From Herbidospora yilanensis (GTDB lineage: Bacteria; Actinomycetota; Actinomycetes; Streptosporangiales; Streptosporangiaceae), in the NCBI RefSeq assembly GCF_001570565.1, contig NZ_BBXE01000039.1, forward strand, positions 1 through 64,000: a stretch of DNA of 64,000 nt, in the 5' to 3' direction. The notes under the pieces were generated by a model. It did not search any database and had not been told where the DNA came from. It saw only the letters and a list, made by a program, of their open reading frames with translations. Made by a program: the position numbers and the translations under genes. Each line of letters begins with the position of its first letter. The stretch's first letter is position 1. Positions 1 through 64,000 of the stretch are shown here, one piece after another.

Positions 1-1
1 G

Positions 2-235
2 TACACGCCGGGGGCGATCGTGGAGGTGCGGCACACGGGGGCGCTGGTGCGGGGTGATGGGGTGTTCCGGGTGTCGCCGTTGGGGGGTGGGCGGAGCCGG
101 GTGGAGTGGGTGGAGGAGCTGGAGTTGCCGTTCGGGGTGGTGGGCCGGGTGGGGTGGGTGGTGGCGCGGCCGGTGGCGGCGGTGGTGTTGAAGGTGTCGT
201 TGCTGCGGTTGGCGCGGTTGGCGGTCAGGGGGTGA
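2..235 (+). CDS. SRPBCC-family protein, C-terminal part (cut by window edge)
   Basis: Only the last 77 codons are inside the window, in a frame open from base 2. The visible part alternates short beta strands with a closing hydrophobic helix, as in polyketide-cyclase/dehydrase-like (SRPBCC) folds, which bind small hydrophobic ligands. The segment VEWVEELELPF followed by a helix rich in V, A and L is typical of this family's C-terminus. The N-terminus and ligand contacts are not visible, so no substrate can be proposed. The stop overlaps the convergent barstar gene by 11 nt. Confidence 0.55.
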   Translation, partial: YTPGAIVEVRHTGALVRGDGVFRVSPLGGGRSRVEWVEELELPFGVVGRVGWVVARPVAAVVLKVSLLRLARLAVRG

Positions 236-602
236 GGGCGTCGGTGGTGCGGTCGCGCAGGTGGGGTTCGTGGGTGGCGTCGGTGTGGAGGGTGAGGGTG
301 AGGCCGGTGTCGGCGGCGACGGCGAGGATGTCGAGGAGGGTGGCGTACTGCTCGGGGGGTTCGGCGCTGAGGAGGTCTTCGGCGTGGCGGACGATGAGGG
401 TGGTGGTGCCGGCGCGGATGGCGTCGCCGAGGGAGTCGGCGAAGGCGTCCCAGTTGCGGCCGAAGTAGTCGGGGAAGTGCAGGACCCGCGCCGTTTCGTC
501 GAAGAGGGCGGCGCGGGTGCGGCAGGCGTGTCCGTCGATGACCGCCGGGGCCGGGCCGGTGGTGAGGGTGAGCCAGGTCGGCAGGGGTCGGGCGGCGGTC
601 AT
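225..602 (-). CDS. Barstar-family ribonuclease inhibitor
   Basis: Codes for 125 residues. Residues about 44-58 (FPDYFGRNWDAFADSL) match the barstar signature, in which an aromatic-G-x-N-x-D-A-F helix plugs the active site of a barnase-type RNase. In the family this is a cytoplasmic inhibitor that protects the producer from its own secreted RNase. The ATG at 602 is chosen because the reading frame upstream is low-complexity Pro/Ala sequence. It lies 10 nt downstream of the ribonuclease gene on the same strand, so the two are almost certainly cotranscribed, with the toxin gene first. Confidence 0.88.
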   Translation of the reverse strand: MTAARPLPTWLTLTTGPAPAVIDGHACRTRAALFDETARVLHFPDYFGRNWDAFADSLGDAIRAGTTTLIVRHAEDLLSAEPPEQYATLLDILAVAADTGLTLTLHTDATHEPHLRDRTTDALTP

Positions 603-612
603 GGGGCGGTTC

Positions 613-1026
613 CTAGAGGCGGTAGAAGTTGGCGTAGTGGTCGGGGGTGAACCAGGTGGCGCCGGTGCTGCGGTTGACGACGATGCGGTAGGCGTCGCGG
701 GCGGCGCCGCGGGGGCGGGGGTAGACGTCGTATTCGTAGTAGGTGGCGTTGGTGGGGAGTTGGCCTTCGCGGTTGTAGTGGCGGCCGCCGGTGTAGTTGT
801 AGAGGCCGCCGGTCCAGGTGTACCAGCCGGCGCTGGTCGGGTAGCCCTTGGATTTCCAGGTGGTGTTGGCGGTGCGGGCGTCGGCGCAGCGGGTTTGGGT
901 GCAGCTGCCGTAGACGGCGGCCTGGGCGGGGGCGGGGGCCGATACGGCGATGAGGGAGATGAGGGTGGCCAGGATGAGGGTGAGCCTGGCGGGCCAGGTG
1001 GGGCGGGGGCGCTGCGGGGTGGGCAC
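613..1026 (-). CDS. Secreted barnase-like ribonuclease (N1/T1 family)
   Basis: Codes for 137 residues. A signal peptide (basic start, hydrophobic residues 15-32, likely cut near APAQA at 33-37) is followed by a guanyl-specific microbial RNase domain. Candidate catalytic residues in family order are E98 (TYYEYDV), R114 (AYRIVVN) and H130 (TPDHYANF). Two Cys (42, 47) could form a disulfide outside the cell. GTG at 1026 is chosen because AAGGAGG lies 4 nt upstream; an ATG at 1068 is in frame but has no ribosome site. The barstar gene follows directly. The likely role is extracellular RNA degradation or attack on competitors. Confidence 0.85.
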   Translation of the reverse strand: MPTPQRPRPTWPARLTLILATLISLIAVSAPAPAQAAVYGSCTQTRCADARTANTTWKSKGYPTSAGWYTWTGGLYNYTGGRHYNREGQLPTNATYYEYDVYPRPRGAARDAYRIVVNRSTGATWFTPDHYANFYRL

Positions 1027-1287
1027 GGTGCCTCCTTGGGGAGTGGCGTGGTCATCCGGAATGATCACTTTGGGGTGTGGTCAAGTGCAATGTAAGACGA
1101 TCAACGGGACGGTGAACAGTTAGCGGCGTTTTCGGCATGGCCGTGTCCTGGGGTTTCGTGCGTTTCGTGGGGTCGGCTGGGTGTGTGGGCGCTGGTGTGG
1201 TGTGGGGGGTCTTGACGGGGTGGGGGTCTCTTGTCAGGGGGACCGGGGGTGCGGAATTGTCGGTGGGCGGGGCTAGGGTCGGGTCTC

Positions 1288-2211
1288 GTGGCTGAGGAAC
1301 CGTTGATTTTCGCTCGTGGGCTGGTCAAGCGTTTCGGGGATTTCACGGCGGTCGACGGGATCGACGTGTCGGTGGAGCGTGGTGAGGCGTTCGGGTTTCT
1401 GGGGCCGAACGGGGCCGGGAAGTCGTCGACGATGCGGATGATCAGTTGTGTGTCGCCGCCGACGGCGGGTGAGTTGCGGATTCTGGGGATGGATCCGGTG
1501 CGTGACGGGGTGGCGATCCGGGGGCGGCTGGGGGTGTGCCCGCAGTTGGGCAATCTCGACACCGATCTGTCGGTGTTCGAGAACTTGACGACGTATGCGC
1601 GCTATTTCGGGTTGTCGCGGGCCGAGGCGCGGCGGCGGGCGGGTGAGTTGCTGGAGTTCGTGCAGTTGGCCGATCGGGCCAGGGGGAAGGTCGAGCCGCT
1701 GTCGGGGGGCATGAAGCAGCGGCTGACGATCGCGCGGGCGTTGGTGAACGATCCGGAGATCGTGTTGCTCGACGAGCCGACGACGGGGCTCGATCCGCAG
1801 GCGCGGCATCTGCTGTGGGAGCGGCTTTACCAGTTGAAGCGGCAGGGGGTGACGCTGGTGCTGACGACCCACTACATGGATGAGGCCGAGCAGTTGTGTG
1901 ATCGGCTGGTGGTGATGGACGGCGGGCGGATCGTGGCGGAGGGGTCGCCGCGGGAGCTGATCGGGCGTTATTCGACGCCTGAGGTGGTGGAGTTGCGGTT
2001 CGCGGGCGGCGCCGATGTGGCGGTGAAGCTGGATGGGGTGGGTGAGCGGGTCGATTCGCTGCCCGATCGGGTGCTGGTCTATGCGCGTGATGGTGACGCG
2101 GTGGTGGCCGAGGTGCACCGGCGGGGGCTTGCGCCGTTGAGCGTGCTGGTGCGGCGTTCGACGCTGGAGGATGTGTTCCTGCATCTCACGGGCCGGACGT
2201 TGGTGGACTAG
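1288..2211 (+). CDS. ABC exporter ATPase (DrrA/NodI type)
   Basis: Codes for 307 residues. It carries Walker A GPNGAGKSS (about residue 38), Q-loop CPQLG, signature LSGGMKQR, Walker B VLLDEPTTGLDP and the switch His in THYMDEA, followed by the C-terminal extension typical of DrrA-type subunits. GTG at 1288 is preferred over an upstream ATG because homology starts at once after it. The GTG start of the next gene overlaps its stop by one base, so translation is coupled. With two ABC-2 permeases downstream it would power export of a lipid, drug or polysaccharide; the cargo cannot be read from sequence. Confidence 0.9.
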   Translation: MAEEPLIFARGLVKRFGDFTAVDGIDVSVERGEAFGFLGPNGAGKSSTMRMISCVSPPTAGELRILGMDPVRDGVAIRGRLGVCPQLGNLDTDLSVFENLTTYARYFGLSRAEARRRAGELLEFVQLADRARGKVEPLSGGMKQRLTIARALVNDPEIVLLDEPTTGLDPQARHLLWERLYQLKRQGVTLVLTTHYMDEAEQLCDRLVVMDGGRIVAEGSPRELIGRYSTPEVVELRFAGGADVAVKLDGVGERVDSLPDRVLVYARDGDAVVAEVHRRGLAPLSVLVRRSTLEDVFLHLTGRTLVD

Positions 2212-2993
2212 TGACGCATCCGACGGTGCGTTCGAGGGTGCATCCGACGGTGGCGGTGCTGGAGCGGCATCTGGCGCTCTACCGCAGGTTGTTCTGGGCG
2301 TCGGCGATGTCGTCGTTCCTGTTGCCGGTGTTGTTCCTGGTCTCGATCGGGGTGGGGGTCGGCGGTTATGTGGGCGACCTCGACGGGGTGAGTTATCTGC
2401 AGTGGATCGTGCCGGGGGTGATGGCGTCCACGGCGTTCCAGATGGCGGTCGGTGAGACGACCTATCCGGTGCTGGGTGATTTCAAGTGGACGCGCGGCTA
2501 TCACGCGATGCGGGCCACGCCGGTGCGGATCGGTGACATGGTGGCCGGTCAGGTGGTGTTCATGGTCGTGCGGGTGTTGCCGCAGACGGTGGTGTTCCTG
2601 CTGGTGGTGGTGGCGTTCGGCGGGTTGCGGTCGTGGTGGTCGGTGGTGACGCCGCTGGTGTGCGCGGCGGTGGTGGTGGCCTCGGCTCTGCCGGTGATGG
2701 GGTTCGCGGCGCGGATCGACAACGACGGCTATTTCGCGCTGCTGTTCCGGTTCGTGATGATCCCGATGACGTTGTTCGCGGGGGTGTTCTTCCCGGTGTC
2801 GCAGCTTCCGCTGGTGGCGCAGTGGCTGGCGTGGGTGGCGCCGTTGTGGCATGGGGTGGAGTTGTGCCGGGCGGCGACGCTGGGGGTGGCGCCGCCGTGG
2901 CCGGTCGGGGCTCACGTGGTGTGCCTGGTGGTGTGGGCGGTGGCGGGCGGCTGGTTCGCGATGAGCGGGTTCGCCCGCCGGTTGGCGGTGTAG
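2211..2993 (+). CDS. ABC-2 type permease, first subunit
   Basis: Codes for 260 residues with about six hydrophobic segments, including one near residues 32-52 (FLLPVLFLVSIGVGV) and a C-terminal pair. The LFAGVFFPVSQLP region near residue 185 and WHGVELCRA are typical of ABC-2/NodJ-type membrane subunits. The start is a GTG overlapping the upstream ATPase stop by 1 nt. It resembles the next gene throughout (shared SIGVGVG, PLYHGVEL/PLWHGVEL, FSP/FPV loop), so the pair looks like an ancient duplication forming a heterodimeric channel. Confidence 0.88.
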   Translation: MTHPTVRSRVHPTVAVLERHLALYRRLFWASAMSSFLLPVLFLVSIGVGVGGYVGDLDGVSYLQWIVPGVMASTAFQMAVGETTYPVLGDFKWTRGYHAMRATPVRIGDMVAGQVVFMVVRVLPQTVVFLLVVVAFGGLRSWWSVVTPLVCAAVVVASALPVMGFAARIDNDGYFALLFRFVMIPMTLFAGVFFPVSQLPLVAQWLAWVAPLWHGVELCRAATLGVAPPWPVGAHVVCLVVWAVAGGWFAMSGFARRLAV

Positions 2994-2997
2994 CGCG

Positions 2998-3825
2998 ATG
3001 ATGACGCTGATGGTGGCCGGGCGGGCGGTCCGGCGTGGTCTTTTCGGCGGGGTGTCGGCGGGCCGGGTGGCCGCGGTGGTGGGCCGCAACGTGGGGGCGC
3101 TGCGGTCGGGGCCGGCTTATTGGCTGGTGTTGTTGTCGGGGTTCTTCGAGCCGCTGCTGTATCTGCTGTCGATCGGTGTCGGTGTGGGGGCACTGGTGGG
3201 GACGGTCCCGGTCGGGGGGCGTCCGGTCGAGTACGCGGTGTTCGTGGCGCCGGCGATGCTGGCGGTGTCGGCGATGTCGGGGGCGTTGTCGGAGACGACG
3301 TTCAATGTGTTCTTCAAGTTCAAGTACGCCAAGACGTATGACGCGGTGCTGGCCACGCCGGTGCGGCCGGTGGAGATCGTGCTGGGCGAGCTGGTGTGGG
3401 CGCTGGTGCGGTGCCTGTTCTACACGTTGCTGTTCCTGGTCGTGATGGTGGTTTTGGGGTTGACGTCGGTCGGGGGCGCGGTGGCGGCTTTCCCGGCGGC
3501 GGCGCTGGTGGGGCTGGCGTTCGGGGCGGCGGGGATGGCGATCTCGACGTTTCTGCGCGGCTGGCAGGATTTCGATCTGCTGACGACGGGGCAGTTCACG
3601 CTGTTCCTGTTCTCGGGGACCTTCTCCCCCGTGCACGACTATCCGGTGGTGTTCGAGGTGGTCGTGACGCTGACGCCGCTTTATCACGGGGTGGAGCTGG
3701 TGCGGGGGCTGGCGGTCGGGCCGGCGGGGTGGACGCTGGTGGTGCATGCCGCCTATCTGGTGGTGATGGCGGTGGCGGGGTTGTGGGTGGCGTCGCGGCG
3801 GATCGGGAAGCTGCTGCTGGTCTAG
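2998..3825 (+). CDS. ABC-2 type permease, second subunit
   Basis: Codes for 275 residues with six predicted membrane segments. Shared landmarks with the preceding permease include SIGVGVGALVG, the ATPVRPVEIVLGELVWA cytoplasmic loop that should contact the ATPase, SGTFSPVHDYP and PLYHGVELVRG. It starts 4 nt after the upstream stop (ATGATG at 2998), so it belongs to the same three-gene exporter operon. ATPase plus two distinct permeases is the arrangement of NodIJ/DrrAB-like exporters. Substrate unknown. Confidence 0.88.
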   Translation: MMTLMVAGRAVRRGLFGGVSAGRVAAVVGRNVGALRSGPAYWLVLLSGFFEPLLYLLSIGVGVGALVGTVPVGGRPVEYAVFVAPAMLAVSAMSGALSETTFNVFFKFKYAKTYDAVLATPVRPVEIVLGELVWALVRCLFYTLLFLVVMVVLGLTSVGGAVAAFPAAALVGLAFGAAGMAISTFLRGWQDFDLLTTGQFTLFLFSGTFSPVHDYPVVFEVVVTLTPLYHGVELVRGLAVGPAGWTLVVHAAYLVVMAVAGLWVASRRIGKLLLV

Positions 3826-3866
3826 CCGTGGACGCCGGTGGGTGCCCGGCTAAAGTGGGTGGCCGT

Positions 3867-4328
3867 ATGTATTCATCTGATTCTGTGGGGCGGCTGGCGG
3901 CGTTCGGGACCCAGCTCGTCGAGGTGCATCTGTGGTTGCGTGAGGAGCTTGACCGGCTGGTCGACGGCGCCGGTGACGGGCGTGATCTGCGGGCCCACTG
4001 CCTGGCGTTCTGTTCGGCGCTGGAGCGTCATCACGTCGGTGAGGACACGCGCGGGTTTCCCGCGCTGGAGGAGGATTTCCCGGAGCTCGGTCCGGCGCTG
4101 GAGCTGCTGCGGCGCGACCACGAGATGATTGCGGGGATTCTGGCGCGGCTGGCGGCGATGGCCGGGCGGCCGGGTGAGGAGAGGCTGGCCGGGGAGGTGG
4201 CCGGTCTGGCGGCGATCGTGGCCTCGCATTTCGCGTATGAGGAGAGGACGATCGTCGAGGCGCTGAACCGGCTCGACGTCCCCGAGTGGCGGGATGATCC
4301 CCCGGAGTTCCTGCGCGTCTACGGCTGA
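3867..4328 (+). CDS. Hemerythrin HHE domain protein
   Basis: Codes for 153 residues, a single four-helix cation-binding domain. Metal-ligand candidates lie in EVHLWLREEL (helix 1), ALERHHVGEDT (helix 2), RRDHEMIAGI (helix 3) and VASHFAYEERTI (helix 4), the His/Glu pattern of the HHE family. Such cytoplasmic proteins bind a di-iron centre and sense or buffer O2, NO or iron. ATG at 3867 is used. It follows the exporter by 41 nt and may be in the same transcript; it converges with DedA, overlapping by 10 nt. Confidence 0.85.
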   Translation: MYSSDSVGRLAAFGTQLVEVHLWLREELDRLVDGAGDGRDLRAHCLAFCSALERHHVGEDTRGFPALEEDFPELGPALELLRRDHEMIAGILARLAAMAGRPGEERLAGEVAGLAAIVASHFAYEERTIVEALNRLDVPEWRDDPPEFLRVYG

Positions 4329-4954
4329 CCGGCCGGGGCGCGCGGCCGGTCGGTCTCCTCGGGTGTTGCGGGCGGTTGGGGGCGGCGGCGCAGGGCGTAG
4401 CGGAAGATCTCGACGATGGCCGTCACGGTCAGGGCGATGCCCAGGCCGAGCAGGAGGCCTTTGAAGGGGTTGTCCTCGAAGGCGGCGCCGCCGATGTAGC
4501 CGATCATGGCCGAGTAGAGGGCCCAGGAGATGACGGCCAGGCCGTCGAAGAAGGCGAAGCGGTGCAGGGGGTAGCGGACGACGCCGGTGGTGAGGGTGAC
4601 GGCGGTGCGGCCGCCGGGGATGTAGCGGGCCACGACCAGGAGCAGGCCGCCGCGTTCCTGGAAGGCGGTGTGGGCCCAGCGGATGGCGGCGCGTTTCTGG
4701 AAGCGGGCGCCTCCGGCGCGGCCGATCTGGTAGGAGATGTTGTCCCCGATGAACGCCCCGGCGGCGGCGGCGACGATCACCAGGCCGAGGTGGGGGGCGT
4801 CGGCGGACGCGGCGAAGACCCCGGCGGTGATCACGGCGGTTTCGCTGGGCACCACGGGGAAGAACGCGTCGATCACCGCGATGGCCGCGATGGCGGCGTA
4901 GATCCACGGGGATGTCATCACGTCGTGCAGGAGGGTCATGATGGCATCGGTCAT
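4319..4954 (-). CDS. DedA-family membrane protein
   Basis: Codes for 211 residues. It has the DedA signature: the re-entrant helix region AFFPVVPSETAVITAG (about 30-46) with the conserved Glu, G-x-x-I-G-D-N-I-S-Y-Q-I-G-R near 68-82, and the second half R-Y-I-P-G-G-R-T near 108-117 with its conserved Arg residues. Known relatives are undecaprenyl-phosphate or phospholipid flippases/transporters in the cytoplasmic membrane. The Pro/Arg-rich tail is cytoplasmic. Two in-frame ATGs (4954, 4939) are possible starts. Confidence 0.88.
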   Translation of the reverse strand: MTDAIMTLLHDVMTSPWIYAAIAAIAVIDAFFPVVPSETAVITAGVFAASADAPHLGLVIVAAAAGAFIGDNISYQIGRAGGARFQKRAAIRWAHTAFQERGGLLLVVARYIPGGRTAVTLTTGVVRYPLHRFAFFDGLAVISWALYSAMIGYIGGAAFEDNPFKGLLLGLGIALTVTAIVEIFRYALRRRPQPPATPEETDRPRAPAGQP

Positions 4955-5088
4955 GGCAGCCGACCCTAGGCGGGGCGCGGGCGGGGGCGCCCCCGGCGAT
5001 GGTCGCCCGGCGGGGCTGACTTTCGGCAGGGGTGGGGTGCGACCTGGGGATGAGGGCGGGGTGCGGCGGCGGGGGGTAGCGTGCTGGG

Positions 5089-6249
5089 GTGCCTCGCCTG
5101 AGAGACCTGCCGTTGTGGCTGGTGTTGTGTGTGCCGGTGGTGTTCGCGCCGGTCAATCCGTATGACTGGCGGCCGCTGTCGGGCAACACGCTGGTGGTGT
5201 CGGTGGCGGCCGGGTGCCTGGTGTTGGCGGGTGCGGTGGCGGTGGCGCGGGCGCGTCCCCTGGCGGCGCTGGTGGTGGCTCTGCTGATGGGGCCGTGGGG
5301 GTCCAGTGAGGCGCTGGCGACGGTGCAGTTGTGGCCGATGAACCATTCGGCGAAGATCGGCCCGTTGAACGGGTTCACGCCGGCGGTGGTGACGTTGAGT
5401 TTCCTGGCCGGGATGCGGATGGAGCGGGCCCGGCCGGCGGTGTGGCTCTACGGGGTGATCGTGGTGGTGGGCGGGGTGTGCGCGGCGGTCTCGACGCTGG
5501 GGCCGGCGCCGTCGCTGGAGCCGAACGTGTGGGTGTCGGGGTTGTCGGGGGTGGTGATCTGCAGTCTGCTGCCGTGGGCGGCCGGGCGGAGTGTGCGGCA
5601 TCGGCGGCAGGGGCGGTTGCGGGAGCGGCGGATGGTCGAGGAGCAGGCGCGGCTGCGGGAGCGGGCGCGGATCGCTCAGGACGTGCACGATTCTCTGGGG
5701 CATGAGCTGGCGTTGATCGCGTTGCGGGCGGGGGCGATGGAGATGGCCGCCGATCTGCCGGTCCGGCATCGGGAGGCGGCGGCGGGGTTGCGGGAGGCGG
5801 CCGGTGACGCGACGGAGCGGTTGCGGCGGGTGATCGGGATGTTGCGGGCGCAGGACGAACCGGCGACGCTGCTCCCCCACGCGCGGGCGGGCGGGATCGC
5901 CGATCTGGTGGCGCGCGCGCGGGCGTCGGGGATGACGGTGGCGCTGGAGGGGGACGTGGCGGGCGCCGATCCGCTGGGGGCGGCCTACCGGGTGGTCCAG
6001 GAGGGGTTGACGAACGCGGCCAAGCACGCGCCGGGCGCGCCGGTCGTGGTCCGGCTGGAGCGGCGGGAGGGGCGGATGACGGTGAGGGTGCGCAACGACC
6101 TGGGGCCCGGAACTGAGGTCATGCGGCCGGGGACGGGCCTGGTGGGGTTGTCGGAGCGGGTGCGGCTGGCGGGTGGCACGTTCGCGGCGCGGGCCGAGGA
6201 CGGCGTGTTCGAGATCAGCGCCGGGATCCCCGAGGAGGCGCCCGCATGA
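5089..6249 (+). CDS. Two-component sensor histidine kinase (HisKA_3, NarL-partner type)
   Basis: Codes for 386 residues. Four to five membrane helices in residues 8-165 are followed by a HisKA_3 dimerisation helix with phospho-acceptor H200 (AQDVHDSLGHELALIA) and a HATPase domain with N-box QEGLTNAAKHAP. There is no large extracytoplasmic domain, so it probably senses a membrane or intramembrane signal, as DesK-type kinases do. A -10-like TAGCGT at 5077-5082 lies 6 nt before the GTG start, suggesting a leaderless transcript. The regulator gene overlaps its stop by 4 nt. Confidence 0.9.
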   Translation: MPRLRDLPLWLVLCVPVVFAPVNPYDWRPLSGNTLVVSVAAGCLVLAGAVAVARARPLAALVVALLMGPWGSSEALATVQLWPMNHSAKIGPLNGFTPAVVTLSFLAGMRMERARPAVWLYGVIVVVGGVCAAVSTLGPAPSLEPNVWVSGLSGVVICSLLPWAAGRSVRHRRQGRLRERRMVEEQARLRERARIAQDVHDSLGHELALIALRAGAMEMAADLPVRHREAAAGLREAAGDATERLRRVIGMLRAQDEPATLLPHARAGGIADLVARARASGMTVALEGDVAGADPLGAAYRVVQEGLTNAAKHAPGAPVVVRLERREGRMTVRVRNDLGPGTEVMRPGTGLVGLSERVRLAGGTFAARAEDGVFEISAGIPEEAPA

Positions 6250-6905
6250 TCAAGGTGGTGCTGGCCGACGACGAGATGCTGATCCGGGCGGGGGTGCGGG
6301 CGATCCTGGACGCCGATCCGGGCATCGACGTGGTCGCCGAGGCCGGCGACGGGCGGGAGGCGGTGGAGCGGACGTTGTCGCACCGGCCCGACGTGGTCGT
6401 GATGGACATCCGGATGCCGGTCATGGACGGGCTGGCGGCCGCCGCCGAGATCCGCCGCGTGTGCCCGGCGACGGGGGTGGTGGTGTTGACGACGTTCGGG
6501 GAGGACGAGTACATCGCGCGGGCGTTGAAGGTCGGCGCGGGCGGGTTCCTGCTGAAGTCGGGTGATCCGCGTGAGCTGCTGGCCGGGATTCACGCGGTGG
6601 CGGGCGGGGCGGCGTATCTGTCGCCGAAGGTGGCCGCGCGGGTGATCGCCGAGTTGAACAACCGTGATTCGGGGCGGGCGGCGGCGGCGCGGGATCGGGT
6701 GGCGGTGCTGACGCCGCGTGAGCGTGAGGTGCTGGAGCTGGTGGGGGCGGGGTTGTCGAATCAGGCGATCGCGCGGTCGCTGCGGCTGACGGAGGGGACG
6801 GTGAAGACGTACGTGAGCGCGATCCTGACCCGGCTGGGGGTGGCCAACCGGGTGCAGGCGGCGATCGTGGCCTACGAGGCGGGGGCGGTCGTGCTGGAGG
6901 AGTGA
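6246..6905 (+). CDS. NarL/LuxR-family response regulator
   Basis: Codes for 219 residues. The receiver domain (1-120) has acidic pocket D8/D9, phospho-acceptor D54 (VVMDIRMPVMDG) and the conserved Lys in FLLKSG near 103. The C-terminal LuxR-type HTH is TPREREVLELVGAGLSNQAI plus the recognition helix around LTEGTVKTYVSAIL. It is translationally coupled to the kinase (ATGA overlap). The target genes are unknown; the exporter upstream is a candidate by proximity only. Confidence 0.92.
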   Translation: MIKVVLADDEMLIRAGVRAILDADPGIDVVAEAGDGREAVERTLSHRPDVVVMDIRMPVMDGLAAAAEIRRVCPATGVVVLTTFGEDEYIARALKVGAGGFLLKSGDPRELLAGIHAVAGGAAYLSPKVAARVIAELNNRDSGRAAAARDRVAVLTPREREVLELVGAGLSNQAIARSLRLTEGTVKTYVSAILTRLGVANRVQAAIVAYEAGAVVLEE

Positions 6906-6909
6906 GGGG

Positions 6910-7233
6910 TCAGGTCGCGAGGCTGAAGGGGGTGACCGCGGCGACGGCTTCGACGGGGAGGGGGCCGTAGATGTGCGGGAACTCCTCGGCCGTGCCTTCG
7001 GGGGTTTCCATCACGACCGGGACGGTCAGCCGGGTGTCGTCGATGTGGAGCAGCAGGAGCGGCTCGGTGACGCCGGCGTAGAAGCGGGTCGCGACGGCGC
7101 GGGCCTGCGGCAGGTCGCGGGAGGCGTGGATGAAGCCCTCCTGCTCCAGGGTGCGTCCCAGGGTGGAGATGCGGTATTCCCCGTCTTTCTGGGCGTGCGC
7201 CCAGTCCGAGGCCAGCGCGAGATGAAAGATCAC
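6910..7233 (-). CDS. DUF952 family protein
   Basis: Codes for 107 residues, the usual length of the DUF952 family, small cytoplasmic proteins whose N-terminal part recalls glutathione-S-transferase folds. The signature EGFIHASRDLPQ lies near residues 32-43 and FPHIYGPLP near 86-94. Its biochemical role is not established. The GTG start at 7233 has a -10-like TAAAGT six nt upstream, so it is probably leaderless. It is convergent with the response regulator. Confidence 0.8.
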   Translation of the reverse strand: MIFHLALASDWAHAQKDGEYRISTLGRTLEQEGFIHASRDLPQARAVATRFYAGVTEPLLLLHIDDTRLTVPVVMETPEGTAEEFPHIYGPLPVEAVAAVTPFSLAT

Positions 7234-7247
7234 CCTTCGACTTTATG

Positions 7248-7571
7248 TCAGTGGGTTCCGGACAGGTTGAGCAGGACCACGCCGCCGATGATGAGGGCGA
7301 TGCCGCCGGCCTTGGCCGCCGTCATCGCCTCGCCGAGGAAGAGTGCGCCGATGGCGGCGATCACCGCGGTGCCGGCCCCGGCCCAGACGGCGTAGGCGAC
7401 GCCGACGGGCATCTGGAGTTTCAGGGCCCTGGACAGCAGGGCGAAGGAGGCCACGTAGCCGATCACGACGACGACCGACCACGGTTTGTGGGAGAAGCCG
7501 TTGCTCAGTTTCAGCGCGGTGGTGGCGAGCACCTCGGAGACGATGGCTCCCGCCAGGAAAATCCACGCCAC
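7248..7571 (-). CDS. Small multidrug resistance (SMR/EmrE-like) transporter
   Basis: Codes for 107 residues in four membrane helices, the exact SMR architecture. The essential membrane-embedded Glu is E13 in AIVSEVLATTALK. YAVWAGAGTAVIAAIG in helix 3 and the helix-4 dimer motif GGIALIIGGVVLLN are also present. SMR proteins work as antiparallel dimers exchanging protons for cationic drugs or guanidinium. GTG at 7571 is preceded by GAAAGGAAC. It lies divergent from the radical SAM gene across about 100 nt. Confidence 0.92.
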   Translation of the reverse strand: MAWIFLAGAIVSEVLATTALKLSNGFSHKPWSVVVVIGYVASFALLSRALKLQMPVGVAYAVWAGAGTAVIAAIGALFLGEAMTAAKAGGIALIIGGVVLLNLSGTH

Positions 7572-7643
7572 AGCTGTTCCTTTCGAGTTATTTGCACCTT
7601 TTGTGACACGTTATCGGTGCGCGCGTCCGACTGGCGAGAAGGG

Positions 7644-7659
7644 TCGAATGCGTGTTCTA
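7644..7659 (+). promoter_or_regulatory. LexA (SOS) box-like site
   Basis: TCGAATGCGTGTTCTA matches the actinobacterial LexA operator pattern TCGAAC-N4-GTTCGA at 10 of 12 arm positions. It ends 9 nt before the ATG at 7669 and would cover the -10 region of a leaderless promoter. Damage-inducible control is inferred from the site only. Confidence 0.55.
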
Positions 7660-7668
7660 CTGGTCGTC

Positions 7669-8652
7669 ATGCGTTGGGACGCACCCACCCTGCACGAGGC
7701 CGGGCCCGCGCGCCCCCGGGTCGAGCGGCAGGCGATCACCCGCGAGTTCGGCGACATCACCTGCTACGAGGTGAGCGCCCGCACCGCCGTCGAGGCCGTC
7801 CCGGCCGCCGCCGAACTCCCCTACGCCTGGGCGGTCAGCCCCTACCGCGGCTGCCGGACCGGCTGCCGCTACTGCGCCGCCCGCAAGGGCCACCGCTATC
7901 TCGGCCTGGACACCGGCGACGACTTCGACACCAAGATCGTGGTGAAGACCGACCTGGCCGACCGGCTGCGCCGGGAGCTGGCCGCGCCCCGGTGGCGGGG
8001 CGAGCCGGTCGCGGTCGGCCTCAACGGCGACTGCTACCAGGGCGCCGAAGAGGTCTACCGCCTCATGCCGAAGATCATCAAGGCGCTGGCCGACGCCGGC
8101 AACCCGTTCACCGTCCTGACCAAGAGCCCGCTGGTCCTGCGCGACCTGCCGCTGTTACGCGAGGCCGCCAAGGTCACCCGCGTGTCGGTGGTGGTGTCGG
8201 TCGGCTTCGTCGACGACCGGCTGCGGCGCGGCCTGGAACCCGGCGCCGTCTCCCCGCAGCGCCGCCTGGAGATCTGCGCGGCCCTCAACGAGGCGGGCAT
8301 CCCGAGCGGGGTCCTGATGGCGCCGATCCTGCCCCTGATCACCGACTCCCCCGACCACCTGCAGGCGACCGTCCGCCGCGCCGCCGAGGCGGGCGCGGTC
8401 AGCCTGGTCCCGGGCGTGCTGCGGCTGCCGCCGGGGGCCCGCGACCCGTTCCTGGCGTGGCTGGCGCGCGACCATCCGGGCCTGGTGCCGCGTTATGAGG
8501 ACCTGTACGGCGCGGGGCCGCTGACCCCGCCCGGCTACCGCTCGCGCATCGCCGCCCAGGTCGAGGCGCTGGCCGCCGCCTACGGCATCGGCAAGACGTC
8601 CCGGCAGTGGAAACGCCGCCGCTCCCCCGACCGCCAGCTCACCCTGGTGTGA
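7669..8652 (+). CDS. Radical SAM protein, Rv2578c-like
   Basis: Codes for 327 residues. The CxxxCxxC cluster for the 4Fe-4S centre is C62, C66, C69 in YRGCRTGCRYCAARKGHRYL, with the family landmarks GLNGDCYQGAEE, VLTKSPLVLRD and a Lys/Arg-rich C-terminus. This branch is related to spore-photoproduct-lyase-like Rv2578c proteins, whose reaction is unknown. ATG at 7669 (MRWDAP) is chosen from family starts; an ATG at 7648 has a fair ribosome site but lies inside the LexA-like box. The start codon sits about where a transcript controlled by that box should begin. Confidence 0.85.
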   Translation: MRWDAPTLHEAGPARPRVERQAITREFGDITCYEVSARTAVEAVPAAAELPYAWAVSPYRGCRTGCRYCAARKGHRYLGLDTGDDFDTKIVVKTDLADRLRRELAAPRWRGEPVAVGLNGDCYQGAEEVYRLMPKIIKALADAGNPFTVLTKSPLVLRDLPLLREAAKVTRVSVVVSVGFVDDRLRRGLEPGAVSPQRRLEICAALNEAGIPSGVLMAPILPLITDSPDHLQATVRRAAEAGAVSLVPGVLRLPPGARDPFLAWLARDHPGLVPRYEDLYGAGPLTPPGYRSRIAAQVEALAAAYGIGKTSRQWKRRRSPDRQLTLV

Positions 8653-8715
8653 GTGAATCAATGGTGTGAATAAACCGTTGGTCCGCGGCGGGCGGCCTTC
8701 GCTAGCGTCGCCCGC

Positions 8716-9444
8716 ATGTCCGCGCCCTTCTCCGCCTCCGATCTCGACGCCTTCGCCCGCGACGGCTTCCTGAAACTGCCCGCGATCGTCCCCCGGGAGG
8801 TCGCCGACGCCGCCCGGGCCATCCTGTGGCAGCAGATCGGCCTGTCCCCCGACGACCCGGCGTCCTGGACGCAGACCGTCGTGTGGACGGCCGACCCGGC
8901 CGGTTTCGGCCCGTTCGGCCAGATGGCCGGCTCCCCGCGCCTGGCCGCCGGCCTCGACCAGATCGCCGGCCCTGGCCGGTGGGGCAAGCGCACCACCCTG
9001 GGCAACATCCCCGTCCGGTTCCCGGGGCTGCCCGACGCGGGCGACACCGGCTGGCACATCGACCTCAACGCCGCCCCCGACTGGTCCAGGATCGCCGTCC
9101 GGTCCCGCAGCCTGCTGCTGCTCACCCTGTTCTCCGAGGTCGGCCCCGACGACGCCCCCACCCGCATCCGCGTGGGCTCCCAGCGTGACGTCGCCGCCCT
9201 GCTGGGCGAGGAGGAGGCCGACCTGATGGCCTACGGCCCCCGCCTCGAGGAGGTCAGCCGCCACCGCCCCCTGGCCCACGCGACCGGCGAGCCGGGCGAC
9301 GTCTACATCTGCCACCCGCTCCTCGTGCACGCCGCCCAGACCCACCAGGGCACCCGCCCGCGCTTCATGTCCCAGCTCCCGATCATGCTCGACCCCCACC
9401 TCGACCCCGCCGAGGACACCCCGCTGGGCGCCGCCCTCCGCTGA
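8716..9444 (+). CDS. Phytanoyl-CoA dioxygenase (PhyH)-family Fe(II)/2-oxoglutarate oxygenase
   Basis: Codes for 242 residues in a jelly-roll oxygenase fold. The iron triad is H114-x-D116 (TGWHIDLN) with a distal His at 200 or 205 (CHPLLVHAAQ). R214/R216 after it are placed to bind the 2-oxoglutarate carboxylate. Length and motifs fit bacterial PhyH-like hydroxylases of small molecules; the substrate is unknown. A -10-like TAGCGT 7 nt before the ATG suggests leaderless expression. It is a stand-alone gene. Confidence 0.85.
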   Translation: MSAPFSASDLDAFARDGFLKLPAIVPREVADAARAILWQQIGLSPDDPASWTQTVVWTADPAGFGPFGQMAGSPRLAAGLDQIAGPGRWGKRTTLGNIPVRFPGLPDAGDTGWHIDLNAAPDWSRIAVRSRSLLLLTLFSEVGPDDAPTRIRVGSQRDVAALLGEEEADLMAYGPRLEEVSRHRPLAHATGEPGDVYICHPLLVHAAQTHQGTRPRFMSQLPIMLDPHLDPAEDTPLGAALR

Positions 9445-9470
9445 AAAGCCCTTCCTTCCGTTACGGCTCC

Positions 9471-9505
9471 GCCCGCCCCGGCACCGCCCCCGGCCCGGGG
9501 CGGGC
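9471..9505. terminator. GC-rich hairpin after the PhyH gene
   Basis: GCCCGCCCCG at 9471-9480 pairs perfectly with CGGGGCGGGC at 9496-9505 across a 15-nt loop. It sits 27 nt past the stop of the PhyH gene. No T-run follows, so it is a terminator of the actinomycete kind at best. Confidence 0.5.
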
Positions 9506-9625
9506 ACCGTATCCGGCGCCAACCGGCCGCGCCACCTCCCGCCGCGACGACAGCGCCCCCGGCCGGGCCGGTCCCATCGATGGAGGACCGCCACGGGCGC
9601 CCGCCGGACGCGCGAGCCGGCGGAT

Positions 9626-11089
9626 TCAGCCCGTCCCGGACGAACGCCCCCGCCCTTCCAGCGCCTCACGCAGCACGGCCGCCACCCGGTGCCTGCCGCC
9701 GTGCTCGGCCCAGCCGAGCGGGGTCGCCCCGAACCGCGGGTCGGTGATCGCGGGATCGGCCCCGAGCTCGATCAGCGCCCTCACCGTCTCCACGTCGTCG
9801 TTCCACGCCGCCTCGTGCAGCGGCGTCGACCGCTCCCCATGGTCGAGGTCGAACCCCAGCCCGGCCAGCAACCGCACTGCCTCCGTCTTGCCCAGCCCGG
9901 CGGCACGATGGACCAGCCCCGGAAAGCGCGCCGGCGCCCGCGCGAGGACCTCCCCCCCGAACCCGGCCACCGCCGCGGCGTCGGCGCGCATGCACGCGGC
10001 GACGAAGGCGTCCATCTCCTCAAGGTCCGCCGACGCGCCCGCGGCGGCGAGCACCCGCGCGACCTCGGTGTGCCCGTTCAGCAGCGCCAGCTCATAGGGC
10101 GTGTGCCCGCCGAAGGCGGGATGCCCGCCCCGCCCGTCGACCTCGGCGCCGTGCGCGAGCAGCAGCCGGGCCCGCCGCGGCCCGCCCCGCAACGCCGCGG
10201 TGGCCAGCTCCTCACGCATCAACTGCCGCGGCGAGCGCAGCGCCGGCCCCAGCCGCACCTGCCACGGCCCGCCCCCGCCCCGGCCCAGGCCGAACTCCAG
10301 CAGCAGCTCAAGATGGGAGACGTCGTCGGAGAACGACCCGCCCAGCCCCCGGTTGTAGAGGGTCTGGCCGTCGTTGGGGTCGGCGCCGGCCTCCAGCAGC
10401 GACCGCGCCAGCGCCAGGGCGTGCGGATGGGGCGGCTGATCGGCCTCCCCTCCGCCGAACGCCCCGGTGAGCGCCGTGAACGGCGAGGTCAGCCCTTCCC
10501 ACAGGAACCCGGCGTCCGGGTCGGCCCCGTGCCGGAGCAGCACCCGCGCCGCCGCCACCGGCTCCCCCGGTGTGGCAAGCCGCGCGTAGGTCAGGTAGAG
10601 CAGCGGCTCCCACCCGAACGGGCCGCCCTGGGCCCGTGCGAGCTCCGGCTCGGCGGCCAGCACGCCGGCGAGCGCCTCGGCGGAGCCGGTGGCCGCCATC
10701 GTGAAGACGTCGGCCGTGGCGAGTTCCGGATGCCGGGCCAGCAGCAGGTCGGCCTGCCCGGTCCGGCCGGGGTGGTCGGCGCCGTAGGTGAGGCAGGCCA
10801 GCCGCAGGAACTCGGCCGGCAGGTCGGCGGCGGGTTCGACCAGGTGCGGGGAGCGGGAGTGGCGGGCGATGGTGTCGAGGTGGTGTCTGAGCCGGGGCCA
10901 GCTGGCGAAACCGTACATGCGGGCGACGACGAGCTGCGCGTCCGACAGCGTGAACGTGCGCGGCGGGCGGGGATGGAACTCGGCGACCAGTTCCTCCGAC
11001 CGGCCCGCGTCGACCTGCCGGAGGAGCGTCTTGGCCTGCTTGCGCAGCCAGTCGATGCGGGGATTGTCGGGCAGCGGGCGAACCGCCAT
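9626..11089 (-). CDS. Ankyrin-repeat protein
   Basis: Codes for 487 residues. After an N-terminal helical region (NPRIDWLRKQAKTLLRQV), several ankyrin-type units are visible, for example HGADPDAGFLWEG, LEAGADPNDGQTL, HGAEVDGRGGHPAFGGHTPYELAL, DHGERSTPLHEAAWNDD and LGADPAITDPRFGATPLGWAEH. Ankyrin repeats mediate protein contacts; no catalytic domain and no signal peptide are seen, so it is probably cytoplasmic. An ATG at 11089 directly follows an in-frame GTG at 11092. Function unknown. Confidence 0.82.
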   Translation of the reverse strand: MAVRPLPDNPRIDWLRKQAKTLLRQVDAGRSEELVAEFHPRPPRTFTLSDAQLVVARMYGFASWPRLRHHLDTIARHSRSPHLVEPAADLPAEFLRLACLTYGADHPGRTGQADLLLARHPELATADVFTMAATGSAEALAGVLAAEPELARAQGGPFGWEPLLYLTYARLATPGEPVAAARVLLRHGADPDAGFLWEGLTSPFTALTGAFGGGEADQPPHPHALALARSLLEAGADPNDGQTLYNRGLGGSFSDDVSHLELLLEFGLGRGGGGPWQVRLGPALRSPRQLMREELATAALRGGPRRARLLLAHGAEVDGRGGHPAFGGHTPYELALLNGHTEVARVLAAAGASADLEEMDAFVAACMRADAAAVAGFGGEVLARAPARFPGLVHRAAGLGKTEAVRLLAGLGFDLDHGERSTPLHEAAWNDDVETVRALIELGADPAITDPRFGATPLGWAEHGGRHRVAAVLREALEGRGRSSGTG

Positions 11090-11329
11090 CACAACCTCGT
11101 TTCCGTCGGGCCTGGCATCCGCGTGGTCAGGCCGGGAAAGAGGTCGGGCGTGGCTGTGCGAGAAGCGTCAGGTGGGCTCGGCCCTTCCCGCGGATCGGTC
11201 GCGCCCTGAGCGCGCCCTCAGCTTACGTCAGCCGTCCTGCCCCTGTCCGGCCAGGACGGGCGGCGAGCGCGGGCCCCGGGTGAGAACCCAGGCGATGCCT
11301 CGTCGCGACCAGCCCGGGAACGGGGAGGC

Positions 11330-11344
11330 TACTATTGATCGGCG
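11330..11344 (+). promoter_or_regulatory. -10 element of a leaderless promoter
   Basis: TACTAT at 11330-11335 is followed after 8 nt by GTG at 11344. This places the expected transcription start on or next to the start codon of the phosphotransferase-like gene. Confidence 0.55.
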
Positions 11345-12246
11345 TGACGCACACGCAGATCGATGTCAGCGCGGAGCTGGTCCGGGACCTGCTGCGCGAT
11401 CAGCACCCCGATCTGGCCGATCGCCCGGTGCGGCTCGGTGCGCGCGGCTGGGACAACCAGTTGTGGCGGCTCGGCGACGATCTCGCCGTCCGCCTGCCCT
11501 GGGCGACGGAGTCCGCCGACGACCTGCTCCGCAAGGAGCACACCTGGCTGCCGGTCCTGGCCCCGCGGCTGCCGCTGCCGGTCCCCGTTCCGCAGCGCCT
11601 GGGTGAACCCTCCGCGCGGTTCCCCCGCCCCTGGATCGTCACGACGTGGGTTCCGGGGGACCCCGCCGACCGTGCGCCCGTCACCGGCGGCGCCGACGTC
11701 CTGGCCGCCTTCCTCCGGGCGTTGCACCAGGAGGCCCCCGGCCACGCGCCGCTGGGGCGGGGGCGCGGCGGCCCGCTCGCCGGATACACCGCGGGGTTCG
11801 AAAGGCAGCTCGCCGAAGCCGCCGGAGCCGGACTGGTCGGCGACCCGGACGCCGTCCGGGCCGTCTGGGAGGAGGCCGTACGGGCGCCTGCGTGGCCGGG
11901 CCCGCCGCTGTGGCTGCACGGCGACCTGCACCCGGCCAACGTCCTCACCGCCGGCGGCGTGATCTGCGGCGTCGTCGACTTCGGCGATCTGTGCGCGGGA
12001 GACCCGGCCTGTGATCTGTCCGCCGCGTGGCTGCTGCTGCCCGACGGCGCCGCCGACGACTTCCACGCCGCCTGCCAGGTGGATGCCGCGACGGTGCGCC
12101 GGGCCCGCGGATGGGCGGTGGGGCGGGCGCTCAGCGGGATCCTCATCGGCGAGGCGGGCGTGCGCGGCCGTCCGGGCGGCAAGGCCACGTGGGGGCCGCC
12201 CGCGCAGGCGGCCCTGCGCCGTCTTCTCGCCACGGCGGTCAGGTGA
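11344..12246 (+). CDS. Aminoglycoside phosphotransferase (APH)-family kinase
   Basis: Codes for 300 residues in a protein-kinase-like fold. The catalytic loop is WLHGDLHPANVL (residues about 191-202) and the Mg-binding motif is VVDFGDLCAGDP (about 211-222). The N-lobe has RLGARGWDNQLWRLGDDLAVRLP. Many such proteins phosphorylate sugars, choline-like compounds or antibiotics, so resistance should not be assumed. GTG at 11344 is preferred over a TTG nine bases upstream. It converges with the metallo-hydrolase gene with an 8-nt overlap. Confidence 0.82.
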   Translation: MTHTQIDVSAELVRDLLRDQHPDLADRPVRLGARGWDNQLWRLGDDLAVRLPWATESADDLLRKEHTWLPVLAPRLPLPVPVPQRLGEPSARFPRPWIVTTWVPGDPADRAPVTGGADVLAAFLRALHQEAPGHAPLGRGRGGPLAGYTAGFERQLAEAAGAGLVGDPDAVRAVWEEAVRAPAWPGPPLWLHGDLHPANVLTAGGVICGVVDFGDLCAGDPACDLSAAWLLLPDGAADDFHAACQVDAATVRRARGWAVGRALSGILIGEAGVRGRPGGKATWGPPAQAALRRLLATAVR

Positions 12247-13006
12247 GCGCCAGGTCCAGTTCGTGCGGGTCGTGGGCGCTGAACACCCGTACCTCCCCCG
12301 GCAGGTCCCGCAGCCGGGCCAGGTTCTCCAGCCGTTCCCGGTGATCGGTCGCGATCAGCCGCTGGGCCACCGCCAGCACGCGCGGGCAGTGTGGCTTCCG
12401 GGCCACCTCCCCGTGGAACCAGTAGGCGTCCCCGGCGTGCAGCAGCCACCCCGAGCCGGTGTCGACGGCCACCCCCGAATGCCCGCGCGAATGCCCCGCC
12501 AGCGGCACCAGCGCCAGGTCCGGCAGGTCGCACAGCGGCCGGATGGCCGACAGGCCGAACAGCGTCTCCCCGCCGCGGTCGTCGTAGGTCATCCAGTCGA
12601 CGCCGTGCGCCCACTGCCGCGGCCGGTAGCGTGCCCTGTCGGCCGAGGTGGCGGGCCGGGTCGCGGCCGAGTGTTCCGCGGCGTGCAGGTGGACGCGGGC
12701 CCAGGGGAAGTCGCGCAGGCCGCCCGCGTGGTCGAGGTCCAGGTGGGTGACCACGATGTCGCGCACGTCGCGGGGGTCGTAGCCGAGCGCGGTCACCTGG
12801 GTGCGGGCCGCCTCGGAGTCCAGCAGCGCCGGCCGGATCAGGGGGCGGTAGTAGCCGGGCAGCGCGCCGAAGGCCGCCTCTCCGGTGCCGAAGCCCGTGT
12901 CGACCAGGCACAGGCCGCGGGGGGTTTCCAGGAGCAGGCAGTGGCAGACGATGGGGAATCCGCCCGGAGGGCGCATCGTGCCGCAGTTGAGGTGGTGGAC
13001 CTTCAC
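12239..13006 (-). CDS. Metallo-beta-lactamase-fold hydrolase (lactonase-like)
   Basis: Codes for 255 residues. The dinuclear zinc motif is VVTHLDLDHAGG (HxDxDH, about residues 97-104), with further ligands in VHLHAAEHS, LAGHSRGHSG and LLHAGDAYW. N-terminal PIVCHCLLLETPRGLCLVDTG is typical of the N-acyl-homoserine-lactonase-like branch; the true substrate is not readable. GTG at 13006 is preceded by a -10-like CACTAT, consistent with a leaderless transcript that starts back to back with the divergent small membrane gene. Confidence 0.8.
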   Translation of the reverse strand: MKVHHLNCGTMRPPGGFPIVCHCLLLETPRGLCLVDTGFGTGEAAFGALPGYYRPLIRPALLDSEAARTQVTALGYDPRDVRDIVVTHLDLDHAGGLRDFPWARVHLHAAEHSAATRPATSADRARYRPRQWAHGVDWMTYDDRGGETLFGLSAIRPLCDLPDLALVPLAGHSRGHSGVAVDTGSGWLLHAGDAYWFHGEVARKPHCPRVLAVAQRLIATDHRERLENLARLRDLPGEVRVFSAHDPHELDLALT

Positions 13007-13042
13007 CGCCCCATAGTGGCGGCTAAGGGTAACGTTGGGGTC
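13007..13042. promoter_or_regulatory. Overlapping divergent leaderless promoters
   Basis: Only 36 nt separate two divergent start codons. CACTAT (on the minus strand, 6 nt before the GTG at 13006) and TAACGT (plus strand, 7 nt before the ATG at 13043) look like the two -10 boxes. The -35 region of each gene must therefore lie inside the other gene or its promoter. Confidence 0.45.
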
Positions 13043-13222
13043 ATGTTTGCGCGTAAGCCCCTGGAGGAGCGGATCGCCGACCGCGTCGCCAAGCGGCCTC
13101 CACTGAAAGAGGGCCGGCACTTTGAGCACCGGCCCGCCTTCATCGTCTTCTGCGTCGTGGTGGGGGTCGTCGTCGTCAAGTTCGCGGGGGCTCTGCTGCT
13201 GATGCAGCTCGGCGTGCGCTAG
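13043..13222 (+). CDS. Small single-pass membrane protein
   Basis: Codes for 59 residues. The first 30 are basic and polar (FARKPLEERIADRVAKRPP), and residues about 31-56 form one membrane helix (FIVFCVVVGVVVVKFAGALLLM). It is too short to match a known family by eye. The -10-like TAACGT seven nt before the ATG, and the abrupt change to protein-like composition at this ATG, support it as a real gene rather than the tail of the longer open frame running through it. Confidence 0.6.
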   Translation: MFARKPLEERIADRVAKRPPLKEGRHFEHRPAFIVFCVVVGVVVVKFAGALLLMQLGVR

Positions 13223-13242
13223 GGCTCCCGTCAGGTTTCCCG

Positions 13243-14448
13243 TCAGGTTTCCAGGGCGCTGCCCTGCTTCCACTTGGCGAACGACATCTGCCAGAAGCCC
13301 CAGCCGTTGTTCCACTCCAGTTCGCGGTCGGTGCCGACGATGTCGACGACGTCGCCGCGCTGGAAGTTGTCGTAGTACCACTTGGCCTGCGACGGGCTGG
13401 CGTTGATGCAGCCGTGGCTGACGTTGGCGCGGCCCTGCGAGCCGACCGACCAGGGGGCCGAGTGGACGTACTCGCCCGAGTTGGAGATCCGCACCGCGTG
13501 GTTGACGACCTCCTTGTAGTAGCCGGGGTCGCCCTCCTTCTTGCCGGGGGAGATCATGATCTCGGGGTTGTGCTTGGACATCGTGAGGTGCACGCCGCTG
13601 GTGGTGGTGTATTCGCGGGTGTCGGCCTTGCCGGCGCTGATCGGCATGCGCTGCTTCACCTTGCCGTCGACGCGGACGACCATCTGGTGGGTGCGGGTGT
13701 CGACCTTGCTGATCTGCGCGGCGCCGATCTTGATGCTCTGGCGGAACGACTTGGTGCCCCACATGTCGCCCGCGCCGCGCACGCCCGTCAGGTCGGCGGT
13801 GAAGACGACCTTCTGGTGGGCCTGCCAGTACTTGGCGGTGCGGTAGATGACCAGGCGGTCGGAGATCCACCGCCAGGCGCCGGTGGCCTTCTTCTCGGCC
13901 TCGACGTGCAGGGCGGCCTCGACGGCGGCCTTGTTGGTGACGTCGTTGTTGAACGTCACCATGATCGGCATGCCGACGCCGACGGTCTCCCCCTTGATGC
14001 CGGGGGTGATGTCGATGACCTGCAGTTCCCGCTTGGGCTTCAGCGTGGTGAACTCGCTGGTCAGCGCGGCGGGGCCGCCCGCGCCGGTCGCCTTGGCCGA
14101 CACGGTGTAGGTGGTGGAGGGCTTCAGCGGCTTGCTGGAGGTCCACTTGGTGCGGGTGGCGTCGAACTCGCCCTCGACCGGGACGCCCTGCGACTGGACG
14201 GTCACCTCGTCGAGGGCGCCGCCGTCGGCGGTCACCACGACGTTCTTGTCGGGGCGGACCTTCTGGGCCCCTTCGGCGGGCGAGACCTTGATGGCGGGGG
14301 CGGCCACGGCCGGCTTGTCGCCGCCTGTCACGTTCCCGCCGCCGCCCGGTGTCGGCGTCGTACCCCCCGAGCATGCCGTCAGGACCGCCGACATCACGAC
14401 GGCGGCCGTGACGAAAGGCAGATTCCGGCGACGAGACTTGCTGTTCAC
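13243..14448 (-). CDS. L,D-transpeptidase lipoprotein (YkuD domain)
   Basis: Codes for 401 residues. A lipoprotein signal ends at Cys in VLTACSGG (about residue 26). Two Ig-like beta domains follow (about 45-250). The YkuD catalytic domain has the motif NVSHGCINAS with catalytic Cys near 353, and the His upstream. This is the LdtMt2-like architecture of actinobacteria: it makes 3-3 peptidoglycan cross-links outside the membrane and is the target of carbapenems. The GTG start has GGGGGAG upstream. It stands alone. Confidence 0.92.
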   Translation of the reverse strand: MNSKSRRRNLPFVTAAVVMSAVLTACSGGTTPTPGGGGNVTGGDKPAVAAPAIKVSPAEGAQKVRPDKNVVVTADGGALDEVTVQSQGVPVEGEFDATRTKWTSSKPLKPSTTYTVSAKATGAGGPAALTSEFTTLKPKRELQVIDITPGIKGETVGVGMPIMVTFNNDVTNKAAVEAALHVEAEKKATGAWRWISDRLVIYRTAKYWQAHQKVVFTADLTGVRGAGDMWGTKSFRQSIKIGAAQISKVDTRTHQMVVRVDGKVKQRMPISAGKADTREYTTTSGVHLTMSKHNPEIMISPGKKEGDPGYYKEVVNHAVRISNSGEYVHSAPWSVGSQGRANVSHGCINASPSQAKWYYDNFQRGDVVDIVGTDRELEWNNGWGFWQMSFAKWKQGSALET

Positions 14449-14613
14449 AACTACTCCCCCACAGTGGCAAAGCGCATCTAAAACCCTATTAGGGCTTACC
14501 TGGCTTGTGAGCCACTTTCACCTGACTTGACTCACAATTCGGTAGCGATGCCACTTGAGACGTCTGACGATCAAGTAAGGTTCACCGCCGGATCAGCCGA
14601 TGTCAGATCGGCG

Positions 14614-16803
14614 TCAGATCAGCCGGTGCGTCAGCCCGGTGTGGCGGCGTCCGGCGCCCTTCACCCTGACCGCCTGGCCCAGCGCCCTGCGGGAGCCCAC
14701 CACGACGACCAGGCGTTTGGCCCGGGTGATCGCCGTGTAGAGAAGGTTCCGCTGCAGCATCATCCACGCGGAAGTCGCCAACGGAATCACCACCGCCGGA
14801 TATTCCGACCCCTGGGAGCGGTGGATGGACACGGCGTAGGCGTGGGCGAGTTCGTCCAGTTCGTCGAAGGCGTAGTCGACGAGTTCGTCCTCGTCGGTGG
14901 AGACGGTCAGTTTGTGGTCGTCGGGCGTGATCGCGGTCACCACGCCGACCGTCCCGTTGAACACCCCGGCGGCGCCTTTGTCGTAGTTGTTGCGGAGCTG
15001 GGTGACCTTGTCGCCGACGCGGAAGACCCGGCCGCCGTAGCGGCGTTCCGGCATTCCCTCCCGGTAGGGCGTGAGCGCCTCCTGCAGCGCCCCGTTGAGC
15101 GCGCCCGCGCCGGCCGCGCCCCGGTGCATGGGGGCCAGGACCTGGACGTCGCGGCGCGGGTTGAGGCCGAACCGGGCCGGGATGCGGCGGGCCACGACGT
15201 CGACGGTGAGGGCGGCGATCTCGTCGGGGTCCTCGGCGGGGAACAGGAAGAAGTCGGGGAAGTCGCGCACCAGCGGGAGCTGGCCGGCGTTGACGCGGTG
15301 GGCGTTGACGACCACGCCCGACTGCTGGGCCTGGCGGAAGATCTGGGTGAGCCGCACCCGCGGCACGTCGGGGGCGGCCAGCAGGTCGCGCAGCACCTCC
15401 CCGGCGCCGACCGAGGGGAGCTGGTCGACGTCGCCCACGAACAACAGGTGCGCGCCGGGCGCGACCGCCTTGGCCAGCTTGTTGGCCAGCAGCAGGTCGA
15501 GCATCGAGGCCTCGTCGACGACGACCAGGTCGGCGTCGAGCGGGTTGTCGCGGTCGAAGGTCGGCTCGCCGCCGGGGCGCAGCTGCAGCAGGCGGTGGAC
15601 GGTGGTCGCCTCGTGGCCGGTCAGCTCGGCCAGGCGTTTGGCGGCCCGGCCCGTCGGGGCGGCCAGGATCACCTTGGCGCGTTTGGCGCGGGCCAGCGTG
15701 ACGATCGAGCGCACGGTGAAGCTCTTGCCGCAGCCGGGGCCGCCGGTCAGCACCGCGACCTTCTCGGTCAGCGCCAGCCGGACCGCCTGGTCCTGCTCCC
15801 TGGCCAGCTCGGCGCCGGTCTGGGTCTTCAGCCACGCCAGCGCCTGGGGCCAGTCGACGTCGGCGAAGGCGCGCAGCCGGTCGCGGGAGGAGCGCAGCAG
15901 CCCCAGCACCGTGGTGGCCAGCGAGCGTTCGGCGCGGTGGAAGGGCACCAGGTAGACCGCCGGGACGGTGCCCTCGGCGGCCGGGACCTCCTCCCGCACC
16001 ACCCCCTCCTCGGCGACGAGGGCCTCCAGGCAGGCCGAGACGAGCTCCGGCGGCACCGACAGGATCTTGACGGCGTCGGCGACGAGGTTGGGGGCCGGGA
16101 GGTAGACGTGGCCGTCGTCGGCCGCCTGGGACAGGGTGTAGCGCAGGCCGGCCTTGACGCGTTCGGGGCTGTCGGCGGCGATGCCGACCGCCTGGGCGAT
16201 GGTGTCGGCGGTCTTGAAGCCGATGCCCCACACGTCGTCGGCCAGCCGGTAGGGCTCGGCCCGCACGACGTCGATGGAGGTCTCGCCGTACTGCTTGAAG
16301 ATGCGGACCGCGATGGACGTCGAGACGCCCACCCCCTGCAGGAAGATCATCACCTCCTTGATGACCTTCTGCTCCTCCCACGCGGCCGCGATCATCGTGG
16401 TGCGCTTGGGGCCCAGCCCCGGCACCTCGACGAGCCTGGCGGGTTCCTCCTCGATGACGCGCAGGGTGTCGAGGCCGAAGTGCAGCGTGATGCGCTCGGC
16501 CATCTTGGGGCCGATGCCCTTGATCAGCCCCGAGCCCAGGTAGCGCCGGATGCCCTGGATCGTCGCCGGGAGAACGGTGGTGTACGACCAGACCTCGAAC
16601 TGCCTGCCGTACCGGGGGTGGGAGGTCCAGCGGCCGGTCAGCCGCAGCGACTCGCCCGGCTGGGCGCCCAGCAGCGGGCCCACCACCGTCAGCAGGTCGG
16701 GGCCCGACCGTTCGGTGGCCACGCGCGCGATGGTGTAGCCGGTCTCCTCGTTGGCATAGGTGATCCGTTCGAGGACGGCCTCGATGACGGAGCCCGATTC
16801 CAC
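14614..16803 (-). CDS. recD2: RecD2-type ATP-dependent DNA helicase
   Basis: Codes for 729 residues of an SF1B helicase. An N-terminal OB-like region and helix-hairpin-helix segments (GSGLIKGIGPKMAERI, EVPGLGPKRTT) precede Walker A LTGGPGCGKSFT near residue 360, motif Ia APTGRAAKR, Walker B VVDEASMLD, GDVDQLPSVGAGEVL, and C-terminal motif VSIHRSQGSEYPAVV with LYTAITRAKR. RecD2 unwinds DNA 5' to 3' outside RecBCD. GTG at 16803 begins the conserved N-terminus. The long open frame on the opposite strand is a composition artefact. Confidence 0.93.
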   Translation of the reverse strand: MESGSVIEAVLERITYANEETGYTIARVATERSGPDLLTVVGPLLGAQPGESLRLTGRWTSHPRYGRQFEVWSYTTVLPATIQGIRRYLGSGLIKGIGPKMAERITLHFGLDTLRVIEEEPARLVEVPGLGPKRTTMIAAAWEEQKVIKEVMIFLQGVGVSTSIAVRIFKQYGETSIDVVRAEPYRLADDVWGIGFKTADTIAQAVGIAADSPERVKAGLRYTLSQAADDGHVYLPAPNLVADAVKILSVPPELVSACLEALVAEEGVVREEVPAAEGTVPAVYLVPFHRAERSLATTVLGLLRSSRDRLRAFADVDWPQALAWLKTQTGAELAREQDQAVRLALTEKVAVLTGGPGCGKSFTVRSIVTLARAKRAKVILAAPTGRAAKRLAELTGHEATTVHRLLQLRPGGEPTFDRDNPLDADLVVVDEASMLDLLLANKLAKAVAPGAHLLFVGDVDQLPSVGAGEVLRDLLAAPDVPRVRLTQIFRQAQQSGVVVNAHRVNAGQLPLVRDFPDFFLFPAEDPDEIAALTVDVVARRIPARFGLNPRRDVQVLAPMHRGAAGAGALNGALQEALTPYREGMPERRYGGRVFRVGDKVTQLRNNYDKGAAGVFNGTVGVVTAITPDDHKLTVSTDEDELVDYAFDELDELAHAYAVSIHRSQGSEYPAVVIPLATSAWMMLQRNLLYTAITRAKRLVVVVGSRRALGQAVRVKGAGRRHTGLTHRLI

Positions 16804-16833
16804 GCGCCAGAGCGTAGACCATAGCCTGGCCCC

Positions 16834-18177
16834 ATGGTCTTGGAGAGTACGGCGCGGGCCCTCGCGCTACGGGTGGCCACCGAGCAGGCCGCCTCCCGCA
16901 TCCCCGCTCTGGCGGTCGCGGTGATCCGCGGCGGCGAGCTGGTCTGGTCGGGCTACCGGGGACGGGTGGGCGAAGGCCCGCCGACGGCCTCCACGCAGTT
17001 CCGGATCGGGTCGATCACCAAGAGCATGGTCGCGGTCATGGTCATGCGGCTGCGCGACGAGGGGCTGCTGGATCTGCTCGACCCGCTGGAGAAACACCTG
17101 CCCGGCACGCCCTCCGGCGAGGTGACGATCGCGCAGCTGCTGTCCCACACCGGCGGGCTGACGGCCGAGCCGCCCGGCCAGTGGTGGGAGCGCACCCCGG
17201 GCGTGGCGATGCCCGAGCTGATCGGCATGCTCGACCCGATGACCGGCCGCCACCGGCCCGGCCGCCGTTTCCACTACTCCAACCTCGGGTTCGGCTTCCT
17301 CGGCGAAGTGGTGGCGCGCCTGCGGGGCCGGGGGTGGGCGCAGGTCGTCCACGACGAGGTGCTGGCCCCGCTGGGCATGCGCGACACGACCGAGCGGCCG
17401 AGAACCCCGCACGCGACCGGCTACGCCGTGCACCCGTGGGCCGACGTGCTGCTGCCCGAGCCCGAGCACGACGCGGTCGCGCTGGCCCCCGCCGGGCAGA
17501 TGTGGTGCTCGCCGGCCGACCTGGCCCGGTGGGCGATCTTCGTCGGCGGCGACGGCGCCGGCGTCCTGCGCCCGGCCACGATGGCCGAGATGCGCGAACC
17601 GGCCACCGTCGAAGACGGCCCGTCGTGGACCTCCGGCTACGGCCTGGGCCTGCAGCTGCGCCGCCACAACGGGCGCCGCCTGGCCGGGCACACCGGGTCG
17701 ATGCCCGGCTTCCTGGCCACCGTGTGGGCCGACCCCTCCGACGGCGTCGGCGTGTTGTTCATGGCCAACACCACCAGCGGCGTCAAGGGCAACGCCCTGA
17801 CCGGCGACCTGCTCGACATCCTCGACGAGCACGAGCCGCCGCTGCCGGCCGAATGGCGGCCCGCCCCGGTCGACGACGACCTGCTGGCCCTGACCGGCCC
17901 CTGGTACTGGGGGCCGGCCCCCTACGTCATGCGGGCCCTGCCCGGCCGGGGCCTGGCCCTGACCCCGGTCGGCGAGACCGGGCGCGCCTCCCGGTTCGCC
18001 GCGCTCGCCGACGGAACCTGGCTGGGCCTTGACGGTTACTACGCCGGCGAGACGCTCCGTGTGGTGCGCACCGGCGAGGGCGTTCACCTCGATCTCAACA
18101 CGTTCGTGTTCACTCGCGAGCCCTACGGGCCGCCCGGACCGGTGCCCGGCGGCGTCGACCCGGAGGGCTGGCGCTGA
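16834..18177 (+). CDS. Beta-lactamase-related serine hydrolase
   Basis: Codes for 447 residues. Class C-like active-site motifs are S60-I-T-K63 (nucleophile and general base), Y148-S-N150 and H-T-G-S in LAGHTGSMPG. A C-terminal beta domain (about residues 350-440) follows, as in D-aminopeptidase/esterase relatives. No signal peptide is evident, so it is probably a cytoplasmic esterase or peptidase rather than a resistance enzyme. The ATG lies 8 nt after a -10-like CATAGC, back to back with recD2. Confidence 0.87.
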   Translation: MVLESTARALALRVATEQAASRIPALAVAVIRGGELVWSGYRGRVGEGPPTASTQFRIGSITKSMVAVMVMRLRDEGLLDLLDPLEKHLPGTPSGEVTIAQLLSHTGGLTAEPPGQWWERTPGVAMPELIGMLDPMTGRHRPGRRFHYSNLGFGFLGEVVARLRGRGWAQVVHDEVLAPLGMRDTTERPRTPHATGYAVHPWADVLLPEPEHDAVALAPAGQMWCSPADLARWAIFVGGDGAGVLRPATMAEMREPATVEDGPSWTSGYGLGLQLRRHNGRRLAGHTGSMPGFLATVWADPSDGVGVLFMANTTSGVKGNALTGDLLDILDEHEPPLPAEWRPAPVDDDLLALTGPWYWGPAPYVMRALPGRGLALTPVGETGRASRFAALADGTWLGLDGYYAGETLRVVRTGEGVHLDLNTFVFTREPYGPPGPVPGGVDPEGWR

Positions 18178-18251
18178 CGTTACCCGCACAATGTGTTGAT
18201 TGTCCAAGTTTGACCGATTCTGGGAGTTGTACTACCTTCTGGGGAACTCGA

Positions 18252-18286
18252 GGCGGTGTGACCTACGTAACCGCAGGTCAGCCGCC
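18252..18286 (+). promoter_or_regulatory. Inverted repeat upstream of the riboswitch
   Basis: GGCGG and TGACCT (18252-18264) face AGGTCA and CCGCC (18275-18286) around a 10-nt centre, giving 11 complementary pairs with small bulges. It lies about 20 nt before the riboswitch. It could be an operator for a dimeric regulator or an extra stem in the leader RNA; sequence alone does not decide. Confidence 0.5.
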
Positions 18287-18302
18287 GAAGGAAGACAACT
18301 AG

Positions 18303-18492
18303 AGATCGCCGAATCCGCGCGCCCCGCGCGGAACCGGGGAACCAGCGAGGACCCGGTGATCACCTCTCTCCCGATCACCACGCACACCCACCGGGTCCTC
18401 TGGGGTGAATCGGCCTGTCAGCCCCTCACGACAGGCCGTAGGGCGGCTTCCACGCCCGAGTCCGTCAGCTAACCCGGTAGGCGCATGGAAGC
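18303..18492 (+). ncRNA. c-di-AMP (ydaO/yuaA) riboswitch
   Basis: The 5' leader of the CHAP gene contains the conserved blocks of the ydaO class in order: GCCGAATCCG (18308-18317), AACCGGGGAACCA (18332-18344), TGGGGTGAATCGG (18401-18413), and CCGTCAGCTAACCCGGTAGG ending near 18481. Intervening stems such as GGCCTGTC/GACAGGCC are also present. In actinobacteria this riboswitch commonly controls cell-wall hydrolase genes and lowers expression when c-di-AMP is high. AAGGAG lies at the riboswitch's 3' edge (18492-18497), 13 nt before the start codon. Confidence 0.9.
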
Positions 18493-18510
18493 AAGGAGTC
18501 AACCCCACCC

Positions 18511-19206
18511 ATGCGAGCCCCCAAACCTGGAATTCGTGCTGTCCTGGCAACCGGCCTGATGACGGCGGCCCTGGTCACCGGCGGCACCGTCGCCGCCGTC
18601 GACCTGACCCCCGTCGCCCGCGCCGAAGCCGCCGCCGCCCCCGCCGGGGCGGCGCCCGAGGGAGTCACCCTGGCCTACAGCCCTCTGCTGGAGGTCGCCA
18701 AGCGACTGCCGAAGGTCAGCGCCCAGCAGGTGCTCAACCTCGCCACCAGCCAGGTCGGCACCAGCGAGAACGTGTACGGCGGCGGGACCAAGTTCCACGA
18801 CTGGTACATGAACTCCGACCGCGCGGCCGAGACCATCGCCCGTGACGGCGGAACCCGCCTGGGCTACCTCAACGCCCCCTGGTGCGACATGTTCGTGAGC
18901 TGGGTCGGCAACCAGCTCGGCATCAGCCCGGTGCTCGGCCAGGACGCCTACACCGTCCGCCACGCCGAGTGGTTCGCCGAGAACAACCGCTGGGGCACCG
19001 TCCCCGCCCCGGGCGCGGTCGTGTTCTTCGACTGGAACGGCGGAAAGGACATCCACGACATCCAGCACGTCGGCTTCGTCATCCAGGACAACGGCGACGG
19101 CACCATCGAGACCGTGGAGGGCAACACCGGCAACGGCGTGGTCGAGGTCCGCGAACGGCAGACCGCCGACGTCGTCGGATACGGCTACCCGGTCTACACG
19201 GCCTGA
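18511..19206 (+). CDS. Secreted CHAP-domain cell-wall amidase/peptidase
   Basis: Codes for 231 residues. A signal peptide (hydrophobic residues about 10-30, Ala-rich cleavage zone near 37-45) is followed by a CHAP domain (about 70-228) with catalytic C125 (NAPWCDMFVSW), H186 (IQHVGFV) and the polar residues of ETVEGNTG near 201. CHAP enzymes cut peptidoglycan cross-bridges or stem amides. Control by the c-di-AMP riboswitch just upstream fits a role in wall remodelling during growth or germination. Confidence 0.9.
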   Translation: MRAPKPGIRAVLATGLMTAALVTGGTVAAVDLTPVARAEAAAAPAGAAPEGVTLAYSPLLEVAKRLPKVSAQQVLNLATSQVGTSENVYGGGTKFHDWYMNSDRAAETIARDGGTRLGYLNAPWCDMFVSWVGNQLGISPVLGQDAYTVRHAEWFAENNRWGTVPAPGAVVFFDWNGGKDIHDIQHVGFVIQDNGDGTIETVEGNTGNGVVEVRERQTADVVGYGYPVYTA

Positions 19207-19228
19207 TCACACGGCCTGATCACACGGG

Positions 19229-19963
19229 TTAGAAGTTCTCCCCCAGCCAGGCCCGCCAGGCCTTCTCGGCGAGCGGCCTGGCGATCTCCCCCGGAAAGGC
19301 GTGGTGCTCCGCGACGACGGCGTCGCGGTAGCCGTGGATGAGCGTGATCAGCGACGTAGCGGTCACCACGCACAGGAACCCCGACTCGGCGAACACGACC
19401 TGCGCGTCGTCGGGGTTCAGGCCGGGCACCGCGACACGGCCCTTCTCCGGTGGCTGCCCCAGAGAGAAGGCGTCGAGAAAGGCCGCCCACACCCTCGCGG
19501 CATCGGGGGTGGGGCGGCCGATCTCGAACAACGCGTAGTCGGCCGTGAGGCCGCGGAAATGCCGCAGATAGGCCTGGAGTTTGCGCAGGTAGAGGCCGTC
19601 GCCCACGGACACGGCGTCGTACTGGTCCTCCCAGTCGCCGCTCATCACGCCCGAGTGGACGAACCGCAGGACCGTGCTGCCGCCCGCCCGGCCCTCCAGC
19701 AGGTATTCGAACGCCATGAACGACCCGTCGGCTGCCGTGTCGGTCGTGAACGCCAGCCGCTCGCCCGGATCCCAGCCGGTCACGGTGGCGTGGGTGGTGA
19801 ACCCGGCGACCGTCTGACGGCCCGCGCCGCCGACCCCGGGTTCGAAGTCGTTGGCGCCCATGAACCACGAGTCGACCCCCGGCCCGGTGGCGATCGCCTC
19901 CCACACCTCCTCGGTGGTGGCGGGCAGGACGATTTCCTCACGGACCTCGAACTCGTGTGCCAT
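19229..19963 (-). CDS. SRPBCC (AHSA1-like) domain protein
   Basis: Codes for 244 residues. The first 150 show the AHSA1/START-like pattern (VREEIVLPATTEEVWEAIAT, TVTGWDPGERLAF, STVLRFVHSG). The last ~90 residues form a second alpha/beta segment of unknown type. Such proteins bind lipophilic ligands or act as accessory factors. A TAGGCT box seven nt before the ATG suggests a leaderless transcript. It lies directly upstream of, but opposite in sense to, the CHAP gene end. Confidence 0.75.
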   Translation of the reverse strand: MAHEFEVREEIVLPATTEEVWEAIATGPGVDSWFMGANDFEPGVGGAGRQTVAGFTTHATVTGWDPGERLAFTTDTAADGSFMAFEYLLEGRAGGSTVLRFVHSGVMSGDWEDQYDAVSVGDGLYLRKLQAYLRHFRGLTADYALFEIGRPTPDAARVWAAFLDAFSLGQPPEKGRVAVPGLNPDDAQVVFAESGFLCVVTATSLITLIHGYRDAVVAEHHAFPGEIARPLAEKAWRAWLGENF

Positions 19964-19973
19964 GCCGGTCAGC

Positions 19974-20762
19974 CTAGCGAGACAGGTTCCGGTAGGCCCG
20001 CACCGAGAGCGGCGCGAAGACCGCCGTGATCACCAGCGGCCAGGCCAGCGCCAGTTCGACCGCGTGCGCGGCCGCCCAGGTGTCGTTGGCCCAGCCGGGG
20101 TTGCCGAACAGCTCCCGGGCCGCGGCCGCCGTCGACGACAGCGGGTTCCAGTCGGCGATCGCGCCCAGCCAGCCCGGCATCGTGGCCGGCGAGGTGATGG
20201 CATTGGACAGGAAGCCGATCGGCCACACCAGGATCTGCAGCGCCATCACCGCCTCCGGATTACGGATCTTCAGCCCGAGCCAGATCCCCGCCCACAGCAG
20301 CGCGAAGCGCAACCACAGCAGCAGCCCCACGGCCGCCAGCGCGTCGCCGAGGCCGTTGCGGGCGCTCCAGCCGACGGCCAGCCCGCAGGCGATCAGCACC
20401 GCCAGCGACAACACCGTGGTCAGCATGTCGGCCGCCGCCCGGCCCGACACCACCGCCGAGGAGGCCATCGGCAGCGACCGGAACCGGTCGGTGACGCCCT
20501 TGGTGACGTCGTTGCCGATGGCCGTGAAGGTGCCCTCCAGCCCGAAGACCATCGTCATGGCGAACATGCCGGGCAGCAGGAACTCCCGGTAGTCGCCGCC
20601 GGGCACCTCGATGCCGCCGCCCAGCAGGTAGGCGAACAGCAGCAGCACCATGACGGGGAACAGCAGGCCCGCGACGAGCTGGCCGGGGTTGGCGGTCCAG
20701 TGGGTGACCTCCCGCCGGGTGACGGTCCAGCCGTCGGCGAGGGCCCAGGTCAGTCGGTTCAC
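19974..20762 (-). CDS. ABC-2 permease (DrrB-like)
   Basis: Codes for 262 residues with six membrane segments and the DrrB/ABC-2 signature around LLFPVMVLLLFAYLLGG and GNDVTKGVTDRFRSLPMASS (cytoplasmic coupling loop, about 85-105). GTG at 20762 is chosen because AAAGGAG lies 6 nt upstream. It follows the ATPase gene by 40 nt. The pair resembles daunorubicin-type exporters and should be repressed by the divergent TetR. Confidence 0.88.
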   Translation of the reverse strand: MNRLTWALADGWTVTRREVTHWTANPGQLVAGLLFPVMVLLLFAYLLGGGIEVPGGDYREFLLPGMFAMTMVFGLEGTFTAIGNDVTKGVTDRFRSLPMASSAVVSGRAAADMLTTVLSLAVLIACGLAVGWSARNGLGDALAAVGLLLWLRFALLWAGIWLGLKIRNPEAVMALQILVWPIGFLSNAITSPATMPGWLGAIADWNPLSSTAAAARELFGNPGWANDTWAAAHAVELALAWPLVITAVFAPLSVRAYRNLSR

Positions 20763-20802
20763 GCGTGACTCCTTTGGACGGGGGCGCAACGGAACGGGAT
20801 TC

Positions 20803-21729
20803 TCACGCGGCGCCCCTGGTGAGGTGCAGGAACACCTCGTCGAGGGTGGGGCGGCGGATCGCGACGTCGTCGGCGGCGATGCCGCTCGCCGCCAGGTCGT
20901 GGACGACGGCCGTCAGGGTCGCCATCCGGTCGGGGGCCGGCGCGCTGACGCGCCGGGTGTCGGGGTCGGTCTCGGCGGACGGGCCGAGCAGGGCCGCGGC
21001 GGCCGGGAGGTCGGCCGGGTCGTGCACGACGATCTCCACCCGGTCGCCGCCGAGGGTCTTCTTCAGCTCCTCCGGGCTGCCCTCGGCGACCTGGCGGCCC
21101 TCGTTGACGACGGTGACGCGGTGGGCGAGCTGGTCGGCCTCCTCCAGATATTGCGTGGTCAGCAGCACCGTGGTCCCGTCGGCGACCAGGGCGCGGACGG
21201 CCGCCCACACCTCCGCGCGGCCCCGCGGGTCCAGGCCCGTGGTGGGCTCGTCGAGGAACAGCACCGGCGGCGACAGGATCAGCCCGGCCGCCAGGTCCAG
21301 GCGGCGGCGCATGCCGCCCGAATAGTCCTTGACCGCCTTGCGGCCGGTGCCGGCCAGCCCGAACCGGTCGAGCAGCTCCCCGGCCCGGCGCCCGGCGGCC
21401 TTGGGGCGCAGGTGGGACAGGCGGCCGAACATCTCCAGGTTGGCCCGGCCCGACAGGGCCTCGTCGAGGGCGGCGTGCTGGCCGACCAGGCCGATGCGGC
21501 GGCGCACCTCGCGGCCGTCGCGGGCCACGTCGAACCCGGCCACCCGCGCGGTGCCGGCGTCGGGGCGCAGCAGCGTGGTCAGCACCCGCACCGCCGTGGT
21601 CTTGCCCGCCCCGTTGGGGCCGAGCAGCCCGTGCACCGTGCCCCGCGGGACGGCCAGGTCGAACCCGTCGAGGGCGGCCCGCGCGCCGTAGCGCTTGACG
21701 AGCCCGTGCGCCTCTATCGTGTACGTCAT
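20803..21729 (-). CDS. ABC exporter ATPase (DrrA-like)
   Basis: Codes for 308 residues. It has Walker A LLGPNGAGKTTAVR, Q-loop LVGQHAALDE, signature YSGGMRRRLDLA, Walker B VLFLDEPTTGLDPRG and switch His (here TTQYLEEA, in which the usual His is Gln, as in DrrA proteins). The C-terminal ~90 residues match the DrrA regulatory domain with RRPTLDEVFLHLT. The ATG at 21729 lies only 1 nt from a palindrome, so binding of the divergent TetR would block initiation. Confidence 0.9.
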   Translation of the reverse strand: MTYTIEAHGLVKRYGARAALDGFDLAVPRGTVHGLLGPNGAGKTTAVRVLTTLLRPDAGTARVAGFDVARDGREVRRRIGLVGQHAALDEALSGRANLEMFGRLSHLRPKAAGRRAGELLDRFGLAGTGRKAVKDYSGGMRRRLDLAAGLILSPPVLFLDEPTTGLDPRGRAEVWAAVRALVADGTTVLLTTQYLEEADQLAHRVTVVNEGRQVAEGSPEELKKTLGGDRVEIVVHDPADLPAAAALLGPSAETDPDTRRVSAPAPDRMATLTAVVHDLAASGIAADDVAIRRPTLDEVFLHLTRGAA

Positions 21730-21730
21730 G

Positions 21731-21757
21731 CCGTACAGCGTACCGTACGCCATACGG
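21731..21757. promoter_or_regulatory. TetR-type operator between exporter and regulator
   Basis: A 27-bp imperfect palindrome begins CCGTACAGCGTAC and ends GTACGCCATACGG; the half sites pair at 11 of 13 positions around a central base. It lies between the divergent ATPase gene and the TetR gene, where an autoregulating repressor would bind. Confidence 0.72.
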
Positions 21758-21787
21758 TTAAGTGTCCCGAGTACGCTGAGCGGCATC

Positions 21788-22558
21788 ATGACGACCGAAT
21801 ACATCGGGCGGGGCGACCCCGCGCGCACGCTCGCGCTGCTGTGGCGCGACCCGTCCCGCGCCCGCGAGCGCGCCCCCCGCAAGGGCCGCCCCGAACTGAC
21901 CGCCGACCGGGTCATCGCCGCCGCGATCGAGGTCGCCGACGCCGACGGCCTGGCCGCGTTGTCCATGCGCAAGGTCGCCGACCACCTGGGCGTGGGCACG
22001 ATGTCGCTCTACACCCACGTCCCGGGCAAGGCCGAACTGATCGACGTCATGCTCGACACCGTCTTCAAGGAGACCTTCGCCGACGCGGAGATCCCGCAGG
22101 GCTGGCGGGCCCGGGTCGAGCGCATCGCCCGCGACAACCTCGCCCTCTACCGCCGCCACCCGTGGATCCTCCAGGTCGCCGTCAGCCGCCCCCCGCTCGG
22201 CCCCGGCACGCTGGGCAAGTACGAACACGAACTGTCGGCCCTCGACGGCATCGGCCTGACCGACCTGGAGATGGACAACGTCCTGACCCTCATCGGCGCC
22301 TACGTCCACGGCGCCGCCCGCGGCGTGGTCGAGGCCGCCCGCGCCGCCCAGGAGACCGGCATGACCGACGAGGAGTGGTGGCGCGCGCACGAGCCGTTCC
22401 TCGCCGCCGCCGGCGACATGTCCGCCTACCCCCTGGCCGGCCGGGTCGGCAGCGCCAGCGGCGAGGCCTACAACGCCCCGGCCGACCCGGCGGGCGCCTT
22501 CGAGTTCGGCCTGGCCCGGCTGCTCGACGGCATCGCCGCCCTGATCGAGGGGCGGTAG
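21788..22558 (+). CDS. TetR-family repressor (TetR_C type)
   Basis: Codes for 256 residues. The N-terminal HTH is LTADRVIAAAIEVADADG... with recognition helix LGVGTMSLYTHVPGK (residues about 65-80), followed by a C-terminal ligand domain of the tetracycline-repressor class with DNLALYRRHPWILQV. It begins with an unusual 30-residue extension (YIGRGDPARTLALLWRD) seen in this subgroup. It is divergent from the DrrAB pair, and by analogy a drug ligand relieves repression. Confidence 0.88.
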   Translation: MTTEYIGRGDPARTLALLWRDPSRARERAPRKGRPELTADRVIAAAIEVADADGLAALSMRKVADHLGVGTMSLYTHVPGKAELIDVMLDTVFKETFADAEIPQGWRARVERIARDNLALYRRHPWILQVAVSRPPLGPGTLGKYEHELSALDGIGLTDLEMDNVLTLIGAYVHGAARGVVEAARAAQETGMTDEEWWRAHEPFLAAAGDMSAYPLAGRVGSASGEAYNAPADPAGAFEFGLARLLDGIAALIEGR

Positions 22559-22581
22559 GGGCCGCCGTTACCCTGACTGCC

Positions 22582-23451
22582 ATGACCCCTGAGCGGCTGG
22601 CACGGTTCGAGGCCAACCGGCGTCGCCTGTTCGGGGTCGCCTACCGGCTGCTCGGGGAGGCGTCCGCGGCCGAAGACGTGGTGCAGGACGCCTACCTGCG
22701 CTGGGCACGCTGCGACACGGCGGTCTCCCCGGAGGCCTGGCTGACCAAGGTCGTCACCAACCTGTGCCTCGACCGGCTCACCTCCGCGCGCGCCCGGCGC
22801 GAGCGCTACGTCGGGACCTGGCTGCCCGAGCCGATCCTCACCGGCGGCGCGCCCGACCCGCTGGAGGTGGTGGCCCAGCGCGAACTGCTGTCCCTGGGCG
22901 TGCTGGTGCTGCTGGAACGGCTCACCCCGCCCGAGCGCGCGGTGTTCGTGCTGCGGGAGGCCTTCGGCCACAGCCACCGCGAGATCGCCGACATCCTGGA
23001 GGTCACCGAGCCGCACGCCCGCCAGCTCTACCACCGGGCACAGCGGCACGTCGCCGAGGAGCGCACCCGGTTCACCCCCTCCCCGGAGCAGAGCGCCCGG
23101 CTCCTGGAGCGCTTCATGGCCGCCACCCTGGCCGGCGACGTGGCCGCGCTGGAGCGGATGCTGGCCGACGACGTGGTCGCCTGGGCCGACGGCGGCGGCA
23201 AGGCGCCGGCCACCCGGGGTCCGGTGGCCGGCCGCGAGCAGGTCGTGCGCCACCTGCTCGCCCTCACCCGCTACGCCCAGCGGATCCGCCTCGAACCCGA
23301 GACGGTGAACGGACAGCCGGCCCTCGCCTTCTACCTCGACGACCGGCTGTCCGGGATCACCGTCGTCGAGTTCGACCACGACCGCGTCGTGACCATCCGC
23401 GCGGTCGCCAACCCGGACAAGCTCGCCTACGTCGCCAAACAGAAAATCTGA
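22582..23451 (+). CDS. ECF41-group RNA polymerase sigma factor
   Basis: Codes for 289 residues. Sigma-2 (1-75) and sigma-4 (about 108-165) are followed by a SnoaL-like domain. The three hallmark motifs of ECF41 are present: WLPEP at 80-84, DGGGK at 203-207 and NPDKL at 277-281. In ECF41 the C-terminal extension acts in cis as a fused regulator instead of an anti-sigma protein, and the factor controls itself and an adjacent oxidoreductase, carboxymuconolactone-decarboxylase or epimerase gene. Here the oxidoreductase follows directly. TACCCT seven nt before the ATG suggests a leaderless start. Confidence 0.93.
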   Translation: MTPERLARFEANRRRLFGVAYRLLGEASAAEDVVQDAYLRWARCDTAVSPEAWLTKVVTNLCLDRLTSARARRERYVGTWLPEPILTGGAPDPLEVVAQRELLSLGVLVLLERLTPPERAVFVLREAFGHSHREIADILEVTEPHARQLYHRAQRHVAEERTRFTPSPEQSARLLERFMAATLAGDVAALERMLADDVVAWADGGGKAPATRGPVAGREQVVRHLLALTRYAQRIRLEPETVNGQPALAFYLDDRLSGITVVEFDHDRVVTIRAVANPDKLAYVAKQKI

Positions 23452-23468
23452 TGTCCCTCCGGCCCTGC

Positions 23469-23495
23469 TGTCACGAATCGTGCCCCTCTCCCGTT
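23469..23495 (+). promoter_or_regulatory. Predicted ECF41-dependent promoter
   Basis: TGTCACG (23469-23475), a 16-nt spacer and CGTT (23492-23495) match the ECF41 target pattern TGTCACA-N16-CGTC at 9 of 11 positions. The start codon of the oxidoreductase is 8 nt farther on, so the transcript would be nearly leaderless. Confidence 0.7.
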
Positions 23496-23503
23496 CATCG
23501 CGC

Positions 23504-24637
23504 ATGACGAAAACGCCCCGCATCGCGGTCCTGGGAGCCGGATACACCGGACTGACGATCGCCAACCTGCTCGCCCGGCGCACCGCCGCCGACGTCACGC
23601 TCGTCAACGACCGCGCCCACTTCGTGGAACGCATGCGCAACCACCAGGTCGCCGCCGGCCGGACGGCACGCCGCCTGCCGCTGCGCGACCTGCTCACGGG
23701 GACCGGCGTCCGGCTGGTCGTCGACCGGGTCACCCGCCTGGACGCGGTCGCCCGGCACGTCGAACTCGCCGGCGGCGCGCAACCCCTCTCCTACGACCTG
23801 CTGGTGTACGCCCTGGGCAGCCACGCCGACCTCGACGCCGTCCCCGGCGCCGCCCAGCATGCCTACGCGGTGGCCGGCGTCGGACAGGCGGAGCAGCTAC
23901 GCGAACGGCTGCGCGGCGCGGGCACGGTCGCCGTGGTCGGCGCCGGGCCGACCGGCCTGGAGACGGCCGCCGAACTGGCCGAGACCCACCCCGGCCACAC
24001 CGTGCGCCTGATCACCGCCGGGACACTGGGCCGCGAACTGACCGAACCCGGCCGCGACCACCTGCGCCGCGTCCTGGACCGCCTCGGCGTCCAGGTATGG
24101 GAGAACACCGCCGTCGCCGAGGTCGGCGCGGACGGCGTGCTGCTGGAGGACGGCCGCCACCTCGCCGCCGACGCGGTCGCCTGGACCGCCGGGTTCACCG
24201 TCCCCGCCCTGGCCGGACAGGCCGGCCTCGCCGTCGACGAGCGCGGCCGCATGCTCGTCGACGCCACCCTGCGCTCCCGCTCGCACCCCGAGGTGTACGG
24301 CATCGGCGACGCCGCCGCCGCCCGCGCCGGGGACGGCCACGTGCTGCGCATGGGCTGCGGACCCGGAAGCCTGGCCGGCGCGTGCGCCTTCCACGCCATC
24401 ACCGCCCGCATGGCCGGACGCGACCCCAGACCCCTGCGCGTCAAAGCCGACACCCTGTGCATCGGCCTCGGCGCGTGGGACGGCGTCCTCCAGCACGTCG
24501 GCCTCGACGGCGCCCCGCACGGCAAACCGCTGACCGGCCGCCCGGTGGCGCTGATCAAGAAGGCCGTCCTGCGCACCACGGGCCGCTACAACCTGCGCCA
24601 CCCCGGCATCAGCGTGATCGCCGCCCGCCAGGGCTGA
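23504..24637 (+). CDS. FAD-dependent pyridine-nucleotide-disulfide oxidoreductase (NDH-2-like), ECF41 partner
   Basis: Codes for 377 residues. It has two Rossmann motifs, FAD-binding VLGAGYTGLTIANLLA (residues 8-23) and NAD(P)-binding VVGAGPTGLETAAELA (about 144-159), and the C-terminal FAD motif VYGIGDAAAA. There is no redox CxxC pair, so it is closer to type II NADH dehydrogenases or carotenoid-type oxidoreductases than to disulfide reductases. ATG at 23504 is chosen because it sits just after the ECF41-type promoter. Its substrate is unknown, as for most ECF41-linked oxidoreductases. Confidence 0.85.
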   Translation: MTKTPRIAVLGAGYTGLTIANLLARRTAADVTLVNDRAHFVERMRNHQVAAGRTARRLPLRDLLTGTGVRLVVDRVTRLDAVARHVELAGGAQPLSYDLLVYALGSHADLDAVPGAAQHAYAVAGVGQAEQLRERLRGAGTVAVVGAGPTGLETAAELAETHPGHTVRLITAGTLGRELTEPGRDHLRRVLDRLGVQVWENTAVAEVGADGVLLEDGRHLAADAVAWTAGFTVPALAGQAGLAVDERGRMLVDATLRSRSHPEVYGIGDAAAARAGDGHVLRMGCGPGSLAGACAFHAITARMAGRDPRPLRVKADTLCIGLGAWDGVLQHVGLDGAPHGKPLTGRPVALIKKAVLRTTGRYNLRHPGISVIAARQG

Positions 24638-24642
24638 GGGTC

Positions 24643-25980
24643 TCATCCCGCCGGAACACGCACCGCCAGCACGACGATGTCGTCGACGTTGCCGCCCTCG
24701 CCCGCCATCTCGTCGGCCAGTTCCTCCAGCAGGCCCGGCAGCGCACGCCCGGCCCGGCCCGGCAGGGCGGCGAGCAGGCGCGCGGTCGCGGCGTCCAGGT
24801 CGACGCCGGGGGTCTCGATCAGGCCGTCGGTGAACATCACCAGCAGCGTGCCGGGCGGCAGCAGCCGGGTCGACTCGGTGCGCGGGCCGTAGGTCTCGTG
24901 CGGGTCCAGGGTCGGGAAGAACATCAGGTCGTGGACGGCGAGCTCCTCGGCCGTGCCGTCCGGATGGACCAGGATCGGCGGCGGGTGCCCGGCGTTGGTC
25001 CAGGTCAGCTCCCAGCCGCCCGGCCGGGGCACCAGATGGGCGTGCACGAGGCTGCCGGTCGCCTGCGGCAGCACGAGTCGGCAGGCGCGCTCCAGCGCCG
25101 TGACCGAGGTGGCCGGTCCCTGCCCGGGGTGGTCGACGCCGGCCTGGCGCAACATGCTGCGCACCTGGCCCATCAGGGTCGCGGCCTGCATGTCGTGGCC
25201 GGTGATGTCGCCCACCGTGACCGCCAGCGCCTGGCCGGCCTCCCCGCCGGTCTCCCCGCCGGTCTCCCCGCCGGTCTCCCCGCCGGGCAGGCGCAGGAAG
25301 TAGGCGTCGTACCAGTCGCCGCCGACCAGGTCGGCCGTCATCGCCGGGCGGTAGAGCGCCGCGATCTCCAGGCCGCACACCGGCGGCAGGTCGGTCAGCA
25401 TCGCCCGCTGGAGCTGGTGGGCGACGGTCACCCGCTGGTGCAGCACATGGGCGCGCTCGACCGCGCGGGCGGTGTGGCCGGCGACCGCCAGCAGGACCGC
25501 GCGTTCCTCGGCGTCGAGCGGATGCGGCCGGTCCCAGCCCAGCACCAGCACCCCGACCGGCCCCGTCACCCCCGGCAGCGGCACGCACACCGCCGACTTC
25601 AGCCCCAGTTCGGTGAACGCGGCCAGCGCCGCGTCGCCGTAGCCGTCGTGCAGGGCGGCCGGGTCGGTGAGCTCGACCATCCGCTCGCGCCGGAACGCCT
25701 CGGAGGTCGGGCCGCGGGGGTCCACGTCGTACTGCCGGGCGCTGGTCTCGACCGTGGGGGGGATCTCGTCGTCGATGATCCGGCGCAGCCGTCCGTCCTC
25801 GGCCAGCACCAGGCCGACGTAGACCGGCTCCAGGTCGCTGCCCATCAGGCGGTGGACGCGCCGCCGGATGTCGACCAGGCTGGTGGTGCCGGACAGGTCT
25901 TCGGCCAGGCTCAGCAGCAGTTCCGACCGCGACAGCGCGGCCTTGGCCTCGGCGAGGTGGTCGTGTCCTTCCCCTGTCAT
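24643..25980 (-). CDS. PP2C/SpoIIE-type serine phosphatase with GAF domain
   Basis: Codes for 445 residues. A GAF domain (about 20-180; SAVCVPLPGVTGPVGVLVLGW) is followed by a linker helix and a SpoIIE phosphatase domain with metal-binding D residues in VGGDWYDAYFL, VGDITGHDMQAATLM, FTDGLIETPG and GNVDDIVVLAV. These enzymes regulate anti-anti-sigma factors. A tetrapeptide GGET is repeated in the loop after WYDAYFLRLP. ATG at 25980 has GGGAGG upstream and is preferred to one 30 bases earlier. It converges with the ECF41 oxidoreductase. Confidence 0.9.
   Translation of the reverse strand: MTGEGHDHLAEAKAALSRSELLLSLAEDLSGTTSLVDIRRRVHRLMGSDLEPVYVGLVLAEDGRLRRIIDDEIPPTVETSARQYDVDPRGPTSEAFRRERMVELTDPAALHDGYGDAALAAFTELGLKSAVCVPLPGVTGPVGVLVLGWDRPHPLDAEERAVLLAVAGHTARAVERAHVLHQRVTVAHQLQRAMLTDLPPVCGLEIAALYRPAMTADLVGGDWYDAYFLRLPGGETGGETGGETGGEAGQALAVTVGDITGHDMQAATLMGQVRSMLRQAGVDHPGQGPATSVTALERACRLVLPQATGSLVHAHLVPRPGGWELTWTNAGHPPPILVHPDGTAEELAVHDLMFFPTLDPHETYGPRTESTRLLPPGTLLVMFTDGLIETPGVDLDAATARLLAALPGRAGRALPGLLEELADEMAGEGGNVDDIVVLAVRVPAG
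25237..25284. repeat. Tandem 12-bp repeat inside the phosphatase gene
   Basis: GGTCTCCCCGCC occurs three times without change (25249-25284), after a copy with one mismatch (25237-25248). On the coding strand it gives a run of GGET units. The period is a multiple of three, so copy changes would keep frame. Confidence 0.9.
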
Positions 25981-26032
25981 GGCCGGCCTCCCGGGTGAGC
26001 TCCTCCTCACCCTCCCCTACCCGAAAAGGCGC

Positions 26033-26707
26033 TCAGGTTGCCACGCCCATGGCGTGGCCGACCGTCGAGGGCTGGTTCGCCATGGCCAGCATGGCGGCGG
26101 CCACGTCGGCGCGCGGGATCGACAGGCCGCCGCGCAGGTTGCGGTCGGGGGCGGTGCGGTAGCGGCCGGTGCCGGGCTTGTCGGTCAGCCGGGGCGGGCG
26201 CACGGACGTCCAGTCCAGGCCGCTCCCGCGCAGCACGTCCTCGGCGGCCGACAGGTCGGCGTACACCGACGGAAGGGCCCGTTTGACGATCGGGGTCAGC
26301 ACATAGCGGGCGAACGGCCCCTCGCCCGGGTCGTGCCGGGGGGCGTCGGGGTTGGCCGGGGTGGGGATGGTCGAGACGGGGGCGGCGCTGACGATGAGGA
26401 TCCGGCGGGCGTGGGCGGCGTGCATGGCCGCCACGATCACGCGGGTCGCGGCCGTCACGACGCCGCGGTCGTGCTTGGGCGAGCGCGGGCCGACGCACGA
26501 CAACACCGCGTCGGCGCCCTCGCAGGCCACGACGAGTTCCTTCTTGTCGGGCGCGACGCGCAGGTCGGCGACCATGACGTGGTGGGGGTCCAGCGACAGG
26601 CGGGCGGCGTCGCGGACGACCACGGTGACCTCGTGGCCCGCCTCCATGGCCTGTCGGAGGCATTCGCCGCCGACTCCGCCGGTGGCGCCGAATATCGTGA
26701 TCTTCAC
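26033..26707 (-). CDS. NAD(P)-binding atypical SDR (NmrA-like)
   Basis: Codes for 224 residues. The dinucleotide-binding motif is IFGATGGVGGECLRQA (4-19), then VTVVVRDAARL, ADAVLSCVGPRSP and WTSVRPPRLTDKPGTG, the pattern of NAD(P)H-binding (PF13460) proteins such as flavin reductase/NmrA relatives. It lacks a YxxxK active site. The GTG start has GGAGGA upstream. It is divergent from a MarR gene with an operator-like repeat between, so it is probably that regulator's target. Confidence 0.85.
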   Translation of the reverse strand: MKITIFGATGGVGGECLRQAMEAGHEVTVVVRDAARLSLDPHHVMVADLRVAPDKKELVVACEGADAVLSCVGPRSPKHDRGVVTAATRVIVAAMHAAHARRILIVSAAPVSTIPTPANPDAPRHDPGEGPFARYVLTPIVKRALPSVYADLSAAEDVLRGSGLDWTSVRPPRLTDKPGTGRYRTAPDRNLRGGLSIPRADVAAAMLAMANQPSTVGHAMGVAT

Positions 26708-26726
26708 GGATTCCTCCGAAACGCGA

Positions 26727-26747
26727 ATAGTATGAAAGTCGTATTAT
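26727..26747. promoter_or_regulatory. MarR-type operator between divergent genes
   Basis: ATAGTATG (26727-26734) and CGTATTAT (26740-26747) are inverted half sites matching at 6 of 8 positions. This AT-rich tract in a GC-rich genome lies against the MarR start codon and in the promoter of the oxidoreductase gene. Confidence 0.55.
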
Positions 26748-27185
26748 ATGGTTTCAGTATCGTCCATCCAGGATGCGCTGCGCGCGTTGACCGCCCAGGT
26801 GTCGCTGCTCAACCAGCAGGTCGGCGGGCGGCTCGACCTGCGCCCGGTCGACCGTGACTGCCTCTATCTGATCTCCCGGCACGCCCCCATGACGCCCTCG
26901 GCGCTGGCCAAGCTGGCCGGGCTCCATCCGGCGACCATGACCGGCGTGCTCGACCGGCTGGAGAAGGGCGGCTGGATCGCCCGCGAGCGCGATCCGCAGG
27001 ACCGGCGCGCGGTGCTCGTGCGCCCGCTCCCCGGCCGGGTCCCCGAGATCGTCGCCCTCTACGCCGGCATGACCCGCGCCCTCGACGGCATCTGCGCCGG
27101 CTACTCCCCCGAGGAGCGCGCCCTCCTCCTCGACTTCATCACCAAGGTCACCGATGCCGCCACCACGGCGAAAGATTCCCTATGA
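26748..27185 (+). CDS. MarR-family transcriptional regulator
   Basis: Codes for 145 residues of a winged helix-turn-helix protein: MTPSALAKLAGLHPATMTGVL is the HTH (about 46-66) and LEKGGWIARERDPQDRRAV the wing. ATG at 26748 directly follows the operator-like repeat. Its stop lies inside a large palindrome that forms the promoter of the next gene. Probable autoregulator and repressor of the divergent NAD(P)-binding protein; ligand unknown. Confidence 0.88.
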   Translation: MVSVSSIQDALRALTAQVSLLNQQVGGRLDLRPVDRDCLYLISRHAPMTPSALAKLAGLHPATMTGVLDRLEKGGWIARERDPQDRRAVLVRPLPGRVPEIVALYAGMTRALDGICAGYSPEERALLLDFITKVTDAATTAKDSL

Positions 27186-27210
27186 CTCCCTATCAAAGGG
27201 AGTGATAGGG
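27178..27210 (+). promoter_or_regulatory. 33-bp palindrome overlapping a leaderless promoter
   Basis: Half sites CCCTATGACTCCC (27178-27190) and GGGAGTGATAGGG (27198-27210) are complementary at 12 of 13 positions around a 7-nt centre. TGACTC and TAGGGT inside it are spaced about 17 nt, like -35 and -10 boxes, and the ATG at 27218 lies 6 nt after TAGGGT. An operator for a dimeric repressor is likely; an RNA hairpin is the alternative. Confidence 0.65.
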
Positions 27211-27217
27211 TGCGTGA

Positions 27218-28039
27218 ATGGAAATCTTCACGTCCCCCGACGCCGGACGCGCCCTCCTCGACCGCTACCGCGAACTGCTGGACACCTGGCCGGTCGAGGC
27301 CGACCACCTGACGGTCCCGACCACGCTCGGCGACACCTTCGTGCTCGCCTCCGGGCCGCCCGACGCGCCGCCCGTGATCCTCGTGCACGGCGCGGTGGCC
27401 AACTCCCTCACCTGGTTCGGCGACATCGCCGCCTGGTCGAAGGACCACCGCGTCTACGCCGTCGACATCCCCGGCGAGCCCGGCCTGTCGGCCCCCCACC
27501 GGCCGCCGATCGGCGACTACCCGGGCTGGCTCGGCGAGGTCATGACCGGGCTCGGCTGCGCGTCGGCGTCGGTGGTCGGGCTGTCGCTGGGCGGCTGGAT
27601 CTCGACCGGGTTCGCCGTCGGGAACCCCGCGCGGGTCGAGCGGCTGGCGCTGATCTGCCCCGGCGGGATCGGGAAGGTCCGGCGCGGCCTCCTGCTGGTG
27701 GCGCTGCTCCTGCTGGCGGTCGGCCTGCGGAGGCGCTCGCAGAAGCTGATCCTCGGCGCCGACCTGAGCGCGACCGGATGGTTCGGCGAGTTCCACGAGC
27801 GCGTCAACCGCGTCTTCAAGCCGCGCCGCGACGCCCTGCCGATCTACACCGACGCCGAGCTGGCCGGGCTGACCATGCCGATGCTGGTCATCGCGGGCGA
27901 CCGCGACGCCCTGATCAACGGCCCCGAGACGGCCCGGCGCGTGCGCGCCGGCGTCCCGAAGGCCGACGTCCGCCTGCTCCCCGGCGTCGGCCACCTCGTC
28001 ACCGGCCAGACCGAGACGATCAGGGAGTTCCTGTCCTGA
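27218..28039 (+). CDS. Alpha/beta hydrolase
   Basis: Codes for 273 residues. The nucleophile elbow is GLSLGG (Ser near 123). The acid is in VIAGDRDALI (about 225-234) and the catalytic His in GVGHLVTGQ near 257. The oxyanion HG motif is VILVHGAV. A positively charged, hydrophobic cap segment lies around residues 150-190. Substrate unknown. It may be co-controlled with or by the MarR gene that ends 32 nt upstream. A strong terminator follows. Confidence 0.88.
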   Translation: MEIFTSPDAGRALLDRYRELLDTWPVEADHLTVPTTLGDTFVLASGPPDAPPVILVHGAVANSLTWFGDIAAWSKDHRVYAVDIPGEPGLSAPHRPPIGDYPGWLGEVMTGLGCASASVVGLSLGGWISTGFAVGNPARVERLALICPGGIGKVRRGLLLVALLLLAVGLRRRSQKLILGADLSATGWFGEFHERVNRVFKPRRDALPIYTDAELAGLTMPMLVIAGDRDALINGPETARRVRAGVPKADVRLLPGVGHLVTGQTETIREFLS

Positions 28040-28040
28040 G

Positions 28041-28078
28041 AAAGGCCCGCGCCGTTCATCGGCGCGGGCCTTTCTCCT
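28041..28078 (+). terminator. Rho-independent terminator
   Basis: AAAGGCCCGCGCCG (28041-28054) pairs perfectly with CGGCGCGGGCCTTT (28060-28073) around TTCAT, and a pyrimidine-rich tail with several T follows. It begins one base after the hydrolase stop. Confidence 0.9.
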
Positions 28079-28113
28079 TCTTTACGGCTCCGCCCACCCC
28101 GGGCGGTCCACCC

Positions 28114-28653
28114 TCACGGCCGGCTCGGCCGAACCGGACGCGCATCCCGGTGAGCCACCGCCACGACCAGCACCAGCGGCCCGGCCGCCAGCCACCACCC
28201 CTGACCGGGAGTGGCCCACGTGCCCGCCCCGCAGGCCAGCACCGGCACGGCCCCCGCCAGCGCCACCGCCCGCCCCTCCACGTGACGCACCGCCCACCCG
28301 GCCCCGGCCAGCGCCAGCAGCAGCGCCACCACCGCCTCCCCGGCCAGCACCCCCGGCACCCCCGCCAGCCGCCACGCCAGCGCCCACGCCGCCCCCGCCA
28401 CGAGAGAGGCCATCAGCGTGCGGGCCCACTGACGCACCCAGCGCGGCACCGGAGTCGCCGCGGTCGCCGCGGCCATCCCGTCGACCAGCGCGAACGCCGC
28501 CGCCGAGGCGAGCACGGCCCCCGCCGCCCGCACCACCGCGACCCCGAACTCGGCGGGGACCAGCCAGGCCCCGGCGACCGCGAGCGGCGCCGCCACCGCG
28601 AGGGGCGCCCAGTCGATCGCCCGGCCCAGCGGCACCACCAGCGCACCGTTCAC
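28114..28653 (-). CDS. Membrane protein, last gene of the ECF/ABC operon
   Basis: Codes for 179 residues with about six hydrophobic segments and no polar domain. No family signature is recognised; by position it is an ABC transporter membrane component. The GTG start overlaps the upstream permease stop by 4 nt, so expression depends on that operon. Confidence 0.7.
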   Translation of the reverse strand: MNGALVVPLGRAIDWAPLAVAAPLAVAGAWLVPAEFGVAVVRAAGAVLASAAAFALVDGMAAATAATPVPRWVRQWARTLMASLVAGAAWALAWRLAGVPGVLAGEAVVALLLALAGAGWAVRHVEGRAVALAGAVPVLACGAGTWATPGQGWWLAAGPLVLVVAVAHRDARPVRPSRP

Positions 28654-30002
28654 TCCGCCTCCCCGCACGCCTTCGCGCCGCCGATCGGCGCGATGCCCAG
28701 CAGCGGCGCGGCCTGCTCGGTCGTGGTCGCCGGGTCGGTGAGCACCGCCCAGTTCGCCCTCACTTTGACCGCCGCTCCCGGGTCCGCCAGCAGGGCGCGG
28801 GCGTTGACGAGATCCGCGCCGTCGTAGACCACGCCCGGCAGCCGTCCCGGGCTGACGGAGGACCTGCCGCTGTCGGTCAGCGGGTACTCGTGCCAGCCCG
28901 GGCCCTTCTCGATCGGGTCCGGTGGGCGCGTCCAGTCGGCGGGCGCGCTCTCCTCCAGCCCGGAGACCAGCCCGGTCAGCCACAACGCCACCACGGTCTG
29001 CGCCTTACCGCAGGCCGGGCCGCCCTCCAGACCGGCCACGCCGGTGGCGACCCGGCCCGCGACGGACATCTCGGTCACGCCGGTGAGCCACACCTGCGGC
29101 AGGCCGCCGAAGGTGTCCTGGCGCAGCGCCGGCATGTCGGCCAGCGCCTCCGGCGGCACCGCCGACGTGATCGGGCGCAGCGCCGCCGCCCACCGCCCGA
29201 CCCACGGCTCGTATCCGGCCCGCGGGCAGAAGCTCAGCCCGTCGAGCTGCCGGCACGCCACCGGCGGAGGTTTGGGCAGGTAGTCGGCCTGGGCGATGGC
29301 CGGGACCGCGATCGCCGTCGCCACGGCGGCCACCGCCGCGGGGACCAGCCGCAGGCCGTGCCGCAGGAGGGCCACGGCCCCGATGGCGACCGCGAGCAGC
29401 AGCAGGTAGAGCAGGTGGAGCGCCGACGGGCGCGGGCCGAGGGTCGGGTCGTGCAGGGGGATCCACGGGAGCGCCCAGCCGCCGTATTCGCCCAGGCCGT
29501 TGACGAAGATCAGGGCCAGGAAAGCGAAGATCACCAGAAGCGGGGTGAACGGCCAGGGTGTCCAGCGGGCCAGCGCCGCGCCCACGGTCGCCGCGAGCGC
29601 GGCCAGGGCCACCCCGTTGAGGGCCTCCCACACGTCGAGCGATCCGGCGGCGGGGCCGCGCAGGTGGCCGTACAGGACCAGGGGGACGATCACCACGGCG
29701 GCGGCGAGCGCGCCCACCACGGGCGCGGCCAGCAGGACCGCGCGGGTCCGCGACGGCGCGCGGCCCGGCAGGGCGGCGAGGGTCTCGGGGAAGCGGCGGT
29801 CGCGCCCGGCCGCCAGATTGGCGGCGACCAGGACCGCCCCGGCCACCAGCGTCGAGGCGGTGACGGCGCGCAGGGTCACGACGGTCAGGTCGGGCCACCA
29901 CTGCGCCGCCCGCACGCCCTCCAGGGCGATCGCGAGCACGGCCGCCGCCCAGATCAGCGGATTGCGCAGCATCCGGCGCAGCTCGAACACGGTGAGCGTC
30001 AC
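28650..30002 (-). CDS. ABC-2-like permease with large extracytoplasmic domain
   Basis: Codes for 450 residues. The first ~260 contain six to seven membrane helices (e.g. NPLIWAAAVLAIALEG, FTPLLVIFAFLALIFVNGL). From about residue 270 a mostly polar domain follows with four Cys (ACRQLDGLSFC and GGPACGK), which could form disulfides outside the cell. The GTG at 30002 overlaps the ATPase stop by 4 nt. It is the channel subunit of the exporter encoded with the sigma/anti-sigma pair. Confidence 0.8.
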   Translation of the reverse strand: MTLTVFELRRMLRNPLIWAAAVLAIALEGVRAAQWWPDLTVVTLRAVTASTLVAGAVLVAANLAAGRDRRFPETLAALPGRAPSRTRAVLLAAPVVGALAAAVVIVPLVLYGHLRGPAAGSLDVWEALNGVALAALAATVGAALARWTPWPFTPLLVIFAFLALIFVNGLGEYGGWALPWIPLHDPTLGPRPSALHLLYLLLLAVAIGAVALLRHGLRLVPAAVAAVATAIAVPAIAQADYLPKPPPVACRQLDGLSFCPRAGYEPWVGRWAAALRPITSAVPPEALADMPALRQDTFGGLPQVWLTGVTEMSVAGRVATGVAGLEGGPACGKAQTVVALWLTGLVSGLEESAPADWTRPPDPIEKGPGWHEYPLTDSGRSSVSPGRLPGVVYDGADLVNARALLADPGAAVKVRANWAVLTDPATTTEQAAPLLGIAPIGGAKACGEAE

Positions 30003-30847
30003 GCCGCCACCTGCTCCCCGCCGAGCAGCAGCAGGTAGCCGTCCTCGACGCCCGGCTCCCCCGGCACGGCCGCCGGCGGCCGGTGGCCGAGGGTGCGGTA
30101 GCGGCCGTCGGGGGTGCGCCAGAAAGTGCCCTCGGGCGGGGTCGTGGTCAGCCACACCTGCCCGGCCGCCTGCGCGGCGAGTTCGCCCGGGGTGCCCTCG
30201 AAGACGACCCCGCCGGTCCTCATCACCACGACCCGCTCACACAGCGTCGTCACGTCCTCGGTCTGGTGGGTCGACAGCAGGACGGTACGGCTCGCGCCCA
30301 GCCTCGACAGCAGCGCCCGGAACCGCATGCGCTGCTCCGGGTCGAGCCCCACGGTCGGCTCGTCGAGGATGAGCAGATCGGGGTCGCCCAGCAGCGCCTG
30401 GGCCAGGGCCAGCCGCTGCCGCATCCCGCCCGACAACCTGCGGACCTTCGTGTGGGCGCGGTCGCCCAGGTCGACCTCGGCCAGAACGCGGCGCACCTCG
30501 TCGTGGCGGGCCCGCCGATCATCGATCTCCTTGAGGATCGCGACGTACTCCACCAGCTCGAACGCCGTGAAGTGGGGATACGCCCCCGGGCTCTGCGGCA
30601 GGTAGCCGAGGCGGCGGCGGATCGCCAGGCGCTGCTCCCGGTCGGCCGGGTCGAGCCCGAACGCCGCGACGCGGCCCGCGTCGGGCGCGAGCGTGGTCGC
30701 CAGGACGCGGATCAGCGTCGTCTTCCCCGCCCCGTTGGGTCCGAGCAGGCCGGTGACGCCCCGGCCGAACGCCAGCGACACCCCCTCCAGCGCGGTCCGG
30801 CGGCCGAACCGCCGGGTCAGATCGTGCACGGTCAGAGTCGGTTCCAT
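29999..30847 (-). CDS. ABC transporter ATPase
   Basis: Codes for 282 residues. It has Walker A LLGPNGAGKTTLIR, Q-loop GYLPQSPGAYPHF, signature RLSGGMRQRLALA, Walker B LLILDEPTVGLDP and switch His STHQTEDV. It pairs with the ABC-2-like permease downstream (4-nt overlap) and overlaps the anti-sigma gene upstream by 16 nt. Direction is likely export; cargo unknown. Confidence 0.9.
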   Translation of the reverse strand: MEPTLTVHDLTRRFGRRTALEGVSLAFGRGVTGLLGPNGAGKTTLIRVLATTLAPDAGRVAAFGLDPADREQRLAIRRRLGYLPQSPGAYPHFTAFELVEYVAILKEIDDRRARHDEVRRVLAEVDLGDRAHTKVRRLSGGMRQRLALAQALLGDPDLLILDEPTVGLDPEQRMRFRALLSRLGASRTVLLSTHQTEDVTTLCERVVVMRTGGVVFEGTPGELAAQAAGQVWLTTTPPEGTFWRTPDGRYRTLGHRPPAAVPGEPGVEDGYLLLLGGEQVAA

Positions 30848-31596
30848 CGACGTGCCCCCAGATAGATGAACGGAACGAGCACGACCGCGTAGACGGTCTG
30901 CGCGGGCGCCGCGAACACGGCCTCCCGCCCGGCCAGCACCACCGCCAGCCAGCCGCAGGTCAGCAGCGCCGACGCGTGGTGCGGCGCGATCCGCGTGCCG
31001 AGCGCGAGCACCGCACCCGACAACGCCAGGGCGGGCAGCAGCCAGGCTGCGGTGTAGTCGGGCAGCGCGCGCGCCGCCAGCGCGGTCACCAGCAGCGCGG
31101 TCACCAGCACGGCCAGCGCGCGCAGCAGCACGACCCGGGTGCGCGGGATCGGCGCGGCGGCGATGACCTCGTACAGCGAATCGGCCCGCGCGCCCGCGGC
31201 GGCGATGCCGAGCAGCGGCAGCACCGGCGCCACCGCCAGAAAGACGATCATGGACCGGTCGGCGGTGTGCGCGGCGAAGACCGCGAACGCCAGCGCGCCC
31301 GCCACCCCCAGCAGCCACGACCGGGCCAGTCCCGGTGTCGCCGACAGGAGCACCGCCACATGGCCGGGCACCCCCAGCGCGGTCAGGAACCGGGTCAGCG
31401 GGCGCGGCCGGGGCCGGTCGACGACGTCGGCGATCGCCGCCCACGAGGTCTCCAGCCACGCGCCGTCGGCGGGGAAGGCGGCCTGGCAGGCGGAACAGGA
31501 CTCCACGTGGGCCTCGACCGACATGGCCGTCGCGTCCGGCAGCCCGCCGCCCAGATAGGCCGCTCGCAGATCGTCGGGCACGTGCCACTCGTTCAT
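30832..31596 (-). CDS. Zinc-finger anti-sigma-like membrane protein
   Basis: Codes for 254 residues. The N-terminus has the zinc-finger anti-sigma pattern H-x3-C-x2-C (EAHVESCSACQ, about residues 29-39). After a linker, six membrane segments follow instead of the usual one, so it may double as a transporter-associated sensor. The ATG overlaps the sigma gene stop by 4 nt, the normal sigma/anti-sigma coupling. It would hold the ECF factor at the membrane until a signal arrives. Confidence 0.8.
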   Translation of the reverse strand: MNEWHVPDDLRAAYLGGGLPDATAMSVEAHVESCSACQAAFPADGAWLETSWAAIADVVDRPRPRPLTRFLTALGVPGHVAVLLSATPGLARSWLLGVAGALAFAVFAAHTADRSMIVFLAVAPVLPLLGIAAAGARADSLYEVIAAAPIPRTRVVLLRALAVLVTALLVTALAARALPDYTAAWLLPALALSGAVLALGTRIAPHHASALLTCGWLAVVLAGREAVFAAPAQTVYAVVLVPFIYLGARRWNRL

Positions 31597-32114
31597 GTGA
31601 GCAACTCCCTGAGCTGGGCCTTGGCCCGCATCACACGGGTCTTCACGGTGCCTTCCGGGACGCCGAGCAGGTGCGCGGCCTCCTTCACGGTCAGGCCGTC
31701 GAGGATCGTCGCCTGGATCGCCGCCCGCAGGTCGGGCGACAGCCGGGACAACGCGGTCCCCAGGTCGCCATGCTCGACCGCCCGCAGGACCAGGTCCTCG
31801 GCCGACTCGGTCACACCCGGCTTGCCGGTCACGGGGGCCGGACGGCCGCGCAGCGCGCTGACCAGCCTGCGGATCGCGATCGTCCACAACCACGCTCCCG
31901 CCGCGCCCTCGGAGGGCCGATAGCGGCCGGCGTCCTGCCAGACCGCCACGAACGTGTCCTGCACCGCGCTCTGCACCAGGTCGGGATCGCCGCACCGCCG
32001 CGCCAGCCGCGCCCGCAACCAGGGCGCGTGGCGGTGGTGCAGGACACGCAGCGCCTCCATCTCGCCGCCCGCCACGGCGGCCAGCAAGGCGGCGTCGTCG
32101 CTGTCTGGGCTCAT
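31593..32114 (-). CDS. ECF-type RNA polymerase sigma factor
   Basis: Codes for 173 residues. Sigma-2 covers about 15-85 (SAVQDTFVAVWQDAGRYR; AGAWLWTIAIRRLVSALR). Sigma-4 covers about 118-170 (SPDLRAAIQATILDGLTVKEA; GVPEGTVKTRVMRAKAQL). ATG at 32114 is preferred over one 51 nt upstream because the extra residues lack family character and because the ECF-type promoter below would start just before it. It leads an operon with anti-sigma, ATPase and two membrane proteins. Confidence 0.9.
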   Translation of the reverse strand: MSPDSDDAALLAAVAGGEMEALRVLHHRHAPWLRARLARRCGDPDLVQSAVQDTFVAVWQDAGRYRPSEGAAGAWLWTIAIRRLVSALRGRPAPVTGKPGVTESAEDLVLRAVEHGDLGTALSRLSPDLRAAIQATILDGLTVKEAAHLLGVPEGTVKTRVMRAKAQLRELLT

Positions 32115-32150
32115 ACACCCCCTATCGCGGGAAGGGCCGCGAAAGGTTCC
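32115..32150 (-). promoter_or_regulatory. Probable ECF autoregulatory promoter
   Basis: On the minus strand GGAACC (32145-32150) is followed 18 nt later by GATAGG, resembling ECF promoters with a GGAAC -35 box. It ends a few bases before the sigma gene start, so self-activation is likely. Confidence 0.5.
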
Positions 32151-32201
32151 GCCGGACCTGAACAATTCGGGTGAACTCCGGCGAGCTCACCCGCTACCGT
32201 C

Positions 32202-32939
32202 ATGTTCGTGACCAAGCTCAACCAGATCCTGGCCGTCGAGAAAGGCGTCAAGGCCGACGTCCAGCGCAAGGTGACGGACGCCAACACCCTCATCCAGAAG
32301 GCGCCGCTGCTGTCCGGCATCTCGCGCACCTACCAGCCGATCGACGACGAGGGCGAGCAGCTCCCGCCCGAGTCGACGCGCGTGCAGGTGCAGGCCGAAC
32401 AGGTTCTGCGGGACGTCACGGTCACCCTGACCCGGCTGTTCGACGTCACCGCGACCAAGGACGTGGCCAACTGCTCGGCCAAGGCCGACGTCGTCGTCGA
32501 CGGGACGGTCCTGGTCCGCGACGTGCCGGTGACCTACCTGCTGTTCCTGGAGAAGCAGCTCACCGACCTGCACGGCCTCATCTCCCGGCTGCCCACGCTC
32601 GACCCGTCGGAGACCTGGTCGCTCGACGGCAACACCGACACCTGGCGCACCGAGCCGGTCCGCACCACCCGGACCAAGAAGGTGCCGCGCAACCACGTGC
32701 TCGCCGAGGCGACCGACAAGCACCCGGCCCAGGTGCAGGTCTTCACCGAGGACGTCGTCGTCGGCTACTGGACGCGCGTCGCCTTCTCCGGGGCGCTGCC
32801 CCAGCGGCGCGTCAACGAACTGCTGACCCGGCTGACCAAGTTGCAGGAGGCGGTGAAGTTCGCCCGCGAGGAGGCCAACGGCACCGAGATCACCGACCAG
32901 CGGATCGGTGAGGCGCTGTTCGGTTACCTGCTCGGATGA
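32202..32939 (+). CDS. Conserved actinobacterial protein of unknown function (DUF7873-like)
   Basis: Codes for 245 residues. I recognise the sequence type (TKLNQILAVEKGVK; GISRTYQPIDDEGEQLPPES; LTRLFDVTATKDVANC; VTYLLFLEKQLTDLHG; KFAREEANGTEITDQRIGEA) as a widely conserved actinobacterial family, possibly DUF7873; that name is from memory. There is no signal peptide, membrane segment or known catalytic motif. The start is ATG 32202, or GTG 32208, which lies 7 nt after a -10-like TACCGT. It sits immediately upstream of the permuted tRNA-like units, which makes a link to them worth testing. Confidence 0.75.
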   Translation: MFVTKLNQILAVEKGVKADVQRKVTDANTLIQKAPLLSGISRTYQPIDDEGEQLPPESTRVQVQAEQVLRDVTVTLTRLFDVTATKDVANCSAKADVVVDGTVLVRDVPVTYLLFLEKQLTDLHGLISRLPTLDPSETWSLDGNTDTWRTEPVRTTRTKKVPRNHVLAEATDKHPAQVQVFTEDVVVGYWTRVAFSGALPQRRVNELLTRLTKLQEAVKFAREEANGTEITDQRIGEALFGYLLG

Positions 32940-32949
32940 CCCCAAGGAC

Positions 32950-32969
32950 CCCCGCCCGCGAGGGCGGGG
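32950..32969 (+). terminator. Hairpin with GCGA tetraloop after the conserved gene
   Basis: CCCCGCCC (32950-32957) pairs with GGGCGGGG (32962-32969) around GCGA, a GNRA loop. There is no T-run. It may end the upstream mRNA or be the first structural element of the tRNA-like transcript. Confidence 0.5.
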
Positions 32970-33013
32970 TGCGCGATGAGCGCAAGCTGAAACTGAAGCA
33001 TCACGACTGAACG

Positions 33014-33087
33014 ACGGTGACAGCGCAGGTTCGAATCCTGCCCCCCGCATCCCACGCGGGGGTGGCCCAACCGGTAGAGGCAGCCGT
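33014..33087 (+). tRNA. Candidate circularly permuted tRNA gene, unit 1
   Basis: A tRNA 3' half comes first: anticodon-stem strand ACGGT (33014-33018), variable GACAGC, T-arm GCAGG-TTCGAAT-CCTGC (33025-33041), acceptor strand CCCCCGC (33042-33048) and discriminator A. A linker TCCCAC follows, then the 5' half: acceptor GCGGGGG (33056-33062), TG, D-stem GCC/GGC (33065-33081) and anticodon-stem strand GCCGT (33083-33087). The acceptor strands pair 7 of 7; the anticodon strands pair 5 of 5 (one G-U). No partner for either half exists in normal order. The anticodon loop would be made by joining the halves, so identity is undecided; CAA (5' side) and GAA (3' side) are the candidates. No CCA is encoded. 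Confidence 0.62.
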
Positions 33088-33124
33088 TCAAACTCAGGCT
33101 CTCGCTCCAGACTCAGCATTGCCG

Positions 33125-33144
33125 CCGGTCGCCGGAGCGACCGG
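33125..33144 (+). repeat. Stable hairpin between the two tRNA-like units
   Basis: CCGGTCGC (33125-33132) pairs perfectly with GCGACCGG (33137-33144) around CGGA. It lies between the 5' half of unit 1 and the 3' half of unit 2 and may separate or help fold the two precursors. Confidence 0.6.
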
Positions 33145-33243
33145 TCACGGACGAAAGTCGTCAGGTTGGGGGTTCGAATCCCACCGGGTGCTCTCCCTGC
33201 GCCCGTAGCTCAACGGAAGAGCGGACGACATGACCGTGATCCG
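33145..33243 (+). tRNA. Candidate circularly permuted tRNA gene, unit 2
   Basis: The 3' half is anticodon-stem strand GTCGTC (33157-33162), variable AGGTT, T-stem GGGGG/CCCAC (4 of 5 pairs) with loop TTCGAAT, acceptor CGGGTGC (33185-33191) and T. A linker CTCCCT follows. The 5' half is acceptor GCGCCCG (33199-33205), TA, D-arm GCTC-AACGGAA-GAGC (33208-33222), G, and anticodon-stem strand GACGAC (33224-33229). Acceptor strands pair 7 of 7, including a G3-U70 wobble; anticodon strands pair 6 of 6. Outside this, CCGTGA (33234-33239) pairs with TCACGG (33145-33150), bringing the half ends together across the loops ATGA and ACGAAA. The anticodon depends on the unknown junction. Confidence 0.66.
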
Positions 33244-33281
33244 TGGCCTTCAAAGGCTCCGGCACCGCGATGTGGCGGCGT

Positions 33282-33326
33282 AACGGCCCCCGGGATTCAG
33301 GGTATTTCCTGGGGGCCACCGCCGTT
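33282..33326. terminator. Bidirectional hairpin between tRNA-like array and MerR gene
   Basis: AACGGCCCCC (33282-33291) faces GGGGGCC (33311-33317) and GCCGTT (33321-33326) around a 19-nt loop, with a 3-nt bulge. It sits where transcripts from the plus-strand array and the minus-strand MerR gene converge. Confidence 0.6.
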
Positions 33327-33334
33327 CGCGGGTG

Positions 33335-33658
33335 TCAGTCGCGCCGGCGGAGTTCCTCGTTCATGCGCAGCGCCTCGGCGAGCTGGTCTTCCAGGATGAT
33401 GATGCGGCACGCCGCCTCCACCGGGGTGCCGCCGTCGACGAGTTCGCGGGCGCGGGCGGCCAGCCGGAGCTGATAGCGGGAGAAGCGGCGGTGACCTCCC
33501 TCGCTGCGCAGCGGCTCGATCAGCTTGGCGGCGCCGAGACTGCGGAGGAAGGCCGGGGTGACACCGAGGATCTCGGCGGCCCGGCCCATGCTGTACGCGG
33601 GATAGTCCTCATCGTCGAACCGTTGTTCTGAGGCTGACGCCTGATGTGCTTGATCCAC
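33335..33658 (-). CDS. Short MerR-family regulator
   Basis: Codes for 107 residues. The MerR HTH is YSMGRAAEILGVTPAFLRSL with wing LRSEGGHRRFSRYQLRLAA (about residues 22-70), then a short dimerisation helix and no ligand domain. GTG at 33658 follows AGGAAGG by 4 nt. The upstream leader carries a strong hairpin and a possible short coding sequence, suggesting control of transcript elongation. Targets are unknown. Confidence 0.85.
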   Translation of the reverse strand: MDQAHQASASEQRFDDEDYPAYSMGRAAEILGVTPAFLRSLGAAKLIEPLRSEGGHRRFSRYQLRLAARARELVDGGTPVEAACRIIILEDQLAEALRMNEELRRRD

Positions 33659-33683
33659 TCAACCTTCCTGAAAACGCGAACAG

Positions 33684-33713
33684 GGGCCCCGGCGCGGTGA
33701 TGCGCCGGGGCCC
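33684..33713 (-). terminator. Perfect 12-bp hairpin in the MerR leader (possible attenuator)
   Basis: GGGCCCCGGCGC (33684-33695) is the exact reverse complement of GCGCCGGGGCCC (33702-33713) around a 6-nt loop. Read on the minus strand, it is followed by a tract containing GTTTTC and then by the ribosome site of the MerR gene. It is placed like an intrinsic terminator between leader and gene. Confidence 0.65.
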
Positions 33714-33750
33714 AGAGGTTTAACACCATCCACCGGCCATGTCGGCCGGT

Positions 33751-33804
33751 TCACCTATGTGCGTGGATCGCATATGCGTGACCGTAGACCACCATCCTGT
33801 TCAT
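33751..33804 (-). CDS. Possible 17-residue leader peptide upstream of MerR gene
   Basis: An ATG at 33804, with GGAG 6 nt upstream on the minus strand, opens a frame for MNRMVVYGHAYAIHAHR and a TGA. His and Tyr make up five of the last eleven residues. The stop lies 38 nt before the perfect hairpin. A TTG-initiated 21-codon frame just upstream ends on the overlapping ATGA. This layout resembles ribosome-mediated attenuation leaders; coding is not proven. Confidence 0.35.
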   Translation of the reverse strand: MNRMVVYGHAYAIHAHR

Positions 33805-34125
33805 GGAGCTCCGGTACCCGTGCGGCCGAAAGCGGCCGGCGACGGGCGATCCCTGATGGCGTTCAACACTCCTTTCCGGTTATCTCTGCTTCGGCGCCTC
33901 AACCGTCGGCGCCTGATTCGTGCAACGGCGGCGCGTCCACCGTCCCGGCCCTGTCTGACTTCGCCGGCCGCGACGGTCCGACCTTCCGCCTCCTCCGCAT
34001 CGTTACTGCTTCCACGCTCGTCCAGGCAGGTCGTCGTGATGCTCGTGCTGCCCTGCCCTCGTGGTTTCTTCTCTTACGCTGATACAAACCTTATCCCCCG
34101 CGTCGCCGAATGTCTATCGCGACGA
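33805..34125. other. Gene-poor stretch, probable promoter and leader of the MerR unit
   Basis: No convincing protein gene is seen. A 62-codon minus-strand frame (33899-34087) starts with TTG and has a basic, low-complexity product, so it is doubtful. AT-rich tracts around 34085-34125 (GATAAGG, TTGTATC on the minus strand) are plausible promoter elements for a long leader reading towards the MerR gene. Confidence 0.4.
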
Positions 34126-34611
34126 CTACAGATTTTCTTCCTTCTCCCGGTCAAGGATCAGGTGGTCCCCGAGTGCGGCGGCCAGGTCGCCGGCCGCCCG
34201 GATCTGCGCGGGTGTGAGGCCGTCGACGAACAGTTCGCGGATGGCGCGCAGGTGCGGGACGGTCGCCCGGTGGAAGGCGGCGGCGCCCTCCTCGGTGAGC
34301 ACGGCCTCCGCGCCCCGGTTGTCGCTCGTGCAGTTCTCCCGCCGGATCAGGCCGCGCCGGTCCATGCGCCCCAGGTGGTGGGACAGGCGGCTGCGCTCCC
34401 AGCCGATCGTCGCCGCCAGCTCCGAGGAGCGCAGCCGGCCGTTCTCAGCCTCGGTCAGCGCGAGCAGGACGCTGTAGTCGCCCGTCGACAAACCCGACTC
34501 GCTCTGCAGCCGGGCGGCCATCGCGGCCCGCAGCGCCTCCGTCGTCTCGATGAAATCCCGCCAGATCCGCAGTTCCTCCCGGGTGGGGAACCGGCCTCTG
34601 CGCTGCGTCAA
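34126..34611 (-). CDS. MarR-family regulator
   Basis: Codes for 161 residues. The winged HTH is LRSSELAATIGWERSRLSHHLGRMDRRGLIRRE (about residues 60-92, recognition helix WERSRLSHHL), with wing NCTSDNRGAEAVLT. It is divergent from the two LLM oxidoreductases, and a palindrome covers the shared promoter, so it is probably their repressor. Such regulators often respond to phenolic or oxidised compounds. Confidence 0.88.
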   Translation of the reverse strand: MTQRRGRFPTREELRIWRDFIETTEALRAAMAARLQSESGLSTGDYSVLLALTEAENGRLRSSELAATIGWERSRLSHHLGRMDRRGLIRRENCTSDNRGAEAVLTEEGAAAFHRATVPHLRAIRELFVDGLTPAQIRAAGDLAAALGDHLILDREKEENL

Positions 34612-34635
34612 CGTGGTCTCCTCCCCGCCGGGAAT

Positions 34636-34668
34636 ATAATTGACACGTCAATCATTTCCGAGCATATG
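34636..34668 (+). promoter_or_regulatory. MarR operator over the -35 box of the LLM operon
   Basis: ATTGAC and GTCAAT (34639-34652) form a 6-bp inverted repeat with a 2-nt centre. It contains TTGACA (34640-34645), which with CATATG 17 nt downstream makes a good sigma-70 promoter. Binding there would block the LLM operon directly. Confidence 0.7.
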
Positions 34669-34683
34669 ACGTTGAGGCACGAC

Positions 34684-35724
34684 ATGTTCGAACTAGGGCT
34701 GAACTCCTTCGGGGAGGTCGCCACGGACGGCGGACGGACCCTGTCCGACGCCGAGACCGTGCGGCTGATCGTCGAGGAGGCCCGCCTCGCCGAGGCCTCC
34801 GGGCTCGACGTGTTCAGCCTGGGCGAGCACTACCGCGAGGGCCACACCGACTCGGCCACGCCGGTCCTGCTGGCCGCCATCGCCACGGCCACCGGCCGCA
34901 TCGCGCTCGGCACCTCGGTGACCGTGCTGAGCACCAACGACCCGGTGCGGCTCCACCACGAGTTCGCCACCCTCGACGCGGTGTCCGGCGGCCGGGCCCG
35001 CATCGTGCTCGGCCGCGCCTCGGCCACCGAGTCGTTCCCGCTGTTCGGCTACGACCTGGCCGACTACGAGCGGTTGTTCGAGGAGAAGCTCGACCTGTTC
35101 CTCCGGCTCGAACACGAGGAGGAGGTGACCTGGTCGGGCACGGTCAGAACCCCGCTGCTCCGGTACGCCCCCCGCCCCCGCATGCGCCCGGGAGGCATTC
35201 CCACCTGGATCGGCGTCGGCGGCAGCCCCGCCTCGGTGCTCCGCGCCGCCCGCCACGGCCTGCCGCTCATGATGGCGGTCATCGGCGGACGGCCTCAGCG
35301 CTTCGCCGGCAACGTCGACCTCTACCTCACCGCGCTGCGGCGCGTGGGCCGCCCGGAGCTGCCGATCGGGCAACACTCCCTGGGCCTGGTCGCCGACACC
35401 GACGAGGAGGCCAGGGAGACGTGGTGGACCTACTGGCAGCCCGTCGTGGCGGCACTCGCGGCCGAACGCGGCTTCTACGCCCCCACCCGCGACCGCTTCG
35501 AAGCCGAACTCGACCACGGCGCCCTCTACGTCGGCTCCCCCGAGACCGTCGCGCAGAAGATCGCAAGAACCGCCCGCGACCTGCGGCTCAGCCGCTTCGA
35601 CCTCAAATACGACATCATGCGGCTCCCCCGCGACGCCCGCGCCCGCACGATCGAGCTGCTCGGCCGCGACGTCGCCCCCCGTGTCCGCGAACTCCTCTCC
35701 TCCTCGCAGAAAAGAAGCGCATGA
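34684..35724 (+). CDS. LLM-class flavin-dependent oxidoreductase, first copy
   Basis: Codes for 346 residues of the luciferase-like TIM barrel (bacterial luciferase superfamily, using FMN or F420). Landmarks are [44 protein letters not shown] and [20 protein letters not shown] at 34684 follows GAGG and a short 5' UTR. It shares about half its residues with the next gene, so the two are a tandem duplication. They overlap by 4 nt and share the MarR-controlled promoter. Confidence 0.9.
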
Positions 35725-36758
35725 GCGACATCACCTTCGGCCTGGACACCTTCGGCGACGTGCCGTCGGACGGCTCCGGCGCCCCCCTGTCCCACGCCGC
35801 GGCCATCCGCCAGGTCCTCGACGAGGCGGTGATCGCCGACGAGCTCGGCGTCGACGTGATCGCCCTGGGCGAGCACCACCGCCCCGAATACTCGATCTCC
35901 ACACCCGAGACCGTGCTGGCCGGCATCGCCACCCGCACCTCGCGCATCCGCCTGGCCTCCGGCGTGACCGTGCTGAGCTCCGACGACCCCGTCCGGGTGT
36001 TCCAGCGCTTCGCCACCGTCGACGCGTTGTCGAACGGCCGGGCCGAGGTGATCCTCGGACGCGGCTCCTTCACCGAGTCCTTCCCGCTGTTCGGCTACGA
36101 CCTGGCCGACTACGACAAGCTGTTCGAGGAGAAGATCGAGCTGTTCGTCAAGCTCCTCGACGAGCGGCCCGTCACCTGGAGCGGCACCGTCCGCGCCCCG
36201 CTCGACCAGGCCGACGTCTACCCCAAGACCGAGTCGGGCCGCCTGTCGACGTGGGTCGGCGTCGGCGGCTCGCCCCAGTCGGTCGTCCGCACCGCCCACT
36301 ACGACCTGCCGCTCATGCTCGCCATCATCGGCGGCGCCCCCGACCGCTTCGTGCCCTACATCGATTTGTACAAGCGGGCCGCCGAGCAGTTCGGCACCAC
36401 CGCCCACCCGGTCGGCATGCACTCGCCGGGCTTCGTCGCCGACACCGACGAGGAGGCGCGCGAGGGGTTCTGGCCGGGCTACAAGGTGATGCGCGACCGG
36501 ATCGGCGCCACCCGGGGCTGGCCGCCGATCAGCCGGTCGGAGTACGACGCCGAGATCGCCCACGGCTCCCTCTACATCGGCTCGCCCGAGACCGTCGCCC
36601 GCAAGATCGCCCGGGCCGTCGACGCGCTCGGGGTCGCCCGGTTCGACCTCATCTACAGCGTCGGCCCGCAGCCGGTCGCCGCCCGCACCAAGGCCGTGGA
36701 GCTGTTCGGCGGCAAGGTCATCCCGATGGTCCGCGACCTCCTGGGCGACCGGTCATGA
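35721..36758 (+). CDS. LLM-class flavin-dependent oxidoreductase, second copy
   Basis: Codes for 345 residues, same family and length as the upstream gene ([55 protein letters not shown]). ATGA overlaps tie it to both neighbours. The two proteins diverge most in residues that line the substrate pocket (about 60-75 and 180-200), so they could form a heterodimer like LuxAB or act on different compounds. Confidence 0.9.
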
Positions 36759-37444
36759 CCGAAATACAGACGATCGGCATTCTCGGCGCGGGCAAGGTCG
36801 GCACCGTCCTGGCCCGGCTGGCGCTGGCGGCCGGATACCGCGTGCTCATCGCGGGCTCGGGCGACCCCGCCAAGATCGCCCTCATCGTCGAGGTGCTCAC
36901 CCCGGGCGCGACCGTGGTCACCGCGCAGGAGGCGGCGGCCGGGGCCGACGTGGTCGTGCTGGCCCTGCCGCTCGGCAAACACCGGAACATCCCGGCACGG
37001 GCGCTCGACGGCAAGCTCGTCATCGACGCGATGAACTACTGGTGGGAGGTCGACGGCGTGCGCGACGACCTGACCGACCCGCGCACGACCACCAGCGAGA
37101 TCGTCCAGGAGTTCCTGGCGGGCGCGCGGGTGGTCAAGGCGTTCAACCACATGGGCTACCACGACCTGGAGGACGGCGCGCTGCCCGCGGGCGCGCCCGG
37201 CCGCCGGGCCATCGGCGTGGCCGGGGACGACCCCGGCGACGTGGCGGCCGTCGCCGGGATCGTCGACGCCCTCGGCTTCGACCCCGTCGTCGCCGGGCCG
37301 CTCGCCGAGGGGGTGCGGATGGAGCCGGGAACCGAGCCGTTCGGGGCCAACGTCGAGGCCGGCGAACTACGCGCGATGCTGGCCCGGTTCCCGCAGTCGG
37401 AGCGGGCCCGTCACCAGGCGGTCGCGCCCCCGTCGACCATGTAG
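36755..37444 (+). CDS. NADPH/F420-reductase-like dinucleotide-binding protein
   Basis: Codes for 229 residues. N-terminal Rossmann motif [16 protein letters not shown] (8-23), [15 protein letters not shown] and [13 protein letters not shown] match the F420H2:NADP oxidoreductase-like family (PF03807). It is coupled to the LLM genes by a 4-nt overlap, which suggests it supplies reduced cofactor to them. Its 3' end overlaps the convergent SDR gene by 34 nt. Confidence 0.85.
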
Positions 37445-38175
37445 TTGGCGCCCGTGATGTAGGCCGCCCGGTCGGAGGCGAGGAAGACCACCAGCTCGAC
37501 GATCTCCTCCGGCCGGGCGAACCGCTTGAGCAGCGTCTTGCGCGTGATCGCCGCACGGGCCGCCCGGTCGTCGCCCAGATCCCGCTCGCTGGCCGGGGTC
37601 AGCACCGGCCCCGGGCTGACGGCCACCGCGCGGATCCCGTGGGGCGCGCCTTCGAGCGCGAGCTGACGGGTCATGCCGATGACCCCGGCGTTCGCCGCGG
37701 CGTGCGCGACCATCGGCGGCACCTCGCCGGCGATCAGGCCGGCCATGGACGCCACGTTGACGATGACGCCGCCGCCGCGCGCCACCAGGTGCGGCCAGGC
37801 GAACTTCGACACGAAGAAGGGGATGTCGAGCTCGCCCGCGATGGTGGTGTGCCAGTCGTCGACCGAGAAGCCGGGCAGCGGCCCGAAGCGCGGCAGGGCC
37901 GCGTTGTTGTAGACGACGTCGAGCCCGCCGTAGGCCGCGACGGCCTCCTCGACGACCCGTCGCGCCTGCTCCGGGTCGGTCAGGTCGATCGGCGCGACGC
38001 CGGTCATCTCCCCGCCCGCCCGGCGCACCAGCTCCGCCGTCTCGTCGTTGGCGGCGGTCTGGATGTCACACCCGACCACCTTTGCCCCCTCGCGGGCGAA
38101 GGCCAGCGCCGCGACGCGGCCCTGCCCTCCGGCGGTGCCGGTGATCAGCACGACCTTCCCGTCCAGTGATCCCAT
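37411..38175 (-). CDS. Short-chain dehydrogenase-like protein lacking the catalytic Tyr and Lys
   Basis: Codes for 254 residues of a classical SDR fold with TGTAGGQGR (13-21), NNAAL (90-94), S143 in VNVASMAG and the C-terminal [11 protein letters not shown]. The YxxxK site is replaced: aligned positions read H158 and N162 in [12 protein letters not shown], where active enzymes have YSASK. It is therefore probably inactive as a standard dehydrogenase, or uses another chemistry. It is divergent from a MarR gene with shared operator half sites. Confidence 0.88.
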
Positions 38176-38194
38176 CGGAGTCCTCCCCGAGTAA

Positions 38195-38241
38195 TAGTTG
38201 CTTCGTCAAAAAAATACATTACTTCCTTCGTGAAGCAACTA
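38195..38241. promoter_or_regulatory. Paired inverted half sites between SDR and MarR genes
   Basis: TAGTTGCTTC (38195-38204) and GAAGCAACTA (38232-38241) are exact reverse complements 27 nt apart. A second, inner repeat TTACTTC...GAAGCAA (38219-38238) lies between. The AT-rich tract is the divergent promoter region; two MarR dimers could bind. Confidence 0.65.
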
Positions 38242-38251
38242 ACATGTGGGG

Positions 38252-38698
38252 ATGACCACACGACCGCTCTCCCCCGACGAGGACGCGCTGGTTCGCGCGC
38301 TGCCCCGGCTCATGTACGCCCTCCCCCGGGCGATCGACGCCGACATGGTGCGCGAGCAGCAGCTCCCGCTGATCGAGTGGACCGCCCTGATGCGCCTGTC
38401 GGAGGCCCCGCGGCGGCGGATGCGGATGGGCGAGCTCGCCACCGCGTGCGAGTTGTCGCTGAGCGGCATGACCCGCATCGCCAACGTGCTGGAGAGACAG
38501 GGCCTCATCGAACGGGTCAGGAGCGACGAGGACGCCCGGGGCTGGAACGCCGTCATCACCGACGCCGGCCTGGCCCGCCTCGAACGGGCCTGGCCGACCA
38601 ACCTGGCCAGCGTGCGGCGGCACCTGCTCGACCACCTCGACGGCATCGACGTCGCCCGCCTGGCCCGCGCTATCGAGAAGGTCGCCCTCGCCGACTGA
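38252..38698 (+). CDS. MarR-family regulator
   Basis: Codes for 148 residues from ATG 38252 (a GTG lies 6 nt earlier). The winged HTH is RMRMGELATACELSLSGMTRI (about 56-76), with LERQGLIERVRSDEDARGW as wing. It is probably the repressor of the divergent SDR gene and of itself through the repeats upstream. Confidence 0.88.
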   Translation: MTTRPLSPDEDALVRALPRLMYALPRAIDADMVREQQLPLIEWTALMRLSEAPRRRMRMGELATACELSLSGMTRIANVLERQGLIERVRSDEDARGWNAVITDAGLARLERAWPTNLASVRRHLLDHLDGIDVARLARAIEKVALAD

Positions 38699-38760
38699 GC
38701 CCGGGTGTGCCCACCGCCCCGATTTCTTCGCCATCATGAAGGACAACGGGAGGGGACAGC

Positions 38761-39357
38761 TTGACCCTGGGGGTACCGGCCGCCGGCAGGACGGCCGACA
38801 CACTGAGTTATCCGCCGGGATCGTTGGTGATCCTGACCGGCCTGCCGGGCGCCGGGAAGACCACACTGCTGCGCCGCCTCTACGCCCTCAGCGGCGAGGA
38901 GACCCGGCCCGTCGGCCGCGGCGGCCTGACCGTCATCGACAGCTACCAGTCGCGGCTCCACTGGAGGGGCCGCATCCCCTGGGCGCCCAAACCCGTGCGC
39001 ACCGCGATCACCTGGTTCACCCACATGTCGCGCATCTCCCGGGCCATGCGCACCGGCCCGGTGATCGCCCACAACCGGGGCTGCGGCGTCTTCGCCCTCC
39101 ACGTGCTGGCCTGGCTGGCCGTCCGGCGCGGCACCCGGCTCCACCTGCTGATGCTCGATACCCCGCCCGGCCTGGCGATGGCCGGGCAGCACGACCGGGG
39201 GCGGGTGGTGCCCAGGGCCGCCTTCGGCCGGCACCTCCGCAGGTGGGGGCGGCTGCTGGGCCGCGTACAGCAGGGAGACCCGGCGCCCGCCCGCACGGCC
39301 CACGTGCTGACCCGGGCCGGCGCCGACCGGCTCAAAGAGGTCAGGTTCGACCGCTGA
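38761..39357 (+). CDS. P-loop ATPase/kinase-like protein
   Basis: Codes for 198 residues. Walker A is LTGLPGAGKTTLL (residues 25-37). A Walker B-like LLMLDTPPG lies near 128-136. R-rich helices around 75-95 and 150-170 resemble a zeta-toxin- or gluconate-kinase-like small-molecule kinase, but no precise family is recognised. The TTG start follows GGGAGGGG. Its end overlaps the convergent gene by 17 nt. Confidence 0.7.
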   Translation: MTLGVPAAGRTADTLSYPPGSLVILTGLPGAGKTTLLRRLYALSGEETRPVGRGGLTVIDSYQSRLHWRGRIPWAPKPVRTAITWFTHMSRISRAMRTGPVIAHNRGCGVFALHVLAWLAVRRGTRLHLLMLDTPPGLAMAGQHDRGRVVPRAAFGRHLRRWGRLLGRVQQGDPAPARTAHVLTRAGADRLKEVRFDR

Positions 39358-39823
39358 GCCGCTCGACGGTCGCCGCCGCGATGGCCTCCACACGCCGCCC
39401 GTAGGCCTCGGCGCCGTCGAACACGAAACTGCCGTCGACGACGGGAAGCGTGCTGAACGAGGCCCGGAAGTCCGTCGCCGCCGCGCCCGGTGGCAGCGGC
39501 TCGTACTTCTCGAACGGCGTCATGTCGTAGCCCCGGCGCGAGGTGTGCCGGTTGCGCGCGACCTGGTGGGCCGCGACCCGGACCACCGCGTCGACCCCCT
39601 GGTCGAGCAGCAGTTGCAGCCAGCGGAACTGCACGTCGAGGTGTTTGGCGTGGCCCTCGGCCGGGTGTTGCAGCAGGTAGGAGCAGACGACGGGGTTGTG
39701 CCAGCGGTACATGTCCGGGTCGGCCTGCTCCTCGGCCAGGATCGCGTAGTAGTAGTCGGCGCACCGGCCCAGCGGCCCGGCGGGCGCCCCGCAGTCACAG
39801 TGATCCGTCATGACCTGGATCAT
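39341..39823 (-). CDS. Conserved hypothetical protein (DUF5946-like)
   Basis: Codes for 160 residues. The N-terminus has a CxCG cluster (HCDCGAPAG), followed by a helical body with YRWHNPVVCSYLLQHP and a C-terminal region rich in aromatic residues. I associate this layout with DUF5946 from memory. His and Cys residues suggest metal binding. There is a second ATG 12 nt inside. No neighbour clarifies its role. Confidence 0.6.
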   Translation of the reverse strand: MIQVMTDHCDCGAPAGPLGRCADYYYAILAEEQADPDMYRWHNPVVCSYLLQHPAEGHAKHLDVQFRWLQLLLDQGVDAVVRVAAHQVARNRHTSRRGYDMTPFEKYEPLPPGAAATDFRASFSTLPVVDGSFVFDGAEAYGRRVEAIAAATVERLSGRT

Positions 39824-39990
39824 AGGTGGGTCGACGAGCGCGACGTGCTCTACCGCCGGGTGGCGGCCGACCTCCGCGAGGCCGTCGCGGGCGGGGCGGG
39901 ACGCTGCTGCGGACCGGTGGTTGTACAGCCGGCTTTGCGGTGCGAGATGTCCGAAAGGTGAAATTCGGTTGAGCGGGACGGGCCCGGTTC

Positions 39991-40710
39991 GTGAGGCTGG
40001 GGTGCGTGTTGCTGTTCGGGATCGTCGTGCTGGGGGCGTCCGTGCAGCGCCTCGCCGGGATCGGGTTCGCGCTGGTCGGCGTGCCCGCGATGGCGCTCCT
40101 GCTGGGCCCCGCCGAAGGGGTGCGGCTGGCCAACTGCGGCGCGCTGGTCATCAGCGCCGCCGGACTCCTCGGCACCTGGCGGTCGGTCCGGCCCGGGGCG
40201 ATGATCCCGCTGGTGGCCGCGGCGGCGGCGGCCGTACCGGCCGGGGCCTGGATCTCCCGTAGCCTGCCCGAACCCGCGCTGCTCGCCGTCACCGGGGCGC
40301 TGGTCAGCGCCGCCGCCCTGCTCGTGATGAGCGGGGCCCGGATACGGTCGCTGCGCGGGCGCGGCGGCGCGCTCGCGGCCGGCGCCGCGAGTGGTCTCCT
40401 CAACGCCTCGGCCGGTGTGGGCGGCCCCGCCGTCTCCCTGTACGCCGTCAACGCCGGCTGGACGGTACGCGAGTTCGTCCCCAACGCCCAGTTCTACGGC
40501 GTCGTCGTCAACGTCTTCTCGATCGCCGCCAAGGGACTCCCCCGGCTCGACGGCCCCACGTGGGCCCTGGTCGCCGCCGGTATCGCGGCCGGGCTGGCCG
40601 CCGGATCGGTGCTGGCCCGCCACGTGCCCGAACGCCCCGCCCGGTGGATCGTCCTGTCGCTCGCGCTGGCCGGTGGCCTCACGACGCTGGCGAAGGGCCT
40701 GCGGGGCTGA
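39991..40710 (+). CDS. TauE/SafE-family membrane transporter
   Basis: Codes for 239 residues with eight hydrophobic segments. The family repeat signature appears as VQRLAGIGFALVGVPAMALL (19-38) and SGLLNASAGVGGPAVSLY (about 131-148). Members export sulfite, sulfoacetate or other small anions. It overlaps the convergent methyltransferase gene by 32 nt. Confidence 0.85.
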   Translation: MRLGCVLLFGIVVLGASVQRLAGIGFALVGVPAMALLLGPAEGVRLANCGALVISAAGLLGTWRSVRPGAMIPLVAAAAAAVPAGAWISRSLPEPALLAVTGALVSAAALLVMSGARIRSLRGRGGALAAGAASGLLNASAGVGGPAVSLYAVNAGWTVREFVPNAQFYGVVVNVFSIAAKGLPRLDGPTWALVAAGIAAGLAAGSVLARHVPERPARWIVLSLALAGGLTTLAKGLRG

Positions 40711-41320
40711 CCGTGGCGGTGCCCCGCGCGTGGAACGACCACGGCGTGCGGACCGGCGGGAAGTTGTAGCGGTGCACGCCGGTGACCGTGAACCCGCCGC
40801 GCTCCAGCGACGCGACGGCGTCACGGTTGGTGTGGCAGCCCCCCGCGAGCGGGGGCCAGATCGTGGCGTCGAGGGCGCGCTGCATGCGGACCAGACCGGT
40901 GGTGTCGGCCCTCCCGTGCTCCAGGAACCGCAGCTCACCCCCGGGCCGCAGCACCCGCCTGGCCTCGGCCAGCGCCTGGCCGACATCGGGAACCGAGCAC
41001 AGGACCAGGCAGAACACCACGGCGTCGGCACTGGCGTCGAGCGCCGGCAACCGGCTCGCCGTCCCCGCGCTCACCTCCACGGGTACCGGCGCGGCCGCGG
41101 CCGAGGCGGCGGCGTGCCGCCGCAGCAGGGCCTCCGGCTCCACCGCCAGCACCCGCGTGACGGCCGGCGGATAGTGCGCGAAGTTCGCGCCGTCCCCCGC
41201 CCCGACCTCCACGACCTGCCCTGACAACCCCGCCAGCAGGGCGCGGCGGTGCTCGGTCATCCCCCGGCGGTCCATGGTCTGCCGCTGACGCGGCCACATC
41301 CTGGCGAAGAGCTTCGGCAT
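40679..41320 (-). CDS. Class I SAM-dependent methyltransferase
   Basis: Codes for 213 residues. Motif I is VVEVGAGDGANFAHYP (about 37-52), the acidic strand-2 end is LAVEPE, and VVFCLVLCSVPD with LRPGGELRFLEHG complete the Methyltransf_11 pattern. ATG at 41320 begins the homologous part. It is divergent from the VOC gene across 31 nt. Substrate unknown. Confidence 0.85.
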   Translation of the reverse strand: MPKLFARMWPRQRQTMDRRGMTEHRRALLAGLSGQVVEVGAGDGANFAHYPPAVTRVLAVEPEALLRRHAAASAAAAPVPVEVSAGTASRLPALDASADAVVFCLVLCSVPDVGQALAEARRVLRPGGELRFLEHGRADTTGLVRMQRALDATIWPPLAGGCHTNRDAVASLERGGFTVTGVHRYNFPPVRTPWSFHARGTATVSPAGPSPAS

Positions 41321-41351
41321 TACTCCATTAGACCCGCATAAGATCGTCCGC

Positions 41352-42089
41352 ATGGCGACGAGGCTGGTGCAGATTCACATGAAAGCCGCGGACGACGACG
41401 CGGTCGGCCGTTTCTGGGCGCAGGCCCTCGGCTGGGGCGTCTCCAGCGAAGGCCCGGGCGTGACCAACCTCGAACCCGAGGGCTTCGTCTACCCCGACCC
41501 GACGGCCGTCTGCATCGACGTCGTCCACGACCCCAACCCCAAGACGGTCAAGAACCGCGTCCACCTCGACCTGGCCACCACCTCGGCCGCCCACCAGGCC
41601 GACCTGGTCGCCCGCCTGCGCTCCCTCGGCGCGACCCCCATCGACATCGGCCAGGGCGAGGTGCCCTGGACGGTCCTCGCCGACCCCGAGGGCAACGAGT
41701 TCTGCGTGCTCGAACCCCGGGAGATCTACCGCGACACCGGCCCCGTCGCCGCCGTCGTCGTCGACTGCGCCGACCCGCGCGCCATGGCGCGATTCTGGGA
41801 CGAGGCGATCGACTGGACCCTCCACGAGGTCACCGACGACCACGCCCGGCTGCGCTCCGCCAAGGGCGTCGGCCCCTACCTGGAGTTCGTCCGCACCCCC
41901 GACGCGAAGACCGTGAAGAACCGCGTCCACCTCGACCTGCGACCCTACCCCGGCGACGGGCAGGCGGCCGAGGCCGCCCGCATCCGCGCGCTCGGCGCCG
42001 TCGACATCAACATCGGCCAGGTCGACGTGCCGTGGACCGTCTTCGCCGACCCCGAGGGCAACGAGTTCTGCGTGCTGACCCCGATGTGA
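41352..42089 (+). CDS. Two-domain VOC (glyoxalase-like) protein
   Basis: Codes for 245 residues made of two similar halves; KTVKNRVHLDL and PWTV-ADPEGNEFCVL occur in both (about residues 61-115 and 180-243). This type is annotated as VOC/glyoxalase superfamily enzyme of unknown substrate. A -10-like TAAGAT 8 nt before the ATG suggests a leaderless transcript. Confidence 0.85.
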   Translation: MATRLVQIHMKAADDDAVGRFWAQALGWGVSSEGPGVTNLEPEGFVYPDPTAVCIDVVHDPNPKTVKNRVHLDLATTSAAHQADLVARLRSLGATPIDIGQGEVPWTVLADPEGNEFCVLEPREIYRDTGPVAAVVVDCADPRAMARFWDEAIDWTLHEVTDDHARLRSAKGVGPYLEFVRTPDAKTVKNRVHLDLRPYPGDGQAAEAARIRALGAVDINIGQVDVPWTVFADPEGNEFCVLTPM

Positions 42090-42165
42090 GAAACACCGCT
42101 CAGAAATCCGCCGCCGCGTCGTCAGTCCTGGTAGCCCCTCGCCGCCCTCGGAAGGATTGACGACC

Positions 42166-43173
42166 ATGACCGACGCCAGACCGCTCGGCGACGACGAGGC
42201 CGCGTTCATCGCGGCGGCCCGCTCGAACGACGCGGCACCGTTCACGCTCATCACCGAACGCTACCGGCGTGAGCTGCAGGTGCACTGCTATCGGATGCTC
42301 GCGAACTACGAGGACGCCCAGGACCTGACGCAGGAGACGTTCCTGCGGGCATGGCACAAGCGGGAGTCGTTCAAGGGCCACGCCGCCCTGCGGACCTGGT
42401 TGTACCGGATCGCGACGAACGCCTGCCTCGACTTCCTGGACAAGCGCGACGACCGCACACCCGCGCCCGCCGAACTGCCGGGCGCCGGCTCCGAAGTGCT
42501 CTACCTGCAGCCCTACCCCGACCGGATGCTCCCGGAGGACCCGCAGGAATCGGTGGTGGCGCGCGAGACGATCGAGCTGGCCTTCATCGTCGCCGTCCAG
42601 CACCTGCCGCCGCGGCAGCGGGCGGTGTTCGTCCTGCGCGACGTCCTCGGCTGGCCGGCGTCGGAGGCCGCCAACGCCCTTGAGCTGACCGTGCCATCGG
42701 TGACCAGCGCACTGCAGCGGGCCCGCGTGACGATGCGCACGCGGCTACCCGACCACCGCCTCGACTGGCGCAGCCCCGCCAGGCACGAGTTGTCGGACGA
42801 CGAGCGCGGCGTGGTGAAGTCGTACATGGAGGCCCATGAGCGCAACGACCTCGACGGGCTGACCGCCCTGCTGCGCGACGACCTGCGCTTCGTGATGCTG
42901 CCCGAGGCGGGCACCCTGACCGTCACGGCCAAGGACGCGGTGGACGGCTGGGTCACCGGTGGGCTCTTCCAGCGCGGCTACGACGACTGGCGCTGCGTCG
43001 CCACGACGGTCAACCGCATGCCCGCCGCCGCACTGTACCGCCGCACCCCCGGCGACCCGGAACACCGCTTGTTCACCATCGCGGCCCTGCACATCGTCGA
43101 CGGGAGGATCGCCGAACTCACCGGATTCGACGCCCGCGACAAACCATGGCTGGGCCTGCCCGTGACGCTGTGA
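42166..43173 (+). CDS. SigG-like ECF sigma factor with SnoaL-type C-terminal domain
   Basis: Codes for 335 residues. Sigma-2 (about 20-95; YEDAQDLTQETFLRAWHKRESF) and sigma-4 (about 135-190; PPRQRAVFVLRDVLGWPASEA) are followed by a SnoaL/NTF2-like domain (about 210-330). This is the architecture of the SigG/ECF56 class, in which the extension regulates activity in place of an anti-sigma. GGAAGGA precedes ATG 42166. The convergent DHFR-like gene follows. Confidence 0.88.
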   Translation: MTDARPLGDDEAAFIAAARSNDAAPFTLITERYRRELQVHCYRMLANYEDAQDLTQETFLRAWHKRESFKGHAALRTWLYRIATNACLDFLDKRDDRTPAPAELPGAGSEVLYLQPYPDRMLPEDPQESVVARETIELAFIVAVQHLPPRQRAVFVLRDVLGWPASEAANALELTVPSVTSALQRARVTMRTRLPDHRLDWRSPARHELSDDERGVVKSYMEAHERNDLDGLTALLRDDLRFVMLPEAGTLTVTAKDAVDGWVTGGLFQRGYDDWRCVATTVNRMPAAALYRRTPGDPEHRLFTIAALHIVDGRIAELTGFDARDKPWLGLPVTL

Positions 43174-43185
43174 TCGGAGGAGTGC

Positions 43186-43770
43186 TCATCGCCTCGTCTC
43201 GTATCGGGTCAGCACCACGCCGCCGGGAAATGTCCGCGTCTCGACCAGCTTCAGGTTCACCCAGCCGTCCAGCGCGGTGAAGAACGGCGTGCCGCCGCCC
43301 ACCAGGACCGGCACGGTGACCAGCGCGTACTCGTCGATCAGCCCGGCCCGCATGGCCGCCCCGGCGAGCGTCGCGCCGCTGATGTCCATCGGGCCGCCGT
43401 CTTCGGCCCTGAGCCGGGCGATCTCGGCGACCGCGTCGCCGGTGACCAGGCGGGTGTTCCAGTCGACCTTGTCGATCGTCGATGAGAACACCACCTTCGG
43501 CATGTCCCGCCAGAGGCGCGCGAATCCGGCCTCCGCCGGGGTGGCGCCGGGCCGCTGGTCGCCGGTCGGCCAGTGGGAGCTCATCATTTCCCACACCTTG
43601 CGCCCGTACAGCGTCAGTTCGCTCGCCCGCATCTGGTCGTACCACCACTGGAACAACTCGGCGCTCGGCGACGAGTCGGGTCCCTCCCCGCCACCCCAGC
43701 CGATGTCGTCGCCGGGCGCGGCGATGTAGCCGTCCAGGGTCACGTTCATGCCGAAGAACAGTTTCCGCAT
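43186..43770 (-). CDS. Dihydrofolate reductase family protein (RibD C-terminal-like)
   Basis: Codes for 194 residues. NVTLDGYIAAPGDDIGW (9-25), LYGRKVWEMM, DISGATLAGAAMRAGLIDEY and VLVGGGTPFF match the RibD-C/YyaP-like branch of DHFR folds, which bind NADPH. The substrate is unknown; these genes often accompany SigG-type sigma factors, as here. ATG at 43770 follows GGAAGG. Confidence 0.85.
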   Translation of the reverse strand: MRKLFFGMNVTLDGYIAAPGDDIGWGGGEGPDSSPSAELFQWWYDQMRASELTLYGRKVWEMMSSHWPTGDQRPGATPAEAGFARLWRDMPKVVFSSTIDKVDWNTRLVTGDAVAEIARLRAEDGGPMDISGATLAGAAMRAGLIDEYALVTVPVLVGGGTPFFTALDGWVNLKLVETRTFPGGVVLTRYETRR

Positions 43771-43961
43771 CGTGCCAGCCTTCCGTGAGTCGATTTCACA
43801 CGTACAGACGGGCGCGGCGCGAAAACCTAATCGGTGCGCGATCCGCTACGGCTTCGCCCGGCCGGCCACCCGAGCATGTCTCCCCCGCGCCACGCCCGCC
43901 CGCCGGTCCTGGGCGTGCCGGTGCTTGCTCAGCACGGGAGGACGCTCGCGGAGGGCAGATC

Positions 43962-45128
43962 TCACCCTTCAACGGCCGGAGCGGACCTGAGCTCGGCCGC
44001 GACCGCCCGCTCCCGCAGCACGGCCGCCTCCGTACGCGCCGACTCCAGCTCCGACCGCAGGTCACCCAGCCGCGCCCGCTCCAGCGCGAGTTCGGCACGC
44101 AACGTGGCGACGCTCTCCTGAGCGGCCGCGTGTTCGCCGCGAAGCCGGGTCACCTCGGCCTGGGCCGCCTCCCCGGCAACCCGGAGTGCGGCCACCTCGG
44201 CCTGGCAGGTGTTCAGCTCCGCAGCCAGCACGTCCCGATCCTTCCGGGCCTGAGCCATCGCCTTCTCGGATTCACCCAGCAACCCGGTGACCCGGGCCAC
44301 CTCCGCCCTGGCCTCGGCCGCACTCGCGGCGGCGTCGGCTCGCGCCTGGTCGGCGGCCTCCGCCCGCGTGACGGCCCGATCACGCTCGGACTCGGCCGCG
44401 TCGGCACGCGCCGCCGCCGCCGCGGCCGCCTTCTCGGCGGTGGCCACGTCTTTGCGCGCCTCCAGAACGTCCCTCTGCGCCGCGGCCGCCTTGGCCTCCG
44501 CCCGCCGGGCCTTCTTCTCGGCCTCCGTGGCCGCCGCACGAGCCTCCTGCGTCTCGGCCTCCGCGTGATCCCGCCGCGCCTCGGCCTGCTCGGCCCGCCG
44601 CCGCGCCTCGTCGGCGGCCTGCTTGGACACCCGCTCGGTCGCCGCCGCCTCGCGGAGCGCGGCCAGCGCCTGCTCCCGCGCGTTCTCGGCGTCGGTGAAC
44701 GCGTTGTCCCGCTCGGCCGCCGCCTCCTCGGCACGCTGCTCGGCCTGCTGGGCGTTCCTCCGCGCGTCCTCGGTGGCGGCGCGCGCGAGCCGTACCTGCT
44801 CGAAGGCCTGCTCCCGCTCCGCACGCGCGACGGCGACCCGGGTGTGCGCCTCGGCCTGCACCGCACTGAGCCGCGCCTCGACACCGGCCGGCGAGAGCTC
44901 GTCGGCGAGCACCTGGGCCAGCGGGGCTATCGCCGCGGCCAGGCCTTTCTCCATGCGCTCGTAGAGTTCCTCGGCGCGGGCCAGGGATCCGTCGAGGCCG
45001 GGGGTGGCGCGGCGTAGTTCGCGGGATTTCTTGGCGGCGGCCTGGCAGTCGGTCTCGGGACAGTACTCCTTCGGGCGGCCTCGGCCTTGCCGTTGCTCCA
45101 AGGGCCTGCCGCAGTGCTTGCACGTCAC
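43962..45128 (-). CDS. N-terminal zinc ribbon plus long coiled coil (possible DNA-binding protein)
   Basis: Codes for 388 residues. The first 30 contain a CxxC...CxxxxC zinc ribbon (CKHCGRPL and EYCPETDC) with a basic centre QGRGRPKE. Residues about 60-375 are an almost unbroken Ala/Glu/Arg coiled coil. It recalls KfrA-like, plasmid-type DNA-binding filament proteins, but this is inference. GTG at 45128 lies 7 nt after TAGGGT, and a perfect AT-rich palindrome overlaps the promoter, suggesting autoregulation. Confidence 0.75.
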   Translation of the reverse strand: MTCKHCGRPLEQRQGRGRPKEYCPETDCQAAAKKSRELRRATPGLDGSLARAEELYERMEKGLAAAIAPLAQVLADELSPAGVEARLSAVQAEAHTRVAVARAEREQAFEQVRLARAATEDARRNAQQAEQRAEEAAAERDNAFTDAENAREQALAALREAAATERVSKQAADEARRRAEQAEARRDHAEAETQEARAAATEAEKKARRAEAKAAAAQRDVLEARKDVATAEKAAAAAAARADAAESERDRAVTRAEAADQARADAAASAAEARAEVARVTGLLGESEKAMAQARKDRDVLAAELNTCQAEVAALRVAGEAAQAEVTRLRGEHAAAQESVATLRAELALERARLGDLRSELESARTEAAVLRERAVAAELRSAPAVEG

Positions 45129-45143
45129 GAAGATCACCCTAGC

Positions 45144-45177
45144 ATTTTCGATTTTCTGGAAACAGAAAATCGAAAAT
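45144..45177. promoter_or_regulatory. Perfect 34-bp AT-rich palindrome
   Basis: ATTTTCGATTTTCTG (45144-45158) is the exact reverse complement of CAGAAAATCGAAAAT (45163-45177), with GAAA between. It lies directly upstream of the -10 region of the zinc-ribbon/coiled-coil gene. Its composition is far from the surrounding ~70% GC sequence, as expected for a selected protein-binding site. Confidence 0.85.
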
Positions 45178-45212
45178 TGAGATCCGTTGTGTCGGGGGTG
45201 TAGATGATCTTC

Positions 45213-45234
45213 CAACATAATCCTCGTTATGTTG
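45213..45234. promoter_or_regulatory. Second AT-rich palindrome
   Basis: CAACATAA (45213-45220) and TTATGTTG (45227-45234) are exact inverted repeats around TCCTCG. It lies 36 nt from the larger palindrome in the same intergenic region. It may be another operator or the edge of a lost element. Confidence 0.6.
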
Positions 45235-45391
45235 ATGTACGGTGCTGCTGTCCACGGGGAGCTCAGATCGCGGTTGTCCTGGCTCAGTGATAGTGATGCC
45301 GACTCACCGAACCTGATGCGAAGGGAGCCTGAATCTGACGCCGCGGCTCAGCGAACCTGACGCTCAGCTCGGCGATGCTCCCGCTCCGAAC

Positions 45392-45553
45392 GTGTCGGTG
45401 GCCGCCCGCCCGTCGCTCTATGCCGCGACCGACTGGGCCCTGGACGGCGAGACGGGCCTGGTCATCGGTCCGGAGGCGGGACCGGTCGCGGCGTACCCGC
45501 CGAGCCTGGACACACGCACGATCACCGCGATCCTGGCCTTGAGGAAACCGTGA
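45392..45553 (+). pseudogene. Short coding remnant, unknown family
   Basis: From a GTG at 45392, 53 codons with normal actinomycete codon use read through (e.g. YAATDWALDGETGLVIGPEAG) to a stop at 45551. No ribosome site and no partner are seen. The beta-rich sequence looks like the 3' end of a larger gene whose start is lost. It could be a real small gene. Confidence 0.35.
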
Positions 45554-45580
45554 TCAGGCCCGGTCATGCTCACGAACATG

Positions 45581-45898
45581 GTGATCGTCAAGCGATCGGC
45601 CGGCGGGGCCGCGGCCGGGAGTCTCGTCTGCATCGTGGTCCTGCTGGTCGCCCTCGCCCCGTTCTGGCTTCCGCTTCCGCTGCCCACACTGTTCTTGACG
45701 GCCCCTCTTGCGGTCCCCGCCAGGGTGATCGTGGCCGGGCCTCTTCTCCGTGCGTTCCAGGTGCGGCCCGCGTGGCCGGCGGCCCTGCTGGGATGCGTCC
45801 TGTCCCTGGCTGGGATCCATCTGGTCCGCCAGTACGAGTATGCGTCGAACCTGCTGGTGGCGGCGGTCGTGGTCGCGGCCTACGGGGTGGCGGCGGCC
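45581..45898 (+). pseudogene. Membrane protein, 3' end replaced
   Basis: About 106 codons encode four to five membrane helices (SLVCIVVLLVALAPFWLPLP; AALLGCVLSLAGIHLV; LLVAAVVVAAYGVAAAV). At about 45898 the frame continues into sequence that is the antisense of an integrase fragment, up to a stop at 46094. The native C-terminus is therefore missing. No family is recognised. Confidence 0.5.
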
Positions 45899-46103
45899 GT
45901 TTCCCCTGGTGGCGCGCCATCTTTTGTGGGCGCGCAGGGCCAGCCGGGCGGCCTCGGTGCCGGGCTGGCCGGTGTGCCCGGACAGCCGGTGCATGGTGCG
46001 GATGGCGGCGATGGCCTGCTCGATGCTGTCCGGGGCCTGATCCTCGGCGCACAGCGCGGCGGAGTATTCGGCCAGGGTGTGGCCGGTGGCGGGTAGCGGG
46101 ACG
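45898..46103 (-). pseudogene. Tyrosine recombinase (integrase) N-terminal fragment
   Basis: The minus strand reads through the SAM-like core-binding domain of phage/plasmid integrases: HTLAEYSAALCAEDQAPDSI, then EQAIAAIRTMHRLSGHTGQP and TEAARLALRAHKRWRA. The catalytic C-terminal domain with R..H..R..Y is absent, and there is no start codon. It marks a decayed mobile element at this junction. Confidence 0.7.
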
Positions 46104-46108
46104 CCACG

Positions 46109-46305
46109 ATGGTGTACGACGCCGATGGGGAACGCTTGATCCGCCGCGACTCTGACGGCACCGCGACCCGCTACCTGGGCTCGATGGCAATTTCCGTCAG
46201 CGGCACTACGCCGCTCCAGACGGCGAAACGGTCGCGATCCGCACCGCCGGCGCCGACCTCACCTGGTTGCTGTCTGGACTGCACAGTTCAACGCAACTCT
46301 CCATT
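46109..46305 (+). pseudogene. RHS/YD-repeat protein fragment with frameshift
   Basis: YDADGERLIRRDSDGTATRY (from 46112) is a clear YD/RHS repeat. About 30 codons later the match continues in another frame (RHYAAPDGETVAIRTAGADL, TWLLSGLHSSTQLSI). RHS proteins are large secreted toxin carriers; only the 3' portion of the conserved core remains and it is frameshifted, so it is not functional. Confidence 0.7.
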
Positions 46306-46476
46306 CCGACACCGCGCGATGTCATCCACACCATCAACGGTAAAGGCCTCGACGCGCTGGACCGTAAATGGGGAGGTGGCCATTCCCGCCTGATCACACA
46401 GGATTCACCAGAGCATGAATTCGATCGTGCAGGACGCAGTTCTTTGGAACGTACGCCACGCGTGGTCGCCAAATAG
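46306..46476 (+). pseudogene. IS630-family transposase fragment
   Basis: RDVIHTINGKGLDALDRKWG and GGHSRLITQDSPEHEF match the end of the N-terminal HTH and linker of IS630-type transposases. It is joined directly to the RHS fragment and drifts into unrelated sequence before a stop at 46474. The DDE catalytic domain is missing. Confidence 0.65.
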
Positions 46477-46890
46477 ATCAGCGGTAACGCCGGATGTGCC
46501 AGCCAGTTCCCTGAACGGCGCTTAGCGGGGCAATCCGGACGACCTCGCCGGTGTGCGGGGCGTGGACCACCTGCTCGGTCGTCCTCCGTCCCTCCTAAAG
46601 AGGGGCAGCCAAGGCGGGGACCGGGTCTCCCGGCCATTGGTGAGTTTGGCCGCAAGCTCCTCATCGGAGTGGCTGCCGCCTTCACCCGATGCGTCGCATG
46701 GGTGCTGCGGGCAGACCCAGGCACCCAAGTGGAAATTGTTGGCTTGAGTGTCGTGGTGAGCAGGTGCCCGATCGTCTTTCAAGTGAGGCTTGGCTCAGCC
46801 GACCCGTGTGCACAGCGGGCAGGGGTCTCGCCCGCTCACGCTCCTGAAGGAGCACGGAAAGATCCACTCAGTGGAGGAAGAAGGCACATC
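46477..46890. other. Degenerate intergenic stretch with coding remnants
   Basis: No complete gene is seen. On the minus strand two short open pieces look once-coding: 46522-46782 (WVCPQHPCDASGEGGSHSDE) and, in another frame, the stretch ending near 46490 (VVRIAPLSAVQGTGWHIRRY). They may be one frameshifted gene; the family is not recognised. The last 40 nt hold the ribosome site of the VOC gene. Confidence 0.4.
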
Positions 46891-47286
46891 ATGCATCCGA
46901 TGTTGAACACGATCGACATCGTGGTCTCCGACATGGCGGCGTCCGTGGAGTTCTACGCCCGGCTGGGGCTCGACTTCAAGCTCGACCCGCACTCCCCCGA
47001 GCACGCCGGCTGCGACCTGCCCAACGGTCTGCACCTCATGCTCGACACCGAGGCCTTCCGCACCCCGTTCCTGCCCGGCTGGAAGGCCCCGGTCGGCGGC
47101 CCGCGCACCCTGCTGTGCTTCCAGTTCGAAAGCCCGGCCGAGGTCGACGCCGCCTACGCGGAGCTGACCGCAGCCGGATACAAGGGCCTGGCCGAGCCGT
47201 TCGACGCCTTCTGGGGTCATCGGTACGCCACCATCGCCGACCCCGACGGCAACGGCGTCGACCTCTACGCGACGCTGCCGGCCTGA
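46891..47286 (+). CDS. VOC (glyoxalase/bleomycin-resistance-like) protein
   Basis: Codes for 131 residues, a single VOC unit: TIDIVVSDMAASVEFYARLG at the start, HRYATIADPDGNGVDLYA at the end. ATG 46891 is preceded by GGAGGAAGAAGG. It is followed 31 nt later by the YCII/ECF42 pair; VOC proteins are common companions of ECF42 loci. Substrate unknown. Confidence 0.85.
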   Translation: MHPMLNTIDIVVSDMAASVEFYARLGLDFKLDPHSPEHAGCDLPNGLHLMLDTEAFRTPFLPGWKAPVGGPRTLLCFQFESPAEVDAAYAELTAAGYKGLAEPFDAFWGHRYATIADPDGNGVDLYATLPA

Positions 47287-47317
47287 CGAGACGACCGAGG
47301 TAAGGGGGGAACCGAAG

Positions 47318-47659
47318 GTGAAGTACGTCCTGATGTTCGTGGAGACCGAAGAGTTCGCCAAGGAACTGGAGGCGATGGGCGCGCTGGAGCGCGAGGACGC
47401 CTACGCGGCGGTCGGCCGCTGGTTCGCCGAACACGCCACCAAGATCACCCACCACACCCATCTGGCTCCGGTGCACACCGCGACCACGATGCGGCTGCGG
47501 CGGGGCGACGAACCGGTGGTGACCGACGGGCCGTTCGTGGAGGGCAAAGAGGTGGTCACCGGGTTCGCCGAGGTCGAGGTGGCCGACCTCGACGAGGCGC
47601 TGAAGATGGCCAGATCCTGGCCCGCGTGCCCGATCGTGGAGATCCGCCCCGCCTCATGA
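47318..47659 (+). CDS. YCII-related (DGPF) protein, ECF42 partner
   Basis: Codes for 113 residues. It has the full signature KYVLMFVETEE, HLAPVHTATTMR, VTDGPFVEGKEVVTGFAEVE and DLDEALKMARSWP. DGPF proteins are the conserved partners of ECF42 sigma factors and are thought to be part of their sensing or regulated function. GTG start after GGGGGG; 4-nt overlap with the sigma gene. Confidence 0.9.
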   Translation: MKYVLMFVETEEFAKELEAMGALEREDAYAAVGRWFAEHATKITHHTHLAPVHTATTMRLRRGDEPVVTDGPFVEGKEVVTGFAEVEVADLDEALKMARSWPACPIVEIRPAS

Positions 47660-48870
47660 CCGGTGCCAACTCCGAGCGGGTGAGCCAGGAGGCGCTGGCC
47701 CGGGTGGTGCGTGACCACGCGGGCCGGCTCGCCGCCTCCCTCGTCTCGCTGCTCGGCGACTTCTCGGCGGCCGAGGATCTCGTCCAGGACGCGGTGGAGA
47801 CCGCACTGCGGCGCTGGCCGGTGGAAGGGGTGCCAGACCGCCCGGACGCGTGGTTGTTCACCGTCGCCCGTCGGCGCGGGCTCGATGTGCTGCGCAGGGA
47901 GACGAACTACCGCGCCAAGCTCGCGCAGCTCCAGTGGGTCGAGCCGGCCCCGAAGGATGATCGGCTGCAGCTGATCTTCACCTGCTGCCATCCCGCGCTG
48001 TCCCTCGAGGCCAGGATCGCGCTGACGCTCCGGGTGGTGTGTGGCCTGAGTACCGCGCAGATCGCCGCCGCGTTTCTGGTGCCGGAGACCACCGTGGCGC
48101 AGCGGCTGACGCGCGCCAAACGGAAGATCACCGAAGCGGGTATCCCCTACCGGATCCCGGACGGCGGCGACCTGTCCGAGCGGCTCGACGGCGTGCTCGC
48201 CGTCATCTACCTGCTGTTCAACGAGGGCTACCTGTCCAGCGGCGGGACTCGGGCGCAGGCCCGCGACCTCGTCGACGACGCCGAATGGCTGGCCAGCCTG
48301 CTGGCCGGGCTCATGCCGGACGAACCGGAGGTGGCGGGGCTGCTGGCGTTGATCCGGCTGCATCGAGCGCGTGGCGCCGCCCGGTTCGACGACCGGGAAC
48401 AGCTCGTGCTGCTCGCTGACCAGGATCGCGGCTTGTGGGACCACGAGGCGATCGGCGCGGCCACCGCGCTGCTGGTGCGCGCCGCGCGGGCCCACCGGCG
48501 GCCAGGTCCCTACCAACTGCAGGCGGCGATCGCCGCCTGCCACGCCGAGGCCGAGAGCTTCGAGAGCACCGACTGGCCGCAGATCGTGGTCCTGTACGAC
48601 ATGCTGCTGCACCTGGCGCCCTCGCCGATCACCCGGCTGCACCGGGCGATCGCCCTGCGATATGCCGTCAGCCCGGAGGCGGCGCTGGACGAACTGAAGG
48701 ACCTCGATCGGGACCTGGAGAACTATCCGCTGCTCCACGCCACCCGCGCCGAACTCCTGCGCGCGCTGGGCCGGAGTCAGGAGGCCAGGGAGTGCGATGA
48801 GCGGGCGCTGGCGCTGACCGCCAACCCCGCTCAGCAGGCACTGCTGGCAGAACGGCTGAGCTGGAACTGA
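47656..48870 (+). CDS. ECF42-group RNA polymerase sigma factor
   Basis: Codes for 404 residues. Sigma-2 (DFSAAEDLVQDAVETALRRWP) and sigma-4 (LSTAQIAAAFLVPETTVAQRL) occupy the first 175 residues. A long TPR-like extension follows, with the class hallmarks AVIYLLFNEGYLSS, LHRAIAL and YPLLHATRAELL. In ECF42 this extension is needed for activity and replaces an anti-sigma factor. It is coupled to the DGPF gene just upstream. Confidence 0.93.
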   Translation: MTGANSERVSQEALARVVRDHAGRLAASLVSLLGDFSAAEDLVQDAVETALRRWPVEGVPDRPDAWLFTVARRRGLDVLRRETNYRAKLAQLQWVEPAPKDDRLQLIFTCCHPALSLEARIALTLRVVCGLSTAQIAAAFLVPETTVAQRLTRAKRKITEAGIPYRIPDGGDLSERLDGVLAVIYLLFNEGYLSSGGTRAQARDLVDDAEWLASLLAGLMPDEPEVAGLLALIRLHRARGAARFDDREQLVLLADQDRGLWDHEAIGAATALLVRAARAHRRPGPYQLQAAIAACHAEAESFESTDWPQIVVLYDMLLHLAPSPITRLHRAIALRYAVSPEAALDELKDLDRDLENYPLLHATRAELLRALGRSQEARECDERALALTANPAQQALLAERLSWN

Positions 48871-48874
48871 CTCC

Positions 48875-49177
48875 TCAGGCGGCGGGACGTATCTCCACGA
48901 CCGGGCAGGCGGGCCATGCCCGCGCCAGCCGCAGGGCTTCGTCGAGGTCGGCGACCTCGATCTCGGCGTAGCCGCTGAAGGTTTCCGGGCCGTCGCCGAC
49001 CGTCCCGTCGATGATCGCCTCAGACCGTACAGTAGTGGCGGTATGGGGGTGCTTCAGGCTAGTCCAATGGGTGATCTTGTCGGCGTTCTCGGCTAACCAC
49101 CGTCCGACGGCCTCGAAGGCGATGTCCTGTTCGGCCTCGTACGACTCGGTTTCGAAGAACATCAGGACGTACTTCAC
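48875..49177 (-). CDS. Second YCII-related protein, DGPF motif lost
   Basis: Codes for 100 residues, similar to the protein at 47318 (KYVLMFFETES, THWTSLKHPHTATTVR, GYAEIEVADLDEAL), but the DGPF box is changed (VGDGPETFSGYAEIE) and a central segment is shorter. The GTG start follows GGGAGG. It faces the ECF42 gene and may be a second target or a diverging duplicate. Confidence 0.85.
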   Translation of the reverse strand: MKYVLMFFETESYEAEQDIAFEAVGRWLAENADKITHWTSLKHPHTATTVRSEAIIDGTVGDGPETFSGYAEIEVADLDEALRLARAWPACPVVEIRPAA

Positions 49178-49229
49178 GGCGATCCTCCCTGGCGATGGCG
49201 TTCATCAGGAAGACGATCGGAAACCGGGC

Positions 49230-50363
49230 TTATACGACATGAGCGAAGATTTCCGAGACTCGGTCGATCTCCGCCTCGGTCGTCCAGCGGCCGAGGGAGA
49301 ACCGGATCGCGGACAGGGCACGGGCGCGGTCGAGGCCCATGGCCGTGAGTACCGCGGACGGTTCGGGGTCGCCGGTGTGACAGGCCGATCCGGTCGCGGC
49401 GGCCAAGCCAGGCAAGTCGGCGAGCAGGTCACGGGCGATGATCCCGGGAAGGCTGACGTTCAGCGTGCCGGGCAGGCGATGGTCGGGATGGCCGTTCAGC
49501 CGGACCCCGCCGGGCCAACCGGCGTCGAGCCGGTCGAAGAGGCGGTCGCGCAGTCTGCCGATCCGGGCGGCTTCGACGGCCAGACCCTCTCCCGCCAGGC
49601 GGGCGGCCTCGCCGAGGGCGACGGCGAAGGCGACGTTCTCGGTTCCGGACCGGCGGCCCGCCTCCTGACCCCCTCCGGGGATCAGCGGTTGGAGGGTGAC
49701 GCCGTGGCGGACGTACAGGGCGCCGACGCCCTTGGGCGCGTAGAACTTGTGCCCGGCGACGGTGAGCAGGTCGACGCCCAGGTCGGAGACCGAGACGGGG
49801 ATCTTGCCGACCGCTTGGGCGGCGTCGGTGTGGAACAACGCGCCGTGCTCGTGCGCGATCGAGGCGAGTTCCGCGACGGGCTGGATCGTGCCGGTCTCGC
49901 CGTTGGCGAGCATCACCGACACCAGCCGGGTCGCCGGGGTGAGCACCCGGTGCAACTCGGCCGGGTCGACGCGGCCGAATCGGTCGACGGACAGCAGGGT
50001 GACCCGGATGCCCGTCCGTTCGAGGGCGGCGCAGGTGCGGAGCACCGCCGGGTGTTCGCTCACCTGAGTGATCAGATGATCGCCGGGAGCCAGGGCGGGG
50101 CCGCGCAGGGCGAGGACGTCGGACTCCGAGCCGCCGCCGGTGAAGACGATCTCGCCGGGTTCCGCGCCGATCAGCGCCGCCACCAAGGCCCGCGCCTCGC
50201 CGAGGGCCTCGCGGGGCTCCTCGGCGTAGACGCCCGTGGTCGACGGGTTGCCGAAGTGGAGGTCGAGGTACGGCCGGGCCGCCTCCGCCACCCGCGGGTC
50301 GACCGGGGTGGTGGCGTTGTGGTCGAGGTAGACGACGTCGTCGCGGAGACCCGGTGGTCTCAT
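49230..50363 (-). CDS. Cysteine desulfurase (NifS/IscS-like)
   Basis: Codes for 377 residues of a class V PLP enzyme. YLDHNATTPVDP opens the protein, the PLP lysine is K206 (VAGHKFYAPKG), and the persulfide-forming cysteine is C328 in GSACHTGDPEPS. It moves sulfur from cysteine to acceptors. ATG at 50363 overlaps the ArsR-rhodanese stop by 4 nt, so it is coexpressed with a persulfide-responsive regulator and likely passes sulfur to rhodanese domains nearby. Confidence 0.9.
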   Translation of the reverse strand: MRPPGLRDDVVYLDHNATTPVDPRVAEAARPYLDLHFGNPSTTGVYAEEPREALGEARALVAALIGAEPGEIVFTGGGSESDVLALRGPALAPGDHLITQVSEHPAVLRTCAALERTGIRVTLLSVDRFGRVDPAELHRVLTPATRLVSVMLANGETGTIQPVAELASIAHEHGALFHTDAAQAVGKIPVSVSDLGVDLLTVAGHKFYAPKGVGALYVRHGVTLQPLIPGGGQEAGRRSGTENVAFAVALGEAARLAGEGLAVEAARIGRLRDRLFDRLDAGWPGGVRLNGHPDHRLPGTLNVSLPGIIARDLLADLPGLAAATGSACHTGDPEPSAVLTAMGLDRARALSAIRFSLGRWTTEAEIDRVSEIFAHVV

Positions 50364-51019
50364 GAGGCGACCGGCAGTCCCTCGGCGTGCCACTGCGGCC
50401 ATCCGTCGGCGAGCAGGCGCGCCTCGAATCCGTTGGCGCGCAGCAGCCGGACGGCCTCGGGCGCCATCACGCAGAACCGGCCGCGGCAGTAGGCCACGAT
50501 CAGGCTCTCCTTCGGGAGTTCGGCCAGGCGGGCGGCGAGCTGGTCGTGCGGGATGGACAACGCTCCGGCGATGTGGCCGGCGGCGTACTCCTCGGCCGGG
50601 CGCACGTCGACCACGACGACCTCACCGCGGGCGATCAGCTCGGCCAGATCTCCCCGTCCGACCGGCTGTAGTGCGGAGACGTCGCCCAGGTAGTCGCGGG
50701 CCGCCTTCTCCGCGTCCGGAAGGGTCTCGGTCGCCATCGCCTTGAGCGACTCGACGAACTCGAGGACGGAGGTGTCGGCCACCCGGTAGAAGATCTTCAC
50801 TCCGTCGCGCCGGGTCCGCAACAGGCCGGCGTGCTGAAGCACCTTGAGCTGGGCAGAGGTGTTGCTGAGCTTCCAGCCGCAGGAGGTGGCCAGGTCGTCG
50901 ACGCTGCGTTCGCCCTGGGCCAGGACGTCGATCAGTTCCAGCCGCAGGGGGTTGGCCAGGGCCTTGCCCATACGCGCGAACTGTTCGTAGAGAAGAAGCT
51001 TGCGCTCGCGGTCGCTCAT
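50360..51019 (-). CDS. ArsR-family regulator fused to a rhodanese domain
   Basis: Codes for 219 residues. Residues 1-95 form an ArsR winged HTH (LANPLRLELIDVLAQGE; LSNTSAQLKVLQHAGLL). Residues about 118-215 form a rhodanese domain with the catalytic loop YCRGRFC, containing C178 and C183. The fusion suggests a repressor that reads persulfides directly on its sulfur-carrying cysteine. GGAGG lies 7 nt before ATG 51019. It is divergent from the persulfide-dioxygenase-like gene. Confidence 0.9.
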   Translation of the reverse strand: MSDRERKLLLYEQFARMGKALANPLRLELIDVLAQGERSVDDLATSCGWKLSNTSAQLKVLQHAGLLRTRRDGVKIFYRVADTSVLEFVESLKAMATETLPDAEKAARDYLGDVSALQPVGRGDLAELIARGEVVVVDVRPAEEYAAGHIAGALSIPHDQLAARLAELPKESLIVAYCRGRFCVMAPEAVRLLRANGFEARLLADGWPQWHAEGLPVAS

Positions 51020-51075
51020 CTATAATCCTCCAAATACTTATGGAATATCGTATCAGCCGTCCGGGAGGTAGCACA
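51020..51075. promoter_or_regulatory. Divergent promoter with ArsR-type repeat
   Basis: TCCA (51029-51032) and TGGA (51041-51044) flank an AT-rich 8-nt centre, and ATAC/GTAT flank the right part (51035-51054). The tract between the two start codons is AT-rich. This is the natural site for the ArsR-rhodanese protein. Confidence 0.5.
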
Positions 51076-52401
51076 GTGGACACGAACGTCATCCCGCTTG
51101 TGGACGAGGGCCTCGGCAACACGGCTTACCTCACCGCCCTGGGCGACGGGCGCGCGTTAGCGGTGGACGCCTCCCGTGACCTGCGGCAACTCAGGGCCGC
51201 CGCCGAACGCCGGGGGCTGAAGATCGCCTACGCCGCCGAGACCCATCTCCACGCCGACTTCCTGTCCGGGGCCCGCCAGCTGGCGGCCGACGACGGGGCG
51301 ACGATCCTCGCCTCGGCCATGGGCGACCGCGAGTTCCCCCACGTGGGCCTGCACGACGAGGAGGAGGTCGACCTCGGCGGGCTGACGCTGCGCATCCTGA
51401 CCACCCCGGGACACACCCTGGAGCACATCGTGTACGTGCTCCTCGACGGCGACCGGCCGCTCGGTGTCTTCACCGGGGGTTCCCTGATCGTCGGCTCGGC
51501 CGCCCGGACCGACCTCGTCGACCCCGACCGGACGGTCGAACTCGCCCACCTGCAGTACGCCTCGTTGCAGCGCCTGATCACGCTGCCGGACGCCACCCAC
51601 GTCTGGCCCACCCACGGGGCCGGTTCGTTCTGCTCGGCGCCCCCAGGGGCGGAGCGCACGTCCACGATCGGGACCGAGAAACGCACCAACACCCTGCTGC
51701 GTTCGGACGGCCCCGACGCCTTCGCCGCGAACCTGGTCGCCGGGCTCGGCTCGCATCCCTCCTACTTCGCCGACCTGCCCGAGGTGAACCGCAGGGGGCC
51801 GGTCGTAGTCGGCGAACGGCCGTCATTGCAGCCGGTCGGCCCTGAGGAGGTGGCGCGCGCGGGTGGCGTCGTGGTCGACGTCCGGCCGGTGCTCGACTTC
51901 GCGCGCGGGCACGTGCCGGGTTCGGTGTCGAATCCGCTGCGCGGGCAGTTCGCCACGTGGCTGGGCTGGACCGTGCCCGCCGGTACGCCGGTGGCGTTCG
52001 TGCGCAATCCGGCGCAGGACCCCGACGAGATCGTGTGGCAGGCGCTCAAGGTCGGCTACGACGCCGTCCTCGGCGAGCTGACCGACGAGTGGAGGGCGGT
52101 CGCCGAGAGCGTCGAGGTGATCGGCCCCGCCGAAGTGGGCGCCGACCAGGTGATCGACGTGCGCCAGGAGTCGGAGTTCGCGACCGGTCACCTGCCGGGC
52201 GCGCGGAACGTGGAACTCGGCGGGATCGAGGCGCTCACGCCGGGCGAGGAGCCTCTCGTGGTGATGTGCGGCCACGGTGAGCGCGCCGCGACGGGGGCTT
52301 CCCTGCTCATCCGTCGTGGGCACCGGAAGGTGCGCATCCTGTCGGGCGGGCCCGGCGACTGGTCGCGCCTCACCGGCATGGCGCTGGAGCACGGCCGATG
52401 A
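51076..52401 (+). CDS. Metallo-beta-lactamase/rhodanese fusion, persulfide-dioxygenase-like
   Basis: Codes for 441 residues. Residues 1-230 form an ETHE1/Blh-type MBL domain with AAETHLHADFLSG and TTPGHTLEHIVYVL. Two rhodanese domains follow (about 255-345 and 350-440); the first has no Cys in its loop (FVRNPAQDPD), the second has Cys in VVMCGHGERAATG. GTG 51076 is chosen because GGGAGG lies 7 nt upstream; an ATG at 51040 lacks a ribosome site. It probably oxidises persulfides to sulfite. Confidence 0.9.
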   Translation: MDTNVIPLVDEGLGNTAYLTALGDGRALAVDASRDLRQLRAAAERRGLKIAYAAETHLHADFLSGARQLAADDGATILASAMGDREFPHVGLHDEEEVDLGGLTLRILTTPGHTLEHIVYVLLDGDRPLGVFTGGSLIVGSAARTDLVDPDRTVELAHLQYASLQRLITLPDATHVWPTHGAGSFCSAPPGAERTSTIGTEKRTNTLLRSDGPDAFAANLVAGLGSHPSYFADLPEVNRRGPVVVGERPSLQPVGPEEVARAGGVVVDVRPVLDFARGHVPGSVSNPLRGQFATWLGWTVPAGTPVAFVRNPAQDPDEIVWQALKVGYDAVLGELTDEWRAVAESVEVIGPAEVGADQVIDVRQESEFATGHLPGARNVELGGIEALTPGEEPLVVMCGHGERAATGASLLIRRGHRKVRILSGGPGDWSRLTGMALEHGR

Positions 52402-53636
52402 CAGGTGCGCCTCGCCTCGGCCTGCGCGCGAACCTCCCTCAATTCACTCTGCTCGTCGTCGTCAACGCGCTGGTCGGCGGCATGCTCGGTCAGGAACGCA
52501 CCGTCGTGCCCCTGCTGGCCGAGCAGGTGTTCACCCTCAGCGCCCACACAGCACTTCTGACGTACATCCTGGCCTTCGGTCTTTCGAAGGCGGTCACCAA
52601 CCTGTTCTCGGGTTCGTTGTGCGACCGTTTCGGCCGCAGGCCGGTTCTGGTCGCGGGCTGGCTGGTCGGGCTGCCGGTGCCGCTGCTGATCATCTGGGCG
52701 CCCGGGTGGGAGTGGGTGATCGCGGCGAACGTGCTGCTCGGGATCAACCAGGGGCTCACCTGGTCGGCCACGGTCATCATGAAGATCGACCTGGTCGGCC
52801 CCGAACGCCGGGGCCTGGCCATGGGGTTCAACGAGTCGGCTGGCTACCTGGCCGTAGCGGTGACCGCCCTGGTCACCGGCTACCTGGCAGAGCTGTACGG
52901 GCTGCGGCCCGCGCCCTTCCTCCTCGGCCTGGCCTACGCGGTGATCGGCCTCGGGCTGTCCGCCGTCTGGGTCCGGGAGACCCGGGGATTCGTGTCACTG
53001 GAGGCAAGCGGAACCGACCGGCGCTCGCTCCGGGAGATCTTCGTGACGACCAGCTTCCGCGATCCCTCGTTGTCCTCGGTCAGCCAGGCGGGCCTGGTGA
53101 ACAACCTGAACGACGGCGTGGCGTGGGGCCTGTTCCCCGTCCTGTTCATGGTCGAGGGGCTGAGCCTCGCCGAGATCGGTGTTCTGACGGCCACGCTCCC
53201 CGCCGTGTGGGGGTTGGGCCAGATCGCCGCCGGCGCGTTGTCCGACCGCTGGGGGCGGAAACGCCTGATCACCGGCGGGATGTTGCTCCAGGGGGCGGCG
53301 CTGGCGTGGATCGCCGCCGCGGACGACTTCGCGCCCTGGGCGGTCGCCGCCGCCCTGGTCGGAGCGGGCACCGCCATGGTCTACCCCACGTTGCTGGCGG
53401 CCGTGGCCGACGTCGCGCACCCGTCGTGGCGGGCCCGCGCCGTGGGGGTCTATCGGTGGTGGCGCGACTTCGGATTCGCGGTGGGCGCGGTCGCCGCCGG
53501 GCTGCTCGCCGACTCCTTCGGCGTGCGCGTCGCGGTGGTCGTCACCGCCGCGGTGACCGTAATGTCCGGCCTGGTGGTGGCCGTACGGATGCGGGAGACA
53601 CGGCCGGGTCCAGGCGCGGTCAAAGCTTCGCTTTAG
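52398..53636 (+). CDS. MFS transporter
   Basis: Codes for 412 residues with 12 membrane helices. The MFS loop motif is SGSLCDRFGRRPVL (about 71-84) and its repeat is GALSDRWGRKRLI near 275. It is coupled by a 4-nt overlap to the persulfide-dioxygenase-like gene, so it may export sulfite or another sulfur product. The final codons overlap the AT-rich motif that precedes the next gene. Confidence 0.87.
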   Translation: MTGAPRLGLRANLPQFTLLVVVNALVGGMLGQERTVVPLLAEQVFTLSAHTALLTYILAFGLSKAVTNLFSGSLCDRFGRRPVLVAGWLVGLPVPLLIIWAPGWEWVIAANVLLGINQGLTWSATVIMKIDLVGPERRGLAMGFNESAGYLAVAVTALVTGYLAELYGLRPAPFLLGLAYAVIGLGLSAVWVRETRGFVSLEASGTDRRSLREIFVTTSFRDPSLSSVSQAGLVNNLNDGVAWGLFPVLFMVEGLSLAEIGVLTATLPAVWGLGQIAAGALSDRWGRKRLITGGMLLQGAALAWIAAADDFAPWAVAAALVGAGTAMVYPTLLAAVADVAHPSWRARAVGVYRWWRDFGFAVGAVAAGLLADSFGVRVAVVVTAAVTVMSGLVVAVRMRETRPGPGAVKASL

Positions 53637-53678
53637 ATTCATATAGCTGGGTGTTAGGCTTGAAAAATCTATAGCTGG
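53631..53678 (+). promoter_or_regulatory. AT-rich regulon motif, copy 1, with second half site
   Basis: CTTTAGATTCATATAGCT (53631-53648) is one of three copies of this motif in the window. TATAGCTGG occurs at 53642 and again at 53670, about 28 nt apart. The region lies between the MFS stop and the PLP-enzyme start and has its likely promoter. Confidence 0.6.
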
Positions 53679-53701
53679 CTCTGCGCCGTGCAGGAGGCGT
53701 C

Positions 53702-55054
53702 ATGACCGACCCCGTAGAGACCGTTCCCCGCCGTTCGCTTCTCCTGGGCGCCGCCCTGGCGGGCGGCGGGCTGCTCACCGGCGCGTGCACGAACGCGAAC
53801 GCCGGTGCGGGCGCTTCCGGAGGCGCTCCGGCACCCGCGTCCGCGAAGTTCGACCCGCGTGACTGGACGTCGGTGCGGGCGCAGTTCCCGCTGACCCCGA
53901 ACCTGGCGCACTTCTCGGCGTTCATGTTGTCCTCCCATCCGGCCCCGGTGACCGCCGCGATCACCAAGTTCCGGCAGGGACTGGACGCCAACCCGATCGA
54001 GTTCGGCATGGGCATGGCCGACTTCGAGTTCAGCTCCCAGGCCCGCCAGGCGCTGGCCAAGTACATCGGCACCCAGCCCAACGAGATCGCGCTCACCGAC
54101 AGCGCGACCATGGGCATCGGCCTGCTCTACGGGGGGCTGGCGCTCAAGGAGGGCGACGAGATCCTCACCACCTCCCACGAGTTCTACTCCACCTATGAGG
54201 CGGTGCGGCTGCGGGCGACGGCCACCGGCGCGAAGGTGCGCACCATCCGGCTCTACGACGACCCCGCCCAGGCGAAGGCCGACCAGATGGTCGCGCGGGT
54301 GAAGGCCGCGATCACCTCGAAGACGCGGGTGCTGGCGATGACCTGGGTGCACTCGATCACCGGCGTGAAGATCCCGGTCAAGCAGATCGCCGCCCTGCTC
54401 GCGACCGTCAACGCCGGCCGGAGGGAGCCCGACCGGGTGCTGCTGTGCGTCGACGGCGTGCACGGCTTCGCCGCCGAGGCCGCCACCATGAAGGACCTGG
54501 GCGCCGACTTCTTCGTCACCTCGACGCACAAGTGGCTGTTCGGACCGCGCGGCACGGGCTTCGTCTGGGGCACCCCGGCGGCGTGGCGGCGGCACCGGCA
54601 GATCATCCCGAGCTTCTCGATGCCGGCCTTCCAGGGCTGGTTCACCGGCCAGCCTCCGGGCGGCGCACCCGGCGACCTGGCCACGCCGGGCGGCTACCAC
54701 ACCTTCGAGCACCGGTGGGCGCTGCCCGCCGCCGTGGAGTTCCACACGGCGATCGGTCCCGCGCGGGTGGCCGAGCAGATCAAAACCCAGAGCGAGCAGC
54801 TCAAGGCCGGGCTCGCGGGCCTGCGGCACGTGCGCCTGGTCACGCCCCGGTCGGCCGAGGTGTCGGCGGGCGTCATCTGCTGCGCGGTCGAGGGCATGCA
54901 CCCGGAGGCCGTGGTGGAGCGCCTGGTCAAGGAGCACCAGGTCGCGGCGGCGGCGACACCGTACCGGGAGACCTATGTGCGGTTCGGGCCGAGCATGGTG
55001 ACCACGTCGCAGGAGGTCGACAAGGCCGTGCGCGCGATGGCGGCGCTGGCCTGA
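53702..55054 (+). CDS. Tat-exported class V PLP-dependent enzyme (lipoprotein)
   Basis: Codes for 450 residues. The twin-arginine signal is PRRSLLLGAALAGGG (RR at 10-11), with a lipobox ending at C29. The mature part is a class V aminotransferase fold of the isopenicillin-N-epimerase/cysteine-desulfurase-like branch, with the PLP lysine K277 in TSTHKWLFGPRG and D251-G-x-H. There is no NifS-type catalytic Cys loop. Export of a folded PLP enzyme is unusual; Tat fits because cofactor loading happens in the cytoplasm. AGGAGG precedes the ATG. Confidence 0.88.
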   Translation: MTDPVETVPRRSLLLGAALAGGGLLTGACTNANAGAGASGGAPAPASAKFDPRDWTSVRAQFPLTPNLAHFSAFMLSSHPAPVTAAITKFRQGLDANPIEFGMGMADFEFSSQARQALAKYIGTQPNEIALTDSATMGIGLLYGGLALKEGDEILTTSHEFYSTYEAVRLRATATGAKVRTIRLYDDPAQAKADQMVARVKAAITSKTRVLAMTWVHSITGVKIPVKQIAALLATVNAGRREPDRVLLCVDGVHGFAAEAATMKDLGADFFVTSTHKWLFGPRGTGFVWGTPAAWRRHRQIIPSFSMPAFQGWFTGQPPGGAPGDLATPGGYHTFEHRWALPAAVEFHTAIGPARVAEQIKTQSEQLKAGLAGLRHVRLVTPRSAEVSAGVICCAVEGMHPEAVVERLVKEHQVAAAATPYRETYVRFGPSMVTTSQEVDKAVRAMAALA

Positions 55055-55063
55055 GACGCGAAG

Positions 55064-55105
55064 GGAACCGGCCGGGCCCCTGGGCGCCCGGCCGGTTCCG
55101 TCTTT
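55064..55105 (+). terminator. Rho-independent terminator, bidirectional
   Basis: GGAACCGGCCGGGC (55064-55077) pairs perfectly with GCCCGGCCGGTTCC (55086-55099), followed by GTCTTT. It separates the PLP-enzyme gene from the convergent ten-gene run and can serve both. Confidence 0.88.
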
Positions 55106-55111
55106 CCGGGG

Positions 55112-55462
55112 TCAGACGTTGATGGTCCGGTCGGCCCACATCGTCCAGGTGGCCAGTTCCTTCATCGAGGAGCGGTGGGTGCCGTTCGCGACGTTCGCCT
55201 CGTTGATGCCGCGGGCGTCCAGGCAGGTGCCGCAGGAGCCGATCTCGGCGTTCTTGGTGACCAGGCCGCGGATCATGTTGCCCACGTTGTAGTAGCCGTC
55301 AGGGGTCTTCTGCCCGGCCATCACCGCGGAGACGGCGTCGCCGAACATGAAGACCTTGACCTCGTTACCGTCGTCCTCCAGCATCTGCCGGGCCCACCGG
55401 ATGCCGTTGTAGGTGCGCTCGCTGCCGTAGGGGGCGTCGTGCAGGACGAAAAGAATCCTCAT
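55112..55462 (-). CDS. DsrE/DsrF-like family protein
   Basis: Codes for 116 residues: RILFVLHDAPYGSERTYNGI at the start and a Cys pair C77-x2-C80 (IGSCGTCLDARG). DsrE-type proteins carry sulfur as persulfide on a conserved Cys. Last gene of the operon, coupled by a 4-nt overlap to the permease. The Cys pair supports a sulfur-transfer role. Confidence 0.88.
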   Translation of the reverse strand: MRILFVLHDAPYGSERTYNGIRWARQMLEDDGNEVKVFMFGDAVSAVMAGQKTPDGYYNVGNMIRGLVTKNAEIGSCGTCLDARGINEANVANGTHRSSMKELATWTMWADRTINV

Positions 55463-56331
55463 CGCTTGCTCCTCCAGAAGGATCGAATCGCGGACGGCAC
55501 CACGCCGCCCGAACGCTCGGAGGCCGCCCCGAGGCGCCCCCGGAAAATCTTCGAGATCCGGTCCACGGCGATGACGAGGATCACCACCGAGGCCATGAGC
55601 GTGGCCAGTTCCTGGTAGCGGAACAGGTGCAGCGCGATGCCGAGGGCCTGGCCGATGCCGCCCGCCCCGACGAAGCCGATGACCACGGAGCTACGGATGT
55701 TGCACTCCCACTGGTAGAGGATCTGGGAGGCGATCACCGCACGCGCCTGCGGCACGATGCCGAGCAGGGCCGTGGTGAGCCGGGAGCCGCCCGTCAGCCG
55801 CATCGCCTCCACCGGGCCGGGGTCGACGGCCTCCAACTGCTCGGAGCAGAGTTTGGCCAGCACCCCCGCCGAGTGCAGGGCGATCGCGTAGACGCCCGCC
55901 GCCGGGCCGAGCCCGACCGTCGCGACGAACAACAACGCCCACAGGAGTTCGTGGACGCTGCGCAGGGTGGTCGCGACGGTCCGCGCGCCGGCCGACAGCC
56001 AGCGCGGGGCCTGCACGTTCCCGGCCATCAGCACCGCGAGCGGAAGGCCGATCAGGACGCCGAGCAGCAGCGCCGCCACCGAGATCTGGATGGTCTCCAC
56101 GGCCGCCGTGGCGACCCGGCCGAGCAGGTCGGCGTCCAGGTCCGGCGGGAACAGGCCGCCGACGATCTGGACGGCGCCCTCCCGGCCCTCGATCAGGGAG
56201 CCGAGACCGATGCCGGTGCCCGCGACGGACCAGCCGATGACGACCAGTGCGACGAGCGTGAGCACGACGCGGGGAGCACGCCGCGGCGCGGGTGGCAGGG
56301 CCGTCGTCACGCGTTCCTGCTGCAGTGTCAT
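55459..56331 (-). CDS. Phosphonate-type ABC permease (PhnE-like)
   Basis: Codes for 290 residues with six membrane helices. The coupling loop EAMRLTGGSRLTTALLGIVP and the FVGAGGIGQALGIAL segment match PhnE permeases. It overlaps the ATPase gene by 4 nt. With the PhnD- and PhnC-like subunits it completes an importer for phosphonate, phosphite or a related oxyanion. Confidence 0.88.
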   Translation of the reverse strand: MTLQQERVTTALPPAPRRAPRVVLTLVALVVIGWSVAGTGIGLGSLIEGREGAVQIVGGLFPPDLDADLLGRVATAAVETIQISVAALLLGVLIGLPLAVLMAGNVQAPRWLSAGARTVATTLRSVHELLWALLFVATVGLGPAAGVYAIALHSAGVLAKLCSEQLEAVDPGPVEAMRLTGGSRLTTALLGIVPQARAVIASQILYQWECNIRSSVVIGFVGAGGIGQALGIALHLFRYQELATLMASVVILVIAVDRISKIFRGRLGAASERSGGVVPSAIRSFWRSKR

Positions 56332-57080
56332 GACCTCAGCTCCGCCGGTCCGCCGTAGATCTGCTCCAGCCGCCGGGCGTCGGGCGGGTCTCCGTCGTGG
56401 ACGACCAGACCGTCGCGCAACGCCACGACGCGGTCGAACCGGCGGGCGACGTCGAGGTCGTGGGTGGTGGCGATGAGCGTGGCGCCGCTGCCGTCCAGAT
56501 GGTCGAGGGCGACCGCCGCGCGTACCGGGTCGAGACCTGAGGTGCACTCGTCGGCGAGCAGCAGGCCAGGTGCGGTGAACAGGGCGCGGGCCAGTGCGAC
56601 GCGCTGCCTCTCCCCGCCGGACAGGCGCTCGACGCGGGTGCGCAGTAACGGGGTGATGTCGTGGATGGCGGCCAGCTCGGCCAGCCGGGCGGCGAACCGC
56701 GCCGGCACCCCTCCGGCGAGCACCACGGCCCAGTCGGCCGGCCGCCAGGCGTGCGCGACCCCGGCCAGGATGTTGGTACGCGCGGTGAGCCCGACGATCA
56801 GGTCGTCGCGCTGGCGTACACATCCGATGCGGCGGCGCAGCCGGGTGACCTCGGCGCGGCGTCCGAACGGGTCGGCGCCGTCGATCGCGACCTCCCCCTC
56901 CGAAGGGCGCACGGCGCCGATGATGACGCGGAGCAGGGTCGTCTTGCCCGCGCCCGATGGACCGAGCAGCGCGACCCGCTCCCCCGGCCCGACCTTGAGA
57001 TGCACACCGGACAGGACGGTGCGACCGGCGAAGGCCACCGTGACCCCGCCGACGTGCACCTCCATCGCCTGTACGGTCAT
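56328..57080 (-). CDS. Phosphonate-type ABC ATPase (PhnC-like)
   Basis: Codes for 250 residues. It has Walker A LLGPSGAGKTTLLR, Q-loop GCVRQRDDL, signature RLSGGERQRVALA, Walker B LLLADECTSGLDP (Asp-Glu kept, with Ala before) and switch His ATTHDLDVA. Order and overlaps with PhnD- and PhnE-like genes indicate an import ATPase. Confidence 0.88.
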   Translation of the reverse strand: MTVQAMEVHVGGVTVAFAGRTVLSGVHLKVGPGERVALLGPSGAGKTTLLRVIIGAVRPSEGEVAIDGADPFGRRAEVTRLRRRIGCVRQRDDLIVGLTARTNILAGVAHAWRPADWAVVLAGGVPARFAARLAELAAIHDITPLLRTRVERLSGGERQRVALARALFTAPGLLLADECTSGLDPVRAAVALDHLDGSGATLIATTHDLDVARRFDRVVALRDGLVVHDGDPPDARRLEQIYGGPAELRS

Positions 57081-57994
57081 GGCTGTCCTTGCTTGGGGGT
57101 CAGCAGCCCGAGGCCGGCGGCCTGTTCGCGTACCTCGTCGTAGTCCGCGGCGGTGACGGGGGCGTACTTCTTGGCCCTCATCAGGTCGAGCAGTTCCGGC
57201 TGGTCGATCGCGAGGAAGGCGTCGGTGACGGCCGTGCGCGCCGCCTCGGGCAGATCGGGATGGGCCACCCACGGGTAACCCATGACCTCGCGCGTCTCGA
57301 TCACCTGCAGCGCACCCTTCTCGACGCTGCCCTGCTTCTCCAGGCGGTGCAGGATGCGCAACTCGATGCCGCCCGCGTCGACGTCGCCCTTCGCGACGGC
57401 CTGCGCGGTGGCGTCGTGGCCGCCGGTGAAGGTGACCGCCTTGAGCGGCGGGCAGGCCATCATGTCGCCGGTGTCGCAGCGGGCCCCCGCCTGGGTGATC
57501 ATGATCCGGGGGTAGAGGCTGCCGGAGGTGGAGCTGATGTCGCCGAAGGCGAAGGTGCCGCCGCCCGCGACGACGTCCTTGGTGGTCTTGTACGGCGACC
57601 CGGCCTTCACCACCACGGCCGAGAGGTATTCGGGCGTCCCGGTCTCCTGGTCGACCTCGGTGACCAGAGGCACGATCTTCGTCTGCGCCTCGGCCTGGAC
57701 GTAGGTCAGCCCGCCCAGGTAGGCGACGTCGAGCTTCCCGGCGGACAGGGCGGCTACCACGCCGGCGTAGTTGGTGGCCACGAACAGCTCCACCTCGGTG
57801 CCGAGCTTGCTTGCGAGGTAGGCGCGGAAGGGTTCGTACTGGGCGCGCTGCTTCTCCGGGGAGATGTTGGGCACCACGCCCACCCGCAGCTTTGCCGGGA
57901 TCCCGGCGGCCAGGTGGGCGGTGTGCCCGCCGGTGCCGCAGCCGACGGCGGCCAGCAGCAGGACGGTGACGGCGGCGAGCAGTCTCCTGGTCAT
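57077..57994 (-). CDS. Phosphonate-type substrate-binding lipoprotein (PhnD-like)
   Basis: Codes for 305 residues. A lipoprotein signal ends near LLAAVGCG (Cys 19). The domain opens with LRVGVVPNISPEKQRAQYEP, typical of PhnD proteins, then DVAYLGGLTYVQAEA and GDISSTSGSLYPRIMI, which line the anion pocket in relatives. CDTGDMMAC could form a disulfide. The true ligand is not certain and could be phosphite, phosphonate or another small anion. Confidence 0.88.
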   Translation of the reverse strand: MTRRLLAAVTVLLLAAVGCGTGGHTAHLAAGIPAKLRVGVVPNISPEKQRAQYEPFRAYLASKLGTEVELFVATNYAGVVAALSAGKLDVAYLGGLTYVQAEAQTKIVPLVTEVDQETGTPEYLSAVVVKAGSPYKTTKDVVAGGGTFAFGDISSTSGSLYPRIMITQAGARCDTGDMMACPPLKAVTFTGGHDATAQAVAKGDVDAGGIELRILHRLEKQGSVEKGALQVIETREVMGYPWVAHPDLPEAARTAVTDAFLAIDQPELLDLMRAKKYAPVTAADYDEVREQAAGLGLLTPKQGQP

Positions 57995-59202
57995 CGTCCC
58001 TCCCCGCCGGGCAGGACGAACGGCGCGACCGGGGCGAGCTCGACGCCGAGCGTGCTGGCGCCGATCAGCTCCTTGCCGGTGCGGTTGTTGATGGGCATGA
58101 ACAGGCCCGCCTGCACGTCGCGCCAGATGCGCTCATAAGCCGAGCCGCGCCGGTAGGCGGCCCCGCCGACGACGTCGATCAACCGGTTGACCACGGCCGC
58201 GGCGTTGTTGGTGCAGACGTTCTTGACCAGCGCGCAGCGGGCCAGTCCTTCCTGTACGGGTAACTGGGCGACCAGCGCACCGCTCATGACGTCGGCGGCG
58301 TGCCGCTGGAGCATGGCCCTGCTGGTCTCGATGGCGATCTCGGCGTCGGCGATCGCGTCCTGGGTCCGGCTGTCACGCTCCAGGCCGTTGCGGCGGGCCA
58401 GGTCGACGGCCCAGTCGAGGGCGGCCACGGCGAGGCCTGTGTAGACCGCGCCGAAGCTGGGCGTGGTCCACGAAAGGATCATGTCGAGCACCTGGACGTC
58501 GAAGTGGCCGACCGGGATCGACTGCAGCACGGCCATGTCGGGCACGAACAGTCCGTCGAACACGATGTCGTCACTGCGGGTGGCCCGCATGCCGAGGGTG
58601 TCCCAGGTCGGCTCGATCGTCACGCCCGGGGTGCTCGGGTCGACCATCACGATCAGCACCTTCGGCCCGTCGGGGGCCTCGTCCCAGCGGGCGGTCGCGG
58701 CCCACATGGTGGCGATGGCGCTGTTGGTGCCGAAGGTCTTGCGGCCGTGCAGTTGGAAACCGCCGGGCACCTTGGTGGCCCTGGTCTTGGCGTCCATGAA
58801 CAGGGCGGGGATGCCGGGCTCGCTGGCGATGGCGGCCAGCACGAGGCCGTCCTGACCGGCGATGCGCAGGACCTGCTCCAACGGGGGCGCTCCGGTACGC
58901 CGCCAGGTGTGCGCCCACGATCCGAGGGGGGCGGCGTGCATGGCGTACGACAGGGCGGTGGCGCCGTCGGCGGTGGCGAGGCGTTCCAGCACCCGCAGCA
59001 GCTCGCCCTGGCCGGCGCCGAGCCCGCCCAGTTCTTCCGGCACGGTGAGGCGGAGCAGCCCGCCCGCCCGCAGGTCGTCGTAGTTGTCGGCGGGGAAGGT
59101 GTTGTCCCGGTCGTGCCGGGCCGCGCGCTCGCTCAGGGCCGGCAGGACCTTGTCGGCCAGAGCGAGGAACGACTGTTCGCGTTCCGTCAGGAGCTGACGC
59201 AT
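57991..59202 (-). CDS. Acyl-CoA-dehydrogenase-family flavoprotein
   Basis: Codes for 403 residues. The three ACAD domains are visible: a helical N-terminus, a beta domain with FQLHGRKTFGTNSAIATMWA, and a C-terminal helical bundle with DVVGGAAYRRGSAYERIWRD. The usual catalytic Glu cannot be assigned by eye, and monooxygenase members (DszC, SfnB type) lack it. Coupling to a PhnD-like gene (4-nt overlap) and to sulfur genes suggests an oxygenase or dehydrogenase acting on the imported compound. Confidence 0.85.
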   Translation of the reverse strand: MRQLLTEREQSFLALADKVLPALSERAARHDRDNTFPADNYDDLRAGGLLRLTVPEELGGLGAGQGELLRVLERLATADGATALSYAMHAAPLGSWAHTWRRTGAPPLEQVLRIAGQDGLVLAAIASEPGIPALFMDAKTRATKVPGGFQLHGRKTFGTNSAIATMWAATARWDEAPDGPKVLIVMVDPSTPGVTIEPTWDTLGMRATRSDDIVFDGLFVPDMAVLQSIPVGHFDVQVLDMILSWTTPSFGAVYTGLAVAALDWAVDLARRNGLERDSRTQDAIADAEIAIETSRAMLQRHAADVMSGALVAQLPVQEGLARCALVKNVCTNNAAAVVNRLIDVVGGAAYRRGSAYERIWRDVQAGLFMPINNRTGKELIGASTLGVELAPVAPFVLPGGEGR

Positions 59203-59265
59203 GGTTGATATCTCCTCGAGACTCGATGAGATGGCCGGACGCGACGGCGGGTGCCGCCGCCCGGG

Positions 59266-60615
59266 TCATGGACGGTTCGTGAGCGCGTCGTCTCTGACGT
59301 GCCGCGGCAGGAGGAACAGACCGGCGAGGCCGGAGAACAGGGCGAGTGCGGTGAGCGCGCCCGCGGCGGTCGTGAAAGCGTCGGGACCGGCTTGGGCGAT
59401 GCCGCCGATCACGGCGACGCCGAGCAGGGAGGCCGCTTGACGGGCGGTGTTGAGCACGCCCGAGGCGGCGGGCACCAGATCAGGGGCCAGCCGTCTGATG
59501 GCCTCGGTGCTGGCCGGCGCCATCACGAGACCGACGCCCAGGCCAGCCACCGCGAGCGCGGCGACGGCCGGACCCGAGGTGAAAAGGGCGAAGCCCGACG
59601 CGCCGACGCCGAGGGCGACCATGCCGGCGGCCATGATCGGCCCGCCGCCGATCCGGTCGCTGAGCCATCCGGCGACCGGTGACACCAGCCCGGCCGCCAC
59701 CGCCATGGGCAGCAGCGCCAGCCCCGTGTCGATCGCGTCGCCGCCGAGTTCTCCCTGGACCCGTACCGAGACCAGGAGCATCAGGCCCGCCAGGACGCCG
59801 AACTGGGCGGCGCCGAGCCATCCGGCGACCAGGAACGCGCGGTCGCGGAACACCCGGGGCGGCATCAGAGGATCGGGGTGGCGGCGTTGCCGCGCGGTGA
59901 ACACGGCGATCAGCACGGCGGCGGGCACCAGCCACGGCAGCCGGCCCGGTCCGAGCAGCGCGTAGGACGTGGTGGCCAGCCCCACGCCGATCAGCACGAC
60001 GCCACCCCAGTCGAGCCGCCCCCGGGAGGCCGTGACGCCCGGCGGCACCCAGCGCCGGGCCAGCACCACCGCGGCCAGGCACACCGGCACGTTCACCAGG
60101 AAGACCCAGCGCCAGCCCCAGGTCGTGACGACCAGACCGCCGCCGACGGGACCGAGTACGGCGGCCAGCGCCATCGTCGCGCTCACCAGGCCGAGCGCGG
60201 CGCCGCGCCGTTCGGCGGGGAAGACGGTGGCGATCAGGGTGAGCGCCTGCGGCACGATCATCGCCCCGCCGACCCCCTGCGCCACCCGCGCGGCGACCAG
60301 CTGCGGCAACGAGGCGGCCAGCCCCCCGGCCAGCGACGCCAGGGCGAACACGACAAGGCCCGCGATCAGCAGACGCCGCGGGCCGTGCACACCACCGAGC
60401 CGCCCGGCGGTGATGAGCAGGGCGGCGTACGCGATGACGAATCCGTTGAAGACCCACAGGACGTCGTCGAGCCCGGCGCCGAAGGAGACGGTCAAGGCGG
60501 GGACCATCACCTGGACGACGGTCGAGTCGATCATGACGACGAACGCGGACAGGCAGAGAACGGCGACCGAACCGGCGACTCCGGCCGACTGGACGGATTC
60601 CTCTCGGGTGGACAT
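59266..60615 (-). CDS. DHA2-family MFS drug:H+ antiporter
   Basis: Codes for 449 residues with 14 hydrophobic segments. The early MIDSTVVQVMVPAL and WVFNGFVIAYAALL, plus motif LGPVGGGLVVTTWGWRWVFLVN (motif C region), are typical of EmrB/QacA-like exporters. GGGAG precedes ATG 60615. One copy of the AT-rich motif lies just upstream, so it may have its own regulated promoter in the operon. Confidence 0.88.
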   Translation of the reverse strand: MSTREESVQSAGVAGSVAVLCLSAFVVMIDSTVVQVMVPALTVSFGAGLDDVLWVFNGFVIAYAALLITAGRLGGVHGPRRLLIAGLVVFALASLAGGLAASLPQLVAARVAQGVGGAMIVPQALTLIATVFPAERRGAALGLVSATMALAAVLGPVGGGLVVTTWGWRWVFLVNVPVCLAAVVLARRWVPPGVTASRGRLDWGGVVLIGVGLATTSYALLGPGRLPWLVPAAVLIAVFTARQRRHPDPLMPPRVFRDRAFLVAGWLGAAQFGVLAGLMLLVSVRVQGELGGDAIDTGLALLPMAVAAGLVSPVAGWLSDRIGGGPIMAAGMVALGVGASGFALFTSGPAVAALAVAGLGVGLVMAPASTEAIRRLAPDLVPAASGVLNTARQAASLLGVAVIGGIAQAGPDAFTTAAGALTALALFSGLAGLFLLPRHVRDDALTNRP

Positions 60616-60657
60616 GCGCACTCCCGGGGCACAGGATCGGTCGAATTCCCACACTTA

Positions 60658-60675
60658 CTTTAGAATTATATAGTC
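60658..60675. promoter_or_regulatory. AT-rich regulon motif, copy 2
   Basis: CTTTAGAATTATATAGTC overlaps the last codons and stop of the ABC1 kinase gene and ends 43 nt before the DHA2 exporter start. It differs from copy 3 at only 3 of 18 positions. Confidence 0.6.
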
Positions 60676-61934
60676 ATATTCTCCGGCGCCTCCGACGCTG
60701 TCAAGGCCCCCGTAAGGAGGCCTTGCATCACGTACGGAGCCGCCTCCATCTGGAAATCCATCAGCGGATGAAGCCGCCGCACCGTGCCCTCCAAAGCGAG
60801 CAGGCAGAGCAGCGGAAACACGAATTCCGGCTCCGCGAAAACGGCGTGGCTCCGCTGCAGGTCGAACAGCCTGACCGCGAAGGGGCCCAGCTCGAAGTCC
60901 TGCGCGACCGCACCTGAGCTGCGGTTCACCAGATCGGCGACCTCGCGCTGAAATCCGGCCACATCGGCACCATCGGCAACTCCCCGCGCACTGGCCAGCA
61001 GAATGCGCGCGCAAGATTCGCCGTCGCCTTTGATCATTCCGCCGAAGAATCGCGTGAAGCTGGTCCGCGCCATTTCACTGAGCGGGAACATGAATCCGGC
61101 GTCGAGCACGACGACCTCGCCGCCGGCGCGGATGTAGGCGTTTCCCTGGTGCAGGTCGACGTGGATGAATCCGCGTACGAAAAGCATGTGGTAAACCGCG
61201 CGGACCAGGGTTGTCACGCCGCGTTCCACCGCTGCCCGGTCGCCCGGCTCCTTCGTCAGCCCTTCGACGAACGTCATCGTGATGACGCCGCCGGCGGTCA
61301 GCTCGTCCACCGCCTCCGGGACGATCACGCCCGCCACGTCCGCGAGATCGGCGCGCAGCCGGTGGAGATGCCGGGTCTCCCGGTCGAAGTCGAGCTGGCC
61401 GCGCAACGCCTCGCCCAGCTGGCCGACGATGTCGGTCAGCGGCAGCCGGGCCAGACGGGGTATCCGGGCGGCGAAGCGGGCCAGTCCGCCGACGACGGCG
61501 GTGTCGGCGGCGAACACGCGGGCCACCCCCGGCCGCCTGACCTTGACCGCGAGGTCGCGGCCCTGCCAGGTCATCCGGTAGACGCACGCGATCGAGCCGC
61601 TCGCGATCGGCGGACGCGCCAGCGCCGCGAGCATCTCGTCGGGAGGCCGCGCGAAGGACCGCCGGGCGGTCAGCAGCGCGTCCTTCGCGGACATGGGCGC
61701 CACGTGGTCGTGCAGCCGGCCCAGCTCCGCGGCCAGGGTCTCCCCCACGACGTCGACCCGGGTCGCCAGCAGTTGCCCGGCCTTGAGGAAGGCACCGCCG
61801 AGCCGTTCGAGCAGGCGGGCCACCTCCGCGGCCGGCGCCGCCCGCCGCCGGGTCACCAGGGCCACCACCGCCATCCGGCCCAGCGCGATCACCAGGTGGA
61901 CGGCCACCTGGACGACGCGGAGGGCCACGGTCAT
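60666..61934 (-). CDS. ABC1/UbiB (ADCK-like) atypical kinase
   Basis: Codes for 422 residues. The family KxGQ motif is K51-A-G-Q54 (GAFLKAGQLLATR). The ATP lysine is in LAVKVRRPG, the catalytic loop is FIHVDLHQGN (usually HADPHPGN) and the metal motif is VVLDAGF (usually DFG). The Ala-rich loop is replaced by PIASGSIACVYR. Such proteins act on quinone or lipid metabolism at the membrane; an N-terminal hydrophobic segment (10-28) is present. It is coupled to the LolA-like gene by 4 nt. Confidence 0.87.
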   Translation of the reverse strand: MTVALRVVQVAVHLVIALGRMAVVALVTRRRAAPAAEVARLLERLGGAFLKAGQLLATRVDVVGETLAAELGRLHDHVAPMSAKDALLTARRSFARPPDEMLAALARPPIASGSIACVYRMTWQGRDLAVKVRRPGVARVFAADTAVVGGLARFAARIPRLARLPLTDIVGQLGEALRGQLDFDRETRHLHRLRADLADVAGVIVPEAVDELTAGGVITMTFVEGLTKEPGDRAAVERGVTTLVRAVYHMLFVRGFIHVDLHQGNAYIRAGGEVVVLDAGFMFPLSEMARTSFTRFFGGMIKGDGESCARILLASARGVADGADVAGFQREVADLVNRSSGAVAQDFELGPFAVRLFDLQRSHAVFAEPEFVFPLLCLLALEGTVRRLHPLMDFQMEAAPYVMQGLLTGALTASEAPENMTI

Positions 61935-62647
61935 CGCCGTGCCCCCGCCCCGGCAAGCGCGATCTCGACCGCCTCGCGCAGCGACTCGGGGGTGCCGTCG
62001 AAGTCGTCGCAGGCCAGCGGAACGGCCGGCCCGCTCCGGGTGAAGTCGGTCCGGTGCCCGCTGTCGAGCCGGGACACCCGGACACGGCGGGGCAGCCAGT
62101 CCTCGGCGCGATCGCCGAGTTCCAGCGCCTGCCAGCGGCGGACCGCCTCCCCTCGCTGCTCGACCACGCGGTCGACGACCACGCCGGTGCCGGGCACGAA
62201 GCACTCCCGCACCGCCAGGCCGTTCAAGCGAGCCGGTCCCCGGTACACGCGGGTGCCCGCGCCCGGCTCGCCGTCGTGGGAGAGCTGGAGCACGGGATGG
62301 GGCCAGGCCATCAGGTCGATGTAGCCGATGTCGGTGAGCGGAAGGCAGTCGAAGGCCAGGCGGTCGACGACCTGGATCGGCTTGCGCATGGTCGGCAGGA
62401 AGGTGCTGATCCGGCAGTCGCCGGGCTCGCGGTCCTCCTCCATCCACACGTAGGTGCCGAACAACACGTCGGGTTTGATCACGAAGATCGCGGTCACCGC
62501 CGTCTCCGGAGCGGCGGAGAAGCGGCGCGCGAACAGGTACCGCATCGGGTTGGCCCCGATGGCGGCCTCGACACCGAAGGCATAGGACACGAGCCGGCCC
62601 GCGCGGAAATTCGCCCGAGCCGGCCCGGCAACACGCACGTCATCCAT
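61931..62647 (-). CDS. Conserved protein resembling LolA-like outer-membrane sorting domains (tentative)
   Basis: Codes for 238 residues, strand-rich: VYRGPARLNGLAVRECFVPG, VVDRVVEQRGEAVRRWQALE and LPRRVRVSRLDSGHRTDFTR resemble the beta pattern of LolA-like/DUF1329-type lipid-binding proteins. There is no signal peptide, so it may be cytoplasmic. Its place between an unknown gene and an ABC1 kinase hints at lipid handling. The family assignment is weak. Confidence 0.55.
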   Translation of the reverse strand: MDDVRVAGPARANFRAGRLVSYAFGVEAAIGANPMRYLFARRFSAAPETAVTAIFVIKPDVLFGTYVWMEEDREPGDCRISTFLPTMRKPIQVVDRLAFDCLPLTDIGYIDLMAWPHPVLQLSHDGEPGAGTRVYRGPARLNGLAVRECFVPGTGVVVDRVVEQRGEAVRRWQALELGDRAEDWLPRRVRVSRLDSGHRTDFTRSGPAVPLACDDFDGTPESLREAVEIALAGAGARR

Positions 62648-62659
62648 CGCTAAGGGTGC

Positions 62660-63391
62660 CTACGCGAGCAGTCGTGCCAGCTCGGCGGGGATCACCGCGC
62701 TGGCGATCGGGACGTGGTGCAGGAGGTTCCCGATCTCGATGTCGGCGGCCAGGAGCTCACCGACCTGACGACCTTCGCTGTCGTACAGCGCGTAGTGCTT
62801 GTTCGTTCGCGACACGTCCCCGATCGGGGGGACCATCGCGACCCGCGACTCCAGACGGACCACCTGGTCGCCCGTGTCGACGGTCGTGCCGAGCTGCTCT
62901 ACCTCGAACCGAGGATAGATCATGGTGATACAGTCCTTGATGGGCATCGGTGTCCCATCGTCCGGGGTCGGACTCGGCTTGACCCGCGCCCCTTCCGACT
63001 TGCCAGGCGTGTTCGACACCTTGACCTGGCCGAAGAGCTCGCTGTGCCCCGTCACCTGAAGCGACAGGAACTGGGCCGTGATCGTGGCGCTGGCCCAGTT
63101 CAGCTCGCCGGCGGCGTGCGGGTCGTGGCGACGGTAGATCGCCATGCCGTGGAGGTCGACGATGTCCTCACCGAGACCGTCGATGCGCACGTGGATGCGC
63201 TCGCGGACGATGAACGTCTCCAGAGCCGACGGCGTCAGCGTGTAAGGGCGGATGGGGTAGAGGTTCCCCGGCCCTCCCCACGCTGAGTCGTGGCCCCGGA
63301 CGACCTCCGCCGGAGAGAGGGACGCGGGGTCGATGTCCGCCGCGACCCCCCTCTCCAGGAGTTGTCTGAGGATTCCCTGTGGTTCGCTCAC
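62660..63391 (-). CDS. Conserved protein of unknown function (DUF6073-like)
   Basis: Codes for 243 residues, mostly beta strands, no signal peptide or membrane segment. Distinct stretches are NLYPIRPYTLTPSALETFIV, DIVDLHGMAIYRRHDPH and YALYDSEGRQVGELLAADI. I associate it with DUF6073 from memory only. GTG start after AAAGG. It lies 12 nt upstream of the LolA-like gene in the same operon. No function can be given. Confidence 0.65.
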   Translation of the reverse strand: MSEPQGILRQLLERGVAADIDPASLSPAEVVRGHDSAWGGPGNLYPIRPYTLTPSALETFIVRERIHVRIDGLGEDIVDLHGMAIYRRHDPHAAGELNWASATITAQFLSLQVTGHSELFGQVKVSNTPGKSEGARVKPSPTPDDGTPMPIKDCITMIYPRFEVEQLGTTVDTGDQVVRLESRVAMVPPIGDVSRTNKHYALYDSEGRQVGELLAADIEIGNLLHHVPIASAVIPAELARLLA

Positions 63392-63441
63392 AGTTCAACC
63401 TTTCGAGTGAGAGCGATGGTGGTGGCCCTGCGCCGCCCTCG

Positions 63442-63885
63442 TCAGTCGTCGAGGGAGGACATCAGGGCGTCGAGCGAATCGATGACATGCGCGAAGTCCA
63501 CGGTCCGCTCGCGGAGGCGGGTCTTGTCGACCGTCTGGTCGCCGAGCTCCACCGCGAGCACCTCGATCAGCCGGTCGAGGTTGTTGTAGGCGACGCTCAC
63601 CGGGAAGTGGGCCAGCGGCGTCTCGTGCCGGGGGTCGGCGGGCGGGCCGCCCGACTCCAGCAGTCCCGTCGATCCGCTCTGCTCCCGCCAGGCCCGCTCC
63701 ACCGTCACGTCGTACTGGTGGAAGGTCCCGTAGTAGTGCGGCTTCCAGCGTTCGCGGAGCTCGTTGGCGCTGATGCGCCGTTCGAGGTAGTCCACCGCGG
63801 CGGGGACGAACACCTCGCGGTACTCCTTCAGCAGAGGACCGACGTCCGGCGATGTCGTCGGCAACGGACTGTCAGCGATGGTCAT
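63442..63885 (-). CDS. Uncharacterised small protein, first gene of the ten-gene run
   Basis: Codes for 147 residues, largely helical and acidic, with HYYGTFHQYDVTVERAW in the middle and DALMSSLDD at the end. No domain recognised. ATG 63885 is chosen because GGGAG lies 6 nt upstream. It leads the run of minus-strand genes, and the AT-rich motif at 63939 lies 54 nt upstream of its start. Confidence 0.65.
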   Translation of the reverse strand: MTIADSPLPTTSPDVGPLLKEYREVFVPAAVDYLERRISANELRERWKPHYYGTFHQYDVTVERAWREQSGSTGLLESGGPPADPRHETPLAHFPVSVAYNNLDRLIEVLAVELGDQTVDKTRLRERTVDFAHVIDSLDALMSSLDD

Positions 63886-63938
63886 GTCGTCTCCCAACCA
63901 GGGCTCGGAAGGTCTGAACGTCGATCCTCAGTTGAGTG

Positions 63939-63956
63939 CTTTAAATTCATATAGTC
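63939..63956. promoter_or_regulatory. AT-rich regulon motif, copy 3
   Basis: CTTTAAATTCATATAGTC lies upstream of the ten-gene run. It is an imperfect dyad (CTTTA and TATAG around 6 nt) and would also be upstream of any plus-strand gene that starts beyond the window edge. Confidence 0.6.
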
Positions 63957-64000
63957 AAGGCGATCGAATGCTGAAGAGTTCCAATGAACAAACCAGCCTT

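What the first reader, a model, noticed from the sequence alone, without database searches (positions are those of the whole stretch)
33145..33243. tRNA halves in reversed order: a permuted tRNA gene (unit 2)
Seen: a complete T-arm and 3' acceptor strand (CGGGTGC, T) end at 33192; 6 nt later a 5' acceptor strand (GCGCCCG), TA and a perfect D-arm begin. The acceptor strands pair 7 of 7, the anticodon-stem strands GACGAC and GTCGTC pair 6 of 6, and the variable region has the normal 5 nt. An outer helix CCGTGA/TCACGG brings the two open ends together at the future anticodon loop. Known: permuted tRNA genes, matured through a circular precursor, are established in red/green algae and some archaea; I know of no accepted bacterial class. 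Inference: this locus encodes one and needs an end-joining step in the anticodon loop.
Basis: partly seen in the sequence, partly recalled or inferred. Interest (0 to 1): 0.92.

Follow-up and report, generated by a model that had tools for sequence, protein, structure and literature searches.

The report
Twin tRNA-mimic RNA beside DUF7873
The reversed tRNA halves are real, but they are most likely tRNA look-alike arms of a large structured non-coding RNA, found beside one gene of unknown function in soil bacteria and phages, rather than a scrambled tRNA gene.

Summary
Confirmed: at 33157-33229 the 3' half of a tRNA fold precedes its 5' half (acceptor 7/7, anticodon-stem strands 6/6), with a second such unit at 33013-33088. 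ARAGORN calls no tRNA there. Both lie in a ~370-nt intergenic stretch just after the 245-aa ORF 32202-32939, Pfam DUF7873. The layout is conserved: 81 of 81 close genome loci and 22 of 26 viral loci have one or two units within 520 nt downstream (controls 6 of 514), with strong compensatory change. A covariance model of the unit-2 arm scores 76-156 bits in exactly the 69 of 150 Streptomyces genomes that carry DUF7873 and at most 51.2 bits elsewhere. A permuted tRNA gene is unlikely: even with free choice of frame under half the distinct units offer U33, the ends run into conserved helices, and unit 1 is missing in 16 of 81 loci. The fold matches YrlA, the Ro60-associated tRNA mimic (38.4 bits, below cut-off), and this genome has a Ro60 locus with two similar units. 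Best reading: a Ro60-independent, YrlA-like RNA with DUF7873 as probable partner. Encoded CCA ends leave open a two-piece, chargeable RNA.

The parts
32202..32939 (+). DUF7873 protein gene (245 aa), probable protein partner of the RNA
   Evidence: Pfam PF25283 E 1.3e-116 over residues 4-244; the RNA arm model gives strong hits only in genomes carrying this gene
32945..33322 (+). Structured non-coding RNA as a whole (ends approximate)
   Evidence: RNAalifold consensus of 23 loci; window sequence alone folds at z -3.6, 0 of 100 shuffles as stable. Transcription not shown
32986..32999 (+). 5' strand of arm-1 stem (GCTGA..CTGAAGC)
   Evidence: consensus fold of two-unit loci and window fold; in 8 of 12 single-unit loci the isolated segment instead pairs this strand locally
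33013..33088 (+). tRNA-like unit 1, permuted: strand GACGGT 33013-33018, T-arm 33025-33041, 3' acceptor 33042-33048, A 33049, linker 33050-33055, 5' acceptor 33056-33062, D-arm 33065-33081, strand GCCGTT 33083-33088
   Evidence: Rfam YrlA 20 bits at 33004-33103 (not significant alone)
33104..33117 (+). 3' strand of arm-1 stem (GCTCCAG.CTCAGC)
   Evidence: with the reservation
33131..33135 (+). Arm-2 basal helix 1, 5' strand (pairs with 33259-33263)
   Evidence: 4 of 6 consensus pairs change on both sides; the sixth pair, 33130-33264, is C.A in the window
33143..33151 (+). Arm-2 outer helix 2, 5' strand GGTCACGGA (pairs with 33240-33248)
   Evidence: 7 of 9 pairs change on both sides
   Evidence: Rfam YrlA 38.4 bits, E 5e-7, at 33144-33243
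33240..33248 (+). Arm-2 outer helix 2, 3' strand TCCGTGGCC
33259..33263 (+). Arm-2 basal helix 1, 3' strand
33285..33317 (+). Hairpin GGCCCCC/GGGGGCC, possible 3' end; no T-run, so not scored as an intrinsic terminator
   Evidence: one search found no terminator-like site

Best explanation
The locus is a two-component cassette: a DUF7873 protein gene followed by one ~370-nt structured RNA with two arms, each carrying a tRNA-like module whose acceptor end is closed by a short loop and whose anticodon end is replaced by a stem running into the body of the RNA. SHOWN by sequence: permuted halves, compensatory change, and strict co-occurrence of the unit-2 arm with DUF7873 in the genomes searched. 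INFERRED: that it is transcribed; that DUF7873 binds the RNA body, taking the place Ro60 has in Ro60-Y RNA particles; and that the modules act as tRNA mimics that recruit, tether or decoy tRNA-handling proteins (for YrlA these include TruB, DusA and PNPase). No decoding and no anticodon-loop ligation is needed. Confidence about 0.9 for the anatomy, about 0.5 for the tether/decoy mechanism.
For: Two units after DUF7873 in 65 and one in 16 of 81 genome loci; 22 of 26 viral loci have at least one. Arm-2 structure: 97.4% of cells paired, 22 of 31 pairs with both-side changes, 0 of 500 shuffles as high on any of five measures. Arm model: 69 of 69 DUF7873-positive Streptomyces at 76.5-156.3 bits and none of 81 negatives above 51.2; 14 of 14 positive relatives at 89.6 bits or more and none of 46 negatives above 46.0. 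YrlA is the best Rfam match on unit 2. Ro60-side Y RNAs in this group score 33-48 bits (listed for 10 of 13 sources, two of them the same locus) and DUF7873-side units 20-41 where listed, all below the gathering score of 69. The tRNA-like core of the arm model also picks out Ro60-side units, e.g. G000:C27:56437 (40.7 bits) and G005:C20:377182 (50.2). No other neighbour gene is widely shared: best cluster 5 of 30 loci, apart from an ORF read through the RNA itself. Passages of a review describe YrlA as a D-, T- and acceptor-arm mimic on a basal stem, modified by DusA and TruB and bound by PNPase (PMC8394870).
Against: No expression or binding data. YrlA's cut-off is not met, and no YrlA match at E up to 0.5 was listed for L018 or for L152, L153, L156 and L157. 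Four of 26 viral loci have no unit. Ro60 was found in the flanks of only 1 of 106 loci, and within Streptomyces DUF7873 and TROVE are independent (40 of 69 against 41 of 81, p 0.41), so the link to a Y-RNA pathway is by analogy. The class-wide and relative-set associations (19 of 28 against 24 of 268; 12 of 14 against 10 of 46) look phylogenetic. The arm-1 stem is not seen in isolated folds of 8 of 12 single-unit loci. DUF7873's predicted fold has no clear match, so RNA binding is inferred. CCA is encoded after the acceptor more often than chance, which a never-opened loop does not need.
Confidence: 0.74

Rival explanations
1. A permuted tRNA gene: the transcript is cut at the anticodon end, joined, and opened at the acceptor linker to give a working tRNA, as in unicellular algae and one archaeon.
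For: Reversed halves, 7/7 acceptor, 6/6 anticodon-stem strands; a frame with U33 can be drawn in the window's own units; the genome has RtcB.
Against: Even with free choice of frame U33 is available in only 31 of 66 and 35 of 82 distinct units; the best variable region is 3-4 nt in 62 of 82 unit-2 sequences; the ends extend into conserved covarying helices; unit 1 is missing in 16 of 81 loci. RtcB is common (9 of 14 control genomes). I raised this rival slightly after one search showed that the U33 count depends on the frame.
Confidence: 0.06
2. The acceptor linkers are cut out by RNase P and 3'-end enzymes, giving a multi-piece RNA with one or two CCA-ended, possibly aminoacylated tRNA-like ends, comparable to two-piece tmRNA.
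For: CCA directly after the discriminator in 10 of 20 distinct viral unit-2 linkers (shuffled mean 0.6), 2 of 9 viral unit-1 (0.3), 6 of 11 named-phage units (0.5), 12 of 64 genome unit-2 (1.8) and 13 of 60 genome unit-1 (3.1). Weak beta-tmRNA matches of about 25 bits in L150 and L152.
Against: Most genome units, including both in the window (ATCCCAC, TCTCCCT), lack an encoded CCA; some linkers are only 4 nt with the discriminator; no tag frame was looked for; the beta-tmRNA scores are far below the cut-off of 84. The 2-of-9 and 13-of-60 counts are no more than, or near, the highest shuffles (2 and 10).
Confidence: 0.2
3. A decayed or rearranged array of ordinary tandem tRNA genes, in which the 3' end of one tRNA and the 5' start of the next look like reversed halves.
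For: Tandem identical tRNA-Asn genes do give weaker hits with the arm model, 42.9-46.6 bits in the three loci checked.
Against: ARAGORN finds no tRNA in the region. In 76 two-unit loci the conventional order (5' half of unit 1 with 3' half of unit 2) pairs 7/7 only twice, whereas the permuted order pairs 7/7 in both units in 72 (units were selected at 6 or more pairs).
Confidence: 0.02
4. A cis-acting element of the DUF7873 mRNA (3'-UTR regulator or stabiliser) whose tRNA-like arms are read by tRNA-binding proteins.
For: Units lie downstream of DUF7873 on its strand in 103 of 107 loci (which looked there), and no promoter-like site was found at 31900-33700 (sigma-70 consensus only).
Against: Size, two arms and likeness to Ro60-side Y RNAs fit a trans-acting RNA better; not excluded.
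Confidence: 0.12

Closest known systems
YrlA (bacterial Y RNA, Rfam RF02553), partner of Ro60/Rsr
   Same: Module with T-arm, acceptor and D-arm in permuted order, acceptor end closed by a loop, anticodon end continuing as a basal stem; unit 2 scores 38.4 bits, within the 33-48 bits of Ro60-side Y RNAs here.
   Different: Beside DUF7873 instead of Ro60; one or two modules in a conserved ~370-nt scaffold instead of one module in 90-150 nt (length from PMC8394870 passages); below Rfam's cut-off.
Circularly permuted tRNA genes (unicellular algae, one archaeon)
   Same: Order of the halves, complementary acceptor and anticodon stems.
   Different: No conserved U33 or anticodon; conserved helices beyond the would-be junction; unit 1 can be missing.
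Two-piece (permuted) tmRNA
   Same: A tRNA-like acceptor domain from a permuted gene in bacteria; breaks not ligated (PMC3978253 passages).
   Different: beta-tmRNA model only about 25 bits, in 2 of the 8 named-phage loci scanned; no tmRNA match listed for the window region. Tag frame not examined.
Ornate phage-borne RNAs (GOLLD, ROOL, HEARO; GOLLD and ROOL are recalled)
   Same: Large structured RNAs in phages and bacteria (recalled).
   Different: None of them listed for the window; HEARO appears only as a neighbour in one phage.

Membership tests
Circularly permuted tRNA gene | 3' half before 5' half with complementary acceptor and anticodon stems | tested here: met
   (one T-stem mismatch in the window)
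Circularly permuted tRNA gene | Rebuilt anticodon loop with conserved U33 | tested here: not met
   U33 in 4 of 66 and 16 of 82 distinct units at the canonical position; 17 of 66 and 17 of 82 in the best frame; 31 of 66 and 35 of 82 in any frame with at least 4/5 pairs. The window's own units have such a lenient frame
Circularly permuted tRNA gene | Halves kept as a unit in homologues | tested here: not met
   16 of 81 genome loci have one unit. In 12 of the 16 a script located the place of unit 1: no T-loop-bearing unit, mostly a hairpin, almost nothing in L134; the other 4 were read by eye
Circularly permuted tRNA gene | BHB motif or other processing site, and ligation at the junction | not tested
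   no RNA data; BHB not scanned formally; the ends continue into a conserved helix
YrlA / bacterial Y RNA | tRNA-like module (T, acceptor and D arms) on a basal stem | tested here: met
   Rfam alignment over model positions 1-114; covariation
YrlA / bacterial Y RNA | Rfam gathering score (69 bits) | tested here: not met
   38.4 and 20 bits; Ro60-side Y RNAs in these actinobacteria also miss it, 33-48 bits
YrlA / bacterial Y RNA | Encoded next to Ro60 | tested here: not met
   tblastn with the genome's own Ro60 finds it in 1 of 106 DUF7873 loci, L081. The same query found 9 of 11 known Ro60 loci, so distant copies could be missed
YrlA / bacterial Y RNA | Binding of Ro60 and PNPase; TruB and DusA modification | not testable with these tools
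   needs biochemistry
Two-piece tmRNA | tmRNA covariance model | tested here: not met
   no tmRNA-family match listed for the window region at E up to 10; beta-tmRNA about 25 bits against cut-off 84 in two phage loci
Ordinary tandem tRNA genes | Complete tRNAs flank the junction | tested here: not met
   no tRNA called at 32900-33400; contrast tRNA-Asn arrays
DUF7873 (PF25283) | Pfam cut-off of 27 bits | tested here: met
   389 bits

The most novel reading that the evidence does not exclude
A new class of RNP in bacteria and phages: a DUF7873-bound RNA whose permuted tRNA-like arms are opened at the acceptor linker, carry CCA ends (encoded, or added in actinobacteria) and can be charged with amino acids, so that one RNA presents two aminoacyl ends without decoding.
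Probability: 0.17. Interest if true: 0.93.

Novelty: new variant of a known kind. Interest (0 to 1): 0.72.

Why it matters
tRNA mimicry by bacterial Y RNAs is described in the passages I saw as part of Ro60 particles. Here the same module recurs, often twice, in an RNA with a different probable protein partner, in 69 of 150 Streptomyces species sampled and in phages of Gordonia, Arthrobacter, Rhodococcus, Rhizobium, Klebsiella, Vibrio and Pseudanabaena. It gives a family of unknown function a testable role, shows tRNA-like modules being gained or lost on an RNA scaffold, and warns that permuted tRNA halves in bacterial DNA may be mimics instead of genes.

Tried and rejected
Coding reading of the period-6 stretches around arm 1 (AAGCTGAAACTGAAG..): by eye they read as alternating K/R and L codons, but single-base indels between species (e.g. 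L073, L083) break the frame; rejected by eye, not tested formally.

A functional link DUF7873-Ro60 from co-occurrence: strong across the class and the 60 relatives, absent within Streptomyces; rejected as shown, beyond the single adjacent case L081.

U33 as a sharp test: alone (4 of 66, 16 of 82) overstated it; one search shows that the count depends on the frame. The test still goes against a tRNA, but less sharply.

Promoter and terminator scan: nothing. Widely conserved gene neighbourhood: none. Literature: searches (DUF7873: 0 papers), 89, 90, 95 and 111; I saw listings only, apart from passages of PMC3978253, PMC7790460 and PMC8394870. Nothing listed was on this RNA. The library lacks most subscription papers and all bioRxiv preprints, and Chen et al. 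2014 (YrlA) is not held, so the novelty statement is limited to those searches.

Limits of counts: the genome scan kept the best 80 of 551 confirmed relatives, all Actinomycetota, so the 81-locus figures are for close relatives. The acceptor statistics are for units selected with at least 6 of 7 pairs. Non-redundant sets were chosen by me: 23 of 65 two-unit loci, 37 loci for A2, 26 genome loci and no viral ones for A3, 27 of 30 prepared for A4, 30 loci. Of 73 phage records I fetched eight plus GodonK; of four plasmid hits two. The eleven named-phage units leave out three hits that overlapped a tRNA or were weak, and GodonK's two. Weak YrlA hits are non-specific: the family rang below cut-off in 13 of 14 control genomes.

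Full report
Observation. Unit 2 runs 33157-33229 and unit 1, of the same kind, 33013-33088. The T-stem of unit 2 has one G.A mismatch. ARAGORN calls no tRNA in the region. A simple geometric scan finds the two units and nothing else on the + strand of the window, with three weaker hits on the - strand.

Surroundings. The region follows directly on an ORF of 245 aa (32202-32939) that is DUF7873. Protein searches found relatives in 26 viral loci, 73 phage records and at least 551 genome contigs, of which the best 80 were kept. The top genome matches are Herbidospora species at 96-98% identity, so the window most likely comes from that genus.

Conservation. Within 520 nt downstream of DUF7873 all 81 genome loci (the window included) have a permuted unit, two in 65 and one in 16; of 26 viral loci 11 have two, 11 have one and 4 have none, one of these ending 119 nt after the matched stretch. 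The same scan gives 6 of 514 control stretches and 4 of 2140 shuffles. Of 71 distinct acceptor pairs 67 pair 7/7; swapped partners do so in 128 of 4970. Of eight further named phage records (Klebsiella, Rhizobium, Vibrio, Pseudanabaena, Arthrobacter, Gordonia, Rhodococcus, Microcoleus), six have a 7/7 unit within 350 nt, Gordonia phage Keelan has one at +533, and Microcoleus has only a weak 6/7 hit near a HEARO RNA; GodonK has two.

Structure. An alignment of 23 non-redundant two-unit loci gives a leading hairpin, arm 1 ending in unit 1, and arm 2 ending in unit 2; the window sequence alone folds alike, z -3.6. For arm 2, 22 of 31 pairs change on both sides, 97.4% of cells are paired, and no shuffle or slide comes near; for unit 1 it is 11 of 16 pairs. 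In the 16 single-unit genome loci the flanking scaffold is kept while the place of unit 1 holds a short stretch: in the 12 that a script could locate it mostly folds as a hairpin, and L134 has almost nothing there; the other four were read by eye. Against a fixed arm-1 stem, the isolated segment of 8 of these 12 pairs its 5' strand locally instead.

Linkage. A covariance model of arm 2 (R1) searched in 150 genomes of one genus, shown to be Streptomyces by an identical stretch in S. echinatus, gives 69 hits of 76.5-156.3 bits, in exactly the 69 genomes with DUF7873, the next score being 51.2 bits. In 60 relatives it gives 14 hits of 89.6 bits or more, in exactly the 14 genomes with DUF7873. Among lower hits I recognised two groups: the tRNA-like core beside TROVE/Ro60 genes, and tandem tRNA-Asn genes, a false-positive class checked in three loci.

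What it resembles. Rfam's YrlA model, the Y RNA of Ro60, aligns over its full length to unit 2 at 38.4 bits, E 5e-7, under its cut-off of 69. The same genome has a TROVE/Ro60 gene on contig 27 with two permuted units beside it at 36.3 and 33.3 bits. Ro60-side units in related genomes score 33-48 bits where listed (10 of 13 sources), so a sub-threshold score is normal in this group. DUF7873-side units score 20-41 bits where listed, and five further loci had no listed match. In Spongiactinospora (L081) the DUF7873 cassette, two more units and Ro60 lie side by side. Passages of PMC8394870 describe YrlA as a D-, T- and acceptor-arm mimic on a basal stem, substrate of DusA and TruB, binding PNPase and Ro60; passages of PMC7790460 suggest that it may act as a competitive inhibitor of an anticodon nuclease.

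Why not a permuted tRNA gene. U33 is not conserved: 4 of 66 and 16 of 82 distinct units at the canonical position, 17 and 17 in the best frame, and 31 and 35 even with free choice of frame. The would-be open ends continue into conserved covarying helices, and unit 1 is dispensable. RtcB is present in the genome but is common. The lenient frame does exist in the window's units, so the case rests on the relatives.

Is Ro60 needed? DUF7873 and TROVE go together across the class (19 of 28 against 24 of 268) and in the 60 relatives (12 of 14 against 10 of 46), but not inside Streptomyces (40 of 69 against 41 of 81, p 0.41). 29 of 69 DUF7873-positive Streptomyces have no TROVE match, so Ro60 does not seem to be required.

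Mechanism. I propose that DUF7873 binds the RNA body and that the modules bind tRNA-handling proteins as tether or decoy. In several phages the cassette sits among tRNA genes, which fits a role in handling tRNAs, but the Klebsiella, Pseudanabaena and Microcoleus stretches hold none. The protein's fold gives no further help. A second point is unexplained by a pure mimic: CCA stands directly after the discriminator in 10 of 20 distinct viral unit-2 linkers, 2 of 9 viral unit-1, 6 of 11 named-phage units, 12 of 64 genome unit-2 and 13 of 60 genome unit-1 linkers, against shuffled means of 0.6, 0.3, 0.5, 1.8 and 3.1. This keeps alive a reading in which the linker is removed and the RNA works in pieces, as tmRNA from permuted genes does (PMC3978253 passages).

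Verdict. Real, conserved and widespread. Most likely not a permuted tRNA gene, but a YrlA-like tRNA-mimic RNA in a DUF7873-linked setting for which no Rfam family reached its cut-off.

Noticed in passing
L081:4001-7213: Spongiactinospora sp. TRM90649: DUF7873, its two-unit RNA, two further permuted units and a Ro60 gene lie in one stretch; the only 1 of 106 loci where Ro60 was found in the fetched flanks.
   Followed up: partly
G000 contig C27:56259-56522 (L002, L148): A second pair of permuted tRNA-like units in the same genome, upstream of its Ro60 gene.
   Followed up: yes
window:32986-33117: Period-6 pattern (N-U-N-A-R-N, by eye) in both strands of the arm-1 stem, also in phage copies; meaning unknown, perhaps a repeated protein contact.
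   Followed up: partly
L157:2441-2650: A HEARO RNA (129 bits) downstream of DUF7873 in Microcoleus phage My-WqHQDG, where the tRNA-like RNA would be expected.
   Followed up: no
window:18297-18498: c-di-AMP riboswitch (RF00379, 73.8 bits).
   Followed up: no
window:38528-38615: ARAGORN calls a tRNA-Ser(cga) on the - strand that Rfam's tRNA model does not report at its gathering score; probably spurious.
   Followed up: no
L158 (Streptomyces flavofungini plasmid): IS630 and IS5 family transposases sit just after the DUF7873 RNA.
   Followed up: no
L145, L146, L147: Tandem tRNA-Asn genes in Streptomyces look like a permuted tRNA at each junction, a false-positive class for such scans.
   Followed up: yes
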